Assembly (NCBI RefSeq): GCF_030824455.1
Contig: NZ_JAVBXR010000095.1
Span: forward strand, 1 to 64,000
DNA: 64,000 nucleotides
Source of the DNA: Desulfobulbus sp.
GTDB taxonomy: Bacteria; Desulfobacterota; Desulfobulbia; Desulfobulbales; Desulfobulbaceae
Direction of reading: 5' to 3'
The translations under genes and the position numbers were made by a program. Shown one piece after another: positions 1 through 64,000 of this stretch. Position 1 is the first letter of the stretch. The number at the start of each line of letters is the position of its first letter. The notes under the pieces were generated by a model that was not told the origin of the DNA, made no database searches, and was given only the letters and a program-made list of their open reading frames with translations.

Positions 1-220
1 TGCGCAGCCAGCGGGGCGGGGTAAAGGCAAGGGGCGTCATGGCGGATGGGGTCTGTCTCTGGGCTGGTTTCCGGTTGTCAACCCTTCGGATTTCGGGTAG
101 TTTTGCTGAAAATGTGCATAGGTTCAAAACGAACCGGCGAAGTCAACGGGGGCGGTTTGCGTGCCGCGTGCGGCAGGGAGCGGCCCTTCACCACATACCT
201 TGAGGATTTGGGAGGACGTT

Positions 221-571
221 ATGGCCAATTTTTTGTTTGTGCTGCGCGACAACAACTTTGAGAAGGCGACCCGTTGCTTTCAGTTTGCCAAGATCGCCCA
301 CGGCAAGGGGCACACGGTCAATCTCTTTTTCATTGACAGCGGCGTCGACTGGGCCTTGAAGGATCGGGACGGCAGCCAGAAAACCGACACCGGCGACTGC
401 GTGGCCGATTACCTGCCCTACCTGGTCGAAAACGAGGTGCCGGTGGGCATTTGCATCCCCTGCGCCAAAAACCGCAAACTCGACGAGGCCAAGTTCCACA
501 GCAATATGGTCCTGGACGGCGGCCCCCACCTGATCGACATGGCGGCCGAGGCCAAGGTGTTTAATTTTTAA
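221..571 (+). CDS. DsrE-family sulfur-relay-like protein
   Basis: This 116-residue cytoplasmic protein has the DsrE/DsrF fold pattern: an N-terminal beta strand (ANFLFVLRD), alternating helices and strands, and a Cys-containing loop with Cys78 and Cys81 in a CIPC motif, followed by a conserved late block (MVLDGGPHLIDMA). The family includes sulfur-carrier subunits of the Dsr/Tus relay and related small proteins of sulfate reducers. The ATG at 221 follows GGAGGA at 211-216; a longer reading frame upstream lacks a ribosome binding site. It stands alone, ends at a strong terminator and converges on the CBS gene. The family call is good, but the exact sulfur substrate or partner is not visible. 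Confidence 0.8.
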   Translation: MANFLFVLRDNNFEKATRCFQFAKIAHGKGHTVNLFFIDSGVDWALKDRDGSQKTDTGDCVADYLPYLVENEVPVGICIPCAKNRKLDEAKFHSNMVLDGGPHLIDMAAEAKVFNF

Positions 572-590
572 CTCGGCGACGCGCAACGTT

Positions 591-624
591 GGCGGGCGTC
601 CGAATCGGACGCCCGCCTTTTTTT
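591..624 (+). terminator. Rho-independent terminator after DsrE gene
   Basis: An 11-bp perfect GC-rich stem (591-601 with 607-617) and a 5-nt loop are followed by seven T residues. It lies 20 bases after the DsrE stop codon and touches the end of the convergent CBS gene. Confidence 0.9.
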
Positions 625-1087
625 ATTCGCTGAACAGGTGGTAAAAAATGTCGGACATGTAGACCACCCCGACGAGCTTGCCGTTGTCCACCACCGAGAT
701 CCTGCGGATGCGATTTTTAATCAGCCGGTCGAGGATCGACATCACCGGTTCGTCGGGCGGCACGCTGAGCACGGTGTCGTTCATGATCTGGGCCACGGTT
801 TTATCCTTCACCGCCTGAACAAATCCGTCCACCTCGCCTTTCCAGTTCAATTCGCTGCCGTCGATGCCGTAGTTCAAATACGAGGGGCGCAGGTGGTAGA
901 GAATGTAATACATGCTGATGGTGCCCACGAGCGCGTGCACATCGTCAACCACCATCAGGCTCACGGTCTTGTGGCCGGTGGGGCGGACCTTGGCGTGAAG
1001 GATCATTTTGATCGCCTTTTCGACCGGGGCGTTCATGTTGATGGTGTCGAAATTTTTGGCCATGATGTCGCGGGCAAACAGTTTCAT
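623..1087 (-). CDS. Tandem CBS-domain protein
   Basis: This 154-residue protein consists almost only of two CBS modules, the first beginning with a typical ARDIMAKNFDTI and the second with VAQIMNDTVLSVPPDEPV and ending VGVVYMSDIFYHL. Such paired modules usually bind adenine nucleotides and act as sensors. No catalytic or membrane domain is present, so the partner is unknown. The ATG at 1087 is preceded by AAGGAG at a good distance. The frame stays open further upstream to 1429, but that part is arginine/proline-rich and looks non-coding. It converges on the DsrE gene. Confidence 0.8.
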   Translation of the reverse strand: MKLFARDIMAKNFDTINMNAPVEKAIKMILHAKVRPTGHKTVSLMVVDDVHALVGTISMYYILYHLRPSYLNYGIDGSELNWKGEVDGFVQAVKDKTVAQIMNDTVLSVPPDEPVMSILDRLIKNRIRRISVVDNGKLVGVVYMSDIFYHLFSE

Positions 1088-1441
1088 GCACTCACTCCTT
1101 GACTGATCTGAAGGTTGCGGTCGCGGCGACGCGTTGCGACCGGGTAACGGAGGCGCCGGGGGCAATCTGGCGCGGGGCAATCCGGATACAAAAAACTCTG
1201 TGCGCAAAAACAGCGGGACAGTACCACATCTGCCGCCATGTTGACCACGTTTATCAAAGGGCGCGGCCCCGGCAGACGTTTTCCGCATGGGCGCGGCAAT
1301 TTGGCGTCTTGAGACCGGACCGGGAACCAGGCTCGCCCAGGTGGCACAACGTGTCGCTTCCGCCGCCGTGGAGGCTTTTGTTTTGATGGAAATGCGCCGG
1401 CGCCGGCGCGGTTTCAGGCCCCGCCACAATACACTAACAAT

Positions 1442-1469
1442 TTGACTTTAGCGGGAATTCGTGTATGAA
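1442..1469 (+). promoter_or_regulatory. Candidate sigma-70 promoter of the sodium-pump genes
   Basis: TTGACT at 1442-1447 and TATGAA at 1464-1469 are separated by 16 bases. A transcript would start near 1477, carry the palindrome at 1502-1520 in its leader and reach the TTG start at 1556. Prediction by inspection only. Confidence 0.4.
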
Positions 1470-1501
1470 GAGGGTGCAAATCCTCGCCAGAAGTATCATT
1501 C

Positions 1502-1520
1502 CCCCAATGGTCCATTGGGG
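1502..1520. promoter_or_regulatory. Perfect 9+1+9 palindrome upstream of OadG-like gene
   Basis: CCCCAATGG and CCATTGGGG flank a single T. It lies about 35 bases before the TTG start of the pump gamma-like gene and downstream of the candidate -10 box. It could be an operator for a dimeric regulator; as RNA the one-base spacer makes a tight hairpin unlikely. Confidence 0.45.
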
Positions 1521-1555
1521 TTCAGAATAATATTTTCGCTGTAAGGAGGTCTCAA

Positions 1556-1954
1556 TTGTTTGGGTTAGAAGCTATTGCACACAACAACGGGTGGACTATC
1601 GCCGCAACCGGCGCCGGCATCGTCTTTGCCGGGTTGTCCGCTCTGTCTTTCGTCATTTCCCAGTTGCATAAACTGGTGGCCCTGCTTGACCGACCTCCCA
1701 AAACCATCGTGGAGGTGGTTGTCGAAGAAACCAAACCCATCTGGATGCCCCCCGACTGTCCCAACGACATCCAGGTGGCAATCACCCTGTATCACCCCCT
1801 GATCGAGGAGTTGCCCTCTGAATTTGAACTGGCCGAGCTCTATGGGCTGGCCAAGAAATACCATCTCCCCCATCCCCACCTCTCCATCCGCTGCCTCCGC
1901 GACGCGGGAAAGCTCGAGTTTTTAGGGGACGGCCTGTTCCGTTATGTCGCCTGA
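1556..1954 (+). CDS. OadG-family (gamma/delta) subunit of Na+-translocating decarboxylase
   Basis: This small membrane protein (132 residues) has one N-terminal transmembrane helix at about residues 12-38, followed by a cytoplasmic tail. This is the layout of the gamma/delta subunit that assembles sodium-pumping biotin decarboxylases. The start is TTG at 1556, chosen because AAGGAGG at 1543-1549 sits at the right distance and no ATG does. The tail does not show the usual Ala/Pro-rich linker with a terminal metal-binding patch. Instead it has about 70 residues of a compact predicted alpha/beta domain beginning at PPDCPNDIQ. The beta subunit gene follows after 42 bases, which supports the call. 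Confidence 0.7.
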   Translation: MFGLEAIAHNNGWTIAATGAGIVFAGLSALSFVISQLHKLVALLDRPPKTIVEVVVEETKPIWMPPDCPNDIQVAITLYHPLIEELPSEFELAELYGLAKKYHLPHPHLSIRCLRDAGKLEFLGDGLFRYVA

Positions 1955-1996
1955 TTTTTCCATGCAACCAGATCTCATGATGAGGGGAGAACAAGA

Positions 1997-3124
1997 ATGG
2001 ACCTGATTCTGCAATTTTTACACAATACCGGCTTTTATCTGGCCGATTACCGCAACCTGATCATGATTGTGGTCGGCTCGTTTTTTGTCTATCTCGCCAT
2101 CCATAAGAATTACGAACCGCTGCTGCTGCTGCCCATCGGTTTTGGCGTCATCCTGGGCAACATCCCGTTTTTCAAAGGGTTTGGCATCGGCATCTACGAG
2201 GCCAACAGCGTTCTCCATTACCTCTACTTCGGCGTCACCAGCGGCGTCTATCCCTCGATCATCTTTCTTGGCCTGGGGGCGATGACCGATTTCTCGTTTC
2301 TCCTGGCCAATCCCAAGCTGATGCTCTTGGGGGCCGCCGCCCAGATGGGCATCTTCTTCACCTACCTGTGCGCCCTGGGCTTGGGATTCACCGCGCCCGA
2401 GGCCTCGTCCATCGGCATCATCGGCGGCGCCGACGGCCCGACCTCGATCTTCCTTACCGCCAAGCTGGCGCCGCATCTCATCGGCCCCATCGCGATCGCC
2501 GCCTATTCCTACATGGCGCTGATCCCGATTATCCAGCCGCCGATCATGCTGCTGCTCACCAGCAGAGAAGAACGGCTGATCCGCATGCCGGAGATGCGCG
2601 AGGTTTCCCGCAAGGAGATCATCATCTTTCCGGTGGTGGGCATGATCCTTTGCACCTTTCTTGCCCCGGCCTCAATCCCGCTGCTCGGGCCTTTTTTCTT
2701 TGGCAACATCCTCAAGGAAAGCGGCGTGGTTGACCGGCTGGCCAACACCGCCCGCACCGCCATCATCGACACCGCCACCATCCTGGTCGGCCTGACCGTG
2801 GGCGCTTCCACCCAGGGCGACGTGTTCCTCAATCCCAAGTCGGTGGGCATTTTCCTCCTTGGCGCCGTGGCCTTCAGCATCGCCACCGCTTCCGGGATCC
2901 TGTTTGGGAAATTCATGAACCTGTTTCTCAAAGAAAAAATCAATCCGCTGCTTGGCGCCGCCGGGGTTTCCGCAGTGCCCGGCTCGGCCCGCGAGGTCCA
3001 CATGATGGGGCAGAGGGAGGATCGCACCAACTTCCTCCTGATGCACGCCGTGGCCTGCAATTCCTCGGGGGTTATTGGTTCGGCGGTCTGCGCCGGCATC
3101 CTCTGGAGTTTTCTCATCGGATAA
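1997..3124 (+). CDS. oadB: Sodium-ion-translocating decarboxylase beta subunit
   Basis: This 375-residue polytopic protein is the beta subunit of the sodium-transport decarboxylase family (oxaloacetate, methylmalonyl-CoA and glutaconyl-CoA decarboxylases). It uses the free energy of decarboxylating carboxybiotin to export Na+. Recognisable blocks are the glycine-rich GIIGGADGPTSIF segment carrying the sodium-site Asp, an SREERLIRMPE cytoplasmic loop and the late NPLLGAAGVSAVPGSAREV block. Length matches the family. It follows the gamma-like subunit and ends at a strong terminator. The carboxyltransferase and biotin carrier genes that should feed it lie immediately downstream as a separate transcription unit. 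Its cognate substrate is probably methylmalonyl-CoA, by context. Confidence 0.9.
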   Translation: MDLILQFLHNTGFYLADYRNLIMIVVGSFFVYLAIHKNYEPLLLLPIGFGVILGNIPFFKGFGIGIYEANSVLHYLYFGVTSGVYPSIIFLGLGAMTDFSFLLANPKLMLLGAAAQMGIFFTYLCALGLGFTAPEASSIGIIGGADGPTSIFLTAKLAPHLIGPIAIAAYSYMALIPIIQPPIMLLLTSREERLIRMPEMREVSRKEIIIFPVVGMILCTFLAPASIPLLGPFFFGNILKESGVVDRLANTARTAIIDTATILVGLTVGASTQGDVFLNPKSVGIFLLGAVAFSIATASGILFGKFMNLFLKEKINPLLGAAGVSAVPGSAREVHMMGQREDRTNFLLMHAVACNSSGVIGSAVCAGILWSFLIG

Positions 3125-3168
3125 CGGCGTGATCCGTTGATTCCTGCCCTTGGGCGCGGCCTGTTTGC

Positions 3169-3206
3169 GGGCAATCGGGATTCCTTCCCGGTTGCCCCTT
3201 TTTTTT
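3169..3206 (+). terminator. Rho-independent terminator after pump beta gene
   Basis: GGGCAATCGGGA (3169-3180) pairs with TCCCGGTTGCCC (3186-3197) with one G-U pair, followed by eight T residues at 3199-3206. It separates the pump genes from the downstream carboxylase genes. Confidence 0.85.
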
Positions 3207-3389
3207 GCAGACGAAATCCCAGTCTCTGTGATAGATTAGGCGGTTTGTGATTCCTGGCTTCAGCCGGTGCGACGACAGCAGCCGCTGCCGGGCGCGACGC
3301 CGCAGAGAGCGCAATCGATCAATAACCGTGAATCTGTTTAGGCTCTCTTCTGGGCCTTGGACAGGTTCCGCCACGAGGTGACGGGACAT

Positions 3390-4940
3390 ATGGATACGCA
3401 ATACCAGGCTACCTTAGAAACTCTGGAACGGCTGCGGGCGGAATCCGTTTCCGCCGGAGGGGAACAGCAAAAAGAGGCCCAGCATCGCAAGGGCAAGTTG
3501 ACGGCCAGGGAACGGCTCGATCTGCTGCTCGACGACGGCACCTTTGAGGAGTTCGACGTCCTGAAGGGCAGCCGCGGCGGCAGCCTGGAGGGAAAGAGCT
3601 TCCTCGGCGACGGCGTGATCACCGGCCACGGCTCGATCGACGGCCGCGAGGTCTTTGTGTTCAGTCAGGATTTCACCGTCATCGGCGGGTCGCTGGGCGA
3701 GGCCCATGCCCAGAAGATCTGCAAGGTGATGGACTTGGCGGTCAAGGTGGGCGCGCCGATCATCGGGCTCAACGATTCGGGCGGGGCGCGCATCCAGGAG
3801 GGCGTCGACGCCCTGGCCGCCTACGGCGAGATCTTCCACCGCAACGTCCGCGCCAGCGGCGTGGTGCCGCAGATCTCCTGCATCATGGGGCCCTGCGCCG
3901 GCGGCGCGGTGTACAGCCCTTCGATCACCGATTTCGTGTTCATGGTCGAGGACTCCTCGTACATGTTCGTCACCGGCCCCAGCGTGGTCAAGACCGTCAC
4001 CCACCAGGACATCACCTCCGAGGACCTGGGCGGGGCCAAGGTGCACGCCAGCAAGAGCGGCGTGGCCCATTTCACCGTCCACAACGACGTGTTGGCCCTG
4101 CGCGAGGTGCGGCGGTTGATCAGCTATCTGCCCTCCAACAATCGGCTCCACTCGCCGATTCTCGATCTCAGCGACGCCCCGGACCGCACCGATCCAGCCC
4201 TGGACTTCCTCATCCCGAGCAATTCCAACCAGACCTACGACATGAACGTGCTGATCCACTCGATTTTGGACGGCGCGGAGTTCATGGAGGTCCACGCCGG
4301 CTTTGCCCGCAACATCATCTGCGGCTTTGGCCGGCTCGGCGGCCAGACCGTGGGACTGGTGGCCAATCAGCCGGCGGTGCTCGCCGGCGTGCTCGACAAC
4401 GACGCCTCGTTCAAGGCCGGCCGGTTTGTCCGCTTCTGCGACGCCTTTAACATCCCGCTGATCTCGCTGGTCGACGTACCCGGCTTCATGCCCGGCCCGG
4501 ATCAGGAACACGGCGGCATCATCCGCCACGGGGCCAAGCTGCTCTACGCCTTCACCGAGGCCACGGTGCCGCGCATCTCGGTGATCATCCGCAAGGCCTA
4601 CGGCGGCGCCTATCTGGTGATGAACTCCAAGCACATCCACTGCGACGTCAACTACGCCTGGCCCACCGCCGAGATTGCGGTCATGGGTCCCAAGGGCGCG
4701 GCCGAGGTCATCCACCGCAAGGAGATCTACGAGGCCGACGATCCGGACGCCGTGCTCAGCGAAAAGATGGAGGAATACCGCCGCACCTTTGCCAACCCCT
4801 TTCTTGCCGCCCAGCGGGGCTATATTGACGACGTCATCTTTCCCCGGGACACCCGCTCGCATCTCATCCGCACCCTGCAGATGCTCGACAGCAAGAAGAC
4901 CAAGGGCCCGGATCGCAAACACGGAAACATTCCCCTGTGA
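3390..4940 (+). CDS. Acyl-CoA carboxyltransferase (propionyl-/methylmalonyl-CoA type, beta subunit)
   Basis: This 516-residue cytoplasmic carboxyltransferase belongs to the PccB/MmdA family, moving a carboxyl group between biotin and an acyl-CoA. Two crotonase-like halves are visible: the N half with LNDSGGARIQEG and GPCAGGAVYSPS, the C half with GFMPGPDQEHGGIIRHGAK and RKAYGGAYLVM, both glycine-rich oxyanion regions. Length is typical. The start is ATG 3390 after GAGGTG at 3375-3380. The biotin carboxylase gene starts 8 bases after its stop, so the two are co-translated. With the sodium-pump subunits upstream it could serve methylmalonyl-CoA decarboxylation or, with the ATP-dependent partner, propionyl-CoA carboxylation. 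Confidence 0.9.
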   Translation: MDTQYQATLETLERLRAESVSAGGEQQKEAQHRKGKLTARERLDLLLDDGTFEEFDVLKGSRGGSLEGKSFLGDGVITGHGSIDGREVFVFSQDFTVIGGSLGEAHAQKICKVMDLAVKVGAPIIGLNDSGGARIQEGVDALAAYGEIFHRNVRASGVVPQISCIMGPCAGGAVYSPSITDFVFMVEDSSYMFVTGPSVVKTVTHQDITSEDLGGAKVHASKSGVAHFTVHNDVLALREVRRLISYLPSNNRLHSPILDLSDAPDRTDPALDFLIPSNSNQTYDMNVLIHSILDGAEFMEVHAGFARNIICGFGRLGGQTVGLVANQPAVLAGVLDNDASFKAGRFVRFCDAFNIPLISLVDVPGFMPGPDQEHGGIIRHGAKLLYAFTEATVPRISVIIRKAYGGAYLVMNSKHIHCDVNYAWPTAEIAVMGPKGAAEVIHRKEIYEADDPDAVLSEKMEEYRRTFANPFLAAQRGYIDDVIFPRDTRSHLIRTLQMLDSKKTKGPDRKHGNIPL

Positions 4941-4948
4941 GGCACGCT

Positions 4949-6976
4949 ATGTTTGATAAAATTCTGATCGCCAATCGCGGCGAAATTGCCATCCGCATCA
5001 TTCGCACCTGCAACCGGCTGGGCATCAGCACCGTAGCGGTGTACTCCGACGCCGACAGCCGCAGCCTGCACCGACATCTGGCGGACGAGGCGGTCCACAT
5101 CGGCGAATCCCAGTCGCAGAAATCCTACCTCGACATCGACAAGATCATTGCCGCAGCCAAGGCCACCGGCGCCCAGGCGGTGCATCCCGGCTACGGTTTT
5201 CTCTCGGAGAAGGCCGACTTTGCCAGGGCGGTGGAAGCGGCGGGGCTGGTCTTCATCGGCCCGCCGGTGGATGCGGTCGACGTCATGGGCGACAAGATCA
5301 CCTCCAAGGAACTGGCCAAGAACGCTGGCGTGCCGGTGATTCCCGGTCATATCGAGGCGGTCAAGGACGACGCCGAGGCACTGGCGGCCGCCGAGGACGT
5401 CGGCTATCCGGTGCTGCTCAAACCGGCGGCCGGCGGCGGCGGCAAGGGCATGCGCATTGTCCGCAAGGCTTCGGAGATGAAGGACGCCCTGGCGGCCAGC
5501 CGCAAGGAAACCCAAAAGGCCTTCAACGACACCCGGGTGTTTGTCGAGCGGTACATCGAACAACCCCGCCACATCGAGATCCAAGTGTTGGCCGACAGCC
5601 ACGGCCATGTGATCCATCTGGGCGAGCGCGAGTGTTCCATTCAGCGCCGTTATCAGAAGGTGATCGAAGAATCGCCCTCGCCGGCGGTTTCCGCCGACCT
5701 CCGCGAGCGGATGGGCAAGGCGGCCTGCGATCTGGCCCGCGTGGCCAACTACGTCAACGCCGGCACGGTGGAATTTGTGCTCGACGCGCACCAGAATTTT
5801 TATTTTCTGGAGATGAACACCCGCCTGCAGGTGGAGCATCCGGTCACCGAGATGGTCACCGGGCTTGATCTGGTGGAATGGCAGTTGCGCATCGCCAGCG
5901 GCGAGCCCCTGCCCTTTGATCAGAAAGGGGTGCGCTTCAACGGCTGGGCCATTGAGGCGCGGATCTGCGCCGAGGATCCCTCGCGGGGCTTCATCCCCTC
6001 CACTGGCATGATCACCCGCTATGCCGCGCCCAAGGGAAGCGGCGTTCGCGTCGACTCCGGGGTCAACATCGGCGGCAAGATCGACGTCTACTACGATTCC
6101 ATGCTGGCCAAGCTGATCTGCCACGGCAAAACCAGGGAAGACGCGCGTCGCGGCCTGATCGAAGCCCTCAACGGCTACCACATCGAGGGCGTGTTCACCA
6201 ATATTGATTTTGTCACCAGCGTGCTGTGTCTGCCCGAGTTTTCCGAGGGCACCCTGAGCACCGGCTTCATTGAGCAGCATTTTGACGGCGGCAAGTCAAA
6301 ACGCTCACCCGCCATCCACTACCTGCGGCTGGCGGCCCTGGTCGCGGGGGTGATCTATCACACCCGCACCGTGGCCCTGCGCGAATCGATGCGCCACATG
6401 GTTTCCGACATCGGCGGCCAACGGAAGATGAAGCGCACCCCCCGCTACATGGTCCGCTGCGAGGACGACCATTTCGAGGTCGCTCTGGAGGCCCCGCCGA
6501 TCAGCGGCGAGACCTGCACCATCCGGGTGGACGGCAATATGTATCAGGTCGAGATTCCGTTTTTCGAGTTTTTCCGCCGCCGACTCAAGCTGGTCATCAA
6601 CGGTCAGGCCTACCGTTTCCGCATCCAGTTTGACGAATCGTTCATGTTTGTCTCCTTCAACGGACTCTCCCGGCTGTTCGAGGTCTACACCCCGAAAGAA
6701 TGGGCGATGATGAAGTACATGCCGGAGAAGGCCGACAGCGTGGCCAACAACATCCTGCTCTGCCCGATGCCCGGCCTGGTGGTGGATGTGCTGGCCCAGA
6801 AGGGCGAGCGGGTCTTCCGGGGGCAGAACCTGGTGATTCTCGAATCGATGAAGATGGAGAGCGGCGTTGCCTCGCCGGTGGACGGCGTCATTGCCGAGGT
6901 CCTGGTCAAGAAGGGACAGGCGGTGGAGGCCGACGAGATCCTGATTAAGTTCGATGTGGAGGAAAAGAGCGCCTGA
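4949..6976 (+). CDS. Biotin carboxylase with C-terminal biotin carrier domain (acyl-CoA carboxylase alpha)
   Basis: This 675-residue protein combines an ATP-grasp biotin carboxylase (about residues 1-450; N-terminal KILIANRGEIAIRII, glycine-rich KPAAGGGGKGMRIV, catalytic region EMNTRLQVEHPVTE), a linker domain (about 450-595) and a biotinyl domain with the biotin-accepting Lys635 in ESMKMES. It carboxylates biotin with ATP and bicarbonate, and the upstream carboxyltransferase uses the product. The layout matches propionyl-CoA carboxylase alpha. The start is ATG 4949; a GTG at 4937 overlapping the previous stop is possible but would add only four residues. A terminator hairpin follows. Confidence 0.9.
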   Translation: MFDKILIANRGEIAIRIIRTCNRLGISTVAVYSDADSRSLHRHLADEAVHIGESQSQKSYLDIDKIIAAAKATGAQAVHPGYGFLSEKADFARAVEAAGLVFIGPPVDAVDVMGDKITSKELAKNAGVPVIPGHIEAVKDDAEALAAAEDVGYPVLLKPAAGGGGKGMRIVRKASEMKDALAASRKETQKAFNDTRVFVERYIEQPRHIEIQVLADSHGHVIHLGERECSIQRRYQKVIEESPSPAVSADLRERMGKAACDLARVANYVNAGTVEFVLDAHQNFYFLEMNTRLQVEHPVTEMVTGLDLVEWQLRIASGEPLPFDQKGVRFNGWAIEARICAEDPSRGFIPSTGMITRYAAPKGSGVRVDSGVNIGGKIDVYYDSMLAKLICHGKTREDARRGLIEALNGYHIEGVFTNIDFVTSVLCLPEFSEGTLSTGFIEQHFDGGKSKRSPAIHYLRLAALVAGVIYHTRTVALRESMRHMVSDIGGQRKMKRTPRYMVRCEDDHFEVALEAPPISGETCTIRVDGNMYQVEIPFFEFFRRRLKLVINGQAYRFRIQFDESFMFVSFNGLSRLFEVYTPKEWAMMKYMPEKADSVANNILLCPMPGLVVDVLAQKGERVFRGQNLVILESMKMESGVASPVDGVIAEVLVKKGQAVEADEILIKFDVEEKSA

Positions 6977-6979
6977 AGC

Positions 6980-7012
6980 CGGGGAGAGCGTTCGCTTCTC
7001 CCCCCTTTTCTG
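6980..7012 (+). terminator. Terminator-like hairpin after biotin carboxylase
   Basis: GGGGAGAGCG pairs with CGCTTCTCCCC (one bulge), followed by CCTTTTC. A second, longer perfect hairpin without T-run (7033-7044 with 7049-7060) lies just downstream. Together they probably end the carboxylase transcript. Confidence 0.65.
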
Positions 7013-7110
7013 CGCGCCCACGCGGAACCGAGCCCCTTCCCCGTTCCGACGGGGAAGGGGCTGTTCGGTTCTTCCGCGCCACCTTAACCCTCTACACTCG
7101 CGTTCACGCC

Positions 7111-7329
7111 ATGATCAAGCTGACCCGGCTCAACCAGATGGAATTTTATCTGAATCCCGACCTGATCAAGAGCATCGAAGAGAAACCCGACACCACCATC
7201 AAGCTGGTCAATGACGACAATATCCTGGTCCGGGAAAAGGCTGCGGAGATCGTCGACCGGATCGTCGCCTTTCGCGTCCGGGTGTTGCGCCAATCCCGCC
7301 TGCCTGTCGATTGCGACCCGCCTGATTGA
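7111..7329 (+). CDS. flbD: FlbD-family flagellar protein
   Basis: This 72-residue protein begins MIKLTRLNQMEFYLNPDLI and continues with IEEKPDTTIKLVNDDNILV, the conserved body of the small FlbD family. The family is found beside motAB or flagellar hook genes; its precise role in flagellum assembly is poorly known. motA follows after 163 bases. No strong ribosome binding site is seen before the ATG. Confidence 0.85.
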   Translation: MIKLTRLNQMEFYLNPDLIKSIEEKPDTTIKLVNDDNILVREKAAEIVDRIVAFRVRVLRQSRLPVDCDPPD

Positions 7330-7492
7330 CTCCGCCGCGGCAATCAACCATGACCAGTCGCTGTTCGGAATCCTGCCTCGCTCTTTTTTCCTTTTCCTTG
7401 CTCCGTTCCGCCAATACAATGATTTACTTGGCATTCCAAAGGTCTTGGAGTGCATTGTCTTGCAACCTCTTCTGAACACACGCTGAGAACCT

Positions 7493-8281
7493 ATGGATAT
7501 CGCAACCATCATCGGATTGCTCATGGCGCTTGGGGCCATCATCGGCGGCGCCGCCCTGGAAGGTCTGCATCTCAACTCGCTGGTGCAGCCGACCGCCGCC
7601 CTGATCGTTCTGGGCGGCACCTTTGGCGCGGCCTTTATCAGTTTTCCCATGCATACAGCCATCGGCGGCTTCAAAGACATCAAAAAAATTCTGACCAGTT
7701 CGCCTAAAAACGACGATCTGATCGTCGAGATGTGCGGCTATGCCGCCAAGGCCCGGAAAAACGGCATCATCGCCCTGGAACAGGACGCCCAGAACCATAA
7801 AGACCGGTTCATGAAAAAGGCGATCTCCCTTTCGGTCGACGGTGTTGATCCCAAGGATATCAGGGAGCTGCTGGAAATCGATCTCGGCGCCACGGAAGAA
7901 CATGCGAAGATGAGCGTCGAGTTTTTCGAGGCCGCCGGAGGGTATGCCCCGACCATCGGCATCATCGGCGCCGTGCTCGGGCTGATCCACGTTATGAGCA
8001 ATTTGAGCGACACCTCCAAGCTCGGCGGCGGCATTGCCGTGGCCTTCGTGGCCACCATTTACGGGCTGGTCACCGCCAACATCATCTGTTTACCCGCCGC
8101 CACCAAAATCAAGCATCGCATCAAGGATGAAATGCTCCGCCAGGAGATGATCATCGCCGGGATTGTGGCTATCCAAAATGGGGAGAACCCACGATTTATC
8201 GAGGAGCGGCTGAAGTCGTATCTGGGCGGAGCGGGCGACAAGGCCGGCGGCATGATTGAGGATGACGGGGGAAAAAAATAA
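7493..8281 (+). CDS. motA: Flagellar motor stator protein MotA
   Basis: This 262-residue inner-membrane protein has four transmembrane helices: two near the N terminus (MDIATIIGLLMALGAIIGG and an HLNSLVQPTAALIVLGGTF helix) and two around residues 145-200 (GGYAPTIGIIGAVLGLIHVM, FVATIYGLVTANIICLPAA), with a long cytoplasmic loop between. It forms the ion channel of the flagellar motor with MotB, whose ATG starts at the base after its stop. The sequence alone does not settle whether protons or sodium drive it. Confidence 0.92.
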   Translation: MDIATIIGLLMALGAIIGGAALEGLHLNSLVQPTAALIVLGGTFGAAFISFPMHTAIGGFKDIKKILTSSPKNDDLIVEMCGYAAKARKNGIIALEQDAQNHKDRFMKKAISLSVDGVDPKDIRELLEIDLGATEEHAKMSVEFFEAAGGYAPTIGIIGAVLGLIHVMSNLSDTSKLGGGIAVAFVATIYGLVTANIICLPAATKIKHRIKDEMLRQEMIIAGIVAIQNGENPRFIEERLKSYLGGAGDKAGGMIEDDGGKK

Positions 8282-9112
8282 ATGGCCAGGAAGAAAAAGC
8301 CGGAAAAAGCGGCCAATCATGAGCGGTGGCTGGTTTCCTACGCCGACTTCATCACCCTGCTGTTTGCGGTGTTTGTCACCTTGTACGCCATGTCGCAGAC
8401 CGACAAGAAGAAGGTGGAAGAGGTCGCCGCTTCCTATCGCGTCGCCTTTGGCGTAACCTCCAGCGTCAGTTCGGGCCAACCGAATATTTTGCCCAAAACC
8501 AATGTGGCGCCTGTCCCGACCATCCGGCCGCAAGCTGAACCTCCTGCCGCGCCTAAAGGAAACAAAGACAGCGCCGGCAAGGTCCGGGCAACCCACAAGG
8601 ACTTCAAGCACATGCTCGTGACGATAGAGAAATATCTCATGGAGCACAAGGCCGGCGGTCTCGTAGACGTCGAGGTGACCTCCAGAGGACTGGTTATCAG
8701 TCTGAAAGAGGCGGGGTTTTTCGATTCGGGCAGCGCCGTGATCAAACCCGTGGGCTTTGAACTGCTGGCCGAAATAGCCAATGTGTTGAATCCTTACGAC
8801 AACATGATCAGTTTTGAAGGGCACACCGACAATAAACCAATCCATTCATCGTTGTTTCCGTCAAACTGGGAGCTGTCGTCGACCCGGGCCACCAATTTGG
8901 CGCATCATTTTATCGACCGGCACGATTTCGCCCCACAGAAGCTTTCCGTGACCGGGTACGGCGAATACCGACCGATTGCGACCAACAGCACCGAGGAGGG
9001 ACGAAAACAAAATCGCCGGGTGGATATAGTTGTACAAGCAACCCCCGAGGGAGACGCCGAAGGGCCGCCACAGCCCGCGACGCCTTCGGAAGGTCAACGC
9101 CTGCCTTTGTGA
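8282..9112 (+). CDS. motB: Flagellar motor stator protein MotB
   Basis: This 276-residue protein has one transmembrane helix near residues 18-36 (WLVSYADFITLLFAVFVTLY). It contains the essential ion-binding Asp and precedes a linker rich in Pro/Ala and a periplasmic OmpA-like peptidoglycan-binding domain at about 130-250 (FEGHTDNKPI, WELSSTRATNL, GYGEYRPI, NRRVDIVV). It anchors the stator to the cell wall. It is translationally coupled to motA, with no gap. Length is normal. Confidence 0.92.
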   Translation: MARKKKPEKAANHERWLVSYADFITLLFAVFVTLYAMSQTDKKKVEEVAASYRVAFGVTSSVSSGQPNILPKTNVAPVPTIRPQAEPPAAPKGNKDSAGKVRATHKDFKHMLVTIEKYLMEHKAGGLVDVEVTSRGLVISLKEAGFFDSGSAVIKPVGFELLAEIANVLNPYDNMISFEGHTDNKPIHSSLFPSNWELSSTRATNLAHHFIDRHDFAPQKLSVTGYGEYRPIATNSTEEGRKQNRRVDIVVQATPEGDAEGPPQPATPSEGQRLPL

Positions 9113-9224
9113 CGGGTCCTGGAAAACACGCAGGTGCGCCCCCTGCATTTCCCGCTTGCATTCTTGCCCGAGAAGAGGGAAAGTAGGCCGCGTTCAATGT
9201 GTGGCGTTGAACAATTTTGTCAGA

Positions 9225-9345
9225 CATCGCTGAATTCCGCGACAAACGGAAGCGGGGGAACCACTTTGTTGGGGCGAATCGCGCATTGCGCGTAAGGCAT
9301 CTCTCAGCCTGAGCCCGTCAGCTCACCTCGCAAGCTTAATGGGAG
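9225..9345 (+). promoter_or_regulatory. c-di-AMP (ydaO/yuaA-type) riboswitch upstream of kup
   Basis: The leader carries the conserved ydaO blocks in order: GAATTCCG, GGGGGAACCA (9254-9263), GGGGCGAATC (9271-9280), a GCGC-ATT-GCGC stem, and CCCGTCAGCTCACCTCGCAAGC (9315 onward; GTCAGCTCACCTCGC is the hallmark). These match the consensus of the c-di-AMP riboswitch, which commonly controls potassium uptake and cell-wall genes. A GC-rich hairpin (about 9343-9370) between aptamer and start codon could be the expression platform. Recognition is by sequence memory; a covariance-model search would confirm it. Confidence 0.85.
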
Positions 9346-9397
9346 CCTCCGGGGTTGTTTCCAGGGGCTTGAATCACGGCAACCAGGAGTTCGCCCC

Positions 9398-11317
9398 ATG
9401 CCCTTTTTTGCGCGGTCCGCCGCCGCTCCATCGGACAATCATCCCCACCATCCCCAGGCGCCGCTGCATTCCCTGGCCCTGGCCGCCCTTGGCATCATCT
9501 ACGGCGACATCGGCACCAGCCCGCTCTACACCATCAAGGAATGCTTTTCCGGCAGCCACGGGGTGGAGGCGAACGCGGCCAACGTGCTTGGCATTTTGTC
9601 GCTGGTGTTCTGGTCGTTGATCATCGTGGTCAGCCTCAAATACGTTATTTTTGTGCTCCGCGCCGACAACAAGGGCGAGGGCGGCACCTTTTCTCTGCTC
9701 GCCGCCCTGCGCAAACCGCTGAGCGACCGCAAACGCTGGTGGACGGTGCTCACCGTGCTCACCGCCGCCGGGGCCTCGATGCTGTACGGCGACGGCATCA
9801 TCACCCCGGCCATCTCGGTGCTGTCGGCCATGGAAGGGCTCAACATGGCCACCGACGCGGCCGCGCCCTATGTGGTGCCGCTGACCTGCCTGATTCTGTT
9901 CGGGCTGTTTTTTGCCCAGCGGTTCGGCACTGCGGTGATCGGCAAGGTCTTCGGGCCGATCATGATTCTCTGGTTCGGCAGCATCGGCACGCTGGGCCTG
10001 CTGGCCGTCCTCCGTCAACCCGACGTGCTGGCCGCCCTCAATCCCTGGCACGCCTACCAGTATTTCGCGGTGCATCACCTCCACGGCATTGTCTCCCTGG
10101 CCTCGGTAGTGCTGTGCATCACCGGCTGCGAGGCGCTCTACGCCGACATGGGCCATTTCGGCCGGTTGCCGATCCGCATCACCTGGTACGGCATCGTCCT
10201 CCCCGGGCTGGTGCTCAGCTATTTCGGCCAGGGGGCGCTGCTGCTCCACGACCCAACCGTGGCCGAGGTCAATCCCTTCTACGCCCTGGCGCCCAAGGCT
10301 TTGCTCTATCCGCTGGTGGGATTGGCCACGGTGTCGGCGATCATCGCCTCCCAGGCCATGATTTCGGGCGTCTATTCGCTGACCCAACAGGCCATCCAGC
10401 TGGGCTTTACCCCGCGTATGCGCATCATCCACACCTCGGAGCAGGCCAAGGGCCAGATCTACATGCCGACGGTCAACTGGCTGGTGATGCTTGCCTGTCT
10501 GACCCTGGTGCTGGCGTTCAAGGAATCCACCCGGCTGGCCTCGGCCTACGGCTTTGCGGTGACCGCGACCATGACCATCACCTCGATCATGTACTTCCAC
10601 GTCACCCGTTTCCGCTGGAACTGGCCGCTGTGGCAGAGCGCCGCCCTGGCGGGTCTGTTCCTGATTTTCGACGGCGCCTTCCTCAGCGCCAACATCCTCA
10701 AGGTCAAGGACGGCGGCTGGATCACCATCTGCATCGCATCGATTGTGTTGATTTCGATGATCACCTGGCGCGACGGCCGGGCGTTGTTGGCCAAGCATTA
10801 CGCCCTGATGCGCATGCCCACCGACGTTTTTCTCAAGGATCTGGCCGAGTACAGCCCGCAACGGACAGCAGGCACGGCGGTGTTCATGTCGATCACGCCG
10901 GAAGGCGTCCCGCATACCCTGCTGCACCACCTCAAGCACAACGAGGCTCTGCACGAACGGGTGCTGCTGCTCTCCATACTCTCGGCGGAAACGCCCACCG
11001 TGCCCGCCGAGGAGCGGGTGTTTCTGGAAGATCTGGGGCAGGGATTTTATCGGATCAGGGCGAGCTACGGTTTTATGGAATCACCGGACATGCCGGGCAT
11101 TCTTGATTTGGTCGGCAAAAAGGGCGTGGCCATCGACATCTACACCACCTCGTTTTTCCTCGGCCGCGAGACCCTCTTTTCCAGCGGCTCGGCGCCCATG
11201 GCCCAGTGGCGCAAGAAGCTGTTCATCTTCATGTCGCGCAACGCCTGGAACGCCACCTCCTTCTTCAAGCTGCCGCCGGATCGGGTGGTGGAGTTGGGCA
11301 ACCAGGTGGAGTTGTAG
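9398..11317 (+). CDS. kup: Kup-family potassium uptake transporter
   Basis: This 639-residue membrane protein is a complete Kup/HAK/KT transporter. The N-terminal signature LAALGIIYGDIGTSPLYTIKE is followed by KGEGGTFSLLAAL, SMLYGDGIITPAISVLSA and an ALYADMGHFG block, about twelve transmembrane helices, and a roughly 200-residue soluble C-terminal domain. It imports K+, probably with H+. The ATG at 9398 has AGGAG nine bases upstream. The riboswitch in its leader implies control by the second messenger c-di-AMP, which generally shuts down K+ uptake. Confidence 0.95.
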   Translation: MPFFARSAAAPSDNHPHHPQAPLHSLALAALGIIYGDIGTSPLYTIKECFSGSHGVEANAANVLGILSLVFWSLIIVVSLKYVIFVLRADNKGEGGTFSLLAALRKPLSDRKRWWTVLTVLTAAGASMLYGDGIITPAISVLSAMEGLNMATDAAAPYVVPLTCLILFGLFFAQRFGTAVIGKVFGPIMILWFGSIGTLGLLAVLRQPDVLAALNPWHAYQYFAVHHLHGIVSLASVVLCITGCEALYADMGHFGRLPIRITWYGIVLPGLVLSYFGQGALLLHDPTVAEVNPFYALAPKALLYPLVGLATVSAIIASQAMISGVYSLTQQAIQLGFTPRMRIIHTSEQAKGQIYMPTVNWLVMLACLTLVLAFKESTRLASAYGFAVTATMTITSIMYFHVTRFRWNWPLWQSAALAGLFLIFDGAFLSANILKVKDGGWITICIASIVLISMITWRDGRALLAKHYALMRMPTDVFLKDLAEYSPQRTAGTAVFMSITPEGVPHTLLHHLKHNEALHERVLLLSILSAETPTVPAEERVFLEDLGQGFYRIRASYGFMESPDMPGILDLVGKKGVAIDIYTTSFFLGRETLFSSGSAPMAQWRKKLFIFMSRNAWNATSFFKLPPDRVVELGNQVEL

Positions 11318-12005
11318 GCGGCCACCAGTTTTGGGTTGTTGCGCAGAGCTCCCTGTTTGCCCAACTCCGTGGTTAACCGTTTCACTCACTTCATCCGATG
11401 TTCACCTCCTGATCTCGATTGGCTGCTGCTGAAATAGAAACGAATCTCACCGTGTGGGGTTTGAGCCTCAAGTCTTTTTGCGTTTCCTCATTGGTCGCCC
11501 CTGTTTGCATGATGAGCGGCCAATTCCCTCAAGTTTCGCACACCCCTCCAGCGGAACAGGCGTGAACGCGTTTTCCAGCACATGATAATGGTGGCAAAGA
11601 ATGAGCCGGACCACAACGAGCACAGGCTCTGTTTGATGAGCGGCAAGACGATCAAGACAAAGAGCAGCGTGACGGGTGGGAGACCTTCTCTTTTCGAATC
11701 CAGGACTGGTGGAGGAGCGTTCTGACGCCCAGCTCATTGAAGGAGGTGTTGACCTCGGATTCAACATCGAGGCCATGCCTCTCTATTGCCCGTTGGATGG
11801 ACAGTGAAAATGAGCTATTCTGCTTCACGGCAGATCAATTTTTCGTGTAGTTGTATGTGTAGTTGGTTAACGACAACAACGCTAATGCAATTGGAACTGC
11901 ATTTTCATCATTCAGCAAGTTAGGGTTTCAAAGAGCTTTCGCTATCGTATGGTGCGCTAAATTCTAGTTAATCATCGAATCCGCCAAAGCAAACAAAGGG
12001 TATTC
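11318..12005. other. 688-bp gap without intact gene
   Basis: The gap between kup and the glutaredoxin-FTR gene holds a decayed transposase-like stretch on the minus strand (listed separately) and an AT-richer right end (11820-12005) with no recognised motif. Confidence 0.5.
11488..11820 (-). pseudogene. Decayed transposase-like fragment
   Basis: Reading the minus strand in two frames joined by one frameshift gives a product resembling the N-terminal part of IS4-like DDE transposases: a segment with SIQRAIERHGLD and FNELGVRTLLHQS, then PPVTLLFVLIVLPLIKQSL and LWSGSFF, followed by an Arg-rich tail and a stop at 11488. The catalytic DDE part is missing and no terminal inverted repeats were found. 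The match is from pattern memory, so the family is uncertain. Confidence 0.4.
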
Positions 12006-12593
12006 ATGATGGAAACAAAACGGATAAAACTCTACAGCCTTTCAACCTGTGCCTACTGTCAGGCCATAAAGAAAATGCTCAGGGATCTTGATGTGCCGCA
12101 TGAATTCGTTGATGGCGACCTGCTGGAAGGTCAGGAGCGAGATGCCTTGTTGGCTGAATTGCGCCTGCTCAACCCCAGCTGCTCCTTTCCCACCATCAAC
12201 ATCGACGGGCAAACCATTACCGGATTCAAGGTGCAGGAGATCAAGGAGGCCATTGGGGTGCGCACCAAGGTCGACGATCTCCATGACATGCTCAAAAAGG
12301 TGCAGGAGCCCAAAGGCTATTTCTTCAACCGGGACCGGGAGCGGACTTTTGATCTGCTCCGAGGCTTGCTGACCAACAAGGACCGCTATGGCTACATGGC
12401 CTGCCCCTGCAGGCTGGCTTCGGGAAAGCGAGAGGCTGACCGAGACATCATCTGCCCCTGTGAGTATCGGGCGGCGGATGTCGAGGAATTCGGTTCTTGT
12501 TACTGTCAGTTTTATGTGTCTCAGGAATGGAACGAGGAACGCATTCCTCATATTTTTGTGCCGGAGAGAAGGCCCGTCGGGCGGGACTCCTGA
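12006..12593 (+). CDS. Glutaredoxin fused to ferredoxin-thioredoxin reductase catalytic (beta) domain
   Basis: This 195-residue cytoplasmic redox protein has an N-terminal glutaredoxin/thioredoxin fold (about 5-85) with the active site Cys15-Ala-Tyr-Cys18 and the FPTINIDG cis-proline block. The C-terminal domain (about 105-180) carries the six cysteines of FTR-beta as CPC (133, 135), CPC (150, 152) and CYC (165, 167). In plant-type FTR these hold a 4Fe-4S cluster and the redox disulfide. The spacings (CPC-X14-CPC-X12-CYC) differ from the classical X16/X8. Probably it reduces its own glutaredoxin domain using a ferredoxin. Start: tandem ATGs after AAGGG. Isolated gene beside decayed DNA. Confidence 0.85.
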   Translation: MMETKRIKLYSLSTCAYCQAIKKMLRDLDVPHEFVDGDLLEGQERDALLAELRLLNPSCSFPTINIDGQTITGFKVQEIKEAIGVRTKVDDLHDMLKKVQEPKGYFFNRDRERTFDLLRGLLTNKDRYGYMACPCRLASGKREADRDIICPCEYRAADVEEFGSCYCQFYVSQEWNEERIPHIFVPERRPVGRDS

Positions 12594-12702
12594 AACATCT
12601 GTCTCGTCCACGCCTTGCTGGCGGCTGTTCGTTTGAGCAGGGCCCTCAAAAGAAAGCACCAGTGAATCACACGTCTCTCGGAAGGAGCGTAACGGCAGGG
12701 GA

Positions 12703-13288
12703 AAACTAACAATCGGGGTTGGCGCCAGCCTGCTTGGCCAGAACGTTGGTTATAACGGCGGGGGCCAGCTCAAATTTAATCCGTGAGACCCTGCGCTGGT
12801 AGGCAGCGAGGATGCCCCCTCGGCTGGTGACCAGCCGCCGCGGTGTCGACCCTACCCGAACCGGTGCAGGTCTGGGCCGAGGACAGAGTGCAGCAGCTCG
12901 AACAAGAGGATCTCTGCGGCTTCTTGCCCACAGCCAGGAGCACTGCCGATTGATGGGGCGGTTCCTCGCCAATAGGCCTGAATCCGTCGAAGAAGCCTGC
13001 AGTCAATAGGGCGCATTCCTTGCGAAAATCCTGCAGGTTCGCACCACCGCAAAGAAGCATCGCAACGTCCTCCTGCATATCTTCGGCTATTTCAAGCAGG
13101 AGCTTTCACCTGATGAAAAGCAGGAAGTGCTGGAGATGATTGAGGCCTATAGCCTCGCAGATGTACCGCTGATCGTCCCTATTATACTGATCAACCACCA
13201 TGTTCGTACATTCGATCAACTCGACCTGCGCGACCAGTGCTATCTCCACCCTCACCCTCTCGACCTGCGCCTGCGCAGCCATTGCTGA
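12703..13288 (+). pseudogene. Degenerate DUF523/DUF1722 (YbbK-YbgA) gene
   Basis: Pieces of a DUF523-DUF1722 protein lie in correct order but in different frames. The N-terminal block IGVGASLLGQNVGYNGG is near 12712-12775. A middle part RVQQLEQEDLCGF runs within 12876-12953. The complete C-terminal DUF1722 end is at 13040-13288 (KKHRNVLLHIFGYFKQEL, YLHPHPLDLRLRSHC). A stop ends the first block, frameshifts separate the pieces, and much of the middle is missing. Intact relatives are often encoded with photolyase and the lipid genes found here downstream, so this is probably the decayed first gene of that cluster. Confidence 0.8.
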
Positions 13289-13294
13289 ATAATT

Positions 13295-13777
13295 ATGCAA
13301 CAACAAGAAAAACATTGTCCAAAGGACCGGGAACAGTTGGCGTCGCAACTGCGCTGTTTGTTTCAACAACAACTCCATATGGTGCTGGCAACCCACGACG
13401 GCGCCGCGCCCTACACCAGCCTGATGGCCTTTGCCGCTGCCGCCGAGCTCGACCGCCTTTTTGTTTTCACCTCACGTGGCACGCGTAAATACAGTAACAT
13501 GGCTGCCAACAATCAGGTCTCGGCGCTCATCGACAACCGGACCAACCGCAGCGCCGATTTTCAGTCGGCTCTTGCGGTCACAGCCCTTGGACAGGCAAGG
13601 GAACTGCTGGGAAAAGACAGAGACGGCCCGCTCGCCCTCTTTCTCCAACGGCATCCTGAGCTTGAGCCCTTTTGTCTGGCCCCATCTTCTGCCCTCATGG
13701 TCCTCATGGTCCGCCGATATATCCTCGTGAACCGGTTCGATGAGGTGCGCCTGCTTGACATCCAGACCATTGCCTGA
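13295..13777 (+). CDS. Pyridoxamine 5'-phosphate oxidase-like flavin-binding protein
   Basis: This 160-residue protein has the split-barrel PNPOx-like fold: an opening helix, then HMVLATHDGAAPYTSLMAFA, a strand LFVFTSRGTRKYSNMAANNQVSALID typical of the FMN-binding subunit, and a helical segment followed by a final strand pair. Relatives bind FMN, F420 or heme; the ligand cannot be read here. It begins directly after the DUF523/DUF1722 remnant and precedes the lipid-modification genes, as in related clusters. No clear ribosome binding site precedes the ATG at 13295. A weak 5-bp hairpin with T-run follows near 13817-13840. Confidence 0.8.
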   Translation: MQQQEKHCPKDREQLASQLRCLFQQQLHMVLATHDGAAPYTSLMAFAAAAELDRLFVFTSRGTRKYSNMAANNQVSALIDNRTNRSADFQSALAVTALGQARELLGKDRDGPLALFLQRHPELEPFCLAPSSALMVLMVRRYILVNRFDEVRLLDIQTIA

Positions 13778-13945
13778 GCGCGGCATCAAAGCAGACCAGT
13801 CACAATTCATCGACAACACTGTTGTTTTTTTCAGGGGAAGCATTACGGTAGTCATATCTTCTTCTTTGAATCTCCTGGCAACATGAAGTGAGTGTTAGGC
13901 GCCCTTTCACGGTTTATCGGTTTTCTACGTCGGGGAGGCAGTCGC

Positions 13946-14359
13946 ATGAATTTCTCGTTTTGGTTCAAGCTCTACCTGTTCACCATCCCGGTTTTCTTTG
14001 CCATCGACATGATCTGGCTGGGTTATGTGGCCAGGAATTTCTATAAGGAGCAGCTCCATTCGCTGCTCAGCCCCCAGGTCAATTGGACCGCGGCCCTCCT
14101 CTTCTATTTTATCTACATCGTCGGCATTCTTCTTTTTGCCGTTCGTCCTGGCCTGGAAGCCGGCTCGCTCGCCAGGGCCTGCCTTTTCGGCGCCCTGTTC
14201 GGCTTTTTCACCTATACCACCTATGATCTCACCAATCTGGCGACGCTGCGCGACTGGCCGGTGCTGGTCACCGTGGTCGACATCGCCTGGGGCACGGTGC
14301 TCTGCACCCTGGTGAGCGGCGGCAGTTTTCTCATTGGTTCCTGGCTTCTGAAGGGATGA
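13946..14359 (+). CDS. DUF2177 family membrane protein
   Basis: This 137-residue inner-membrane protein has four predicted transmembrane helices and the family blocks IDMIWLGYVARNFYKEQL near the N terminus and YDLTNLATLRDWP near residue 95. The function of DUF2177 is unknown; it recurs with DUF1295, CFA-synthase-like and FAD oxidoreductase genes. The ATG at 13946 follows GGGGAGG at 13932-13938. First gene of a tight run that continues to 19031. Confidence 0.85.
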   Translation: MNFSFWFKLYLFTIPVFFAIDMIWLGYVARNFYKEQLHSLLSPQVNWTAALLFYFIYIVGILLFAVRPGLEAGSLARACLFGALFGFFTYTTYDLTNLATLRDWPVLVTVVDIAWGTVLCTLVSGGSFLIGSWLLKG

Positions 14360-14390
14360 AACCCCTTGTCCCCAAAATGATTGCAGCGTG

Positions 14391-15209
14391 ATGATCATGG
14401 CCAGCGTTTTAGAAAGTGCGGCGCTCCTCCTCCTGGCCTACATGAGTTGCATGTTTGTCATCGGCCTGCTTGCCAAAGACAATAGCCTGATTGACATAGC
14501 CTACGGCCCGGCCTTTGTGGTCGCCTCCTGGGGCGCCTGGCTGTTTGGCGGCAGTGCGGGATTCCGCCCCCTGCTGCTGCTTGCTCTCGTCACGCTCTGG
14601 GGGGTGCGTCTTGGTTTGCATATCGGCCTGCGCCACAGGGGCAAGGGGGAGGACTTTCGTTACCAAGCCTTCCGTGAGGCCTGGGGCAAGACCATAATCT
14701 GGCGGAGTTTTCTCCAGATCTATCTGCTCCAGGGGGCAGTGGTTTTTGTGGTGGCGATGCCGATCCTGCTCACCATCGCCAGTCCCGGCGGTGGTCCGCG
14801 TTGGACCGATTTCTTGGGCATCCTGCTCTTTGGAGTCGGGTTCTTCTTCGAGGCAGTCGGCGACTGGCAGTTGACCCGTTTCAAACAGAACCCGGCCCAT
14901 CGCGGCCAGACCATCGAGGAGGGGTTGTGGCGCTACACCCGTCATCCCAACTATTTTGGTGAAGCCGTTCTCTGGTGGGGTATTTTTATTATTGGACTGG
15001 GATCACCGGCAGGCCTCTGGGGTCTGATCAGCCCGCTGACCATCTGCTTTCTCCTCCTCAAAGTGTCCGGCATCCCCATGCTTGAGGCCAAATACCTTGG
15101 CAATCCCCAGTTCGAGGCCTACAAGGCCAGGACCAACGCCTTTTTCCCCTGGCTCCCGAAAAAGGGGCCGGGCACTCCTACCTCCACCGGCAAGCCGGAA
15201 CATTCATGA
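14391..15209 (+). CDS. DUF1295 family protein (steroid 5-alpha-reductase-like)
   Basis: This 272-residue polytopic membrane protein has a C-terminal isoprenylcysteine methyltransferase/steroid-5-alpha-reductase-like core, including LTRFKQNPAHRGQTIEEGLWRYTRHPNYFGE (about residues 162-192), which in the wider superfamily forms the NADPH or SAM binding end. The product is probably a membrane enzyme acting on a lipid, but no substrate is proven. The start is ATG 14391; a GTG three bases earlier and an ATG six bases later are alternatives. Its TGA overlaps the next ATG (ATGA), showing translational coupling. Confidence 0.8.
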   Translation: MIMASVLESAALLLLAYMSCMFVIGLLAKDNSLIDIAYGPAFVVASWGAWLFGGSAGFRPLLLLALVTLWGVRLGLHIGLRHRGKGEDFRYQAFREAWGKTIIWRSFLQIYLLQGAVVFVVAMPILLTIASPGGGPRWTDFLGILLFGVGFFFEAVGDWQLTRFKQNPAHRGQTIEEGLWRYTRHPNYFGEAVLWWGIFIIGLGSPAGLWGLISPLTICFLLLKVSGIPMLEAKYLGNPQFEAYKARTNAFFPWLPKKGPGTPTSTGKPEHS

Positions 15210-16489
15210 ACCCATCAGATAACAGGACACCCCGAAAACGAGTTGCGGTGATCGGCGGCGGTGTGGCCGGCATTGTAGCCGCCCACCTCCTTCAGAAAAC
15301 CCATGACGTCACCCTGCTGGAACAGGGCGACTACCTCGGCGGTCATACCCATACCATCCCTGTCCCCGATGGTCCGGATGCCGGCGCCCCGGTCGACACC
15401 GGCTTCATCGTTTTCAATGAGGCCACCTATCCCCATTTCATCCAATTCCTGGAGGAACTCAAGGTGCCATCGAGGCGGACGGAGATGTCGTTCGGCTTCC
15501 AGTGCCTCCAGACCGGCTTGGTGTATGCCGGCAATGATCTCAACGGCCTCTTTGCCCAGCGATCCAACCTATTGAAACCACACTTCTATCGTTTTCTCCT
15601 TGAGATTGGGCGTTTCAGCAAGCAGGCGAACATGGATCTAGACGCGGGCCACGACCTGGGAACCCTGGAACAATGGGTGATCCGGCGCCGGTTCATGCCT
15701 TTTATGGTCGAAAACTATCTCAAACCCATGGCCGCCGCCATCTGGTCGACCCCGGCCGGCCAGGTCGCCGCCTTCCCGGCCCGGTCCTTTCTCCTCTTCT
15801 TCCGCAATCACGGCCTGCTGACCTTTGTCAACCGACCGAGTTGGCGGACGGTGAGCGGCGGCAGTTGGAGTTATGTCAAGGCTTTTACCCAGGCGTTCAC
15901 CGGCACGATCCGCCTGCAGGCCGGAGTGGAGCGACTGGACCGCACCGATGACGGCGTCCTGGTAGCCAGCGCCGGTCAGCCCCCGGAGCGCTTTGACCAG
16001 GTGGTGATCGCCACCCATGCCGATCAGGCGCTCCGCTTGCTTGGTGATCCGACCCCGGAAGAAAAGCGGCTTCTTGGCCCCTGGCGGTACGAGGCTAACA
16101 ACACGGTCCTCCATACCGATGTGTCGGTGCTGCCTTCCATGCCCAGGGCTTGGTCCTGCTGGAATTTTCGGAGGGAAGCGGGTAATACGGCGGATCAGCC
16201 CGTGTACCTCACCTACAGCATGAATCTGCTCCAGGGGTTGACCACCCGCAAACAGTATCTCGTCACCCTGAACCGGCCCGGCGACTACGACGAAAGTCAA
16301 GTGATTGCCCGCATGATCTACCATCACCCCACCTATACCGTCGATTCCATGGCAACCCAGCCCTCGCTGCCGACGCTCAACGGGGTCAATAACACCTATT
16401 TCTGCGGCAGCTATTTCGGCTACGGATTCCATGAGGATGCGGTTCGTTCCAGTGTCCAGGCGGTCAAACTTTTGCAGGATAAAGCATGA
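15206..16489 (+). CDS. FAD-dependent amine-oxidase-like oxidoreductase
   Basis: This 427-residue enzyme starts with a dinucleotide-binding motif (RVAVIGGGVAGIVAAHLL, about 11-28) followed by EQGDYLGGHTHT. This is the NAD(P)/FAD-binding amine-oxidase-like family that accompanies CFA-synthase-like genes. The C-terminal FAD contact NNTYFCGSYFGYGFHEDA is present. It probably oxidises or desaturates a fatty-acyl chain in membrane lipid together with the neighbouring methyltransferase (inference from context and from the furan-fatty-acid pathway). It overlaps its neighbours by ATGA at both ends. Confidence 0.85.
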   Translation: MNPSDNRTPRKRVAVIGGGVAGIVAAHLLQKTHDVTLLEQGDYLGGHTHTIPVPDGPDAGAPVDTGFIVFNEATYPHFIQFLEELKVPSRRTEMSFGFQCLQTGLVYAGNDLNGLFAQRSNLLKPHFYRFLLEIGRFSKQANMDLDAGHDLGTLEQWVIRRRFMPFMVENYLKPMAAAIWSTPAGQVAAFPARSFLLFFRNHGLLTFVNRPSWRTVSGGSWSYVKAFTQAFTGTIRLQAGVERLDRTDDGVLVASAGQPPERFDQVVIATHADQALRLLGDPTPEEKRLLGPWRYEANNTVLHTDVSVLPSMPRAWSCWNFRREAGNTADQPVYLTYSMNLLQGLTTRKQYLVTLNRPGDYDESQVIARMIYHHPTYTVDSMATQPSLPTLNGVNNTYFCGSYFGYGFHEDAVRSSVQAVKLLQDKA

Positions 16490-18465
16490 ACTCGCAACTT
16501 TTCACCGGGCAGCTTCGCCACGCCCGCACCCATGAGGTCGAGCACAGCTTTGTCTACAGCCTCCACCTCTTTGCCCTGGACCTCGACGAATTGGAACAGC
16601 TGGACCGCGACTCGTTCTGGTTCGGCCATAACCGAATCCGACCGCTCGCCCTCCATGACCGCGACTACCTGTATCCCGGCAACGCGCCCCTGATCGCCAA
16701 GGTCAACCGGGCGCTCGAAGAAAACGGCATCAACCAGCCTGCCGCCCGCGTCGTTCTCGTCACCGCCCTGCGGCAGTTCCATTATGTCTTCAATCCGGTC
16801 AGCTTTTTTTACTGTTACGATCAGGCAAACAAGGTGTTCTGCGTCCTCGCCCAGGTGAACAACACCTTTGGCGAAACCCATCTCTACGTTCTCCGGAACG
16901 AGTCCGGCGACCTCACCTTTGGGACCGACAAGGCCTTTCACGTCTCCCCTTTTTTCCCGCGAAAAGGCCGGTACGCCTTCCGCCTCAGCCCGCCGGAAAA
17001 CACCCTGCTGCTGGAAATCACCTTCTGTCTCGATGGGGACAAACCGGCGTTGGTGGCCTCGTTCACCGGCACGGCCAGGCCATTGACCCCTGGGACGCTG
17101 GCGCGGACCGTTTACTTCCATCCGCTGCGGGCAGTTCTGACTTTTCCCCGCATTCTCTGGCAGGCTGGGCGTCTCTTTTTCCAAAAACGGCTCAAGGTCT
17201 ACACCAAGCCTGACCCCTGCTCACCCCTGACCCTGCGCCAGTCCCCGCCGAGCCTGCTTGAGCGGCTGGGGCGCAAGGTGATGGTTCATTTTTTCAGCCA
17301 ACTCGACCATGGCCAGATGACCATGACCCTGCCCGAAGGCGAGCAGCTGATTTTCGGTCAACCCGACGGTTCGCCGCAGGTGGCCATGCACGTGGTCAAG
17401 CATCGGTTTTTTCAGCGCGCAATGCTGACTGCCGATATTGGTTTCGGCGAGGCCTATGTGGACGGGGACTGGAACAGCCCGGACCTGGTTGCCCTGCTCT
17501 CCCTCCTCAACCTCAGGGAGGAAGCAGTCAACGACCGGCGGATCTGGCCGGCCCTGGCCGGGCGGCTGGTCAACCTGATGGTTCACCGCCAGCGCGACAA
17601 CACCCCGGCCGGCAGCCGACGCAACATCAGCGAGCATTACGACCTGAGCAACGAGCTCTATGCCCTCTTTCTCGATCCCACCATGTCCTACTCCAGCGGC
17701 ATCTTTCTCGACCGTAACGACAGCCTCGAGCAGTCACAATACAACAAGTTCCAGGCAGTCATCGATAAAGCAGCCATCGGCCCGGCAGACCATGTGCTTG
17801 AGATCGGCTGTGGCTGGGGCGGTTTTGCGCTTGAGGCGGTGCGGCAGACCGGGTGCCGCCTGACGGGAATCACGGTTTCCCGCGAGCAGTTCGACTGGGC
17901 CACCCGGCGGGTGGAGGAAGAAGGGCTGGCGGATCGGATCACAATCCTCCTCACCGATTACCGCCATGTCGAGGGTAGCTTCAGCAAAATCGTCTCCATC
18001 GAGATGCTCGAGGCTGTCGGCCATCCCCACCTGCCGGTCTATTTTTCGACTCTGGATAAGTTGCTCGCTCCCGGCGGACGGATAGTCATCCAAGCCATCA
18101 CTATCCCAGACCAAAAATACGGCGCCTATCGGGCCGGTTCCGACTGGATCCGCAAACATATCTTCCCCGGCGGCCACCTGCCCTCAGTCGGGGCAATGGT
18201 CTCCGCCATGAGCGGCAAGACCCGCCTCAACATCGTCGAGATGGAGGATATCGGCAGCCACTATATCCGCACGCTGCAACTCTGGCGTGCTGCGTTTCTC
18301 GATAAGCGACAGGAGGTTCTCGACCTGGGATTTGAACCGACTTTTGTGCGCAAATGGGAATACTATTTCAGTTACTGCGAGGCAGGGTTCCGCAACCGTC
18401 TGGTGCGGAATTATCATCTGGTGCTGGCCAGGATGGGTGAACCGGTGGAGCAAGTACAACAATAA
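16486..18465 (+). CDS. DUF1365 domain fused to cyclopropane-fatty-acyl-phospholipid synthase-like methyltransferase
   Basis: This 659-residue fusion has an N-terminal DUF1365 domain (about 1-245; LFTGQLRHARTHEVEHSF, HYVFNPVSFFYCYD, VNNTFGETHLYVL). A CFA-synthase domain follows (about 260-650) with YVDGDWNSPDLVALLSLLN, the ISEHYDLSNELYALFLDPTM substrate block, the SAM-binding EIGCGWGGFALEA and a late YRAGSDWIRKHIFPGG segment. CFA synthases add a methylene group from SAM to lipid double bonds; relatives in FAD-oxidoreductase clusters instead methylate the chain. The two domains are usually separate adjacent genes, so the fusion is notable. It is coupled to both neighbours by overlapping start/stop codons. 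Confidence 0.88.
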   Translation: MNSQLFTGQLRHARTHEVEHSFVYSLHLFALDLDELEQLDRDSFWFGHNRIRPLALHDRDYLYPGNAPLIAKVNRALEENGINQPAARVVLVTALRQFHYVFNPVSFFYCYDQANKVFCVLAQVNNTFGETHLYVLRNESGDLTFGTDKAFHVSPFFPRKGRYAFRLSPPENTLLLEITFCLDGDKPALVASFTGTARPLTPGTLARTVYFHPLRAVLTFPRILWQAGRLFFQKRLKVYTKPDPCSPLTLRQSPPSLLERLGRKVMVHFFSQLDHGQMTMTLPEGEQLIFGQPDGSPQVAMHVVKHRFFQRAMLTADIGFGEAYVDGDWNSPDLVALLSLLNLREEAVNDRRIWPALAGRLVNLMVHRQRDNTPAGSRRNISEHYDLSNELYALFLDPTMSYSSGIFLDRNDSLEQSQYNKFQAVIDKAAIGPADHVLEIGCGWGGFALEAVRQTGCRLTGITVSREQFDWATRRVEEEGLADRITILLTDYRHVEGSFSKIVSIEMLEAVGHPHLPVYFSTLDKLLAPGGRIVIQAITIPDQKYGAYRAGSDWIRKHIFPGGHLPSVGAMVSAMSGKTRLNIVEMEDIGSHYIRTLQLWRAAFLDKRQEVLDLGFEPTFVRKWEYYFSYCEAGFRNRLVRNYHLVLARMGEPVEQVQQ

Positions 18466-19031
18466 TGTTCAGCGCCCAAACGTGGACATCGCTGCTCAAT
18501 TACGGCTTGTTTCAAGTAGGATGGTTTGTTTGCGTACTCGGGGCGGCCGCAGGATATCCGTGGCTGGCGACAGCGGCCGGACTGCTGTTGGTGCTGGCGC
18601 ACCTGATTCTGGTGAGAAATGCAGCTCGCGAAAGCCTGCTGTTGCTGACAGGCCTGCTGCTTGGGCTGGTGGTCGACGGCGTCCATATCCGCACAGGCGT
18701 GCTGGACTTCCCCATCGGCAGTTTCCATCCGGCCCTGCCGCCGGCCTGGATTCTCGTCCTCTGGCTTCAGTTCGCCATGACCCTCCACTACTCGCTGGGC
18801 TGGCTATCCGGCCGCTATTGCCTTGGCGCGTTGTTGGGGAGTGTTTCCGGCGGCCTTGCCTACTGGGCGGGGGTCAGGTTCGGCGCCGCCGCATTTGGCG
18901 CGGAACTGGTCCCCAGCTTAGTGCAGATCGGACTGAGCTGGGGCCTGACTCTGCTCATCCTGCTGAAAGTTTCCTTGCTCACCGCGCCCCCTAACAAAGC
19001 GCGGACCTATCGCTGTTTTGACGAAAAATAG
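18465..19031 (+). CDS. DUF2878 family membrane protein
   Basis: This 188-residue inner-membrane protein has about five to six transmembrane helices; LLNYGLFQVGWFVCVLGAA at the N terminus and LLLGLVVDGVHIRTGVLDFP in the centre are the DUF2878 signatures. The function of the family is unknown; it is regularly last or near last in this lipid cluster. Its ATG overlaps the preceding stop (TAATG), so it is translated with the fusion enzyme. Confidence 0.85.
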   Translation: MFSAQTWTSLLNYGLFQVGWFVCVLGAAAGYPWLATAAGLLLVLAHLILVRNAARESLLLLTGLLLGLVVDGVHIRTGVLDFPIGSFHPALPPAWILVLWLQFAMTLHYSLGWLSGRYCLGALLGSVSGGLAYWAGVRFGAAAFGAELVPSLVQIGLSWGLTLLILLKVSLLTAPPNKARTYRCFDEK

Positions 19032-19215
19032 CGATGTGGTTTGCGTTAGGAGGCACTACGAGTAAACGCGGCCCAAACCCTGACCAAAGGCTGGGGCTTT
19101 GCTCTTCCCCCTGTTGGAGCCTCGTTGAGCGCCTGCTGAGATCGGGGCTCGTCAACCGCGCAGCGTCGTCGTCCAATATAACCTTGAGCAAGGAGCAGGA
19201 GAACTGGAGAAAACA

Positions 19216-19374
19216 ATGAAAGGTGTCGCAATATGTGGAAGTCCCCGCAAACATGGAAATACAGACAGTGGTGTCTTCCGCTGCCTGGGTCAGGAGACCA
19301 ACGATGAAAAAAATGACAAGGAGGATTGTCGGTATGGCTCTTGGATTGCTTGGATTGGCCGGTTGCGCTGGTGA
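19216..19374 (+). pseudogene. Truncated flavodoxin-fold (NADPH-dependent FMN reductase-like) start
   Basis: An ATG at 19216 with a purine-rich GGAG upstream opens a 52-codon frame whose first 17 residues, MKGVAICGSPRKHGNTD, are the typical N terminus of FMN-reductase/iron-sulfur flavoproteins (GSPRKxGNT binds FMN phosphate). After about 19270 the similarity stops and the frame runs out of phase through the next gene. It looks like the remnant left when the rest of a flavoprotein gene was deleted. Confidence 0.6.
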
Positions 19375-19759
19375 GCGTCCCAATAACTTGGGAGTTAGGG
19401 AGGGGATGCTCGCCCCGTGCCCGAGTTCGCCCAACTGTGTTTCGAGCCAGACTGAGAGCGAAGTCCACCGAATAGCGCCATTGGCAGTGAGTGGTGAACC
19501 CAGTGCAGCCTTTGCTCACCTCAAAGAGGTTCTTTCAGCGCGGAGCGATGCAACCGTCGTGGATGATTTAACCGACTACCTGCGGGTTGAACTGCGCACA
19601 CTCCTGTTTGTCGATGATGGTGAATTTTGGCTGGACCGAGCGAATGCAGTCATCCACGTCCGCTCCGCTTCACGACTGGGCTATTCGGATCTTGGCAAGA
19701 ACCGCAGCCGTCTTGAAGAGATTCGCGGCCAATTTCTTCTTGCACATGAGGGGAAATAG
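19304..19759 (+). CDS. DUF1499 family lipoprotein
   Basis: This 151-residue protein has a lipoprotein signal peptide (MKKMTRRIVGMALGLLGLAGC; lipobox LAGC, lipidated Cys21). The body is DUF1499, with LAPCPSSPNCVSSQTE and the late blocks RVELRTLLFVDDGEFWLD and SASRLGYSDLGKNRSRLEEIR. The family function is unknown; members are periplasmic and often sit with the lipid-modification genes seen upstream. The ATG at 19304 is chosen because it opens the signal peptide and follows AGGAG. The start lies inside the decayed flavoprotein remnant, so its promoter region has been rearranged. Confidence 0.8.
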   Translation: MKKMTRRIVGMALGLLGLAGCAGERPNNLGVREGMLAPCPSSPNCVSSQTESEVHRIAPLAVSGEPSAAFAHLKEVLSARSDATVVDDLTDYLRVELRTLLFVDDGEFWLDRANAVIHVRSASRLGYSDLGKNRSRLEEIRGQFLLAHEGK

Positions 19760-19821
19760 CCACGGGAAGACGATTTTGGTGGCCTGGCTGGCAATAAACA
19801 CAGGCTGATATGCACTACAGA

Positions 19822-19850
19822 TTGACTGTTGTTACGGGTGTGTCTAATTT
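19822..19850 (+). promoter_or_regulatory. Candidate sigma-70 promoter of small conserved protein
   Basis: TTGACT (19822-19827) and TAATTT (19845-19850) are separated by 17 bases, giving a leader of about 130 bases before the ATG at 19990. Confidence 0.5.
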
Positions 19851-19920
19851 ATTGGTTTTGGCTGCAACCGCATTTTTCGGAATCATTTTAAGAAGGTGCA
19901 AGTATGTTTTCCACGGTCGG

Positions 19921-19940
19921 CAACATGCGATGGCATGTTG
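19921..19940 (+). promoter_or_regulatory. Perfect leader hairpin before small protein gene
   Basis: CAACATGC and GCATGTTG form an 8-bp stem with a GATG loop, 50 bases upstream of the small-protein start and downstream of its candidate promoter. It could stabilise or regulate the leader; no known riboswitch was recognised. Confidence 0.4.
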
Positions 19941-19989
19941 TTATGCGATTACTGAGCAACACAGTGCAAAATTAAACATGGAGGGTGTT

Positions 19990-20178
19990 ATGAGCAACGA
20001 AAGTGGCAAAACCGGCTTGGGATATGAAGAAATGGTCTGGATCCGGGACAAGGACGGAAATGAATATGCGTGCCAATTCAAGGAGATAAAGGTTATTAAA
20101 AGGAAGGAGGACCTGACCGCTGAGGAGGTCAATCGCTGTGTGGATGTGAGTCAGGTCCTGAGCAAGGACAATTGGTAG
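19990..20178 (+). CDS. Small hypothetical protein (62 aa)
   Basis: The product is 62 residues, charged and soluble, with the core YEEMVWIRDKDGNEYACQF followed by a helix LTAEEVNRCVDVSQ and a C-terminal Trp. The layout (a strand pair with one Cys and a helix with a second Cys) suggests a small folded domain, but I do not recognise the family. The start is ATG 19990 after GGAGGG; a longer frame from 19810 lacks a ribosome binding site. It has its own candidate promoter and a strong terminator, so it is probably expressed. Confidence 0.7.
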   Translation: MSNESGKTGLGYEEMVWIRDKDGNEYACQFKEIKVIKRKEDLTAEEVNRCVDVSQVLSKDNW

Positions 20179-20210
20179 GCCCGTCGCTGGTCCACCTGTC
20201 CAGCCCCATG

Positions 20211-20240
20211 CCCCGCCAAGGTTGTATTGGCGGGGTTTTT
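20211..20240 (+). terminator. Rho-independent terminator after 62-aa protein
   Basis: CCCCGCCAA (20211-20219) and TTGGCGGGG (20227-20235) form a perfect 9-bp stem with a 7-nt loop, followed by TTTTT and CTTTTCT. Confidence 0.9.
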
Positions 20241-20259
20241 CTTTTCTGATCACCGCTCA

Positions 20260-20534
20260 ATCTCAGCTTTTCTGATTGGCATACAGGGCACAACACAGGG
20301 CGAAAAGCCTTGCATCTCGGGAAAGGCGTTGGCAGATCCAGGGCCAACCGCTCGATAATCTTGGCCCCCAGCCCTGTTGGGCCTGCCGGATCAGAATTCC
20401 CACCCGATCTGCCAGTAGAGCGGCGCCAGTTCGCGGTTGATCGCCAGGGGCGCCCGTTGCTGGGCGGTGTGGACACGGTTTTTCAGTTCCGCCAGCCAAA
20501 TCGGCATGGCCCAGTGGAGTGCATATTCCACGAC
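20260..20534 (-). pseudogene. Degenerate DUF1016 (YhcG-type) nuclease fragment
   Basis: On the minus strand the frames successively spell the DUF1016 N-terminal domain: LAINRELAPLYWQIG (ending in a stop after WEF), IRQAQQGWG in another frame, GAKIIERLALDLP in a third, then FPEMQGFSP. Intact YhcG proteins have these blocks consecutively. A VEYAL motif at the left end may be a misplaced piece of the C-terminal domain. At least three frameshifts make this a pseudogene. It lies just after gltD. Confidence 0.7.
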
Positions 20535-20651
20535 ATCCGGTCAGTGTGCAGTCGGGGCGATTCGTAGTGTGGAGCAATGCCGGGAAATTTCTGCCTTCTC
20601 CAAGTTATGAAATGTCTCCGGGTGCAATCACGCCGGCAGGGTGTGTGCGCG

Positions 20652-20674
20652 CTTGCAGCCTGCGCGGCTGCAAG
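20652..20674 (-). other. Stem-loop downstream of gltD
   Basis: CTTGCAGCC and GGCTGCAAG form a perfect 9-bp stem with a 5-nt loop about 45 bases after the gltD stop. No T-run follows in either direction, so it is a possible 3'-end stabiliser rather than a classical terminator. Confidence 0.45.
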
Positions 20675-20719
20675 GCCCGTCGAGAGGGTGCCGGCCAGAC
20701 AATGGGCGCGTTTTGCCGC

Positions 20720-26611
<5,892 letters not shown>

Positions 26612-26746
26612 GGGTCCCCTGTGCGGTTGAGAAATCTTGTGGCCAGTAAAGCATTGGCCGTCGTTCAGCGCAACAGGAATTGTTCCTAAACGATCAGCGT
26701 TTTCATAAATGACCGGCCGTTCGTTTGCAGACCAGCGACTCTTGTA

Positions 26747-26774
26747 TTGACAGGCTGTTTGAGTCCTATATGGT
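26747..26774 (+). promoter_or_regulatory. Candidate sigma-70 promoter of DHH-CBS gene
   Basis: A consensus TTGACA at 26747-26752 is followed after 16 bases by TATGGT at 26769-26774. It points away from gltB towards the ATG at 26882. Confidence 0.5.
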
Positions 26775-26881
26775 AACGAACTGCTTGGAAGCATTGCGCC
26801 AACACTGTTTTTTTGACCGTCACGCGGCCCCGGACCCGATCTGCGTCGCTCAACCCCTTGCCCATCAACGCCTCCGAATCC

Positions 26882-28180
26882 ATGCAAATCGCCACCACCC
26901 ACCGCAACACCGATTTTGACGGCCTGGCCTCGATCATCGCCGCCACTCTGCTCTATCCCGGAACCGTTGCCGTTTGCCCCAAAAACGTCAATCCCAACGT
27001 CCACCGGTTTCTTTCCCTCCACAAAACCTCGTTTGACATCATCCTGGCCAGCGAGGTCAAGCTGGAGGAGGTCACCCGCCTGATCGTGGCCGACACCAAC
27101 CAGTGGCGCCGGCTTGACCGGGTGGAGCAGCTCAAGGATCGGGACAACGTTGAACTGCTGCTCTGGGACCATCATCTGGGCATCGGCGACATCAATCCCC
27201 ACTGGCAGTGCGTGGAAAAGATCGGGGCCACCATCACCCTGTTGACGCGCGAGCTCAAGGCGCAGAACATCGCCCTGACGCCCCTGCAGGCCACCCTGTT
27301 TTTGCTCGGGCTCTACGAGGACACCGGCCAGTTGACCTTCAGTTCCACCACCCCGGAGGACGCGCGGGCCGCCGCCTTTCTCCTTGAGCAGGGCGCGGAT
27401 TTGAACATCGCGGTCGATTTTCTCAACATGGCCTACGGCGAGGTGCAGAAAAAGGTGCTGTTTCGCCTGATGCGCGACGCCGAGCAACATGAGATCAAGG
27501 GCAAGCGGGTCGGCATCGGCGTGGTCCAGATCAACAAGCACGTCGAGCTGGCCATGGTGGTGCAGCTCTACGGCAAGATTGTCAACGCCGACGCGGTGTT
27601 CGTGATCTTCGTCAACGAGAGCGGCGGTTTTTTTGTCATCGGCCGCAGCAGCGCCCCGGAGATCAACGTCAACACCATTCTGCAGAGATTCGGCGGCGGC
27701 GGCCATCCGGGCGCCGGTTCGGCCACGATCAACGACAGCCAAACGACCTCAGGCGCAATCCGGCAGAAGATTATCGCCGCCCTGCACGAGGTCCAGCGCG
27801 GCGGCGCCCAGGTGGCGGACATGATGTCCTTTCCGGTGACCACCGTTGCCCCGGAAACGCCCATGCACGAGATTCAACGGATTATGGAAGAGGAAAAGAT
27901 TCGCGGCGTGCTGGTGGAAGAGGATGACTGCCTGCGCGGCATCGTGGTGCTGTGGGATCTGAAAAAACTGCGGCTGCAGAAGCAGTGGAACAGCCCGGTC
28001 AAGGCCTTCATGAACCGCAAGGTGGCGACCATCGCTCCCGAGGCCTTGGCCAGCGAGGCGGCGGATTTGATGGTCCAGAAGAACATCGGCCATCTGCCGG
28101 TGGTCCAGGGGGAAAAGGTGATCGGCATCGTCACCCGCACCGACGTGATCAATTATCTCTACGGCATGCTGCCGTCCTGA
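26882..28180 (+). CDS. DHH-DHHA1-CBS-CBS protein
   Basis: This 432-residue protein has a DHH phosphoesterase domain ([23 protein letters not shown] at [16 protein letters not shown]), a DHHA1 domain with [12 protein letters not shown], and two C-terminal CBS domains ([12 protein letters not shown] and [12 protein letters not shown] to [12 protein letters not shown]). DHH-DHHA1 enzymes hydrolyse phosphodiester bonds in oligonucleotides, cyclic dinucleotides or PAP; all metal-ligand motifs are kept, so it is probably active, with CBS domains sensing a nucleotide. It matches the N-terminal half of the fusion protein at 50998-53679. The start ATG 26882 aligns with that paralogue (MQIATTH versus MDIITTH); no strong ribosome binding site precedes it. 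Confidence 0.85.
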
Positions 28181-28383
28181 CCGGGGCCGCCCCTGCAAAG
28201 CGGAAGCGTGAATATCGGGGGATTGCCGTCGCCCAGGCCGCGCATCTTTCCGTTTTGTTTCACTGTTGAATTGTGCTACTGTCACCCGCTTTGAGGGGGA
28301 TGGCGCATGTTTTTTGCAAAGCCCGGCCATTGGCAGTCGCATTCGTCGCGCCGGCGGGCAGGTTTTTGGGATGTGGAGTGATC

Positions 28384-30420
28384 ATGGATTGGATCGATCA
28401 TAAAATGGCGGCGGCAGTGGCGCTGCTGTGCGTCGTCGGCGTCGACATGGCGAGGGCGACGGAAGACAATGAATACCTCGACATGGACATCGGCCAACTG
28501 ATGAACGTCACCGTCACCTCGGTGGCCAAGAAGGCCCAGCCCCTGTCGGATGCGGCGGCGGCGGTGTTTGTGATCACCCAGGAGGATATTCGCCGTTCCG
28601 GCGTAACCACCGTCCCCGACGCCCTGGCCATGGCCCCGGGACTGCAGGTGGCCCAAATCAGCGCTTCGAAATGGTCGGTTTCTTCCCGGGGTTTTGCCGG
28701 CCTCACCTCCAACAAGCTGCTGGTGCTGATCGACGGCCGTTCGGTCTATTCCCCAGCCCACAGCGGCGTGTTCTGGGACACGCAAAACGTCATGCTCGAA
28801 GACGTCGAACGGATCGAGGTGGTGCGCGGCTCGGGCGGCACCCTGTGGGGGGCCAACGCGGTCAACGGCGCGATCAACATTATCACCAAGAAGGCCGAAG
28901 ACACCCAGGGCGCATTGGTCCGGGCCGGCGTGGGCTCTCAGCACACCTCTTCCAGCGCCGCCCGCTACGGCGGCAAGATCAGCGACGTCGCCTATGGCCG
29001 CGTGTACCTGACCTATGACGACCATGCGAGCAACACCCTCCACCAGACCGGCGGAGACGCCGACGATTCTTCGCAGCCGATGCAGACCGGTTTTCGCATG
29101 GACGGCAAACCGGGCAACGGCCAGGAATGGACCCTGCAGGGCGACGTGTACGAGAACAACGGCGACCAGTTGGTGTTTCCGTATTGGACGGCCGAGTCGG
29201 TCGTGCCCGCCGCCCTGTTCGACGAGATCGACGCCAAAGGCGCCAACCTGTTGGGCCGCTGGCGGCAGGAGTTAGGCGACGGGAAGGCCGTGACTTTCAA
29301 GGCCTATTACGACAACGCCCAGCGCGACGAAGCCATCTATAAACTTCAGTTCGACACCCTTGATTTGGACCTGCAGTACGAAACCAAACTGGGGCAGCGA
29401 CAGAACCTGACCATGGGAACCGGTTATCGATCCGTCCAGGGTTCGTTTGACCGGACCTTCCAAATCTCCTTGCCGGATCGGAGCGATTCGCTGTACAGCG
29501 CCTTTCTCCAGGACGAGATCAATATCCTGGCCGACAGGCTGTGGCTGACCCTGGGCAGCAAGTACGAACACAACGACTACACCGGCAGCGAATGGCAGCC
29601 CAGCGCCAAGCTGCTGTGGAAGCCGGCGGACCGCCACTCCCTGTGGGCCTCGGCGGCACGGGCCGTCCGCACCCCGGCGATTGTCGAACAGTACGGCCGG
29701 TTGACCATGGCCAGATATTCAATCCCCAATCCCTACGTTCCCGCCGGACCTCCATTGGAAGGCACGGTCTCCTTTGTCGGCAATCCCGACTTTGACTCGG
29801 AAATCGTCAACGCCTACGAAACCGGGTATCGCTGGCAGGCAACGGATGCGCTTTCCTTTGATCTGGCCCTGTTTTACAACGACTACGATGAAATTTACAC
29901 GGTCAAACCGCCGCCGACGCCAAGCCTGGACGTTGATTATGAATTCGTCAACGGCCAGAGCGGCCACGGCTATGGATTTGAGCTGGCGGCCGACTGGAAG
30001 GCGCGCTCATGGCTTTCGTTTATCCTTACCTATTCGTATCTCCAACTGGATTTGACCACCGACCCGATGGTCGGCAGCCAATCCGGCAGTTCGCTGGTGG
30101 AAGACGCCGCGCCACAGCAACAACTTGGGCTCCGTTCGTCCATCCTCCTGGCCCCGGATTGGCGCTTGAATCTGTGGGGACGCTATGTCGACCAAATTTC
30201 GGGAAGAAACAGCTCCGATTTGCTTGGTCAGCCCGTGCCCATTGACGCGTACTGTCTGTTGGACGCCAACCTGATCTGGACCCCGAACAAACAGCTGGAG
30301 GTGATGCTGGCCGGTCAGAACCTGACCAACAGCGGCCAACTGCAATACCTGTCCGAGTACTCAACCCCGGCCACCGAAATAGACCGCGGCGTGTACGGCA
30401 AAATCACCTGGCGGTTTTGA
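28384..30420 (+). CDS. TonB-dependent outer-membrane receptor
   Basis: The product is 678 residues with a signal peptide (cleavage near MARA-TEDN) and the short YLDMDIGQLMNVTVTSVAKK lead-in. A plug domain follows (VFVITQEDIRRSG, LVLIDGRSVYSP, VEVVRGSGGTLWGANAVNGAINIITK). The rest is a 22-strand type beta-barrel ending in GVYGKITWRF, with terminal Phe for BAM insertion. It takes up or senses a ligand using TonB; the substrate is not evident, though the LMNVTVTSVAKK class often pairs with regulatory genes. ATG 28384 follows GGAG. A YfiR protein and a hybrid kinase follow with 18- and 2-base gaps. Confidence 0.9.
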   Translation: MDWIDHKMAAAVALLCVVGVDMARATEDNEYLDMDIGQLMNVTVTSVAKKAQPLSDAAAAVFVITQEDIRRSGVTTVPDALAMAPGLQVAQISASKWSVSSRGFAGLTSNKLLVLIDGRSVYSPAHSGVFWDTQNVMLEDVERIEVVRGSGGTLWGANAVNGAINIITKKAEDTQGALVRAGVGSQHTSSSAARYGGKISDVAYGRVYLTYDDHASNTLHQTGGDADDSSQPMQTGFRMDGKPGNGQEWTLQGDVYENNGDQLVFPYWTAESVVPAALFDEIDAKGANLLGRWRQELGDGKAVTFKAYYDNAQRDEAIYKLQFDTLDLDLQYETKLGQRQNLTMGTGYRSVQGSFDRTFQISLPDRSDSLYSAFLQDEINILADRLWLTLGSKYEHNDYTGSEWQPSAKLLWKPADRHSLWASAARAVRTPAIVEQYGRLTMARYSIPNPYVPAGPPLEGTVSFVGNPDFDSEIVNAYETGYRWQATDALSFDLALFYNDYDEIYTVKPPPTPSLDVDYEFVNGQSGHGYGFELAADWKARSWLSFILTYSYLQLDLTTDPMVGSQSGSSLVEDAAPQQQLGLRSSILLAPDWRLNLWGRYVDQISGRNSSDLLGQPVPIDAYCLLDANLIWTPNKQLEVMLAGQNLTNSGQLQYLSEYSTPATEIDRGVYGKITWRF

Positions 30421-30438
30421 GGGCGCGTACACCCCGTG

Positions 30439-30975
30439 ATGCCCGGTAAACGTTTCATGGCCGTTTTGCTGGCGGCGCTGTTGCTCGTGCTTGGCGGCGT
30501 CGTTGTTCGGGCGGAGCAAGGGGAGGTTGAGTACAAGGTGAAGGCCGCTTTTTTACTCAACTTCGCCCGCTTTGCCGCGTGGCCGGAGAGCGCTGCTCCA
30601 GAGCCGCGCTTTGCCCTCTGCGTGCTTGGCGACGACCCCTTTGGTCCGGCCTTGGCCGGCATCGAGTCCAAGGAGATCGGCGGCAAGACGATTCTGTTGC
30701 GCCATCCCGCCTCGGCTGCGGACGGCATCGACCAGTGCCGGTTGCTGTTTGTCGGCAAGTCGGAACAGGGCAATCTGGCGCGTATTCTCTCAACGATCGC
30801 CGGCCAGCCGATCCTCACGGTCAGCGACATCGAAGGTTTTGCCAAGGCCGGCGGCGTCTTTGAATTCAAGGATCGGGACGGACGGCTTTCCTTTATCATC
30901 AATAACACCAAGGCCAGGGCCAGCGGGATGCACATCAGTGCCTCGCTGCTCAATCTGGCCGTTGAAGTGCTGTAG
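30439..30975 (+). CDS. YfiR-family (DUF4154) periplasmic protein
   Basis: This 178-residue protein has a signal peptide (hydrophobic [18 protein letters not shown], cleavage near VRA-EQGE). The DUF4154 core follows: [67 protein letters not shown] and [23 protein letters not shown]. In Pseudomonas YfiR is a periplasmic inhibitor of the YfiN cyclase. Here the partner is probably the kinase whose ATG starts three bases after its stop. ATG 30439 is chosen; a GTG directly before it is possible. Confidence 0.85.
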
Positions 30976-30977
30976 TT

Positions 30978-33803
30978 ATGAAAAAGTGGTTTCTCCAACT
31001 CCCGATCCGCTCCAAGTTGCATGTGATCGTGCTGCTGTCCTGCTCCACCGCCCTGGTGCTGGTGATGCTGGCCTCCTTTGGCAGCCAATGGTATCTGGTC
31101 CGCCGGCAGCTTGCCGACGAGGTGCGCACCCTGGCCATGGTGATTGCGGACAACAGCAGCGCCGGCATTGCCTTTGAGGATCGGGAGGCCCTCAAGCACA
31201 TCCTGCAATCGCTCTCGGCCAAACCCAACGTCATGGTCGGGTGGGTCTTGAACGCCAAGGGGGAGTTGTTGGCCGAATATGAGCGTGAGCAGTCGGTGCA
31301 TGTCGGTTATCAGAGGCAAACGTCGGCGGGGCTGGTTGCGGGCGATTTTCGTTTTCACGGGCAACATGCCGAGATCCTCCAGCCGGTCGTCTTGGGCGAG
31401 GAAACGATAGGGGCCGTGTTTTTGCTGGTCAGCCTGCGCGACCTCAACCGCAACCTGACGCTGCTGGCGGGGTTGATGCTCGGCATGCTGCTAGTGGGGC
31501 TTGGCATGGCCACGCTCTTTTCCCGCCGTTTGCTGAGTGTGATTGTAGAACCGATCAGCGCCCTTTCCCGGATTATGGACGTGATTTCGCGCGAGAAGGA
31601 CTATACGGTTCGTTCGCCCATCCGCAGCAAGGACGAGCTGGGGCGGCTTGCCAACGGGTTTAACGCGATGATCGCGCAGATTCAGGAGCGCGACCAGTAT
31701 CTCGAAGAACAGGTGGAGACGCGGACCCACGATTTGCTGGCGGCGAAGGAAGCGGCCGAGGCGGCCAATCAGGCAAAAAGTCTGTTCCTGGCCAACATGA
31801 GCCATGAGATTCGGACGCCGATGAATGCAATCATTGGCATGACCCGGTTGGCGCTCGACAATCCATTGGACGCCCAACAGCATACGTTGCTCCAGACCGT
31901 CAGAAACGCGGCGGATAGCCTGCTCGGCATTCTCAACGACATCCTCGATTTCTCCAAAATCGAGGCCGGGCAACTGTTGCTCAGCAAAAAGCCCTTTGCA
32001 CTGCGGCAACTGATGGAAAGCGTGCTGTCCACCATGCAGGCGCCGGCCGCAGAAAAGGGTTTGCGGCTCGAATACGTTGAAAACGCGGCGTTGCCGGCCG
32101 TGCTGATCGGCGACGATTTACGCCTGCGGCAGATATTTTTCAATCTGGTGGGCAACGCGGTCAAATTTACCGAAACCGGCTCGGTGACCATCAGGATCGA
32201 CCGAGAACCCGAAGGCGCGCCCATGGACGGCTGCATGCTCCACTGCAGCGTCAGCGACACGGGCATTGGCATTGAACCCGACAAGCAGGAGCGCATTTTC
32301 AACACCTTTGAGCAGGCGGACGGATCGTATGTGCGCAAATACGGCGGCACCGGCCTGGGATTGGCGATCAGCCGGCAACTGGCCGAGATGATGGGCGGTC
32401 GGATGTGGGTGGAAAGCACGCCAGGCCAAGGCAGCGACTTTCATTTCATGCTCTGTTTGGAGGTGGGCGAAACGGTTTTGGCGCTCCCGGCCGCCCGCGA
32501 GACGTCGGCGCAGCGGCTTTCAGGGCTCCGCATCCTGGTGGTGGACGACAACGAGGTCAATCGCGACCTGGCGCGCATGGTGTTGGAGCGGGATCATCGG
32601 GTGCGCACCGCAGCAACCGGCCTCGCCGCGCTGCACGCTTTGGCGGCGGCAGATGCGGCAGAGGCGGGAGAGGTGGACGTGGTGCTGATGGACGTGCAGA
32701 TGCCGGTCATGGACGGGCTCAGCGCCACCCGGATCATCCGCGCCGTCGAGCAGGGCGATCCGTTGCCCCAGGCGCTTGACGACGAGCTGCGGGAACGACT
32801 GGCCGCACGCTTGGCCGGGGGGCATCTGCCAATCATCGCCATGACCGCCCACGCCATGGGCGGCGATCAGGAGATGTGTCTTGAGGCCGGCATGGATGAC
32901 TATGTGACCAAACCCTTCCAGCCGGAACAGCTGTTTGCCGCCCTGGTGTCGATCAACGGATTGACCGCGGGCGCCTGGCACGCCGTCGACGAGCGGCCGC
33001 GCGGCGTAGATGGAGGAGAGGAGGACGTCCCCGAGCCGGCCACGGTGGATCAGATCCGCGATTTTTTCCAGGCGGCGGGCGCCTTTACCCCGGAGCAGGT
33101 CGAACGGCTGTTCGTCACCTCGCGCCGGAGCGTGACCGGGTTGCTGGCAACCTGCGAGCGTTCGCTTGCAGTGGGAGATTTTCAGGAACTGGGGCTGGCG
33201 GCGCACACCCTCAAGGGCACGCTGTTGCAGTGCGGCCTCTCGGGTTGGGGAGCGTGGGCGCAGGCGTTGTTTCAGCACGCCAAAAATGAAAGCGGGACGG
33301 AGGCGGGCGAGGCGTTGACCGCCCTGCAGACTGGGCTGGTTGGCTTGCTGCTGGCCGAGGCGCCTGTCGCCGAAACCCTGCAGGCGGCGATGACGGCGGG
33401 CGAGCCGGCAAGCACGCTCGATCGGGCGCGGGTTCTGGTGATGGACGACGAAGAGGTGATTCGGGACGTGGTCGGCGGCATGCTCCAGTATCTGGGATGC
33501 GCCTGCGATCTCGCCGCCACCGGCGAGGAGGCTGTAGCTCTGTATGCCCAGGCGCTTGCCGCCGGGAAGGGGTATGACCTTGTCATCGCCGATCTTCAGG
33601 TGACCGGCGGCATGGGGGGCGAGGAGACGGCCAGGGAAATTCTGGCCCTTGATCCTGCGGCCCTGATGCTGGTTTCGAGCGGGAATGGGCAGGATCCGGT
33701 GATGCAACGGCCTGCGGATTACGGCTTTCGGGGCATGCTGAAGAAACCCTATTCGATCCGGAGCCTCTCCGCCATTTTGGAGGAAATGTCCGGCAAGCCC
33801 TGA
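30978..33803 (+). CDS. Hybrid sensor histidine kinase (CHASE8-HAMP-HisKA-HATPase-REC-Hpt-REC)
   Basis: This 941-residue membrane kinase has TM1 (about 14-36), a periplasmic CHASE8-like domain ([26 protein letters not shown]), TM2 (about 158-182) and HAMP (to about 235). The phosphorylation His276 lies in [12 protein letters not shown], followed by a HATPase ([16 protein letters not shown]). Receiver 1 has Asp572 ([12 protein letters not shown]), the Hpt domain His743 ([10 protein letters not shown]) and a terminal receiver Asp872. It can run a complete internal phosphorelay. It probably reads a signal from the YfiR and TonB receptor encoded directly upstream. No output domain is fused, and no response-regulator gene is adjacent. 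Confidence 0.92.
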
Positions 33804-33837
33804 GCCAGAGCGCGCCGGACGCGGTCGGTTGTCGGGC

Positions 33838-34179
33838 TCAGCCTGGAGGCCAGGCCATGTTGCGGCCGCCCAGGATGTGCATGTGCAAATGAAACACCGT
33901 CTGGCCTGCCTGCGCCCCGTTGTTGAACACCACCCGGTAGTGTGGCGTTCCTTCCTTTAGGGCGATTTCGTTGCCCACTCGCAGCAGTTTTCCCACCATT
34001 GGTTCATCTTCCGCGGTCACCGCCGAGGGGCCGCTGAGATGTTTTTTCGGGATCACCAGAAAGTGCACCGGCGCCTGGGGAGCTATGTCGCGGAAGGCGA
34101 GCACGTCGTCGTCCTCGTACAGCTTGTTTGCCGGTATTTCTCCGCGCACGATTTTGCAGAACAGACAGTTGTCAGGCAT
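33838..34179 (-). CDS. HIT family (HinT-like) nucleotide hydrolase
   Basis: This 113-residue protein is a complete histidine-triad protein: N-terminal CLFCKIVRGEIPANKLYEDD, a PVHFLVIPKKH strand and the active-site triad FHLHMHILGG near the C terminus. HinT enzymes hydrolyse purine nucleoside phosphoramidates. It converges on the hybrid kinase and is followed upstream on the same strand by a periplasmic protein. Confidence 0.93.
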   Translation of the reverse strand: MPDNCLFCKIVRGEIPANKLYEDDDVLAFRDIAPQAPVHFLVIPKKHLSGPSAVTAEDEPMVGKLLRVGNEIALKEGTPHYRVVFNNGAQAGQTVFHLHMHILGGRNMAWPPG

Positions 34180-34215
34180 GACGGACCTCTTGGGTTGACG
34201 GGCAAAGTGACGGCG

Positions 34216-34845
34216 TTATCGGGGCGCGCCGACTCGGGGCAGCAGGTGGAAGACCAGGGCGTTGTCGATGCCGGCGATCTTGACCGGCTCCATGGCGATG
34301 GGAATCGATTTGGCGCCGACCTTGATGTTGATCATCTCCAAGGCGTCAAGGTCGACCGGATACTCCCGGCCGCCCAAGGCGCCGAGCAGGGGGGCGAGCG
34401 CGTCCTCCTGGTTGTCGCCGTTCTGGGCGGCGTCGACGAAACGCGGCGTCACATAGAGCTTGTGCTGGGCCGGATCGAACCGGGTATGCAGGTCGCAGGT
34501 CATGGGCAGGCGCACCTCGCCGACCTTGAGCTGGATGTCCTGGCCGGCGAGACGGGTCGTCACCACCAGGTTGCGGCCGGAAAGCACGCCGCGCACGGTG
34601 ATGATGTTGTCGTGGATGACCAGCTGGTCCAAGGATTCGAGGGTGATGTCGCCCTGCAACTGGCGGCTTTGCGAGGGGATGTCCAGCGGCAGCATTTTTT
34701 GCAGCGAGGTCAGCACGGTTTCCGCCGGCAGGGTGATGATAATGTTTTTTTTGCCTTGCGCGCCGGCTGCGGCCAGCGCCGAGAGCGGCAAGAGGAACAG
34801 GGCGAACAGCAGCAGGCCGATGTGAAAGGTTTTTTTATTGACCAT
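34216..34845 (-). CDS. Hypothetical exported protein (209 aa)
   Basis: The protein has a signal peptide (MVNKKTFHIGLLLFALFLLPLSALAAAG) and a mature beta-rich domain of about 180 residues that has short repeats of ligand-binding type strands (ITLESLDQLVIHDNIITVRG, RNLVVTTRLAGQDIQLKVG). It resembles lipid- or hydrophobic-ligand-binding periplasmic proteins in layout only; I do not recognise a named family. The start is ATG 34845; the frame is open further upstream without a signal peptide. It follows, on its own strand, no close gene, and hinT lies 36 bases downstream. Confidence 0.7.
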   Translation of the reverse strand: MVNKKTFHIGLLLFALFLLPLSALAAAGAQGKKNIIITLPAETVLTSLQKMLPLDIPSQSRQLQGDITLESLDQLVIHDNIITVRGVLSGRNLVVTTRLAGQDIQLKVGEVRLPMTCDLHTRFDPAQHKLYVTPRFVDAAQNGDNQEDALAPLLGALGGREYPVDLDALEMINIKVGAKSIPIAMEPVKIAGIDNALVFHLLPRVGAPR

Positions 34846-35079
34846 GGCGGTAAAATACGAAAGAGTGTCTGCAATGCCGCCGGTTTTCCCGATGATGCGG
34901 ATCAACCGGGCAAGGCCTTGAAGAGAATGAAGAACAATGGAAAGGCGGCGCTTATGAACCACGGGCCGCGTTGCTCCGGGCCAAAAGAAAAAGAAAACAC
35001 ATCAAAATGCTCTATTTTCCCCCGACTGTCAAGCCGACCGACAAGAAAAAGCCCTGCGCGGCGCGGGCGCGCTCAGGTT

Positions 35080-36447
35080 GTGACCTTGGCTGATCAGGCG
35101 CCGCAGCTGACGGTGGATCGCGAATGCCGTCTGACCGGGGCCCCTTCTGCGCTGTCGGCGGCCATCCGCGCCGAGCTGACCATCGACAATCCCAAGTACC
35201 AGGCGGCCAAGCAGTTTGGCCGCTGGATCGGCAAGCAGCTCAAACCGCAGCTCTTTTTTTATCGCCAAGAGGGCGACAGCCTCTTTTTTCCGCGCGGATT
35301 TGGCAATCAGGCGGTGCGTTTGTGCCGCCGCGAGACCGGCGCGGCGCCGGAAATTGTTGACCAGCGACGCACCCTGGCGGAGCTGGATCTGCGCTTTGAA
35401 GGGGAGTTGCGGCCCTACCAGGAGCAGGCCGTCGACGCCGTGCTGGCCCACACCTTCGGGGTGCTGGAGGCCGGCACCGGTTCGGGCAAAACGGTGATGG
35501 CCCTTGCCGTTGTCGCCCGTCGCCGGCAACCGACCCTGATTCTGGTCCACTCCAAGGAGCTGATGCACCAGTGGCAAGCGCGTATTCGCCAGTTTCTGAG
35601 CGTCGAGGCCGGGCAGGCGGGCGACGGGGTGTTCGACCGCCGACCGCTTACCGTGGCCATCGTCAATACGGCCAAAAACAATCTCGAGCGCTTGCCCGAA
35701 CATTTTGGCCAGATCGTGGTCGACGAGTGCCATCGGGTCCCGGCCAGCCTGTTCACCGACGTGGTTGCGGCCTTTGACGGCCGCTACATGCTCGGCCTGT
35801 CGGCCACCGCCTTCCGCCGGGAAGACGGCATGACCCGCTTGATCCACATCTATATGGGCGAGCGGGTGCACAGCGTGGACGGCCGGATGCTGGCGGCAAG
35901 CGGCGCGGTGGTTCGGCCGGAGCTGGACCAGCGCCCCACTGGTTTTGTCTACGAATACCAAGGCGAGTATGCCAAGCTGATCAAGGCCCTGGCTGCCAGC
36001 GAGCGGCGCAATCGTTTGATTGTGACTGATGTCCTGAACTTGATCCGGAAAGGGCACCAGGGCACGATCCTGGCGGTCTCGGACCGGGTGGCGCATTGCC
36101 GCGCCCTGGCGAGCCTGCTTGCGGCCGAGGGCGCGGCGGCCTCCATCCTTACCGGGCAGACTGGCCCGGAGGAACGGTCGACGATAGTGGCTGAGGTCCA
36201 GGCTGGCGGGGTGGCGGTGTTGATCGCCACCCTGCAGCTGATTGGCGAGGGCTTTGACTGCCCCGGGCTGAGCACCCTGGTGCTGGCCACGCCGATCAAG
36301 TTCGAGGGGCGACTGTTGCAGGTGGTCGGTCGGATCATGCGGCCCGCCGAGGGCAAGAGGGCGCGGGTGATTGATTATGTCGACGAGAACATCGCGGTGT
36401 TGCGGCGCTCGGCAGCCGCCCGCCGACAAATTTTTTTGGCGTGGTGA
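35080..36447 (+). CDS. DEAD/DEAH-box superfamily 2 helicase
   Basis: The protein has 455 residues if started at GTG 35080 (an ATG at 34927 in frame would add 51 residues of poor composition). An N-terminal accessory domain (LTIDNPKYQAAKQFGRW, LFFPRGF) precedes the helicase core with Walker A GVLEAGTGSGKTVMA, motif II VVDECHR, motif III GLSATAFR, and the C-terminal RecA half with VLIATLQLIGEGFDCP and VGRIMRPAEGK. It is an ATP-driven nucleic-acid translocase of the XPB/UvsW-like type; the substrate is unknown. It is divergent from the exported protein. Confidence 0.85.
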   Translation: MTLADQAPQLTVDRECRLTGAPSALSAAIRAELTIDNPKYQAAKQFGRWIGKQLKPQLFFYRQEGDSLFFPRGFGNQAVRLCRRETGAAPEIVDQRRTLAELDLRFEGELRPYQEQAVDAVLAHTFGVLEAGTGSGKTVMALAVVARRRQPTLILVHSKELMHQWQARIRQFLSVEAGQAGDGVFDRRPLTVAIVNTAKNNLERLPEHFGQIVVDECHRVPASLFTDVVAAFDGRYMLGLSATAFRREDGMTRLIHIYMGERVHSVDGRMLAASGAVVRPELDQRPTGFVYEYQGEYAKLIKALAASERRNRLIVTDVLNLIRKGHQGTILAVSDRVAHCRALASLLAAEGAAASILTGQTGPEERSTIVAEVQAGGVAVLIATLQLIGEGFDCPGLSTLVLATPIKFEGRLLQVVGRIMRPAEGKRARVIDYVDENIAVLRRSAAARRQIFLAW

Positions 36448-36659
36448 GCGGCTGGGCTATCAATCTCCTTGTCTTTTTGTCCTTCTTCTTGTATATTTTT
36501 TGGTTTTTTATCTCTGTCTGCAGGGGGGCGGCTGTTGCTTGACCAACGAGGCCCGCTCCACCGACGCTTACCCGAATCGTCCTCTTTCCCGAGCGTTTTC
36601 CGGGATGTCATTTCTTTACAACACAAATACATAAGCCCCCTTTTCGGGGCGGGAGCAGT

Positions 36660-38459
36660 ATGGATCAGCAGTTTATTCGTAACGTCGCCATTATCGCCCA
36701 CGTTGACCATGGCAAAACCACGCTTGTCGATCAATTGTTCCGTCAGAGCGGCATGTTCCGCGACAATCAGCAGGTGGCGGAACGATTGATGGATTCCATG
36801 GACCTGGAACGTGAGCGCGGCATCACTATTGCCTCGAAAAACGGCTCCTATATTCACGGCGACTATCAGATCAACATCATCGACACCCCTGGTCACGCCG
36901 ATTTCGGCGGTCAGGTCGAGCGGGTGCTGCGCATGGCCGACGGCGCGGTGCTGCTGGTCGACGCCCAGGAAGGCCCGATGCCGCAGACCTTTTTCGTGGT
37001 CAAGAAAGCCCTGGCGGCCGGCCTGCCGATTCTGGTGGTGATCAACAAGATCGACAAGCCTGCGGCGCGCTGCGACTGGGCGGTGGATCAGGTGTTCGGA
37101 CTGCTGGACCGCCTCGACGCCCCGGACGACATTCTCGATTTCCCGGTGGTCTACGCCTCGGCCAAGGCCGGATTTGCCGTCACCACCCCGGACGCCGAGG
37201 TCACGCCGCTCACCGGCATGCACGCGGTCTCCGACATGATCGTCAAACACGTGCCGCCGCCGGCGGGCGATCCCAACGCGCCGCTGCAGCTGCAGGTCAA
37301 CACCATTGATTACTCGCCCTATTTGGGCCGCTTGGGCATCGGCAAGATCGTCAACGGCAGCCTCAATCTGCGCACGCCGCTGGCTGTGGCCCGGCTCGAC
37401 GGATCGATCGGCCCGGTGCGGATCAATAAAATCTTTGGCTACTGCGGCGACCAGAAGGTGCCGGTGGAAAGCGCTTCGGTCGGCGACATTGTCGCCCTGG
37501 CCGGCATGGACGACGTCACCGTGGGCGTCACCTTCACCGATCCGGTCAATCCCCAGCCCCTGCCGCTGATCGTGATTGATCCGCCCACCATTTCGATGAA
37601 CTTCATCCCCAACGACTCGCCCTTTGCCGGTCAGGACGGCAAGTTCGTCACCTCCCGCCATCTGGAAGAGCGGCTCTCTCGGGAGACGCTGGCTGACGTG
37701 GCGCTGCAGGTCGAACCGCTGACCGACGCGGTCGGCTACCGGGTCTCCGGGCGCGGCGAGCTGCATCTCTCCATTCTGATTGAGAAAATGCGGCGCGAGG
37801 ATTACGAGTTCCAGGTCACCCGGCCCCAGGTGATCATGCGCGAGGTCGACGGCAAGACCCTGGAACCCTACGAGGAGTTGTCGGTGGACGTGGACGAGCA
37901 GTATCAGGGCGTGGTGATCGAAAAGCTGGGCAAGTTGAAGGGCGTGCTCGAGGACATGCAGGTGGAAAAATCCATGACCCGGATGAAATTCAAGGTGCCC
38001 ACCCGCGGCCTGCTCGGATATCGTTCCACCTTCATGACCGACACCCGCGGCATGGGCGTGATGAATTACATCTTTGCCGAGTGGGGTCCCTATGCCGGCG
38101 AAATCCAGAATCGGGTCAACGGGGTGATGATCGTCAAAGAGCCGAGCACCACCGTGGCCTATGCCCTGTTCAACCTGCAGGACCGCGGCCGGCTCTTTCT
38201 CGGACCGGGAATCGACACCTATCCAGGGATGATCATTGGCGAACATTGTCGTCCGGCCGACCTGATCGTCAATCCGGCCAAAGGCAAGAAACTGACCAAC
38301 ATGCGCGCCTCGGGCTCGGATGAGGCGGTTATTCTCACCCCGCCGGTTGACATGAGCCTTGAGGAGTGCATTGCCTACATTAACGACGACGAGTTGGTGG
38401 AGATCACCCCTAAAGCCATCCGCTTGCGCAAGAAGAAGGACGCCAAGATTCGCGGCTAG
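36660..38459 (+). CDS. typA: Ribosome-associated GTPase TypA/BipA
   Basis: This 599-residue translational GTPase has G1 IAHVDHGKTTL, the switch I region RERGITIASKN, G3 DTPGHADFGGQVER, G4 NKID and G5 SAKAG, then domains II, III and V and the BipA-specific C-terminal domain (NMRASGSDEAVILTPP). It binds 70S ribosomes and helps 50S assembly under stress. Length matches the family. A 212-base gap upstream, rich in pyrimidine tracts, presumably holds its promoter but none is clear. Confidence 0.95.
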   Translation: MDQQFIRNVAIIAHVDHGKTTLVDQLFRQSGMFRDNQQVAERLMDSMDLERERGITIASKNGSYIHGDYQINIIDTPGHADFGGQVERVLRMADGAVLLVDAQEGPMPQTFFVVKKALAAGLPILVVINKIDKPAARCDWAVDQVFGLLDRLDAPDDILDFPVVYASAKAGFAVTTPDAEVTPLTGMHAVSDMIVKHVPPPAGDPNAPLQLQVNTIDYSPYLGRLGIGKIVNGSLNLRTPLAVARLDGSIGPVRINKIFGYCGDQKVPVESASVGDIVALAGMDDVTVGVTFTDPVNPQPLPLIVIDPPTISMNFIPNDSPFAGQDGKFVTSRHLEERLSRETLADVALQVEPLTDAVGYRVSGRGELHLSILIEKMRREDYEFQVTRPQVIMREVDGKTLEPYEELSVDVDEQYQGVVIEKLGKLKGVLEDMQVEKSMTRMKFKVPTRGLLGYRSTFMTDTRGMGVMNYIFAEWGPYAGEIQNRVNGVMIVKEPSTTVAYALFNLQDRGRLFLGPGIDTYPGMIIGEHCRPADLIVNPAKGKKLTNMRASGSDEAVILTPPVDMSLEECIAYINDDELVEITPKAIRLRKKKDAKIRG

Positions 38460-38483
38460 ATTTTTTATTCCCAGGGAGGCGGC

Positions 38484-38645
38484 ATGAAAGAATTGCTCAT
38501 GGTTGTTGCGGCGATTTTGACCGGTGTTGCCGTCTTTGCAGTGATTGTCAGGCGGTCAGGGGGCGATTGTCTCCCCTGACTGCTGCTCTACGGCTCCGCA
38601 GGTGCGGGGCTCGTTGTCTATGCGGTGTTGAAGACCCTCTTCTGA
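38484..38645 (+). CDS. Tiny two-helix membrane protein with in-frame TGA; candidate selenoprotein or nonsense-mutated gene
   Basis: An ATG at 38484, after a strong GGGAGG ribosome binding site, opens 31 codons with a transmembrane helix (LLMVVAAILTGVAVFAVIV) and the end GDCLP, then TGA at 38577. The same frame continues for 21 codons as a second helix (LLLYGSAGAGLVVYAVLK) to TGA at 38643. The TGA sits in a CLPU (CxxU) context. A GC-rich hairpin with loop AGGU (stem 38592-38599 with 38604-38611) begins 12 nt after it, apical loop 20 nt away, as in bacterial SECIS elements. Alternatives: a TGG-to-TGA mutation, or a 31-residue product only. It lies 24 bases after typA. Confidence 0.4.
38592..38611 (+). 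promoter_or_regulatory. Candidate SECIS-like hairpin
   Basis: GGCTCCGC and GCGGGGCT form an 8-bp stem including two G-U pairs around the loop AGGT. The apical loop starts 20 nt after the in-frame TGA at 38577-38579. The E. coli fdhF element has the loop AGGUCU 17 nt after its UGA. In GC-rich DNA such hairpins also arise by chance. Confidence 0.35.
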
Positions 38646-38657
38646 GCTTGCGCGCCG

Positions 38658-39434
38658 ATGCCGACCCGTACACCCGACCCCCTGTTTGCCCTGGACGATC
38701 CCGTGTCCCTGATCCGCGCCCGGATGCAGGAAAAACGCCTCTTTGAGGCGCGGTTTCTCTGTCGGCAGTTGGTGGGGGAGATCGGCGCAAGTGAAAAAAA
38801 GGCGTTGGAGCGAGAGCTGACCGGGCTGTTGACCCAGGTCGAGCAGTTGCGGCGTCAGGCCCAGGCGCTGGTTGCCGACGGGCGCAGGGAGCAGGCGGCG
38901 GCGGTGTACGGCGAGATCGCCGCGATTGCCATTGATGTGCCGGGGGTGGCGGAGGAACAACGCGCCCTGGAAGGCGCCGAGGCTCTTGTTGCCCGGATCG
39001 CCGGCAAAACGGGGCCGTTGGAGCGGCCGGATCTGGAGCCGACCCCTCGTGTCGATGTTCAGGCGCAGGCGTCGACGGTTGACGACTCGCCGCAGGCTCC
39101 CCCAAAGCAACAGCAACCTGGAAGGCTTGTCTGGTTGGCCGTTTCGCTGCTGGGGATTCTGGCGCTGCTCGCGCTGCTGGTCTGGCGCGTCGGCATGCAC
39201 GCCTCGGCGCCCCAATCCACTACTCCCCCTCCGGCGGCGCAGACGATCACTATCCGGCCGCTGGACCTTCCCCCCCCTGCTGTTGAGCAACCGCAGCAAT
39301 TGCAGCAAGTTCAGCCGCTGCAACAGGCAGCGGAGCCGGTCGTTCCGCTCGCTGAGCCCGAGAATGTTCCGGCTCCTCCCTCCCCCTCCCTTAAGCTGGG
39401 AACCCTGCAGGTGGAAGACGCCGAGCGTCGGTAG
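38658..39434 (+). CDS. Hypothetical single-pass membrane protein, Pro/Gln-rich
   Basis: The product is 258 residues: an N-terminal helical, charged region (about 15-115, with heptad-like LTQVEQLRRQAQALV), one transmembrane helix (LVWLAVSLLGILALLALLVW, about 155-174) and a low-complexity Pro/Gln/Ala tail (PQQLQQVQPLQQAAEP). The topology suggests a cytoplasmic coiled-coil domain tethered to the inner membrane with a periplasmic linker. I do not recognise a family. It starts 12 bases after the tiny two-helix frame and probably shares its transcript with typA. Confidence 0.65.
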   Translation: MPTRTPDPLFALDDPVSLIRARMQEKRLFEARFLCRQLVGEIGASEKKALERELTGLLTQVEQLRRQAQALVADGRREQAAAVYGEIAAIAIDVPGVAEEQRALEGAEALVARIAGKTGPLERPDLEPTPRVDVQAQASTVDDSPQAPPKQQQPGRLVWLAVSLLGILALLALLVWRVGMHASAPQSTTPPPAAQTITIRPLDLPPPAVEQPQQLQQVQPLQQAAEPVVPLAEPENVPAPPSPSLKLGTLQVEDAERR

Positions 39435-39450
39435 CCGGTTCTCCCGCCCG

Positions 39451-39894
39451 TTACAGCCCCGGCAACTTGCCGGTTTGTTTGAAATCGAAATAATCCCCTA
39501 CAATGCGTTCGTGGTCAAAGGCCAGTTTGGGCAGGTTGTCTTGAAAAAAGACGTCCGCGTGTTGGGCGTCGTCCGCAGCCTCCGGGCGGCCGCTGGCCGT
39601 GGCGATGAACACGGTCGAGGCGGTGTGCTGACGGGCGTCCCGTTTGGGGTCTGAATAGGTGTGCAGCTGGCGTTGCAGCTCAACCGTCAGCCCCGTCTCC
39701 TCGGCGGCCTCCCGTCTGGCCGCGTCCTCAAACGATTCGCCGTAATCGACAAAGCCGCCGGGCAAAGCCCATCCGTAAGGCGGATTTTTGCGTTCAATCA
39801 GCACAATGCCGCCTTCGGTTTCAATGATGATGTCCACAGTGGGGGCCGGGTTGCGATAGACGCTCAGTGACGCGCCGCAGGAAGGGCATTGCAT
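39451..39894 (-). CDS. NUDIX hydrolase
   Basis: This 147-residue protein starts with a short zinc-knuckle-like MQCPSCG and then the NUDIX fold with the catalytic box [23 protein letters not shown] (G-x5-E-x7-RE-x2-EE-xG). It hydrolyses a nucleoside diphosphate derivative, substrate unknown. The ATG at 39894 has GGAG upstream; an open frame continues to 40341 only because it shadows the HAD gene. The HAD gene ends 20 bases upstream, suggesting a small operon. Confidence 0.88.
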
Positions 39895-39914
39895 GGGAAA
39901 CTCCGGAAGAGAGA

Positions 39915-40493
39915 TTACAGGCAGAGGGCGCGGATGTCGTCCCAGCTGCGCACCGTGGGCAGATCGTGCCGCCCCTGGTTCCAGGGCTGGGCAAAGACAA
40001 TCGAGCGGATGCCGGCCTGCCGCAGTTGCAGGCAGGTTTCGGCCCGGTCGTCGACAAAGGTTGAAAGGCCAAGGTCCTTGATGTGGCGGGCCTTGTCGTC
40101 GTGATCGCCCATGGCCACCACCCGAATTCGGCGCCTGGCCTGGGCCGGAAAAACGGTGTGCAACCAGTGGTGCACCGGTTCCGCGTCCGGTCGGGCAGTG
40201 ACTATGGTGACCTGGCCGTGGCCGGTCAGGTCGTCGAGCACCGCAACCGCGCCGGGCATGGGCAAGAGACCCGTGCCCACCGAGTCGTGGAGGATCTGGA
40301 GAAAAATAGACTCGGCAAGGCCTGCGTCCATGTCCAGGCACTGCTCCACGGAAAAGTCGGTGATGTCCTCGGGGCGGATGCCGCAGTGGCCGTACTGTTC
40401 GCAGGCGATGCGGATAAAGGCCTCAACGGTGTCGGCAATCACCCCGTCGAAATCAAAGCCGATTTCGGCGGGGCGGATCTTGGCGATTTTCAT
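39915..40493 (-). CDS. HAD-superfamily hydrolase (5'-nucleotidase-like)
   Basis: This 192-residue protein has HAD motif [11 protein letters not shown] (nucleophile Asp and acid/base Asp two residues on), motif [10 protein letters not shown] and a late acidic motif [15 protein letters not shown]. The helical cap is short. Likely a small-molecule phosphatase; the substrate cannot be deduced. It is located between the NUDIX gene and an OB-fold protein gene, all on the minus strand. Confidence 0.85.
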
Positions 40494-40508
40494 AGACTGA
40501 GGATGCGG

Positions 40509-41375
40509 TTATTTCTCAACCTTGGCGTCTTCGACGATGACCACATACTTGTAGCCGGCGCCAAAATCACGTTCCGCGCTCAGTTTGCCTTCAACCGTTA
40601 CCACCGCGCCTTCGCCGGGATCTTCCGTGGTCGTGGCCACCAGATCATGCTCGTTTTTGAGTGGATTGCCGGTGCCGTCCTGGAGGTGCAGCCAGTTCTT
40701 GCCCATGATCATCCGGGAGATCTTCATCACCTTGCCCCGCACGCGGACGGTTTTGCCGTTCAACTCCTTGCCCTGCTCAAAGCATTCGCCCACCGAATAA
40801 CTGTTTTCGCCGACGGCCTTGTTGACGTTGACGTCGGACGAGGAGGGCACCACCGCGCCTGCGCTGCCGGTCGAAGGGCCCGTCATTTCGGCGGCGTCCC
40901 CTGGCGCGGCCTTGCCGCTGCTCTCGGCCTGCAGGGCGGCGTCAAAGCCGGCTCCCGTTTTGCCCGGTTCGGCCGGCTTGTCTGCGGGAGGAGCGGCTGG
41001 GCTGGCTGCTGTTGGCGCGCCTGCGTCCAGGCCAGGAGAAAAGACAATGGCGGCAAAGGTGCGGTTCAGGGTTTTGGAGGTGAAATCTTTCATGGTCATG
41101 CCCGGCGCGCAGGTCACGACCTGTCCGGCTGCAATCTTGGTTTCTGGAATGGCGACCCAGATTTGTCCCTGGGCGGCGTCGAGCAGCAGATAGGTGTAGC
41201 CGCTGCTGTTCATGGTTTCGACGATTTTGCCCTGCAGGGCGACGCCGTCAAGGGAGGCGTTGGCTGCGGCCGGCGCCGGCGGCGCGGCTGGTTTTTCTTC
41301 GGCAAGGGCCAGCGTTGGGGCGATCAGGCACAGGGACAGAGCGGTGCGGCTGAGAACTTTTTTCAATGAAAACAT
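40509..41375 (-). CDS. Exported protein with two OB-fold (NrfJ/tRNA-anti-like) domains
   Basis: This 288-residue protein has a signal peptide (SLKKVLSRTALSLCLIAPTLALAE). It then shows one OB-like domain (about 40-105; GKIVETMNSSGYTYLLLDA, IWVAIPET, FTSKTLNRTF), an Ala/Pro/Ser linker of about 75 residues, and a second OB-like domain (about 195-285; GKTVRVRGKVMKISRMIMGKN, WLHLQDGTG, VTVEGKL). Similar NrfJ-type domains occur in periplasmic proteins near cytochromes of Desulfobacterota; function unknown. The ATG at 41375 follows GGAG. Confidence 0.75.
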   Translation of the reverse strand: MFSLKKVLSRTALSLCLIAPTLALAEEKPAAPPAPAAANASLDGVALQGKIVETMNSSGYTYLLLDAAQGQIWVAIPETKIAAGQVVTCAPGMTMKDFTSKTLNRTFAAIVFSPGLDAGAPTAASPAAPPADKPAEPGKTGAGFDAALQAESSGKAAPGDAAEMTGPSTGSAGAVVPSSSDVNVNKAVGENSYSVGECFEQGKELNGKTVRVRGKVMKISRMIMGKNWLHLQDGTGNPLKNEHDLVATTTEDPGEGAVVTVEGKLSAERDFGAGYKYVVIVEDAKVEK

Positions 41376-41489
41376 GGATAAATCTCCAGCAAGAGTGACA
41401 GGATGAAGAGGCGTCGACCGCAGGCGGCATGCACGGCGGCGGTGCTGCTCTACGTCAAGGGATTGTAATAAGAATGGGAGGTGTCTCTG

Positions 41490-42029
41490 TCAAGATTGAG
41501 CCGCATCGGGGAAAAGCCGGCGCAGGTTCCGGTCGATCTCGCCGGCCCAGACCTGATACCCACGGGTGCTCAGATGCACATGGTCGTTGAGAAAGCCGGG
41601 CTGGGTGATGGGCAGGCATTGCTCGGCAAAGGGACCGACCGCGTCGAGGAAGACGCCCCCGTCCACCGTAGCTGCGGCCTGCGCCAGTTCCCGGTTGACC
41701 TGCTCGAGGTCGTGGGCGGCCACAATCGGCATGGGCATCAGCGAGTTGACGATCAGGGGGCTGTGCGGATAACAGAGGCGCAACCGCTGCAGCATGGAGG
41801 TGATGATGGCCGGGAAAAACATGTAGCCAAAGAGCAGGTTGTTGGTGCCGGACTGGATCAGCACCGCGTCCGGGTCGGGGCAGGCGTCGATTTCGTCCAT
41901 CAAGCGGTCGGAGAGTTCCTCGGTCATTTCACCGGCAACACCTCGATTGATCACGGCAACACCGGGCAAGTGCTTGGCCCAGTCGCCCCATTCAACCAGG
42001 GAATCGCCCAGCATCAATAATTTAATCAT
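41490..42029 (-). CDS. SGNH/GDSL-family esterase or lipase
   Basis: This 179-residue enzyme has block I LLMLGDSLVEWGDW (catalytic Ser in GDS), block II Gly region GVAGEMTEE, block III SGTNNLLFG and block V DHVHLSTRGY with the catalytic Asp-His pair. It has no signal peptide, so it acts in the cytoplasm. Its start overlaps the 3' end of glgX by 8 bases, so the two are co-translated. Confidence 0.9.
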   Translation of the reverse strand: MIKLLMLGDSLVEWGDWAKHLPGVAVINRGVAGEMTEELSDRLMDEIDACPDPDAVLIQSGTNNLLFGYMFFPAIITSMLQRLRLCYPHSPLIVNSLMPMPIVAAHDLEQVNRELAQAAATVDGGVFLDAVGPFAEQCLPITQPGFLNDHVHLSTRGYQVWAGEIDRNLRRLFPDAAQS

Positions 42030-44124
42030 CAGCGCACCTCATTGGTTGCGACTGCAGAACAACGCAGCCCATACTGGAGACGGAAACGGTTTGGCCGCAC
42101 TCTACCGCATCACCCCGTTGCTGGTCAACGAAGTCGAAAGGGCCGGCGCGGCCGGTGTCGACAATCTGCTTCCAGGTTCGGTTGCGGGTGGGCGGCGGCA
42201 CGGTGAACAGGGCCGTATCCGCGGGATGGCCGTTGAGCATGATGAAAAAATCGTTGTCCTCCGGCGCAAGGGCGGCGCCGTTGAGGAGCAAGGCCAGGGT
42301 TCGGCATTCATGAGACCAATCCTGTTGTCCCGGCTGCAGCCCCTGCCAGAGTATTTCCAGGCCATGGGCGTGCGTTTCCGGCGGGTTGTCGATTTGGAAA
42401 AAATCGACGCGCCGGAAGATGGGGTGCGCCTTGCGTAGATGGATCAGTTTGCGAAAAAAACGGAGCTGCAGCCGGTTTTTTTTCGCCAGGGTCCAATCCA
42501 GCCAGTTGACGTCGTTGTCCTGGCACCAGGCGTTGTTGTTGCCCCCCTGGCTGCGGCCAAATTCGTCGCCGGCGGCCAGCATTGGCGTCCCCTGGGACAG
42601 GAGGAGAATCACGGCCATGGTGCGGATGCGGCGGGAGCGCAGCGCCAGGATTTTTTTGTCTGCGGTCGGGCCTTCGGCGCCGCTGTTCCAGCTGAGATTG
42701 TGATTGTCGCCGTCCCGGTTGTCTTCGCCGTTGTTCAGGTTGTGCTTTGCATTGTAGCTGACCAGGTCGGCCAGGGTGAAACCGTCATGGCTGGTGATGA
42801 AGTTGATTGAGTTGTTCGGGCTGCGGCCATGGGCCTGGTACAGGTCGGAGCTGCCGGCGAGCCGGGTGGCCAGGGCCGGAACCATGCCGGGGCGGCCGCA
42901 GAGAAAGGCGCGGACGTCGTCGCGGAACCGGCCGTTCCATTCAGCCCAGCGGCGGTGGGGCGAAAAGCTGCCCACCTGATACAAGCCGGCCGCGTCCCAG
43001 GCCTCGGCAATGATTTTGGTGGCGCTGAGCACCGGATCTTCGGCGATCATCTCCACCACCGGCGGGTTGGCCAGCACCTGGCCGTTGGCGTCGCGGCCGA
43101 GGATGGAGGCCAGGTCAAAGCGAAAGCCGTCGACGTGCATGTCGACCACCCACCAGCGCAGGGCGTCCATGATCAGGCTGCGGACAATGGGATGGTTGCA
43201 GTTGCAGGTGTTGCCGCAGCCGGAAAAATTGAGGTAGGCGCGGGTCCAAGGATCAAGCAGGTAGTAAATGGAGGCGTCGATGCCCCGGAAGCTGGTGGTC
43301 GGCCCATCGGCGCCGCCCTCGGCGGTGTGGTTGTAGACGATGTCGAGGATGACCTCGATGCCGGCCTGATGCAGGGCCTTGACCATGTCGCGGAATTCCG
43401 TCAGCGGCGCGTCCAGATTGCTGCTGTAGCCGCATTTGGGCGCAAAAAACGACAACGGGCTATAACCCCAGAAATTCTTCAACCGCTCGCCGCTCTGCGG
43501 ATTGACAAAGGTGGGTTCGTTTTCGTTGAACTCGGTCACCGGCATCAGTTCCACCGCCGTGATCCCCAACCGCTTGAGATAGCGGATCTTCTCGGTCAGT
43601 CCGCGAAAGGTTCCGGGGTGCGCCGCTTGAGACGAGGGATGTCGGGTGAAGCCGCGCACATGGAGCTCGTAGATCACGGAATCGTGCAAGGGGATGTTGA
43701 GCGGGCGATCTCCCTCCCAGTCGTAATCGTGCCGATCCAACAGGCAGCAGGGCTCGGCGCCGAGGCAGGAGCGTGGCCTGCCCCAGTCCGGGCTGTGAAT
43801 TTTCTTGGCATAGGGATCAAGCAGGATTCGGGCGGGGTCAAAGGCGTGGCCGGCGTCGTTGGGCGCCTGCGGACCTTGGAGACGATAACCGTAGCGCAGG
43901 TCAAGCGGCGCGTCGCACAGCAGGATGTGCCAGACGTCGCCGGTCTTGTGAATCGCAGGGGCCAGGGCGATCTCCTGCCAGCCCGGTCGTTCGGAATCGG
44001 CGGCGATCACCAGCGAGACGGCCTCGGCGTGGCGGGAAAAAATGGCGAAATTAACGCCTTGCGGGGTAATGCTGCTGCCCAGCGGCAACGGCGAGCCGAC
44101 GCGGGTGGAGAATACATTTTTCAT
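42022..44124 (-). CDS. glgX: Glycogen debranching enzyme GlgX
   Basis: This 700-residue GH13 enzyme has an N-terminal CBM48 domain (GVNFAIFSRHAEAVSLVI) and a TIM barrel with VIYELHVRGFT, DIVYNHTAEGG, the nucleophile DGFRFDLAS, the acid/base IIAEAWDAAG and the transition-state pair FITSHDGFT. It removes limit-dextrin branches of glycogen. The start is ATG 44124, because the promoter predicted at 44146-44173 would place transcription start after the alternative ATG 44157. It overlaps the SGNH gene by 8 bases. Confidence 0.93.
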   Translation of the reverse strand: MKNVFSTRVGSPLPLGSSITPQGVNFAIFSRHAEAVSLVIAADSERPGWQEIALAPAIHKTGDVWHILLCDAPLDLRYGYRLQGPQAPNDAGHAFDPARILLDPYAKKIHSPDWGRPRSCLGAEPCCLLDRHDYDWEGDRPLNIPLHDSVIYELHVRGFTRHPSSQAAHPGTFRGLTEKIRYLKRLGITAVELMPVTEFNENEPTFVNPQSGERLKNFWGYSPLSFFAPKCGYSSNLDAPLTEFRDMVKALHQAGIEVILDIVYNHTAEGGADGPTTSFRGIDASIYYLLDPWTRAYLNFSGCGNTCNCNHPIVRSLIMDALRWWVVDMHVDGFRFDLASILGRDANGQVLANPPVVEMIAEDPVLSATKIIAEAWDAAGLYQVGSFSPHRRWAEWNGRFRDDVRAFLCGRPGMVPALATRLAGSSDLYQAHGRSPNNSINFITSHDGFTLADLVSYNAKHNLNNGEDNRDGDNHNLSWNSGAEGPTADKKILALRSRRIRTMAVILLLSQGTPMLAAGDEFGRSQGGNNNAWCQDNDVNWLDWTLAKKNRLQLRFFRKLIHLRKAHPIFRRVDFFQIDNPPETHAHGLEILWQGLQPGQQDWSHECRTLALLLNGAALAPEDNDFFIMLNGHPADTALFTVPPPTRNRTWKQIVDTGRAGPFDFVDQQRGDAVECGQTVSVSSMGCVVLQSQPMRCADD

Positions 44125-44145
44125 CTTGAAATAGTAACCATTATC

Positions 44146-44173
44146 ATTATAGTGCAATTAAGTTCCAGTTAAA
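44146..44173 (-). promoter_or_regulatory. Candidate sigma-70 promoter of glgX
   Basis: On the minus strand TTTAAC (44173-44168) and a consensus TATAAT (44151-44146) are 16 bases apart. Transcription would start near 44139, between the two candidate glgX start codons. Confidence 0.5.
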
Positions 44174-44222
44174 CGCATCATACAGGCTGGTCTCTCTTTT
44201 TCAAACCGTTGCGGAGGTAGAT

Positions 44223-45158
44223 ATGGGTTTGTTTAACAAATTGGTAATCACAGACATGCCGGCTATTGACTGGGAAATGACTCCGGAATACACCTTCGGC
44301 ACCTATGAGAGTTGGGGCGGCCGAGAGCGGGTGCGCAGCAAGAAGGAGCGGGTCTACTACTTTTTTATCGACGCCTGGGATGAAGAGCCCCGCTTGTGCC
44401 TGATGGAACGCGGCATCAAGCACGCCCGGGTGGTGGCGGAGATCCTGGCCCCGCCGGAGATGGTCCGCCAATGCGTCAAGGAGCAGGGCAAGGTGGCCCT
44501 GTTTGAGCGCACCCACCCCATCAACGCGCAGTTGAAGCAGTGGCTGCTGGCCAATGTGGTGGAGACCGACGACGAATCCAAAATTATCCCTCTGGAAACT
44601 CCCGCCGCCGCTGTGGTCGGCGATTCGGGGCTTCCGGGCAGGGAGGCCGATGTTTCGGCCGTCACCGCCACAATGCTGCTGAGCGAGCCGGCTGAAATGA
44701 GTGAGGAAGACGTCGCGGCCCTTGTTGCCCGGTATAATTTTGCCGATCAGGAACGCAACCCCAACGGCGACTTTCCCAAATCAATGGTCGACAACGGCGA
44801 CGGTCTGACCGTCACCGATCTGGCCACGGGTCTCATGTGGCAGCGCGGCGGCGTCGACATCATGAGTCATCGTTCCATGCGGCGGGAGGTGGGGCGCATC
44901 AATGCAGAGGGATTTGCCGGCTACAACGACTGGCGCCTGCCTTCCATGGCTGAGGCGCTGAGCTTGCTGGAACGGGAAAAATTGGCGAACAATCAGTATT
45001 TGCATCGGTGTTTCTCCGGCGAGCAGCCGTTTGTTTTTGTTGATGCGGTCAGGAAGCCGGGTGGTCAGTGGTTCGTCGATTACAAGCAGGGGCGTGCCTT
45101 TTGGTCCTCTGGCACCATTCCCGGCGGTTTCGGTCGGTTATGCCGCAAGGAAAAATAA
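44223..45158 (+). CDS. DUF1566 (Lcl-type) domain protein
   Basis: The product is 311 residues. The N-terminal half (about 1-120, WEMTPEYTFGTYESWGG, VYYFFIDAW) is not recognised. The C-terminal half (about 165-311) has the DUF1566/Lcl C-terminal domain: TVTDLATGLMWQRGG, INAEGFAGYNDWRLPSMAEAL and FWSSGTIPGGFGRLC. DUF1566 domains are often on secreted proteins, but no signal peptide is seen. ATG 44223 follows a strong GCGGAGG. A receiver protein gene follows after about 100 bases. Confidence 0.75.
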   Translation: MGLFNKLVITDMPAIDWEMTPEYTFGTYESWGGRERVRSKKERVYYFFIDAWDEEPRLCLMERGIKHARVVAEILAPPEMVRQCVKEQGKVALFERTHPINAQLKQWLLANVVETDDESKIIPLETPAAAVVGDSGLPGREADVSAVTATMLLSEPAEMSEEDVAALVARYNFADQERNPNGDFPKSMVDNGDGLTVTDLATGLMWQRGGVDIMSHRSMRREVGRINAEGFAGYNDWRLPSMAEALSLLEREKLANNQYLHRCFSGEQPFVFVDAVRKPGGQWFVDYKQGRAFWSSGTIPGGFGRLCRKEK

Positions 45159-45255
45159 AAGGTCCCGACAAAAAGCTGTTGAATGACAGGGGGGTACCTT
45201 GTAGGATGGCAAATCTATTGCAAGATGCCTTCATGACACGGGGAGCGGACATTCC

Positions 45256-45627
45256 TTGAAGCGAATACTGGTGGTTGACGACGAGGCGCAGATACGCACC
45301 ATGCTGACCCAGATGCTGGAGCAGGAAGGGTATACGGTGCATACCGCCGAAAACGGCGAAGAGGGGCTGGCGCTGGTGGGCCGTTACGCTTTTGATCTGG
45401 TCATCACCGACATGATTATGCCGGTGAAGGACGGGCTCAAATTCATCATGGAACTGGTCCGCGACTATCCTGATCTGCGCATTCTCGCCATTTCCGGCGG
45501 CGGAGCCATCAAGGCCGAGCGATACCTGACCATGGCCGGATATCTCGGCGACATCGCCACCCTGGAGAAGCCCTTTAAAAGGGATGTATTGCTTGATCTG
45601 GTCAGGAAGCAAACCGCGCCAGAGTAG
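45256..45627 (+). CDS. Stand-alone response-regulator receiver protein
   Basis: This 123-residue CheY-like protein has acidic pocket VDDE (8-10), phosphoacceptor Asp52 in LVITDMIMP, Ser at LAISGG and Lys in LEKPF. It lacks an output domain, so it acts through protein contacts, perhaps in a phosphorelay. The start is TTG at 45256. A 17-codon frame (ATG 45206, product MANLLQDAFMTRGADIP) ends in TGA overlapping this TTG (TTGA), which suggests coupled translation. No kinase is adjacent. Confidence 0.85.
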   Translation: MKRILVVDDEAQIRTMLTQMLEQEGYTVHTAENGEEGLALVGRYAFDLVITDMIMPVKDGLKFIMELVRDYPDLRILAISGGGAIKAERYLTMAGYLGDIATLEKPFKRDVLLDLVRKQTAPE

Positions 45628-45653
45628 AACCCCTGTTGTTCACCAGAAGAAAT

Positions 45654-45690
45654 AAAAAAAGGGCCTGCAAAATTTGCAGGCCCTTTTTTT
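45654..45690. terminator. Bidirectional Rho-independent terminator
   Basis: GGGCCTGCAAA (45661-45671) pairs with TTTGCAGGCCC (45673-45683), flanked by seven A residues before and seven T after, so it serves both the receiver gene and the convergent carboxypeptidase gene. Confidence 0.93.
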
Positions 45691-45711
45691 ATGCGCGGCG
45701 GGAAGCGGCGG

Positions 45712-46971
45712 TCAGTTGATCCGCAGCGGATCGCTTTCCGGGATGTGAGGCGCGGCGAGCGCCACCTGTTCCTCTTTTTGTTTCTTAAAGCCGTAGTTGA
45801 CCAGTTTCTCCAGATCGGCCCACATGGATTCGCTGCCCATGATGGCGACGACAATGGTTTGTCCGTCGCGGGTAAACTGCCCCACGTAGGTCTGGCGGGC
45901 GGCAACGGTGTAGCCGGTTTTGCCGCCGACCGCGCCGTCGAGGCGCCAGAGCGCCTTGTTGTGATTGCGCAGAACCTTGCCGTAGGAGGTGGAGATGGCG
46001 CGTTCCCGCATCCGGCGGGCGAACTCATCGTGCTGCATGGCGTACCGGAACAGGTTGGCCAGATCCCGCGCCGTTGATTGCTGGCCGTCTGCGGTGAGAC
46101 CGTTGGCTGTGCGGCAGACCGTGTTTTGCGCCCCCCACATTTTGGCGCTGAGGGTCATAAGGTTGGCAAATTTTGCCTCGCTGCCGGCTATGCGCTCCGC
46201 AAGGGCCACGGAGGCGTCGTTGGCCGAGGCCAGCAGCACGGCATTAATCAGATCGTTGGCCAGGTAGCTTTTGCCGGTGTCCAGGAAAATTTTGGAACTC
46301 GGCATGTCGGCGGCGTGACGGCTGACGTTAATAACGTCGTTGTTGCTCAGCGATTTCAGGGCGATCATAGCGGTGACGATCTTGATGGTGGAGGCCGGTT
46401 GGCGGGGGCTGTCGGGCGCTTTGGCAAAGATGACGCCCCCGGTGCCCGCGTCCATCACCATCACGCTCCGGGAACTGATCTGCTTGGCAATGTCGGGCAA
46501 GCCCGCCTCGTCCACATAGGCCGGCGCCGCCGTTGCTGTGGCGCGCGGTTTTTTTCGCGTCAGCGTCGGACGTCGGGCCGAGGCTTTTTTACGGGCGACG
46601 GTCGGCGCGGCGGTGGTCCGCTTAACGACCGTGGTCTTTTTGGTGACGACTGCGGTGCGCGATGAGGCAACGGGTTGCGATTTTTTGCCAACCTGTTTGG
46701 CGGCGACTGTCGGTTGCTTAGCCGATTGCGGCGCCTTGGCGGCCTGATTTTTGGGAGGATTTTTCTGCGCAGCCTTTGTTGGCGCGGCTACCTTGGCAGG
46801 CGTCTTGGCTGTTGTGGCGGGGGCGGGCTTCTTAACGGTCGTTTTTTGAGTTGTTGTTACGGTTTTTTTCGCAACGGCAGGCTGTTGCGCCCCCAGCGCG
46901 TCCATAGCCGGCTGGAGGGGAAACGCGATGCAAAGCAGGAGCAGAAAAAGAACATAAAGGTGTCGGCGCAT
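45712..46971 (-). CDS. D-alanyl-D-alanine carboxypeptidase (S11) with histone-like Lys/Ala/Pro linker
   Basis: This 419-residue exported protein has a signal peptide (MRRHLYVLFLLLLCIAFPL). A low-complexity region of about 125 residues follows, rich in Lys, Ala, Pro, Thr and Gln (such as KTTVKKPAPATTAKTPAKVAAP), resembling histone H1 tails. The S11 penicillin-binding domain has SxxK STIK (near PRQPASTIKIV), SxN in LLASANDASVA and KTG in GGKTGYT. It trims the peptidoglycan pentapeptide. The linker may bind cell wall or acidic polymer. Start chosen at ATG 46971; a GTG at 46986 is possible. Confidence 0.9.
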   Translation of the reverse strand: MRRHLYVLFLLLLCIAFPLQPAMDALGAQQPAVAKKTVTTTQKTTVKKPAPATTAKTPAKVAAPTKAAQKNPPKNQAAKAPQSAKQPTVAAKQVGKKSQPVASSRTAVVTKKTTVVKRTTAAPTVARKKASARRPTLTRKKPRATATAAPAYVDEAGLPDIAKQISSRSVMVMDAGTGGVIFAKAPDSPRQPASTIKIVTAMIALKSLSNNDVINVSRHAADMPSSKIFLDTGKSYLANDLINAVLLASANDASVALAERIAGSEAKFANLMTLSAKMWGAQNTVCRTANGLTADGQQSTARDLANLFRYAMQHDEFARRMRERAISTSYGKVLRNHNKALWRLDGAVGGKTGYTVAARQTYVGQFTRDGQTIVVAIMGSESMWADLEKLVNYGFKKQKEEQVALAAPHIPESDPLRIN

Positions 46972-47139
46972 GGCGGAGGTAGTCACAGGTTAATGGAAAA
47001 TATAGAAATTACCGAAATTTAATATTTCTTGCCGCTTCCTGTCAAGCGAATTGCCCGTTTTCTTTGAAAGTCAACAGCGCTTATGGTAAAAGCGCAGCGA
47101 CGGTAACCAAGGGGCCAATGGCCGGATCGGGAGGAAACC

Positions 47140-48921
47140 ATGCAGATGCAACCAGAAACAACTGTCCACGGCAAGGAAGAAGAGCACGGCGCCGCCGGCG
47201 AGCAGGCGGTTCTGGCCCATCTTCCCGTCATTCAAGAAAACGCGGCGACGCTTAATGATTTGGTCGACATCAGTTGCCGCAAGTACCGTCAATTGCCGGC
47301 CATCGGCATGGCGCTTGAGGAGCCGCTGACCTACAAGGCGTTCCATGAACGCATCCTGGCCCTGGCCGCCCATCTTCGCAGTCTTGGCGTTGGTCGGGGC
47401 CACCGGGTGGCGCTCTTGGGCGAAAACTCCCATAATTGGGGGGCCGTCTATTTGGCGGCGGTGCGGCTCGGCGCCAGCACGGTGCCTATCTTTCCGGATT
47501 TGCCCGAGGCCGACGTCCACCATATCCTGGGGGAAATGCAGTGCGATTTCGTTTTCCTCACCCAGCGGCAGATTGAGAAAATCTACGATCTCAAACAGCA
47601 GTTGCGGCATGTGATTACCCTGGACGACTACCGCGACGACACCGGTTTGATTGCCCTGCAGACCTTTAGTGATTTCCTTGCCCAGGCCCAGGCGCAATTC
47701 GGCGAACAGGCCAGCAATGAGACGCTGGAATTTCCGGCGGTCGACAAAGACGACCTCGCCTCCATTCTCTATACTTCGGGCACTTCGGGATTTTCCAAGG
47801 CGGTGATGCTCAGTCACGCCAACCTCTGCGCCAATGCCCAGTCGGCCAGCGGCGTCATGCAGCTGGCTCCTGGCTGGGTGTTTCTTTCGGTGCTGCCCAT
47901 TTCCCACACCTATGAATTCACGGTTGGCTTTTTGCTGCCCCTCTTAAAGGGCTGCCGAATCGTCTATGCCGGCAAGACGCCCACGCCCGCGGTGCTGCAG
48001 AAGATCTGCGAACGGGAAAAACCCCAGGTGATGCTGGTGGTGCCGCTCATCATTGAAAAGATTTTCAAAAAACGGGTGGCGCCGGCGGTGGAGAAGAGCC
48101 GGATGTTAAGTTTTTTCTGTCGGTTCAGCATGAGCCGCAGAATGATTTATCGTAAAATTGGCGCTAAACTGAGCGCCTTTTTCGGCAATCGTCTGGAGGT
48201 GATGGGCATTGGCGGCGCGGCCCTCAACCCGGAGGTGGAACTGTTTCTGCGCGACGCCGAGTTTCCGTTCATCGTCGGCTACGGATTGACCGAGGCGGCG
48301 CCGCTGCTGGCCGGCGGCCCCCATCGCGACCCCACGGTCAGCCCTGGTTCCACCGGCAAGCCGGTGCCCCATGTCGACATCCGCATTGACGATCCCCATC
48401 CAGAAACCGGAATTGGCGAAATCCAGGCCCAAGGTCGGAACGTCATGCAGGGCTATCTCAACGACCCGGAGGCCACCAAAGACGCCTTCACCGAGGACGG
48501 CTGGCTGCGGACAGGCGATCTGGGCCTCTTGGACGCCGCCGGCAATTTGCACATCAAGGGGCGGTCCAAATCGGTGATTGTGCTTTCCAACGGCGAAAAC
48601 GTCTATCCCGAGGCCATTGAGCACAAGGTGAACGCCTACCCCTTTGTGGTCGAGTCGCTGGTGGTGGAGAACCGGGGCATGCTTGAGGCCTGGGTCTATC
48701 CCGATTATGAATTCATCGACGGCAAGACCGCCGGGCAAAATCGCACCCAGCGCCATCAGTACATTGCCGGCCTGCTCGAGGAGATGCGAACCACCGTCAA
48801 CGCGCAACTCTCGCTCTCGTCACGGCTGTCGAGGGTGCTGGAGCGGCGCGAGCCTTTTGTCAAAACCGCCACCCACAAGATCAAACGCTATCTCTACTCC
48901 GCCGACACCATGCACGTCTGA
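47140..48921 (+). CDS. AMP-dependent acyl-CoA synthetase (long-chain type)
   Basis: This 593-residue member of the ANL adenylating superfamily has the P-loop ILYTSGTSGFSKAVMLSH, VGYGLTEAAPLL, WLRTGDLGLLDAAG and KGRSKSVIVLSNGENVYP motifs. It activates a carboxylate (probably a fatty acid) to acyl-AMP then acyl-CoA. ATG 47140 follows GGGAGG. A FadL-type outer-membrane porin gene starts 38 bases after its stop, supporting a long-chain fatty-acid role. Confidence 0.88.
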   Translation: MQMQPETTVHGKEEEHGAAGEQAVLAHLPVIQENAATLNDLVDISCRKYRQLPAIGMALEEPLTYKAFHERILALAAHLRSLGVGRGHRVALLGENSHNWGAVYLAAVRLGASTVPIFPDLPEADVHHILGEMQCDFVFLTQRQIEKIYDLKQQLRHVITLDDYRDDTGLIALQTFSDFLAQAQAQFGEQASNETLEFPAVDKDDLASILYTSGTSGFSKAVMLSHANLCANAQSASGVMQLAPGWVFLSVLPISHTYEFTVGFLLPLLKGCRIVYAGKTPTPAVLQKICEREKPQVMLVVPLIIEKIFKKRVAPAVEKSRMLSFFCRFSMSRRMIYRKIGAKLSAFFGNRLEVMGIGGAALNPEVELFLRDAEFPFIVGYGLTEAAPLLAGGPHRDPTVSPGSTGKPVPHVDIRIDDPHPETGIGEIQAQGRNVMQGYLNDPEATKDAFTEDGWLRTGDLGLLDAAGNLHIKGRSKSVIVLSNGENVYPEAIEHKVNAYPFVVESLVVENRGMLEAWVYPDYEFIDGKTAGQNRTQRHQYIAGLLEEMRTTVNAQLSLSSRLSRVLERREPFVKTATHKIKRYLYSADTMHV

Positions 48922-48959
48922 CCGTGCCACACACCACCATCAACAACAAAGGGGGACCA

Positions 48960-50195
48960 ATGAACAAAACACTCGGAGCCGTGGGGTTGCTTCTGCTTGC
49001 CACTGCCGGATCGGCCCTAGCCTCGGGCTATCGTATTCCCGAGCAATCGGTGAATTCCACCGCCCGCGCCGGCAGCTATGTGGCCTATACGCCGAGCGCC
49101 GACGCCGCCTATTACAATCCTGCCAACATGTCCTGGTTGGAGGATCGGGGTTATCTCGAGGTGGACGCCACCTGGATTCATCTGAGCGCGATTGAGTACA
49201 CCGATCACATTGCCGCGCGTAGCGGCGAAACAGAGGAGGAAGATTTTTTCCTGCCGACGTTCTTTGCGGTGTCGCCCGACTACAACAATTTTCGGGTGGG
49301 ATTTTCGGTCACCGCGCCAGGGGGCTTGTCCAAACGCTGGCAGGATCCGTATCCGCGCACCTTTGCCGAAGAATTCAGCCTGAAAATTTTTGACGTCAAT
49401 CCGACGCTATCCTACAAATTTTGCGACCGGTTTTCTGTGGCTGGCGGCGTTCGCGCCATTTATGTCGACGGCAAGGTCAAAAGCAACGGCGTGATCAATG
49501 CCTACGGCACTACCGCAACAAGAGATATGGATGGCGACGCCCTGGAGGCAGGGTACAATCTCGCCATGACCGTTCGACCTGTTGACAAAATGAACGTCAG
49601 CGTGACCTATCGATCCGAGGTGGATTTAGGGATTGAAGGTCATGCCAATTTGTCGACCAACTATCCCGTGGCCCCCAATACGTACAGCGGCGACACAGGG
49701 GTGGAAATTCCCCTGCCGGCGGTGCTGGCAGTCGCCGCTTCCTACACTTTTTTTGATCAGCTGACCGTGGAGCTCGAGTATGACCGCACCTATTGGTCTG
49801 ATTACGAGCAACTCGATTTTACTTATCCGGCGCCCTTTAGCAATCCAGCGCTGGATGCCGCCTTTGACGACGCCAAAGCAAAAAAATGGTCAGACACCGA
49901 CGCCTGGCGGCTGAGCTTCACCTATGACCTGAAGAACAATTTCACCCTCATGGCGGGCATTGCCATCGACGAGAACCCTGTGCCCAACGACAACCTCGGG
50001 TTTGAACTGCCCGACTCCGACGCCATGCTGTACTCGGTGGGGCTGCGGTATAAAGTCAATCAGGATATGGAACTGGGAGTTGCCTATCTCTACGACGACA
50101 AGGAAAGCCGCGACGTGAACAACGCTTCCATTGACGGCTCCTTTGAAGACGCCGCCGCCCACCTGTTGACGTTTGGGTTGACCTATAAACTGTAG
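48960..50195 (+). CDS. OmpP1/FadL-family outer-membrane transporter
   Basis: This 411-residue protein has a signal peptide (MNKTLGAVGLLLLATAGSALA) and the FadL lead ASGYRIPEQSVNSTARAGSYVAYTPSADAAYYNPANMSWL, including the NPA segment that lines the hatch. It ends in LTFGLTYKL, a barrel C terminus. FadL proteins admit long-chain fatty acids or other hydrophobic compounds. ATG 48960 follows GGGGGA. It probably shares an operon with the acyl-CoA synthetase, and a strong terminator follows. Confidence 0.92.
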   Translation: MNKTLGAVGLLLLATAGSALASGYRIPEQSVNSTARAGSYVAYTPSADAAYYNPANMSWLEDRGYLEVDATWIHLSAIEYTDHIAARSGETEEEDFFLPTFFAVSPDYNNFRVGFSVTAPGGLSKRWQDPYPRTFAEEFSLKIFDVNPTLSYKFCDRFSVAGGVRAIYVDGKVKSNGVINAYGTTATRDMDGDALEAGYNLAMTVRPVDKMNVSVTYRSEVDLGIEGHANLSTNYPVAPNTYSGDTGVEIPLPAVLAVAASYTFFDQLTVELEYDRTYWSDYEQLDFTYPAPFSNPALDAAFDDAKAKKWSDTDAWRLSFTYDLKNNFTLMAGIAIDENPVPNDNLGFELPDSDAMLYSVGLRYKVNQDMELGVAYLYDDKESRDVNNASIDGSFEDAAAHLLTFGLTYKL

Positions 50196-50222
50196 TTCGC
50201 CCCTCGCAGCGAGGTGTCGCCA

Positions 50223-50258
50223 ACGGGTCCGGGACATGTTCCGGACCCGTTTTTTTTT
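50223..50258 (+). terminator. Rho-independent terminator after FadL-type gene
   Basis: ACGGGTCCGG pairs with CCGGACCCGT around an 8-nt loop and is followed by nine T residues. The convergent M50 gene ends inside the T-run. Confidence 0.92.
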
Positions 50259-50883
50259 ATCCCAGCAGCAGTGAATTGGAGAAGCGGATGATCGGCATGA
50301 TCAGCCAGCCGATGGCCCCGGTATAGAAGAGCCCTAAAAGAATAAAAAATCCATAGGGTTCGAGCTTGGCGTAGCCGCGAGCCGCCTCTGGCGGCAGCAG
50401 GCCCATGAGCACCTTGGAACCGTCGAGCGGCGGAATAGGAATGCAGTTGAACACCGCCAGCATGATGTTGATCCAAACGCTGGCCGCCAGCATCGCCACC
50501 ACCGGTTGCAAAAAGAAAAAAGGCAGGAAATGGAGGGCCACCAACAGGTGGGCCAGGGCGGCGCTGGCAACGGCCAGGACCACATTGGCCCCTGGTCCGG
50601 CCAGAGCCACTTTGAGCATGTCCTGGCGCGGATTTTTAAAGTACCAGGGGTTGACCGGCACCGGCTTGGCCCAGCCGATTTTCATGATGATAAATGCCAA
50701 CACGCCGAGCGGATCAAGGTGCTTGAGCGGGTTGAGGGTCAATCGGCCTTCGTTTTTGGCGGTGGGATCGCCCAGGCGAAATGCCACGTAGCCGTGCGCC
50801 AGTTCATGCACCGTCAGGGCAAACAGCAGAGGCGGGGCCTGGATGATCAGTTGCTGCATAAAGCTGTTAATGTCGAAATTCAT
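50257..50883 (-). CDS. Site-2 protease family (M50) membrane metalloprotease
   Basis: This 208-residue protein with about five membrane segments has the zinc motif HELAH (His26, Glu27, His30) in TVHELAHGY and the second ligand region IPIPPLDGSKVL (family NPDG-like site, here with PPLDG). Such proteases cut transmembrane helices or hydrophobic segments. It has no PDZ domain and a short length typical of the Rv-type/YwhC group. It follows the nucleotidyltransferase fusion gene on the minus strand, 114 bases away. Confidence 0.87.
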   Translation of the reverse strand: MNFDINSFMQQLIIQAPPLLFALTVHELAHGYVAFRLGDPTAKNEGRLTLNPLKHLDPLGVLAFIIMKIGWAKPVPVNPWYFKNPRQDMLKVALAGPGANVVLAVASAALAHLLVALHFLPFFFLQPVVAMLAASVWINIMLAVFNCIPIPPLDGSKVLMGLLPPEAARGYAKLEPYGFFILLGLFYTGAIGWLIMPIIRFSNSLLLG

Positions 50884-50997
50884 AGCAAAAAAATATTCTC
50901 CTGATGCGCTGTTGGCGCTCGGACAAAAGAGAGGGGCGGGCGCGTTGGCAAACGATAAGGCAAAACGGCTAAAAAGCGAGGGGAAACAACACCGCGT

Positions 50998-53679
50998 TCA
51001 GGAACTGCGGGGAAGTGGGGGATGGGCGCTGCGAATGAAGGCCAGGGCCTGCTCGTGGTTGGTGATCTCGCCGTCCAGTTGCATTTCGATCAGATGGTTG
51101 CGGATGGCGCGAAATTGTGGGCCGGGGGTGTAGCCCATGGCCTTGAGTTCGTCGCCGCCGACCAGGGGCGTCGCCTTGCGCAAGGTGGTGACAAAGAGGG
51201 ACACCGCCTGCTGGATGTGGCGTTTGCGGGCGATGGTCATCAGGTGCAGCAGCCCCTCGACTTCGAGCTCGCCGAGCAGCCAATAGGTCTCGCTGGGCTT
51301 GAGAAAGGGGCGTTTCTGCATTTCCTGGGCGATTTTTTCCGCGTCCGTCTTCTGCAAGATCAGTTTTTTCCGCTGTTTGGGCGGGATGTCGAACCGATGG
51401 CAAAAATTGATCAGCTCTTTGGTGCGCGACCGGCTCATGATCGCCAGCAGATAGACCATCCAGGTTTCCACCTTGTCCGGGAGGTAGAGCAGTTTGAACC
51501 AGGAGATCGCCTGGTGGGCCTGAACGAGGCCGTGGATGAAGCGGCGATCGATCTTCAGGTTGGGGCGCAGGTCCGGCCAGAGAAAGGGGAAGAGCTTGAA
51601 ATAGCCCATGCGCTTCAGGGCCGGGGACGGATCGTCCTCAGAGAGGATGAGCTTGAGTTCGTGGAAAAACCGGGGGCCATCGAACCGGTCGAACAGGTTC
51701 ATCTGCACCGTGTTTTTGATCAGCTTTTCGGTGTGGCGGGTGATGGTGAAATCGAGCCGCCCCTCGAAGCGGATCGCCCGGAAAATGCGGGTGGGATCCT
51801 CGACAAAGCTCAGATTGTGCAGCACCTGGATGCGCCGCTCCTTGAGATCGTTCTGGCAGTTGAAATAATCCACCAGGGCGCCGAACCGCTCGGGATTGAG
51901 ATGCACCGCCATGGCGTTGATGGTGAAATCGCGGCGGTAGAGGTCAAGCTTGATCGAGCTGAGTTCCACCGTGGGCATGGCCGCCGGGTGGGCGTAGTAT
52001 TCGAGCCGGGCGGTGGCCACGTCGACGCGGGTCTGATCGGGAAAGATCACCGTGGCGGTGCCGAATTTTTCGTGGGGATGGACCACGCCGCGCCGCTGTT
52101 GGGCCAGAAACTTGGCAAAACGGATGCCGTCGCCCTCGACGACGATGTCGATATCGGTGTTTTTGACGTGCAGCAGCAGGTCGCGCACGAAACCGCCGGC
52201 CACATAGGCGTTGCAGTCCAAGTGGGCGGCGGCTTCGCCGATTTCGCGCAGCAGGACGATGATCTCCCGGGGCAGCACCTGGGCCATGACCCCGCCGAGG
52301 TTGCGCGTTCGTTCCACCGAGGGCCGTTCGTCGCCGCGGAGCAGATCGGAGGAGAGGTTGCCCGGGTCGTTGACCAGCAGGCCTAGGAGATCGGTGCGGG
52401 TGATCACGCCGACGATCTCCTCGCCCCGGACCACCGGGATCAGGCGCTGTCGGTTCTCAACGATCAGTTTCTGGATGTCGGAGAGGGTGCCGTTCTCCTC
52501 GATGGTGGCGATTTCGGTGGTCATGTAATCCGCCACCGGCAGCCCGCCCAGTTGGTGAAAGATGGCTTTTTCCGCCACCATGCGGGAAATCATGCCGAGC
52601 AGACCCGTGGGGCGCGGGCCGTTGTCGGCGCCGTTTTCCCGCACCACCGGCAAAACAGTCACGTTGTAGCGGGTCATCAACCGGTTGGCCTGGTCGATGG
52701 TCACGTTTGGGGTGGCGGTGATCACCGGGGCGCTCATCAGCTCGCCGGCAATGGCTTTGGGGCGGATGTGGCGATGGATCAGGCCGACCAACTGCTCCTC
52801 GGCCTCGGCAATGGTCAGGTCGCGGACCGTGGCTGAGGCCGCCGAGGCGTGGCCGCCGCCGCCGAATTCGCGGGCCACGGCGCCGACGTTGACCTCGGGA
52901 ATGCGGCTGCGGGCGATCAGGTAGGTGCGCTCGCCCATGCTGGCCAGGGCGAAGAGCACGTCGATGTTTTCCATCACCATCAGGCGCTGCACGATGACCG
53001 CGAAATCGTCAATGTAGTCGGTCACGGTCAATTTGGCGATTACCACGGGCACGCCGCGAATCATGTATGCGTGGGATTCCTGGCGCAGCTGGCCGATCAG
53101 GCTGATCTGCTCGGCCGAGAGTTCCCGGGAAACGAACTGGGTAACGACGTCGAGGTTGGCCCCCTGGGTCAGGAGCCAGGCGGCGGCAATCAAATCCTCC
53201 GGGCAGGTGGACGAATGGAGAAAACTGCCGGTGTCCTCGTAGATGCCAAGCGCCATCAGGGTGGCCTCGTCTGGGCTGGGCACGATGCCGCGCTGCTGAA
53301 AGATTTGGGCAAGGAGGGTGGTGGTGGAGCCCAAGGGACGAACTTCCTCTAGGTCGCCGTGGAGGTCGCCGGGTCCGTTGGGGTGATGATCGTAGAGATG
53401 AACGCTGAGATGGGGATTGCGCAGGCAGTCGGCCAGGCCGCCGATTCGCTCCGCTTGGCGGGTGTCGACTACAATCAGCCGTTGCACCCGCGCCAGGTCG
53501 ATGTGCTTGATTTTTTTGAACTCGTAGATGTTGCGAAATTCCTGGGCCAGGTAATCGCGCACGCTTTTTTCCTGAGAGCCGGGAAAGACCAGTTCGGCGT
53601 TCGGGTACAGTCTTTTGGCCGCGACCATGGCCGCCAGGCTGTCGAAGTCGGCGCCGATGTGGGTGGTGATGATGTCCAT
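50998..53679 (-). CDS. tRNA nucleotidyltransferase/poly(A) polymerase fused to DHH-DHHA1-CBS-CBS
   Basis: The product is 893 residues. Domain order: DHH (GADFDSLAAM, VVDTRQ, YDHHPNG, YEDTGSF; about 1-200), DHHA1 (FGGGGHASAASATV, about 275-290), two CBS domains (about 310-430; ELMSAPVITATP and ADYMTTEIATIE), then a class II nucleotidyltransferase (YVAGGFVRDLLLHVKNTDIDIV with catalytic DID) and a helical RNA-binding C terminus. The NTase adds nucleotides to RNA 3' ends; DHH could hydrolyse oligonucleotides. The whole DHH-CBS half is paralogous to the stand-alone protein at 26882-28180. Such fusions are typical of Desulfobacterota. Confidence 0.9.
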   Translation of the reverse strand: MDIITTHIGADFDSLAAMVAAKRLYPNAELVFPGSQEKSVRDYLAQEFRNIYEFKKIKHIDLARVQRLIVVDTRQAERIGGLADCLRNPHLSVHLYDHHPNGPGDLHGDLEEVRPLGSTTTLLAQIFQQRGIVPSPDEATLMALGIYEDTGSFLHSSTCPEDLIAAAWLLTQGANLDVVTQFVSRELSAEQISLIGQLRQESHAYMIRGVPVVIAKLTVTDYIDDFAVIVQRLMVMENIDVLFALASMGERTYLIARSRIPEVNVGAVAREFGGGGHASAASATVRDLTIAEAEEQLVGLIHRHIRPKAIAGELMSAPVITATPNVTIDQANRLMTRYNVTVLPVVRENGADNGPRPTGLLGMISRMVAEKAIFHQLGGLPVADYMTTEIATIEENGTLSDIQKLIVENRQRLIPVVRGEEIVGVITRTDLLGLLVNDPGNLSSDLLRGDERPSVERTRNLGGVMAQVLPREIIVLLREIGEAAAHLDCNAYVAGGFVRDLLLHVKNTDIDIVVEGDGIRFAKFLAQQRRGVVHPHEKFGTATVIFPDQTRVDVATARLEYYAHPAAMPTVELSSIKLDLYRRDFTINAMAVHLNPERFGALVDYFNCQNDLKERRIQVLHNLSFVEDPTRIFRAIRFEGRLDFTITRHTEKLIKNTVQMNLFDRFDGPRFFHELKLILSEDDPSPALKRMGYFKLFPFLWPDLRPNLKIDRRFIHGLVQAHQAISWFKLLYLPDKVETWMVYLLAIMSRSRTKELINFCHRFDIPPKQRKKLILQKTDAEKIAQEMQKRPFLKPSETYWLLGELEVEGLLHLMTIARKRHIQQAVSLFVTTLRKATPLVGGDELKAMGYTPGPQFRAIRNHLIEMQLDGEITNHEQALAFIRSAHPPLPRSS

Positions 53680-53687
53680 GGCCGGGA

Positions 53688-53715
53688 ATTATACACAACA
53701 TGCCCTGTCTGTAAA
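53688..53715 (-). promoter_or_regulatory. Candidate sigma-70 promoter immediately at start of DHH-CBS-NTase gene
   Basis: On the minus strand TTTACA (53715-53710), 16 bases, then a consensus TATAAT (53693-53688). Transcription would start about 53681-53682, only two or three bases before the ATG at 53679, which implies a nearly leaderless mRNA. Confidence 0.5.
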
Positions 53716-53919
53716 GCAAACCCCGGCCCTCGTGGCAGGCGAAGTGTGGAAAAACGGGAAAATCGACATGAAGGACGGGGAACGGCAGCGCCCCAAATCA
53801 GCTCGGAGGTCGAGTTAAAGAGGGACAACTATCGGGTATCCTGCGTTTATTTGGCAATGGTCCTTGAGGCGCCTCGGCAGGGCGGAGAATAAAAATGTTT
53901 GGCATCATTTTGTTGTTGC

Positions 53920-53948
53920 TTGACAATTGGCCGCTGATGCTCTATTTT
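53920..53948 (+). promoter_or_regulatory. sigma-70 promoter of tRNA-Gly and rimP-nusA operon
   Basis: A consensus TTGACA (53920-53925), 17-base spacer and TATTTT (53943-53948) stand 26 bases before the mature tRNA end. The best promoter match in the window. Confidence 0.8.
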
Positions 53949-53974
53949 AATGAACTTCCTATGGATCAGCAGAG

Positions 53975-54050
53975 CGGGTGTAGCTCAGTTGGCAGAGCAC
54001 AAGCTTCCCAAGCTTGGGGTCGCGGGTTCGAACCCCGTTGCCCGCTCCAT
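53975..54050 (+). tRNA. tRNA-Gly (anticodon CCC)
   Basis: The 76-base cloverleaf has acceptor GCGGGTG/TGCCCGC, D arm GCTC-AGTTGGCA-GAGC, anticodon arm CAAGC-TTCCCAA-GCTTG with anticodon CCC, T arm GCGGG-TTCGAAC-CCCGT, discriminator T and encoded CCA. It is transcribed from the promoter at 53920 and heads the rimP-nusA operon. Confidence 0.95.
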
Positions 54051-54123
54051 GGCGAAGCCGCCGGCCGCAAGGCTGGTTCGTTCTGTTGGAATCGGCTGCC
54101 GGATATGCCGGTGAACGTGAAAG

Positions 54124-54145
54124 TGGGCTCTGCCCGCTTTTTTTA
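54124..54145 (+). terminator. Terminator/attenuator between tRNA-Gly and rimP
   Basis: GTGGGC and GCCCGC with a TCT loop are followed by seven T residues (54139-54145). It may end the tRNA transcript or act as an attenuator, since no other promoter for rimP is evident in the following 40 bases. Confidence 0.75.
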
Positions 54146-54185
54146 TTGCCTTTTGCCGAGAACCACAGACCTTTGTCAAGGGGGC

Positions 54186-54695
54186 GTGAAAGCGTTTTTC
54201 CCCGCAAAATCAACTGCAACGGATAGAAAAGCCTTGGACGACGCTTCTGATCGATTGTTGACCGCCATCCAGGGGTTCGCGGAACCTCTGGTAACCGATA
54301 TGGGGATGGAGTTGGTGGAGGTGCAGTTCCGGCGCGAGGGGCACGGCTGGGTTCTCCGGTTTTTTATCGACAAGGAAGGCGGCATAGCCATCGACGATTG
54401 CGCCGCAGTAAGTCGGCAAATCAGCGCCTATCTTGAAGTCGAGGACCTTATCAGCCACGCATATCATCTTGAGGTTTCCTCGCCCGGTCTGGAACGGCCG
54501 CTGAAAAAAAGAACGGATTTTACCCGATATGTTGACCGTTTGGTGCGGATCAAGCTGCGGGAGCCTATGGGAGAGCAGAGGGTGCTGGTCGGCACGCTGC
54601 TTGGCTTGGAGGGCGACGCCGTCCTTCTTGCCCAGGAAGGTGAAACAATCCAAATAGATATGGAAAATATTGCAAGGGCGCGGTTGACGCTGTAG
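54186..54695 (+). CDS. rimP: Ribosome maturation factor RimP
   Basis: This 169-residue protein (30S maturation) has the core MELVEVQFRREGHGWVLRFFIDKEGGIAIDDCAAVSRQI and SSPGLERPLKKRTDFTRYV, then a C-terminal SH3-like barrel. The start is GTG 54186 with AAGGGGG in front; upstream in-frame codons overlap the tRNA. It is the first protein of the nusA-infB operon. Confidence 0.9.
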   Translation: MKAFFPAKSTATDRKALDDASDRLLTAIQGFAEPLVTDMGMELVEVQFRREGHGWVLRFFIDKEGGIAIDDCAAVSRQISAYLEVEDLISHAYHLEVSSPGLERPLKKRTDFTRYVDRLVRIKLREPMGEQRVLVGTLLGLEGDAVLLAQEGETIQIDMENIARARLTL

Positions 54696-54776
54696 CGCCC
54701 GTGCCCACCGAGGTTGAACAGGCGGCGCCTCGGGCCGCGGAAACAACGGAAATGATTGTCTGAGTTGGAGCGAACA

Positions 54777-56156
54777 ATGGTTGGAACAGAAAATCTAAAA
54801 CGAATTGTCGATCAAATCTGCCGGGACAAGGGGATTGATCGGGCCTTGCTGATCGACGCCATTGAAGAGGCTGTTCGTTCCGCTGTCCGAAAAAAATACG
54901 GCAACCGCCGGGAAATCGAGGTTCAATTCAGCGAGGAATCCGGCGAGGTCGAGGTGTTTCAGTATCGCACCGTGGTGGACGAAGTCTACGACGAAGATAC
55001 CGAGATTGCCCTGGAGGACGCCCGTCGTCTTGATCCCGAAATCGAACTGGACGACGACCTGGGCGAAAAGATGGACACCATCGCCGATCTCGGCCGCATC
55101 GCCGCCCAGTCAGCCAAGCAGGTGATCATTCACCGCATGCGCGACGCCGAGCGCGACGTCATCTACGAGATGTACCGCGACCGCCAGGGAACCATCGTCA
55201 ACGGCATTGTGCAGCGGTTTGAGCGCGGCGACATGATCATCAACCTGGGGCGCACCGACGCCATACTGCCCCGCGACGGCCAGATTCCCAAACGATCCTA
55301 CAAGCAGGGCGACCGGATTCGCGCCTATCTCCTGGAAGTCCGCCGCGACGCCCGGGAAGGCAAGTTTCGTGATTCGCAGCTCATTCTCAGTCGGACCTGC
55401 AACGAATTTCTGATCAAGCTGTTCGAGATGGAAGTTCCGGAGATTGCCGAGGGCATCGTCAAGATCATGGGCGCCAGTCGGGAACCCGGGTTCCGGGCCA
55501 AGATCGCGGTGTCTTCGATCGAGTCGGACGTCGATCCGGTGGGTGCCTGCGTGGGGCTCAAGGGCTCGCGGGTGCAAAATGTGGTTCAGGAGCTGCAGGG
55601 CGAGCGGATCGACATCGTGCCTTGGAGCCCGGATCCCGCCAAGTATGCGTACAACGCCTTGGCCCCGGCCGAGGTGTCCATGGTCATCGTCGAAGACGAG
55701 CGCAAGGCGTTGATGGTGATTGTGCCCGACGACCAGCTGTCTTTGGCCATTGGCCGTCAGGGGCAAAACGTCCGTCTCGCTTCCCGCCTACTGGGGTGGA
55801 AGATCGACGTCAAGAGCGAGCAGCGCTACGCCAATATGGACAATCGGGGCTATCGCAGTCTGACGGCGGTTGACGGCGTTGACGAGAGTCTGGCGGATCG
55901 TCTGTTTGCCGCCGGCGTCAGTACGGCGCCTGTGCTGGCGACCATGGACGTGGAGCAGCTGATGACCTTGGCGCGCTTGGATCAGGATCGTGCCTTGGCC
56001 TTGCAAAAAGCAGCCGCCGCAGTCGCGCCGCCCGAGGAAGGCGACGTGGATTATGATGACGATGCGGACGACCTGGATGATCAGGTCGATCAGGTCGATC
56101 AGGTTGATCAGGACGTTCCGGAGTCCCAGGACGGCCCGGCCGCCGATCAGGATTGA
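54777..56156 (+). CDS. nusA: Transcription termination/antitermination factor NusA
   Basis: This 459-residue protein has the N-terminal RNA-polymerase-binding domain (about 1-130; ALLIDAIEEAVRSAVRKKYG), S1 domain (about 130-200; GTIVNGIVQRFERGDMIINLG) and two KH domains (PVGACVGLKGSRVQNVVQEL, SLAIGRQGQNVRLASRL). A helix-hairpin-helix-like segment follows, and an acidic tail with a DQV tandem repeat. It controls pausing, termination and antitermination. ATG 54777 follows GGAG. Its stop overlaps the ylxR start (TGATG). Confidence 0.94.
   Translation: MVGTENLKRIVDQICRDKGIDRALLIDAIEEAVRSAVRKKYGNRREIEVQFSEESGEVEVFQYRTVVDEVYDEDTEIALEDARRLDPEIELDDDLGEKMDTIADLGRIAAQSAKQVIIHRMRDAERDVIYEMYRDRQGTIVNGIVQRFERGDMIINLGRTDAILPRDGQIPKRSYKQGDRIRAYLLEVRRDAREGKFRDSQLILSRTCNEFLIKLFEMEVPEIAEGIVKIMGASREPGFRAKIAVSSIESDVDPVGACVGLKGSRVQNVVQELQGERIDIVPWSPDPAKYAYNALAPAEVSMVIVEDERKALMVIVPDDQLSLAIGRQGQNVRLASRLLGWKIDVKSEQRYANMDNRGYRSLTAVDGVDESLADRLFAAGVSTAPVLATMDVEQLMTLARLDQDRALALQKAAAAVAPPEEGDVDYDDDADDLDDQVDQVDQVDQDVPESQDGPAADQD
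56089..56122 (+). repeat. 9-bp tandem repeat in nusA tail
   Basis: About four copies of GATCAGGTC with small variation encode the acidic DQV repeats near the NusA C terminus. In-frame unit length means copy number can change without frameshift. Confidence 0.7.
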
Positions 56157-56353
56157 TGAAGCGGGGACACGTCCCGGAGCGAACCTGCCGAGGTTGCGGC
56201 CAGAAGGCCCCTCAGTCCGGCTTGTTGCGTTTTGTTGTCGTCGACGGCCGGTTGGTCGCGGAAGGGCGGAGCGGCAAGGGAATCTATTGTTGCAACCAAA
56301 GCCTGTGTCGTGATCGGTTGGCAAAAAGCAAAAAGGTCCTGAAAGCGGACTGA
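56156..56353 (+). CDS. ylxR: YlxR (DUF448) family protein
   Basis: This 65-residue protein has the YlxR fold: PERTCRGCGQKAPQSGLLRFV, GRSGKGIYCCNQSLCRDRLAKSK, with the conserved CRGC zinc-like pair. In some bacteria YlxR (RnpM) binds RNase P RNA. The ATG overlaps the nusA stop and infB follows, which is the usual order. Confidence 0.9.
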   Translation: MKRGHVPERTCRGCGQKAPQSGLLRFVVVDGRLVAEGRSGKGIYCCNQSLCRDRLAKSKKVLKAD

Positions 56354-56391
56354 ACCCATGCGTGGCGGGTTACAGAGGAAGGGAGCGTTTG

Positions 56392-59157
56392 ATGAGCAAG
56401 GTTCGTATTTATGATCTCGCAAAAGAAGCAGGACTGAAAAGCAAAGAACTGGCGGATAAGTTGATGGCAATGGGCTATCCCATTGCGAGTCATAGTTCAA
56501 GTGTAGACGACGATATGGCAGCGGATATTCGAAAAAAATTGCATAGTGAGGCTGTTGTCGGAACAGCGGAAGGGCGCATCGAACTCAAGCAGAAGACTGA
56601 GAACGCCGCCGCCAAAACGAAAACAGTTGTTCGGCGACGCTCCAAGGCCGACAAGGAAGAGGCGGCCAAGAAGCAGGAAGAGGCCGACGCCCTTGCCATG
56701 GAAGCCGAGATCCTGGCCCTCGAGGCCCGGCTTGAGGAGGAGGCGAGGATTGCCCGCGAAAAGCCGGAACCTCCAGCGCCGGTTGAGCCTCAGATAGAAT
56801 CGCAGGAAGACGAGTCGCCAGCCGCCGAGCCTGTGGGGCCGCCTGCCGTCGGCCCACAGGAGCCCGAGTCTCCGGATGCCGACGGCGCTGATCGGCCGAG
56901 TGCGGCAAGCGAGACGCCGACGCCTGCCGACGCCGTTGCGGTGCCGGGCGAAACCGCTCCGGCCGAGCCGATTCGGGTGGTTGCAAAGGCGGTCGAGGAT
57001 GAGACGAAAAAGCCCAGACAGTTGGCCAAGATCGTCGGCCGGGTGGTGATTCCGATTCCGGAAAAAAGGACACGCCCCGCCGCTCCGGTCAAACGACCGG
57101 TTCGTCCGGCGCGTCCGGTTGCCGGCGAGGCGCCTGTCGAAACGCCGGCGGCCAAGGACGAGGCCGGCCGGGTTGACGCCAAGGGCAAAAAGAAGACGAA
57201 AAGGGTCGTAACCATCAAGGCCGACGACGACAGCCTGGGCAAAAAAGGAGCCAAGGCCGGCAAGAAAGACAGCCGGGGCCGGCTCGAATTCTCACCCGAC
57301 GGCGAAGGGGAATTCATGCGGCCCCGCAAGGGCAAGAAAAAGAAGGATGGGAGAAAAGATCTTTCCGCCCAGTCTCAGGTGGCCGAAACCAAGGCCATCA
57401 AAAAGCGGATCAAGGTGGTGGCCACGATCAGTGTGGGCGATCTGGCCAAGCGCATGGGCGTCAAGGCCAGCGAGGTCATTGCCGCTTTGATGCGGATGGG
57501 CGTTCTCGCGACCCTGAACCAGGCCCTGGACGTCGACACCGCCGCCCTGGTGGCCGCTGATTTCGGTTACGAGGTCGAGCAGGCCATGACCGAGGAACTG
57601 GAAATGGAGGCCTTGCAGGAGCAGGAGGTTGAAATGGGCGGCGAGGCCATGTTGCGGCCGCCGGTGGTTACGGTCATGGGCCATGTCGACCACGGCAAAA
57701 CCTCGATTCTCGACGCCATCCGCAAGACCGACGTCGCGGCCGGCGAGGCGGGCGGCATTACCCAGCACATCGGCGCCTACCATGTGCAGGCGCCCTCCGG
57801 CGATCTGACCTTTGTCGACACGCCGGGCCATGCGGCCTTTACCGAAATGCGTTCGCGCGGCGCCAAAGTCACCGACATCGTGGTGTTGGTGGTGGCCGCC
57901 GACGACGGCGTCATGGACCAGACCAAGGAGGCCATTGCCCATTCCAAGGCGGCCGAGGTGCCGATTGTGGTTGCGGTCAACAAGATCGACAAGGACAACG
58001 CCGATCCTGACCGGGTCAAGCGGGAACTGAGCGATTTCGGGTTGATTCCCGAGGAGTGGGGCGGTCAGACCATCTTCTGCATGACCTCGGCCAAGAAAGG
58101 GGTCGGCATTGAAGAGTTGCTTGAATCGATCCAGTTGCAAGCCGAGATCCTTGAGCTGCGCGCCGATCCTTCGCGCAAGGCCAAGGGCACGGTCATTGAG
58201 GCGCAGCTCCACAAGGGGCGCGGTCCGGTGGCCACGGTGTTGGTCCAGGACGGCACCCTGCGGCCTGGCGATCATTTCGTCGCCGGCATTTACAGCGGCA
58301 AGGTGCGGATGCTGACCAACGAGCGCGGCGAGCAGGTGCAGGCGGCCGGTCCGTCGATCCCGGTTGAGATCCAGGGCCTTTCCGGAGTGCCCCAGGCTGG
58401 CGACGAGTTTATCGTGCTGCCCGACGAAAAGATGGCCAAGTCGCTGGCCAACGCCCGCCAGCTCAAGGCGCGGGAAATCGAACTGGCCTCGGCCTCCAAG
58501 GTGTCGCTCGACAACCTGTTCGAGAAAATGGCCGAGCAGGACGTCAAGGAACTGCGGGTTATCCTGCGCGCCGACGTGCAGGGCACGCTCCAGGCCTTTG
58601 GCCAGGCGGCGGAAAGCCTGTCGACCAAGGTTATTCGGGTCCGCTCTCTCCATGAGGGCACAGGTTCGATCACCGAAAACGACATCCATCTGGCCGCCGC
58701 TTCGGACGCCGTCATTATCGGCTTCAACGTCAGGCCCACGGTTAAGGTCAAGGAGTTGGCCGACCGGGAAGGGGTTGACATTCGTTCCTACGACGTCATC
58801 TATCATGCCCTCGAGGACATCGAAAAGGCCATGAAAGGCATGCTCGAGCCGACCTTTGAGGAACGGGTCATCGGCACCGCCGAGGTTCGCGAGACCTTTC
58901 AGGTGCCCAAGATCGGCACAATCGCCGGTTGCTCGGTTATTGCCGGCAAGATCGAACGCAACGCGCGGGTTCGGGTGCTGCGTGAAGGAGTGGTGGTCTA
59001 TACCGGAAAAATTACCTCGTTGCGGCGGTTCAAAGACGACATGAAAGAGGTGTTGACCGGCTTTGAATGCGGCATCGGCGTTGAGCATTTCAATGATCTG
59101 AAACTTGGCGACAACCTGGAGGCCTTTGTTCTCGACGAGGTCGCGGGGGTTCTGTAA
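56392..59157 (+). CDS. infB: Translation initiation factor IF-2
   Basis: This 921-residue protein has an N-terminal IF2-N domain ([21 protein letters not shown]), a long Ala/Pro/Glu/Lys-rich linker (about 70-340), a second IF2-N domain ([21 protein letters not shown]), then the GTPase with G1 [10 protein letters not shown]3 DTPGHAAF, G4 NKID, and C-terminal domains that carry fMet-tRNA. ATG 56392 follows GGAAGGGAG. Confidence 0.95.
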
Positions 59158-59168
59158 TCGATAGGCCT

Positions 59169-59573
59169 ATGTCCATGGAATTTGATTTTAAACTGCCCGG
59201 ACTGGGGAAACCCGAAAGTTCGCGGCCCAAGCGAGTGGCCGAGGCCGTCAAGAACGAACTGAACATGTTGCTGCTGCAACGGGTCGGCGATCCGACCTTG
59301 TCCGGGACCCTGGTGTCCCGGGTGGCGGTGACCCCGGATCTCAAACTGGCCAAGGTCTATTTCACCGTGCCCTCGGGCAAGGGCAGAGGGGCTGCGCAGA
59401 AAGGGATGAACCGGGCCAAGGGTTTTTTCCGCAGCCATCTGGCGAAGATCCTCAATCTGCGGTACACGCCCGATCTGGCCTTCTACTTTGACGAACTCAG
59501 TGAAGAGGCGGCGCGCATCGACACCCTGTTTCGTGAAATTGAGCAAGAGCGGAAAGATGACGAACAAGCCTGA
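59169..59573 (+). CDS. rbfA: Ribosome-binding factor A
   Basis: This 134-residue KH-type factor for 30S maturation has RPKRVAEAVKNELNMLLLQRVGDP, VSRVAVTPDLKLAKVYFTV and LNLRYTPDLAFYFDELSEEAARIDTLFREI. The ATG is at 59169 (59175 alternative). Its end overlaps the nrnA start by 17 bases, indicating coupling. Confidence 0.93.
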   Translation: MSMEFDFKLPGLGKPESSRPKRVAEAVKNELNMLLLQRVGDPTLSGTLVSRVAVTPDLKLAKVYFTVPSGKGRGAAQKGMNRAKGFFRSHLAKILNLRYTPDLAFYFDELSEEAARIDTLFREIEQERKDDEQA

Positions 59574-60552
59574 ACAGGCGGTTTTCGAGGCTGTGCGGGA
59601 CAAGGGCCACATCCTGCTGGCCACCCATTTCAATCCCGACGGCGACGCCCTCGGCTCGTTGCTCGGCTTGGCCGAGATTCTCGAAGGGTTGGGCAAGCGG
59701 GTGTTGCGCTACCTTGAGGAACCGGTGTCGCATCTCTATCGCTTCCTACCCGGCTGCGGTCAGATTCAAACGGACATGGCCAAGGTCAGGGAATTCGTCG
59801 CTCAGGCCCAGGGAGATTTTCTCACTGTCTGTCTGGATTGCGGCGACGCCTACCGGTTGGGGCACAACAGTGCGGAACTGATCGGTTTCCGTCCGCTGGT
59901 GGTCATTGATCACCACAAGGGCAACAACGGTTTCGGCGACGGGGCGTGGATCGAGCCGCATCGTTCTTCCACCGGCGAGATGATTTTCGATCTGGCCGTC
60001 GCCTTGGGGGCCGAAGTGTCGTCCCGGGCCGCTGAATGTCTGTATGCGGCGATCAACACCGACACCGGCTCGTTTCGTTACGAATCCACCAGCAGTCACA
60101 CCTTTGCCGTGGCCGGGGAACTGGTGCGGCGCGGCGTGCGTCCGGAACTGATTGCCAGCAGTCTGTACGACAACTACAGCCTGGGGCGGTTGCGCCTGAT
60201 GCAGGAGGTGCTCGCCACCCTGGAGATGCATGATCGTGATCGGGTCGCCGTCATTCGGGTGACGCAGAAAATGCTGGAGCGGACCTTCACCACCATGGAA
60301 GACACCGAGTATTTCATCAACTTCCCGCGGGCGGTTAGTTCGGTGCGGGTTGCCGTCTTTCTCAAGGAGATCGAAGCCGGGCACGTTTCGGTCAGCCTGC
60401 GGGCCAAGGGCCAATGCGACGTATCCGTTGTGGCTGGGCAGTTCGGCGGCGGCGGGCATCGCAACGCCAGCGGTTTTCGCGTCAAAGGCCAGAGTATGGA
60501 TGCGGTGCGCGATTTGGTGCTGCCGCTGTTGCGCCAGGAAATGCAAAGCTGA
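59557..60552 (+). CDS. nrnA: NrnA-type DHH oligoribonuclease/PAP phosphatase
   Basis: This 331-residue DHH-DHHA1 protein has FNPDGDALGSLLGL, LDCGDAYRLG, IDHHKGN, NTDTGSFRYES and a C-terminal FGGGGHRNASGFRV. NrnA-type enzymes degrade short oligoribonucleotides and dephosphorylate PAP, which matters for sulfur assimilation and RNA turnover. The ATG at 59557 lies within rbfA. It is the third DHH protein of the window but has no CBS domains. Confidence 0.92.
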   Translation: MTNKPEQAVFEAVRDKGHILLATHFNPDGDALGSLLGLAEILEGLGKRVLRYLEEPVSHLYRFLPGCGQIQTDMAKVREFVAQAQGDFLTVCLDCGDAYRLGHNSAELIGFRPLVVIDHHKGNNGFGDGAWIEPHRSSTGEMIFDLAVALGAEVSSRAAECLYAAINTDTGSFRYESTSSHTFAVAGELVRRGVRPELIASSLYDNYSLGRLRLMQEVLATLEMHDRDRVAVIRVTQKMLERTFTTMEDTEYFINFPRAVSSVRVAVFLKEIEAGHVSVSLRAKGQCDVSVVAGQFGGGGHRNASGFRVKGQSMDAVRDLVLPLLRQEMQS

Positions 60553-60555
60553 TCC

Positions 60556-61323
60556 ATGGCGACGGAACGCCCTATTCGCGGGGAAGGGCACGATTGGAGC
60601 GACGGAGTTTTTCTGGTCGACAAGCCCGAGGGGCCGACTTCCTTTGCGATGGTGCGCCGGATTCGCTGGCTGCTTGGCATCAAAAAAGTCGGCCACGCCG
60701 GCACCCTTGACCCCTTTGCCTCTGGTCTGCTGATTGTCTGCGCCGGACGAGCCGCCACCCGCTGCATCGATTCGTTCATGGGCGGAAGGAAGACGTACCA
60801 GGCGCGGCTTCAATTGGGCGTCGAGACCGAGACCCAGGATCCTGAAGGCGCGGTTACACGAACCATGGCCGTGCCACCCCTTGATCAATCGACTCTCGCA
60901 ACCTGCCTGCAGGGGCACGTCGGCCCGCAAATGCAGGCCCCACCCTACTATTCGGCGGCCAAGCACAAGGGCAAGCCCCTTTACGCCTATGCCCGCGAAG
61001 GGGTGCTGATCGAAAAGGCCGCCAAGCCGATCGAAATTCATTCCTTGGATTTTTTGCGCTACGATGCAACGACACGCCAACTTGATGTGGAGGTGGTTTG
61101 CAGTCGCGGCACCTATGTGCGAGTGTTGGCCGCCGACATCGGCAGGGCGCTGGGCTGCGGCGCTTATCTGATCGGCTTGCGCCGGACGGCCAGCGGTTCG
61201 TTCGCGGTGGCCGACAGTCTTTCGGGCGCCGAGTTGTTTGCAGAGACAGGGCTGCAGTTGTTGCTCGACCACCGTCGAAGCATTGATATGGCCCTTGGCG
61301 GCGTTGAAGCGTCGTCGCTTTAA
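60556..61323 (+). CDS. truB: tRNA pseudouridine(55) synthase
   Basis: This 255-residue enzyme has the N-terminal VFLVDKPEGPTSFAMVRRIRW and the catalytic Asp in KVGHAGTLDPFASGLLIVCAG. Later blocks are YQARLQLGVETETQDPEG and CSRGTYVRVLAADIGRALGCG. It makes pseudouridine 55 in all tRNAs. It starts 3 bases after the nrnA stop; the C-terminal PUA-like part is short. Confidence 0.93.
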   Translation: MATERPIRGEGHDWSDGVFLVDKPEGPTSFAMVRRIRWLLGIKKVGHAGTLDPFASGLLIVCAGRAATRCIDSFMGGRKTYQARLQLGVETETQDPEGAVTRTMAVPPLDQSTLATCLQGHVGPQMQAPPYYSAAKHKGKPLYAYAREGVLIEKAAKPIEIHSLDFLRYDATTRQLDVEVVCSRGTYVRVLAADIGRALGCGAYLIGLRRTASGSFAVADSLSGAELFAETGLQLLLDHRRSIDMALGGVEASSL

Positions 61324-61476
61324 ACTTGCCACGGCTTGTTGCCGTCGAGTATAGAAGTGAAAGTCGTTCCCCTGCGTCGCCCCTCTGACGCAGGATCAGG
61401 GGCAATGTATCCAGACTCCAGAGAGGCTGAGGGAAGTGCTTTTCTGGCAGCAGACGGACAACCGTGGAGGTGCGCC

Positions 61477-61746
61477 ATGGCGCAGACTATCGAGAAGAAG
61501 AAGGAAATTATTGAAAAATACAAAATTCACGAGACGGACACCGGGTCTTGCGAGGTGCAAATCGCCCTCCTGACCGAACGGATCATCTATCTCACCGAGC
61601 ATTTTAAAACGCACGCCAAGGATCATCATTCCCGTCGCGGTCTGTTGAAACTGGTCGGCCAGCGCCGTAGCCTGCTCAAATATCTCATGAAGAAGGACAT
61701 TGCCAAGTACCGGAGTCTGATTCAGCAACTCGGTATTCGCAAGTAA
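61477..61746 (+). CDS. rpsO: 30S ribosomal protein S15
   Basis: This 89-residue protein is a full-length S15: [34 protein letters not shown], then [26 protein letters not shown] 61477 follows GTGGAGGTG. A 150-base leader after truB may hold the usual S15 autoregulatory RNA element; a GC-rich hairpin at 61755-61785 follows the gene. Confidence 0.95.
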
Positions 61747-61754
61747 GTTGTATC

Positions 61755-61785
61755 CGGGCGGCGGGCCAATTGGGCTCGCCGCCCG
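61755..61785 (+). other. GC-rich hairpin after rpsO
   Basis: CGGGCGGCG pairs with CGCCGCCCG (9 bp), with further pairing of the inner GGCC/GGGCT segments. Only a short GTTTC follows, so it is more likely an RNase processing or stability element between rpsO and pnp than a strong terminator. Confidence 0.5.
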
Positions 61786-61822
61786 CAGTTTCACGATGCG
61801 TTTGCGCTGCGGCAGCGGGAAA

Positions 61823-61899
61823 GTCATAAAGACACAAAGGACACAGAGAGAATTGGCAAAGGATGGAGATTGTCGCTGCATCCTTTGTGCCTTTGTGAC
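61823..61899. repeat. Inverted repeat of the CACAAAGG type
   Basis: Two arms of about 22 bases (61823-61844 and 61878-61899) built on (CACAAAGG)n-like units are inverted around a 33-base centre with about four mismatches. Such CACAAAGGCACAAAGG inverted units occur dispersed in many bacterial genomes. It lies in the rpsO-pnp spacer. Confidence 0.6.
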
Positions 61900-61974
61900 G
61901 GAATTGAGCTGCACCGGACCCATCGTCACCCCTCAATGCACATTCCGGAGCAACCGGAACAGGAGTATGTATCT

Positions 61975-64000
61975 ATGATCAAGACAGTAACAACCGAAAT
62001 CGGCGGGCGGACCATCGTCTTTGAAACAGGCAAAATGGCCAAGCAGGCCAGTGGTTCGGTGGTGGTTTCCAGCGGCGACACCAAGGTGCTGGTCACCGTG
62101 GTGGCCGAGACCGAATCCAAGGATATGGGCTTTCTGCCCCTGACCATCGAATATCAAGAGCGGATGTACGCCGCCGGCCGCATTCCCGGCAGCTATTTTC
62201 GGCGCGAGATCGGTCGCCCCAGCGAGAAAGAGGTGTTGACCTGCCGGATGATTGACCGCCCGCTGCGTCCTCTTTTCCCGGACGGCTATTCCAGCGAAAC
62301 CCAGCTGATTGCCACCGTGTTTTCCGCAGACCAGGAGTTTGATCCGGACGTCTTGGCTATGAACGGGGCTTCCATGGCCCTGATGCTGTCCGACATCCCC
62401 TTTGCCGGCCCAGTCGCCGCAGCGCGGGTCGGCTACGTCGACGGCGAGTATGTGCTCAATCCCTCGAAAAGCCAGTTGGCCAAATCGCAGATTAGTCTGG
62501 TGGTCGCCGGCACCCGCTCCGCCGTGGTCATGGTTGAAGGCCGGGCTGGGGAAATGAACGAGGATTTTATCCTGGAGGCGATCTTTTTCGCCCACGCCGG
62601 CATCCAGCCGCTGCTTGATCTGCAATTCCAATTGCAGCAGGAGGCCGGCAAGATCAAACGGACGGTGGTTGCGCCTGCAGTCAATGTTTCCCTGAAGGAA
62701 AAGGTCGAGGCCCTAGCCGCCGCCGGCATGGACGAGGTGGTGAACATTGCCGATAAAATGGCCCGTTCTAGCCGGTATTCCCAGTTGAAAGCAGAAGTAC
62801 TGACCCAGATCGACCCGGAGTTGTATGAGAAGCCAGCCGAGGTCACCGATCTGTTGAGCGGGTACAAAAAACATGTGATGCGGGATCGCATTGTCAGCAA
62901 GGGCATGCGTCTGGACGGCCGCTCTTTTGAGGACGTCCGGCCGATCAGCTGCGAGGTCGGCATCCTGCCGCGCGCTCACGGCTCCGCCCTGTTCACCCGC
63001 GGCGAAACCCAGGCTCTGGTGATCTGCACCCTAGGCAGCGAGCGCGACGAGCAGCATCTGGAAGGACTGGGCGGCGACGTCTACCGCCGCTTCATGCTCC
63101 ACTACAATTTTCCGCCCTTCTGCGTGGGCGAAGTCCGCCGGTTGAGCGGTCCGAGCCGTCGCGACATCGGTCACGGCACCCTGGCCCGTCGCGGCATTGA
63201 GGCTGTACTGCCCGCCGGCGACGTCTTTCCCTATACCCTGCGGGTGGTTTCCGAGGTCCTCGAATCCAACGGGTCCTCTTCCATGGCCACGGTCTGCGGC
63301 GGCAGTCTGGCGCTGATGGACGCCGGCGTGCCGGTCAAGTCCCCGGTCTCCGGCGTAGCCATGGGCCTGATCAAGGAAGGCGATCAGGTGGTGGTTCTGA
63401 CCGACATCCTGGGCGACGAAGATCATCTCGGCGACATGGATTTCAAGGTGGTCGGCACCCGCGACGGCATCACCGGCCTGCAGATGGACATCAAGATCGA
63501 CGGCGTTGACCGCGAGATCATGTCCAAGGCACTGGCCCAGGCCAAGAAAGGTCGGCTCCACATTCTGGAGCGGATGGAAGAGGCGCTCGGCACGCCCCGC
63601 ACCGCAGTTTCGGAGCATGCTCCCAAGTATGTGACGCTCAAGATTCATCCGGACAAGATCCGCGACATCATTGGCCCCGGCGGCAAGATCATCCGCGAGA
63701 TGACCACCGAGTTCGAGTCCAAGATTGACGTCGAGGACGACGGCACCATCAAGATCTTCAGCAACAGCTGCGAGATGGCCAACGCCCTGATCAAGCGCAT
63801 CCAGCAGATCACCGCAGTGCCTGAAGTCGGCAAGGTCTACGAGGGCGAGGTCCGCACCATTAAGGAGTTCGGAGCCTTTGTCCAGATCTTCCCCGGCACC
63901 GACGGCATGGTGCACATCTCTGAGTTGGCCAACGAGCGGGTCAAGAATGTGACCGATGTGGTCAAGGAAGGCGATATGATCAAGGTGAAGGTGATCGACA
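61975..64000 (+). CDS. pnp: Polyribonucleotide nucleotidyltransferase (partial, 3' end outside window)
   Basis: The first 675 residues are in the window. They show the first RNase PH domain ([35 protein letters not shown]), the alpha-helical linker, the second RNase PH domain ([34 protein letters not shown]), a KH domain ([19 protein letters not shown]) and the start of the S1 domain ([18 protein letters not shown]). It degrades RNA phosphorolytically. ATG 61975 follows AGGAG. The reading frame is intact to the edge. Confidence 0.95.

Follow-up and report, generated by a model that had tools for sequence, protein, structure and literature searches.

Among the closest described systems are the SelB/SECIS selenoproteins of the E. 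coli FdhF type, in which an in-frame UGA is followed 16-37 nt downstream by a hairpin with a G-rich apical loop and selA, selB and selC are present. The gene family described here has the same arrangement, and in one of its lineages the loop reads GGUCU, letters that lie within the fdhF loop AGGUCU (as quoted in the first-pass annotation of the locus). The predicted protein is nevertheless unrelated in sequence to FdhF-type selenoproteins, has only 53 residues and would lie nearly entirely in the membrane. Its C-x-P-U motif resembles the CxPC of thioredoxin and other CxxC/CxxU oxidoreductases and, as in these, caps the N-terminal end of a helix in the structural model, but the family has neither the thioredoxin fold nor a thioredoxin match in Pfam or NCBIfam, and the capped helix is transmembrane. 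The FeoB-associated Cys-rich membrane protein (PF12669) is likewise small and membrane-bound, with cysteines that follow a helix; it has one helix and more cysteines than the new family, in which it gives only weak, chance-level matches (3 of 64 members, best E 0.017). Small membrane proteins with a CxxU-type motif at the membrane also include the Sec-containing putative mercuric transport protein (PF02411, C/SxxU; PMC13188914), to be considered with MerF and MerE. The new family has no Mer match and only one Cys and one Sec.

Two hypothetical selenoproteins reported by deep-Sep, DG and DF (PMC12013277), were predicted in Desulfosediminicola, whose genomes are inferred to carry the present gene. 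DG has a different motif (GUxG), DF lacks homologues with a TGA elsewhere, and NCBIfam, which catalogues both, has no match to the new family. The 2025 deep-Sep screen covered D. flagellatus, D. ganghwensis, Desulfolithobacter dissulfuricans GF1 and Salidesulfovibrio onnuriiensis IOR2 (PMC12013277). The gene is present in all four genomes inferred to be those strains (G127, G128, G052 and G774), and it corresponds to none of the new proteins that Table 3 of that study lists. The deep-Sep authors state that their method may discard selenoproteins without Cys homologues (PMC12013277), which explains how the gene was missed. More broadly, 64 diverse members gave no confident match in Pfam or NCBIfam, and PHROGs gave only chance-level matches. 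The 2026 catalogue of 119 prokaryotic selenoprotein families (PMC13188914) contains no two-helix CxPU protein in its Table 1 and no obvious counterpart, although this comparison was limited to open-licence literature and an earlier description elsewhere is not ruled out.

A candidate selenoprotein gene downstream of typA

The window is a 64,000-nucleotide stretch of a draft genome (4.03 Mb, 127 contigs). The gene and its associated features, all on the forward strand, are as follows.

36660..38459, + strand: typA/bipA, the upstream neighbour, ending 24 nt before the ATG of the selenoprotein gene
38473..38479, + strand: Shine-Dalgarno sequence agggagg, read from the sequence
38484..38645, + strand: putative selenoprotein gene, 53 codons plus stop, from reading, homologues and selection on codons
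38487..38558, + strand: predicted transmembrane helix 1, residues 2-25, from the AlphaFold model and Kyte-Doolittle hydropathy
38568..38579, + strand: C29-L-P-U32 motif (CxPU), codons TGT CTC CCC TGA, the TGA at 38577-38579 being Sec32
38571..38639, + strand: predicted transmembrane helix 2, residues 30-52, from the AlphaFold model and hydrophobicity, with CxPU at its N-terminal end
38592..38611, + strand: putative SECIS hairpin, 8-bp stem 38592-38599/38604-38611 and loop AGGU 38600-38603, from folding, covariation and synonymous-codon nulls

The predicted product is MKELLMVVAAILTGVAVFAVIVRRSGGDCLPULLLYGSAGAGLVVYAVLKTLF, where U corresponds to the TGA at 38577-38579 and the terminal TGA is at 38643-38645. 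The first-pass annotation had pointed to a strong ribosome binding site before an ATG (38484), a TGA in a CLPU context and a second hydrophobic stretch in frame up to the next TGA, and all are read here in the same way; a GGAGG-like site also stands 6-8 nt before the ATG in most members of the genus. An open run of 21 codons after a TGA is not in itself improbable. The case that the TGA and its downstream frame exceed chance comes from the recurrence of this TGA in homologues from two classes and from the conserved pairing of the hairpin.

The TGA is retained across two classes

With the protein as query, 59 of the 74 genomes of the same family were found to have a full-length homologue (35-71% identity) that carries a single in-frame TGA, at the same codon. 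A class-wide search with a profile built from 27 members matched 212 of 258 genomes, including 135 of the 149 good ones; 21 of 27 genomes from another family of the order were matched too, with the TGA retained. A second class, taken to be Desulfovibrionia since Salidesulfovibrio falls in it by inferred genome identity, was matched in 65 of 347 genomes, with TGA in all of the true matches listed. About 50 weaker matches of the class search fall outside those listed; many of the genomes concerned were covered by other searches, all with TGA. Among the true matches listed, every one has TGA at this position, none has Trp and none has Cys. A single-protein query against named organisms matched only one MAG. 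One genome (G161; loci L085 and L086) has three copies of the gene, two of which have an identical score on separate contigs; all three keep the TGA.

The homologues are 51-58 residues long, and their true second stops lie at a constant distance. The 110 distinct proteins translated from the DNA all have C at -3, U at 0, Y at +4 and G at +10; 99 of them have P at -1, and 99 have a single Cys. The pattern used to collect these proteins itself demanded C, U, Y/F and G at those positions, so the independent evidence for invariance is that the profile searches returned no exceptions. As far as sequences can tell, this family, common to most Desulfobulbales and to many Desulfovibrio-like sulfur bacteria, is almost certainly a selenoprotein family.

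No Cys homologue was detected in 258, 395 and 347 genomes of the phylum of the window (overlapping sets; other phyla lay outside the profile search). The phylum search left a clear gap between true matches (E <= 1e-13, with TGA) and chance matches (E >= 0.002), and candidate Cys homologues with E values of 0.002-0.05 were rejected as partial chance matches. No homologue was found in plasmids by tblastn; a match in a Serratia plasmid was rejected, as it sits within an Nramp transporter. An IMG/VR match (L177) was judged to be due to chance, being a 51-base match without a plausible frame. The first-pass annotation had expected Cys or Sec homologues; the Sec homologues were found, while the absence of Cys homologues from the phylum searched is itself unusual. 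Two results that it had named as adverse, homologues with Trp at the TGA and homologues lacking the second helix, did not materialize: every homologue read has helix 2. We lean slightly towards an obligate-Sec family, without a Cys counterpart anywhere, near-universal in Desulfobulbales and common in Desulfovibrionia, with a core redox job that sulfur cannot replace. Cys homologues may nevertheless exist in phyla beyond that of the window.

Purifying selection on both sides of the TGA

Codon 32 is TGA in all 66 sequences compared, none of which has an in-frame stop in the 21 codons that follow. Comparison of close pairs gives a pN/pS of 0.255 downstream of the TGA and 0.384 upstream of it; the two alternative frames give 0.84 and 2.55. 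The codons past the TGA are thus under purifying selection and are better conserved than those preceding it.

A conserved hairpin with the geometry of a bacterial SECIS element

Published limits for bacterial SECIS elements (PMC13188914) are a distance of 16-37 nt from the UGA and a G within the first two positions of the loop. The hairpin of the window falls within these limits and proved to be exactly as first proposed, with eight pairs, the loop AGGU and 20 nt between UGA and loop; its predicted energy is -13.6 kcal/mol. Applying a cut-off of -7.5 kcal/mol or below, a SECIS-type hairpin is predicted in 73 of 110 genes, against 8.2 +/- 3.0 in synonymous randomisations; the remaining genes have weaker or longer-loop hairpins. 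Stem pairing at the register of the window averages 7.20 of 8 pairs, against 5.41 +/- 0.14 in a null in which the proteins were fixed and the codons re-drawn from the own usage of each locus (an excess of 12.6 sd).

In a gap-free alignment of 64 distinct sequences, 89.8% of the stem cells are paired, and pairing falls to 35-57% (maximum 57.4%) when the partner is slid by 1-3 columns. Both sides have changed in 47 stem cells, compared with 11.7 +/- 6.4 in shuffles, and the covariation score was reached by none of 500 shuffles. Many of the compensatory changes are at silent third positions (GGC..GGG to GGA..GGT, and TCC..G to TCT..A or TCG..C). Synonymous divergence is also lower across the hairpin (pS 0.24) than just past it (0.60). 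Judged by these nulls and shuffles, the hairpin is selected as an RNA.

The 8-pair register is not universal, as the minimal hairpin differs among lineages. Most Desulfobulbaceae-type genes have a loop NGGN 20 nt past the UGA, another lineage (L080, L096, L102, L104, L116 and L135-L140) has the loop GGUCU at 27 nt, and in the genes linked to rubredoxin the loop is GGUC, 17 nt from the UGA. The SECIS element has thus moved in evolution while the UGA stayed; GGUCU at 27 nt and the AGGU type at 20 nt represent a switch of SECIS register inside one gene family. No Rfam family matches the window stretch.

Selenocysteine machinery in the host and its relatives

A search for selA, selB and selC, proposed in the first pass, found all three in the genome of the window (selA 617 bits, selB 361.6 bits, tRNA-Sec 72.1 bits). 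Two distinct tRNA-Sec genes are present in this genome (72.1 and 58.1 bits), and ARAGORN assigns the anticodon TCA to each; one tRNA-Sec gene per genome is usual. They are located at:

1501-1598 (L060, G000:C122): tRNA-Sec gene
1498-1594 (L061, G000:C90): tRNA-Sec gene

Gene and machinery also tend to be lost together. All five genomes of one genus (g11) lack both the gene and selA, and selB is missing in all three of its genomes tested, while selB is present in eight of eight tested genomes that carry the gene. Across the class, 19 genomes lack both the gene and selA, compared with 8 expected (Fisher p 1.7e-5), a joint absence due in part to incomplete assemblies. In many drafts, the distance from selA to the end of its contig is no more than a few hundred bases.

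Four complete or near-complete carriers (G114, G118, G127 and G128) have no selA detected at E <= 1e-40; selB was found in all of them (L128, L130, L129 and L125). Two of these, G127 and G128, are inferred to be the selenoprotein-rich strains Desulfosediminicola flagellatus IMCC35005 and D. ganghwensis IMCC35004, for which 46 and 45 selenoproteins have been reported (PMC12013277), so the failure to detect selA is probably due to the search itself or to a masked stretch.

Predicted structure and topology

The AlphaFold model comprises two helices (residues 2-25 and 30-52) and is of moderate confidence, with a mean pLDDT of 70.9 and a pTM of 0.41. The best 18-mer of helix 1 has a mean Kyte-Doolittle score of 2.50 over the 110 family proteins; helix 2 is hydrophobic too and is found in every one of them. 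The mean net charge is +1.6 in the loop, -0.1 at the N-terminus and +0.8 in the C-terminal part. By the positive-inside rule, the positive loop and the CxPU motif are probably cytoplasmic; the topology in which CxPU, at the start of the modelled helix 2, probably faces the cytoplasm is thus an inference. No significant match was found in the PDB by Foldseek or by sequence.

The gene has no constant neighbour

typA lies upstream in 42 of 71 loci (automatic ORF count) and is replaced by other genes elsewhere, mtnA lies downstream in 13 of the 71, and in Desulfovibrionia the neighbours are mazG, rubredoxin in some genomes, or unrelated genes. In the absence of a constant partner, no function was inferred from the neighbourhood, and the proposed redox role rests on the motif alone. 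Downstream of the selenoprotein gene, the window encodes a hypothetical protein of 258 aa (38658-39434) with a coil-rich N-terminus and one transmembrane helix, and some 20 related loci have this protein in the same place. One genome (L147/L172) has a rubrerythrin-like gene about 0.5 kb upstream of the selenoprotein gene, and in another (L120/L156, G296:C1:49200-56400) the stop of a rubredoxin gene is directly followed by the selenoprotein start codon.

A putative membrane selenoprotein and its possible roles

We propose, with a probability of roughly 0.93, that the window gene encodes a new, tiny (51-58 residues in the family) two-helix membrane selenoprotein, for which there is no protein-level proof of selenium. 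This was one of two alternatives left by the first-pass annotation, and it is supported by the homologues, the selection on codons, the hairpin and the presence of selA, selB and tRNA-Sec. Comparison of genomes establishes the conserved UGA, the selection on either side of it, the selected RNA hairpin and the Sec machinery; Sec insertion, topology, redox role and substrate are inferences that such comparison does not demonstrate. SelB and Sec-tRNA would decode the UGA at 38577-38579 as selenocysteine, guided by the hairpin at 38592-38611. The product would form a helical hairpin in the membrane, with CxPU at the N-terminal end of helix 2 beside the positive loop.

The position of C-x-P-U at the N-terminal end of a helix matches the geometry by which thioredoxin-type motifs lower the pKa of the attacking residue. 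Our best guess is therefore a membrane selenol redox protein, in which a reversible selenenylsulfide between Cys29 and Sec32 would support membrane-bound selenol/thiol redox chemistry and could serve to reduce a disulfide, a persulfide, a peroxide or a membrane partner. As it is inferred from the motif alone, we give this role only even odds.

Two other roles for the selenoprotein are possible, each considerably less probable than redox catalysis. Cys29 and Sec32 may serve to bind or transport a soft metal or metalloid (Hg, Cu or selenide) in the manner of Mer proteins; MerF and MerE are similar in size and two-helix architecture. A Sec-containing mercuric transport protein is among the listed selenoproteins (PMC13188914). 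The absence of a Mer-family match in Pfam, of a second Cys pair (a single Cys being the rule in the family) and of recognised mer genes nearby in the loci read makes this unlikely. Alternatively, the protein could belong, as a small accessory subunit, to a larger membrane enzyme such as a respiratory or sulfur-metabolism complex. Proteins of 50-60 residues with one or two helices are often subunits, the best match in Foldseek, although not significant, is an Mrp antiporter subunit, and in one genome the gene directly follows that of rubredoxin. There is no conserved operon partner, however, with typA, mtnA, mazG and others alternating, and this role also appears doubtful.

Explanations without selenocysteine fare much worse. 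The UGA could be read as another amino acid (for example Trp, by a near-cognate tRNA), the hairpin acting as a generic readthrough signal rather than as a SECIS element. Readthrough signals downstream of UGA C do exist, and C directly follows the TGA in 58 of the 66 sequences. Nonetheless, the hairpin geometry and G-rich loop match the bacterial SECIS model, and the CxPU motif, the presence of selA, selB and selC, and the joint absence of the gene, selA and selB in genus g11 leave this reading very improbable. Still less credible is that the gene consists of only the 31-codon frame up to the TGA, with the downstream helix a product of chance: a TGA normally terminates and the 31-aa form has one transmembrane helix, but the purifying selection downstream is confined to this frame, helix 2 is conserved in 110 proteins and the second stops keep their distance. 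A minor role of the truncated form under selenium limitation is not excluded. Finally, the other alternative of the first-pass annotation, a TGG-to-TGA nonsense mutation that broke a 53-residue protein, is permitted only by the sequence in isolation and is excluded by the TGA in all listed homologues of two classes, none of which has Trp.

Implications

Standard annotation takes the UGA for a stop and so cuts a 53-aa membrane protein short. Although about 90% of the good Desulfobulbales genomes (135 of 149) carry the gene, it appears to have been overlooked, as pipelines filter on Cys homologues and annotators cut at the TGA. According to the deep-Sep authors, every known selenoprotein now appears to have Cys homologues (PMC12013277); this family seems to break that rule, which makes it notable. 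This suggests a hidden class of small Sec-only proteins, and with this family the reasons for retaining Sec can be tested cleanly. Being nearly universal in sulfur-metabolising anaerobes, the family points to an important, as yet unknown, membrane redox step.
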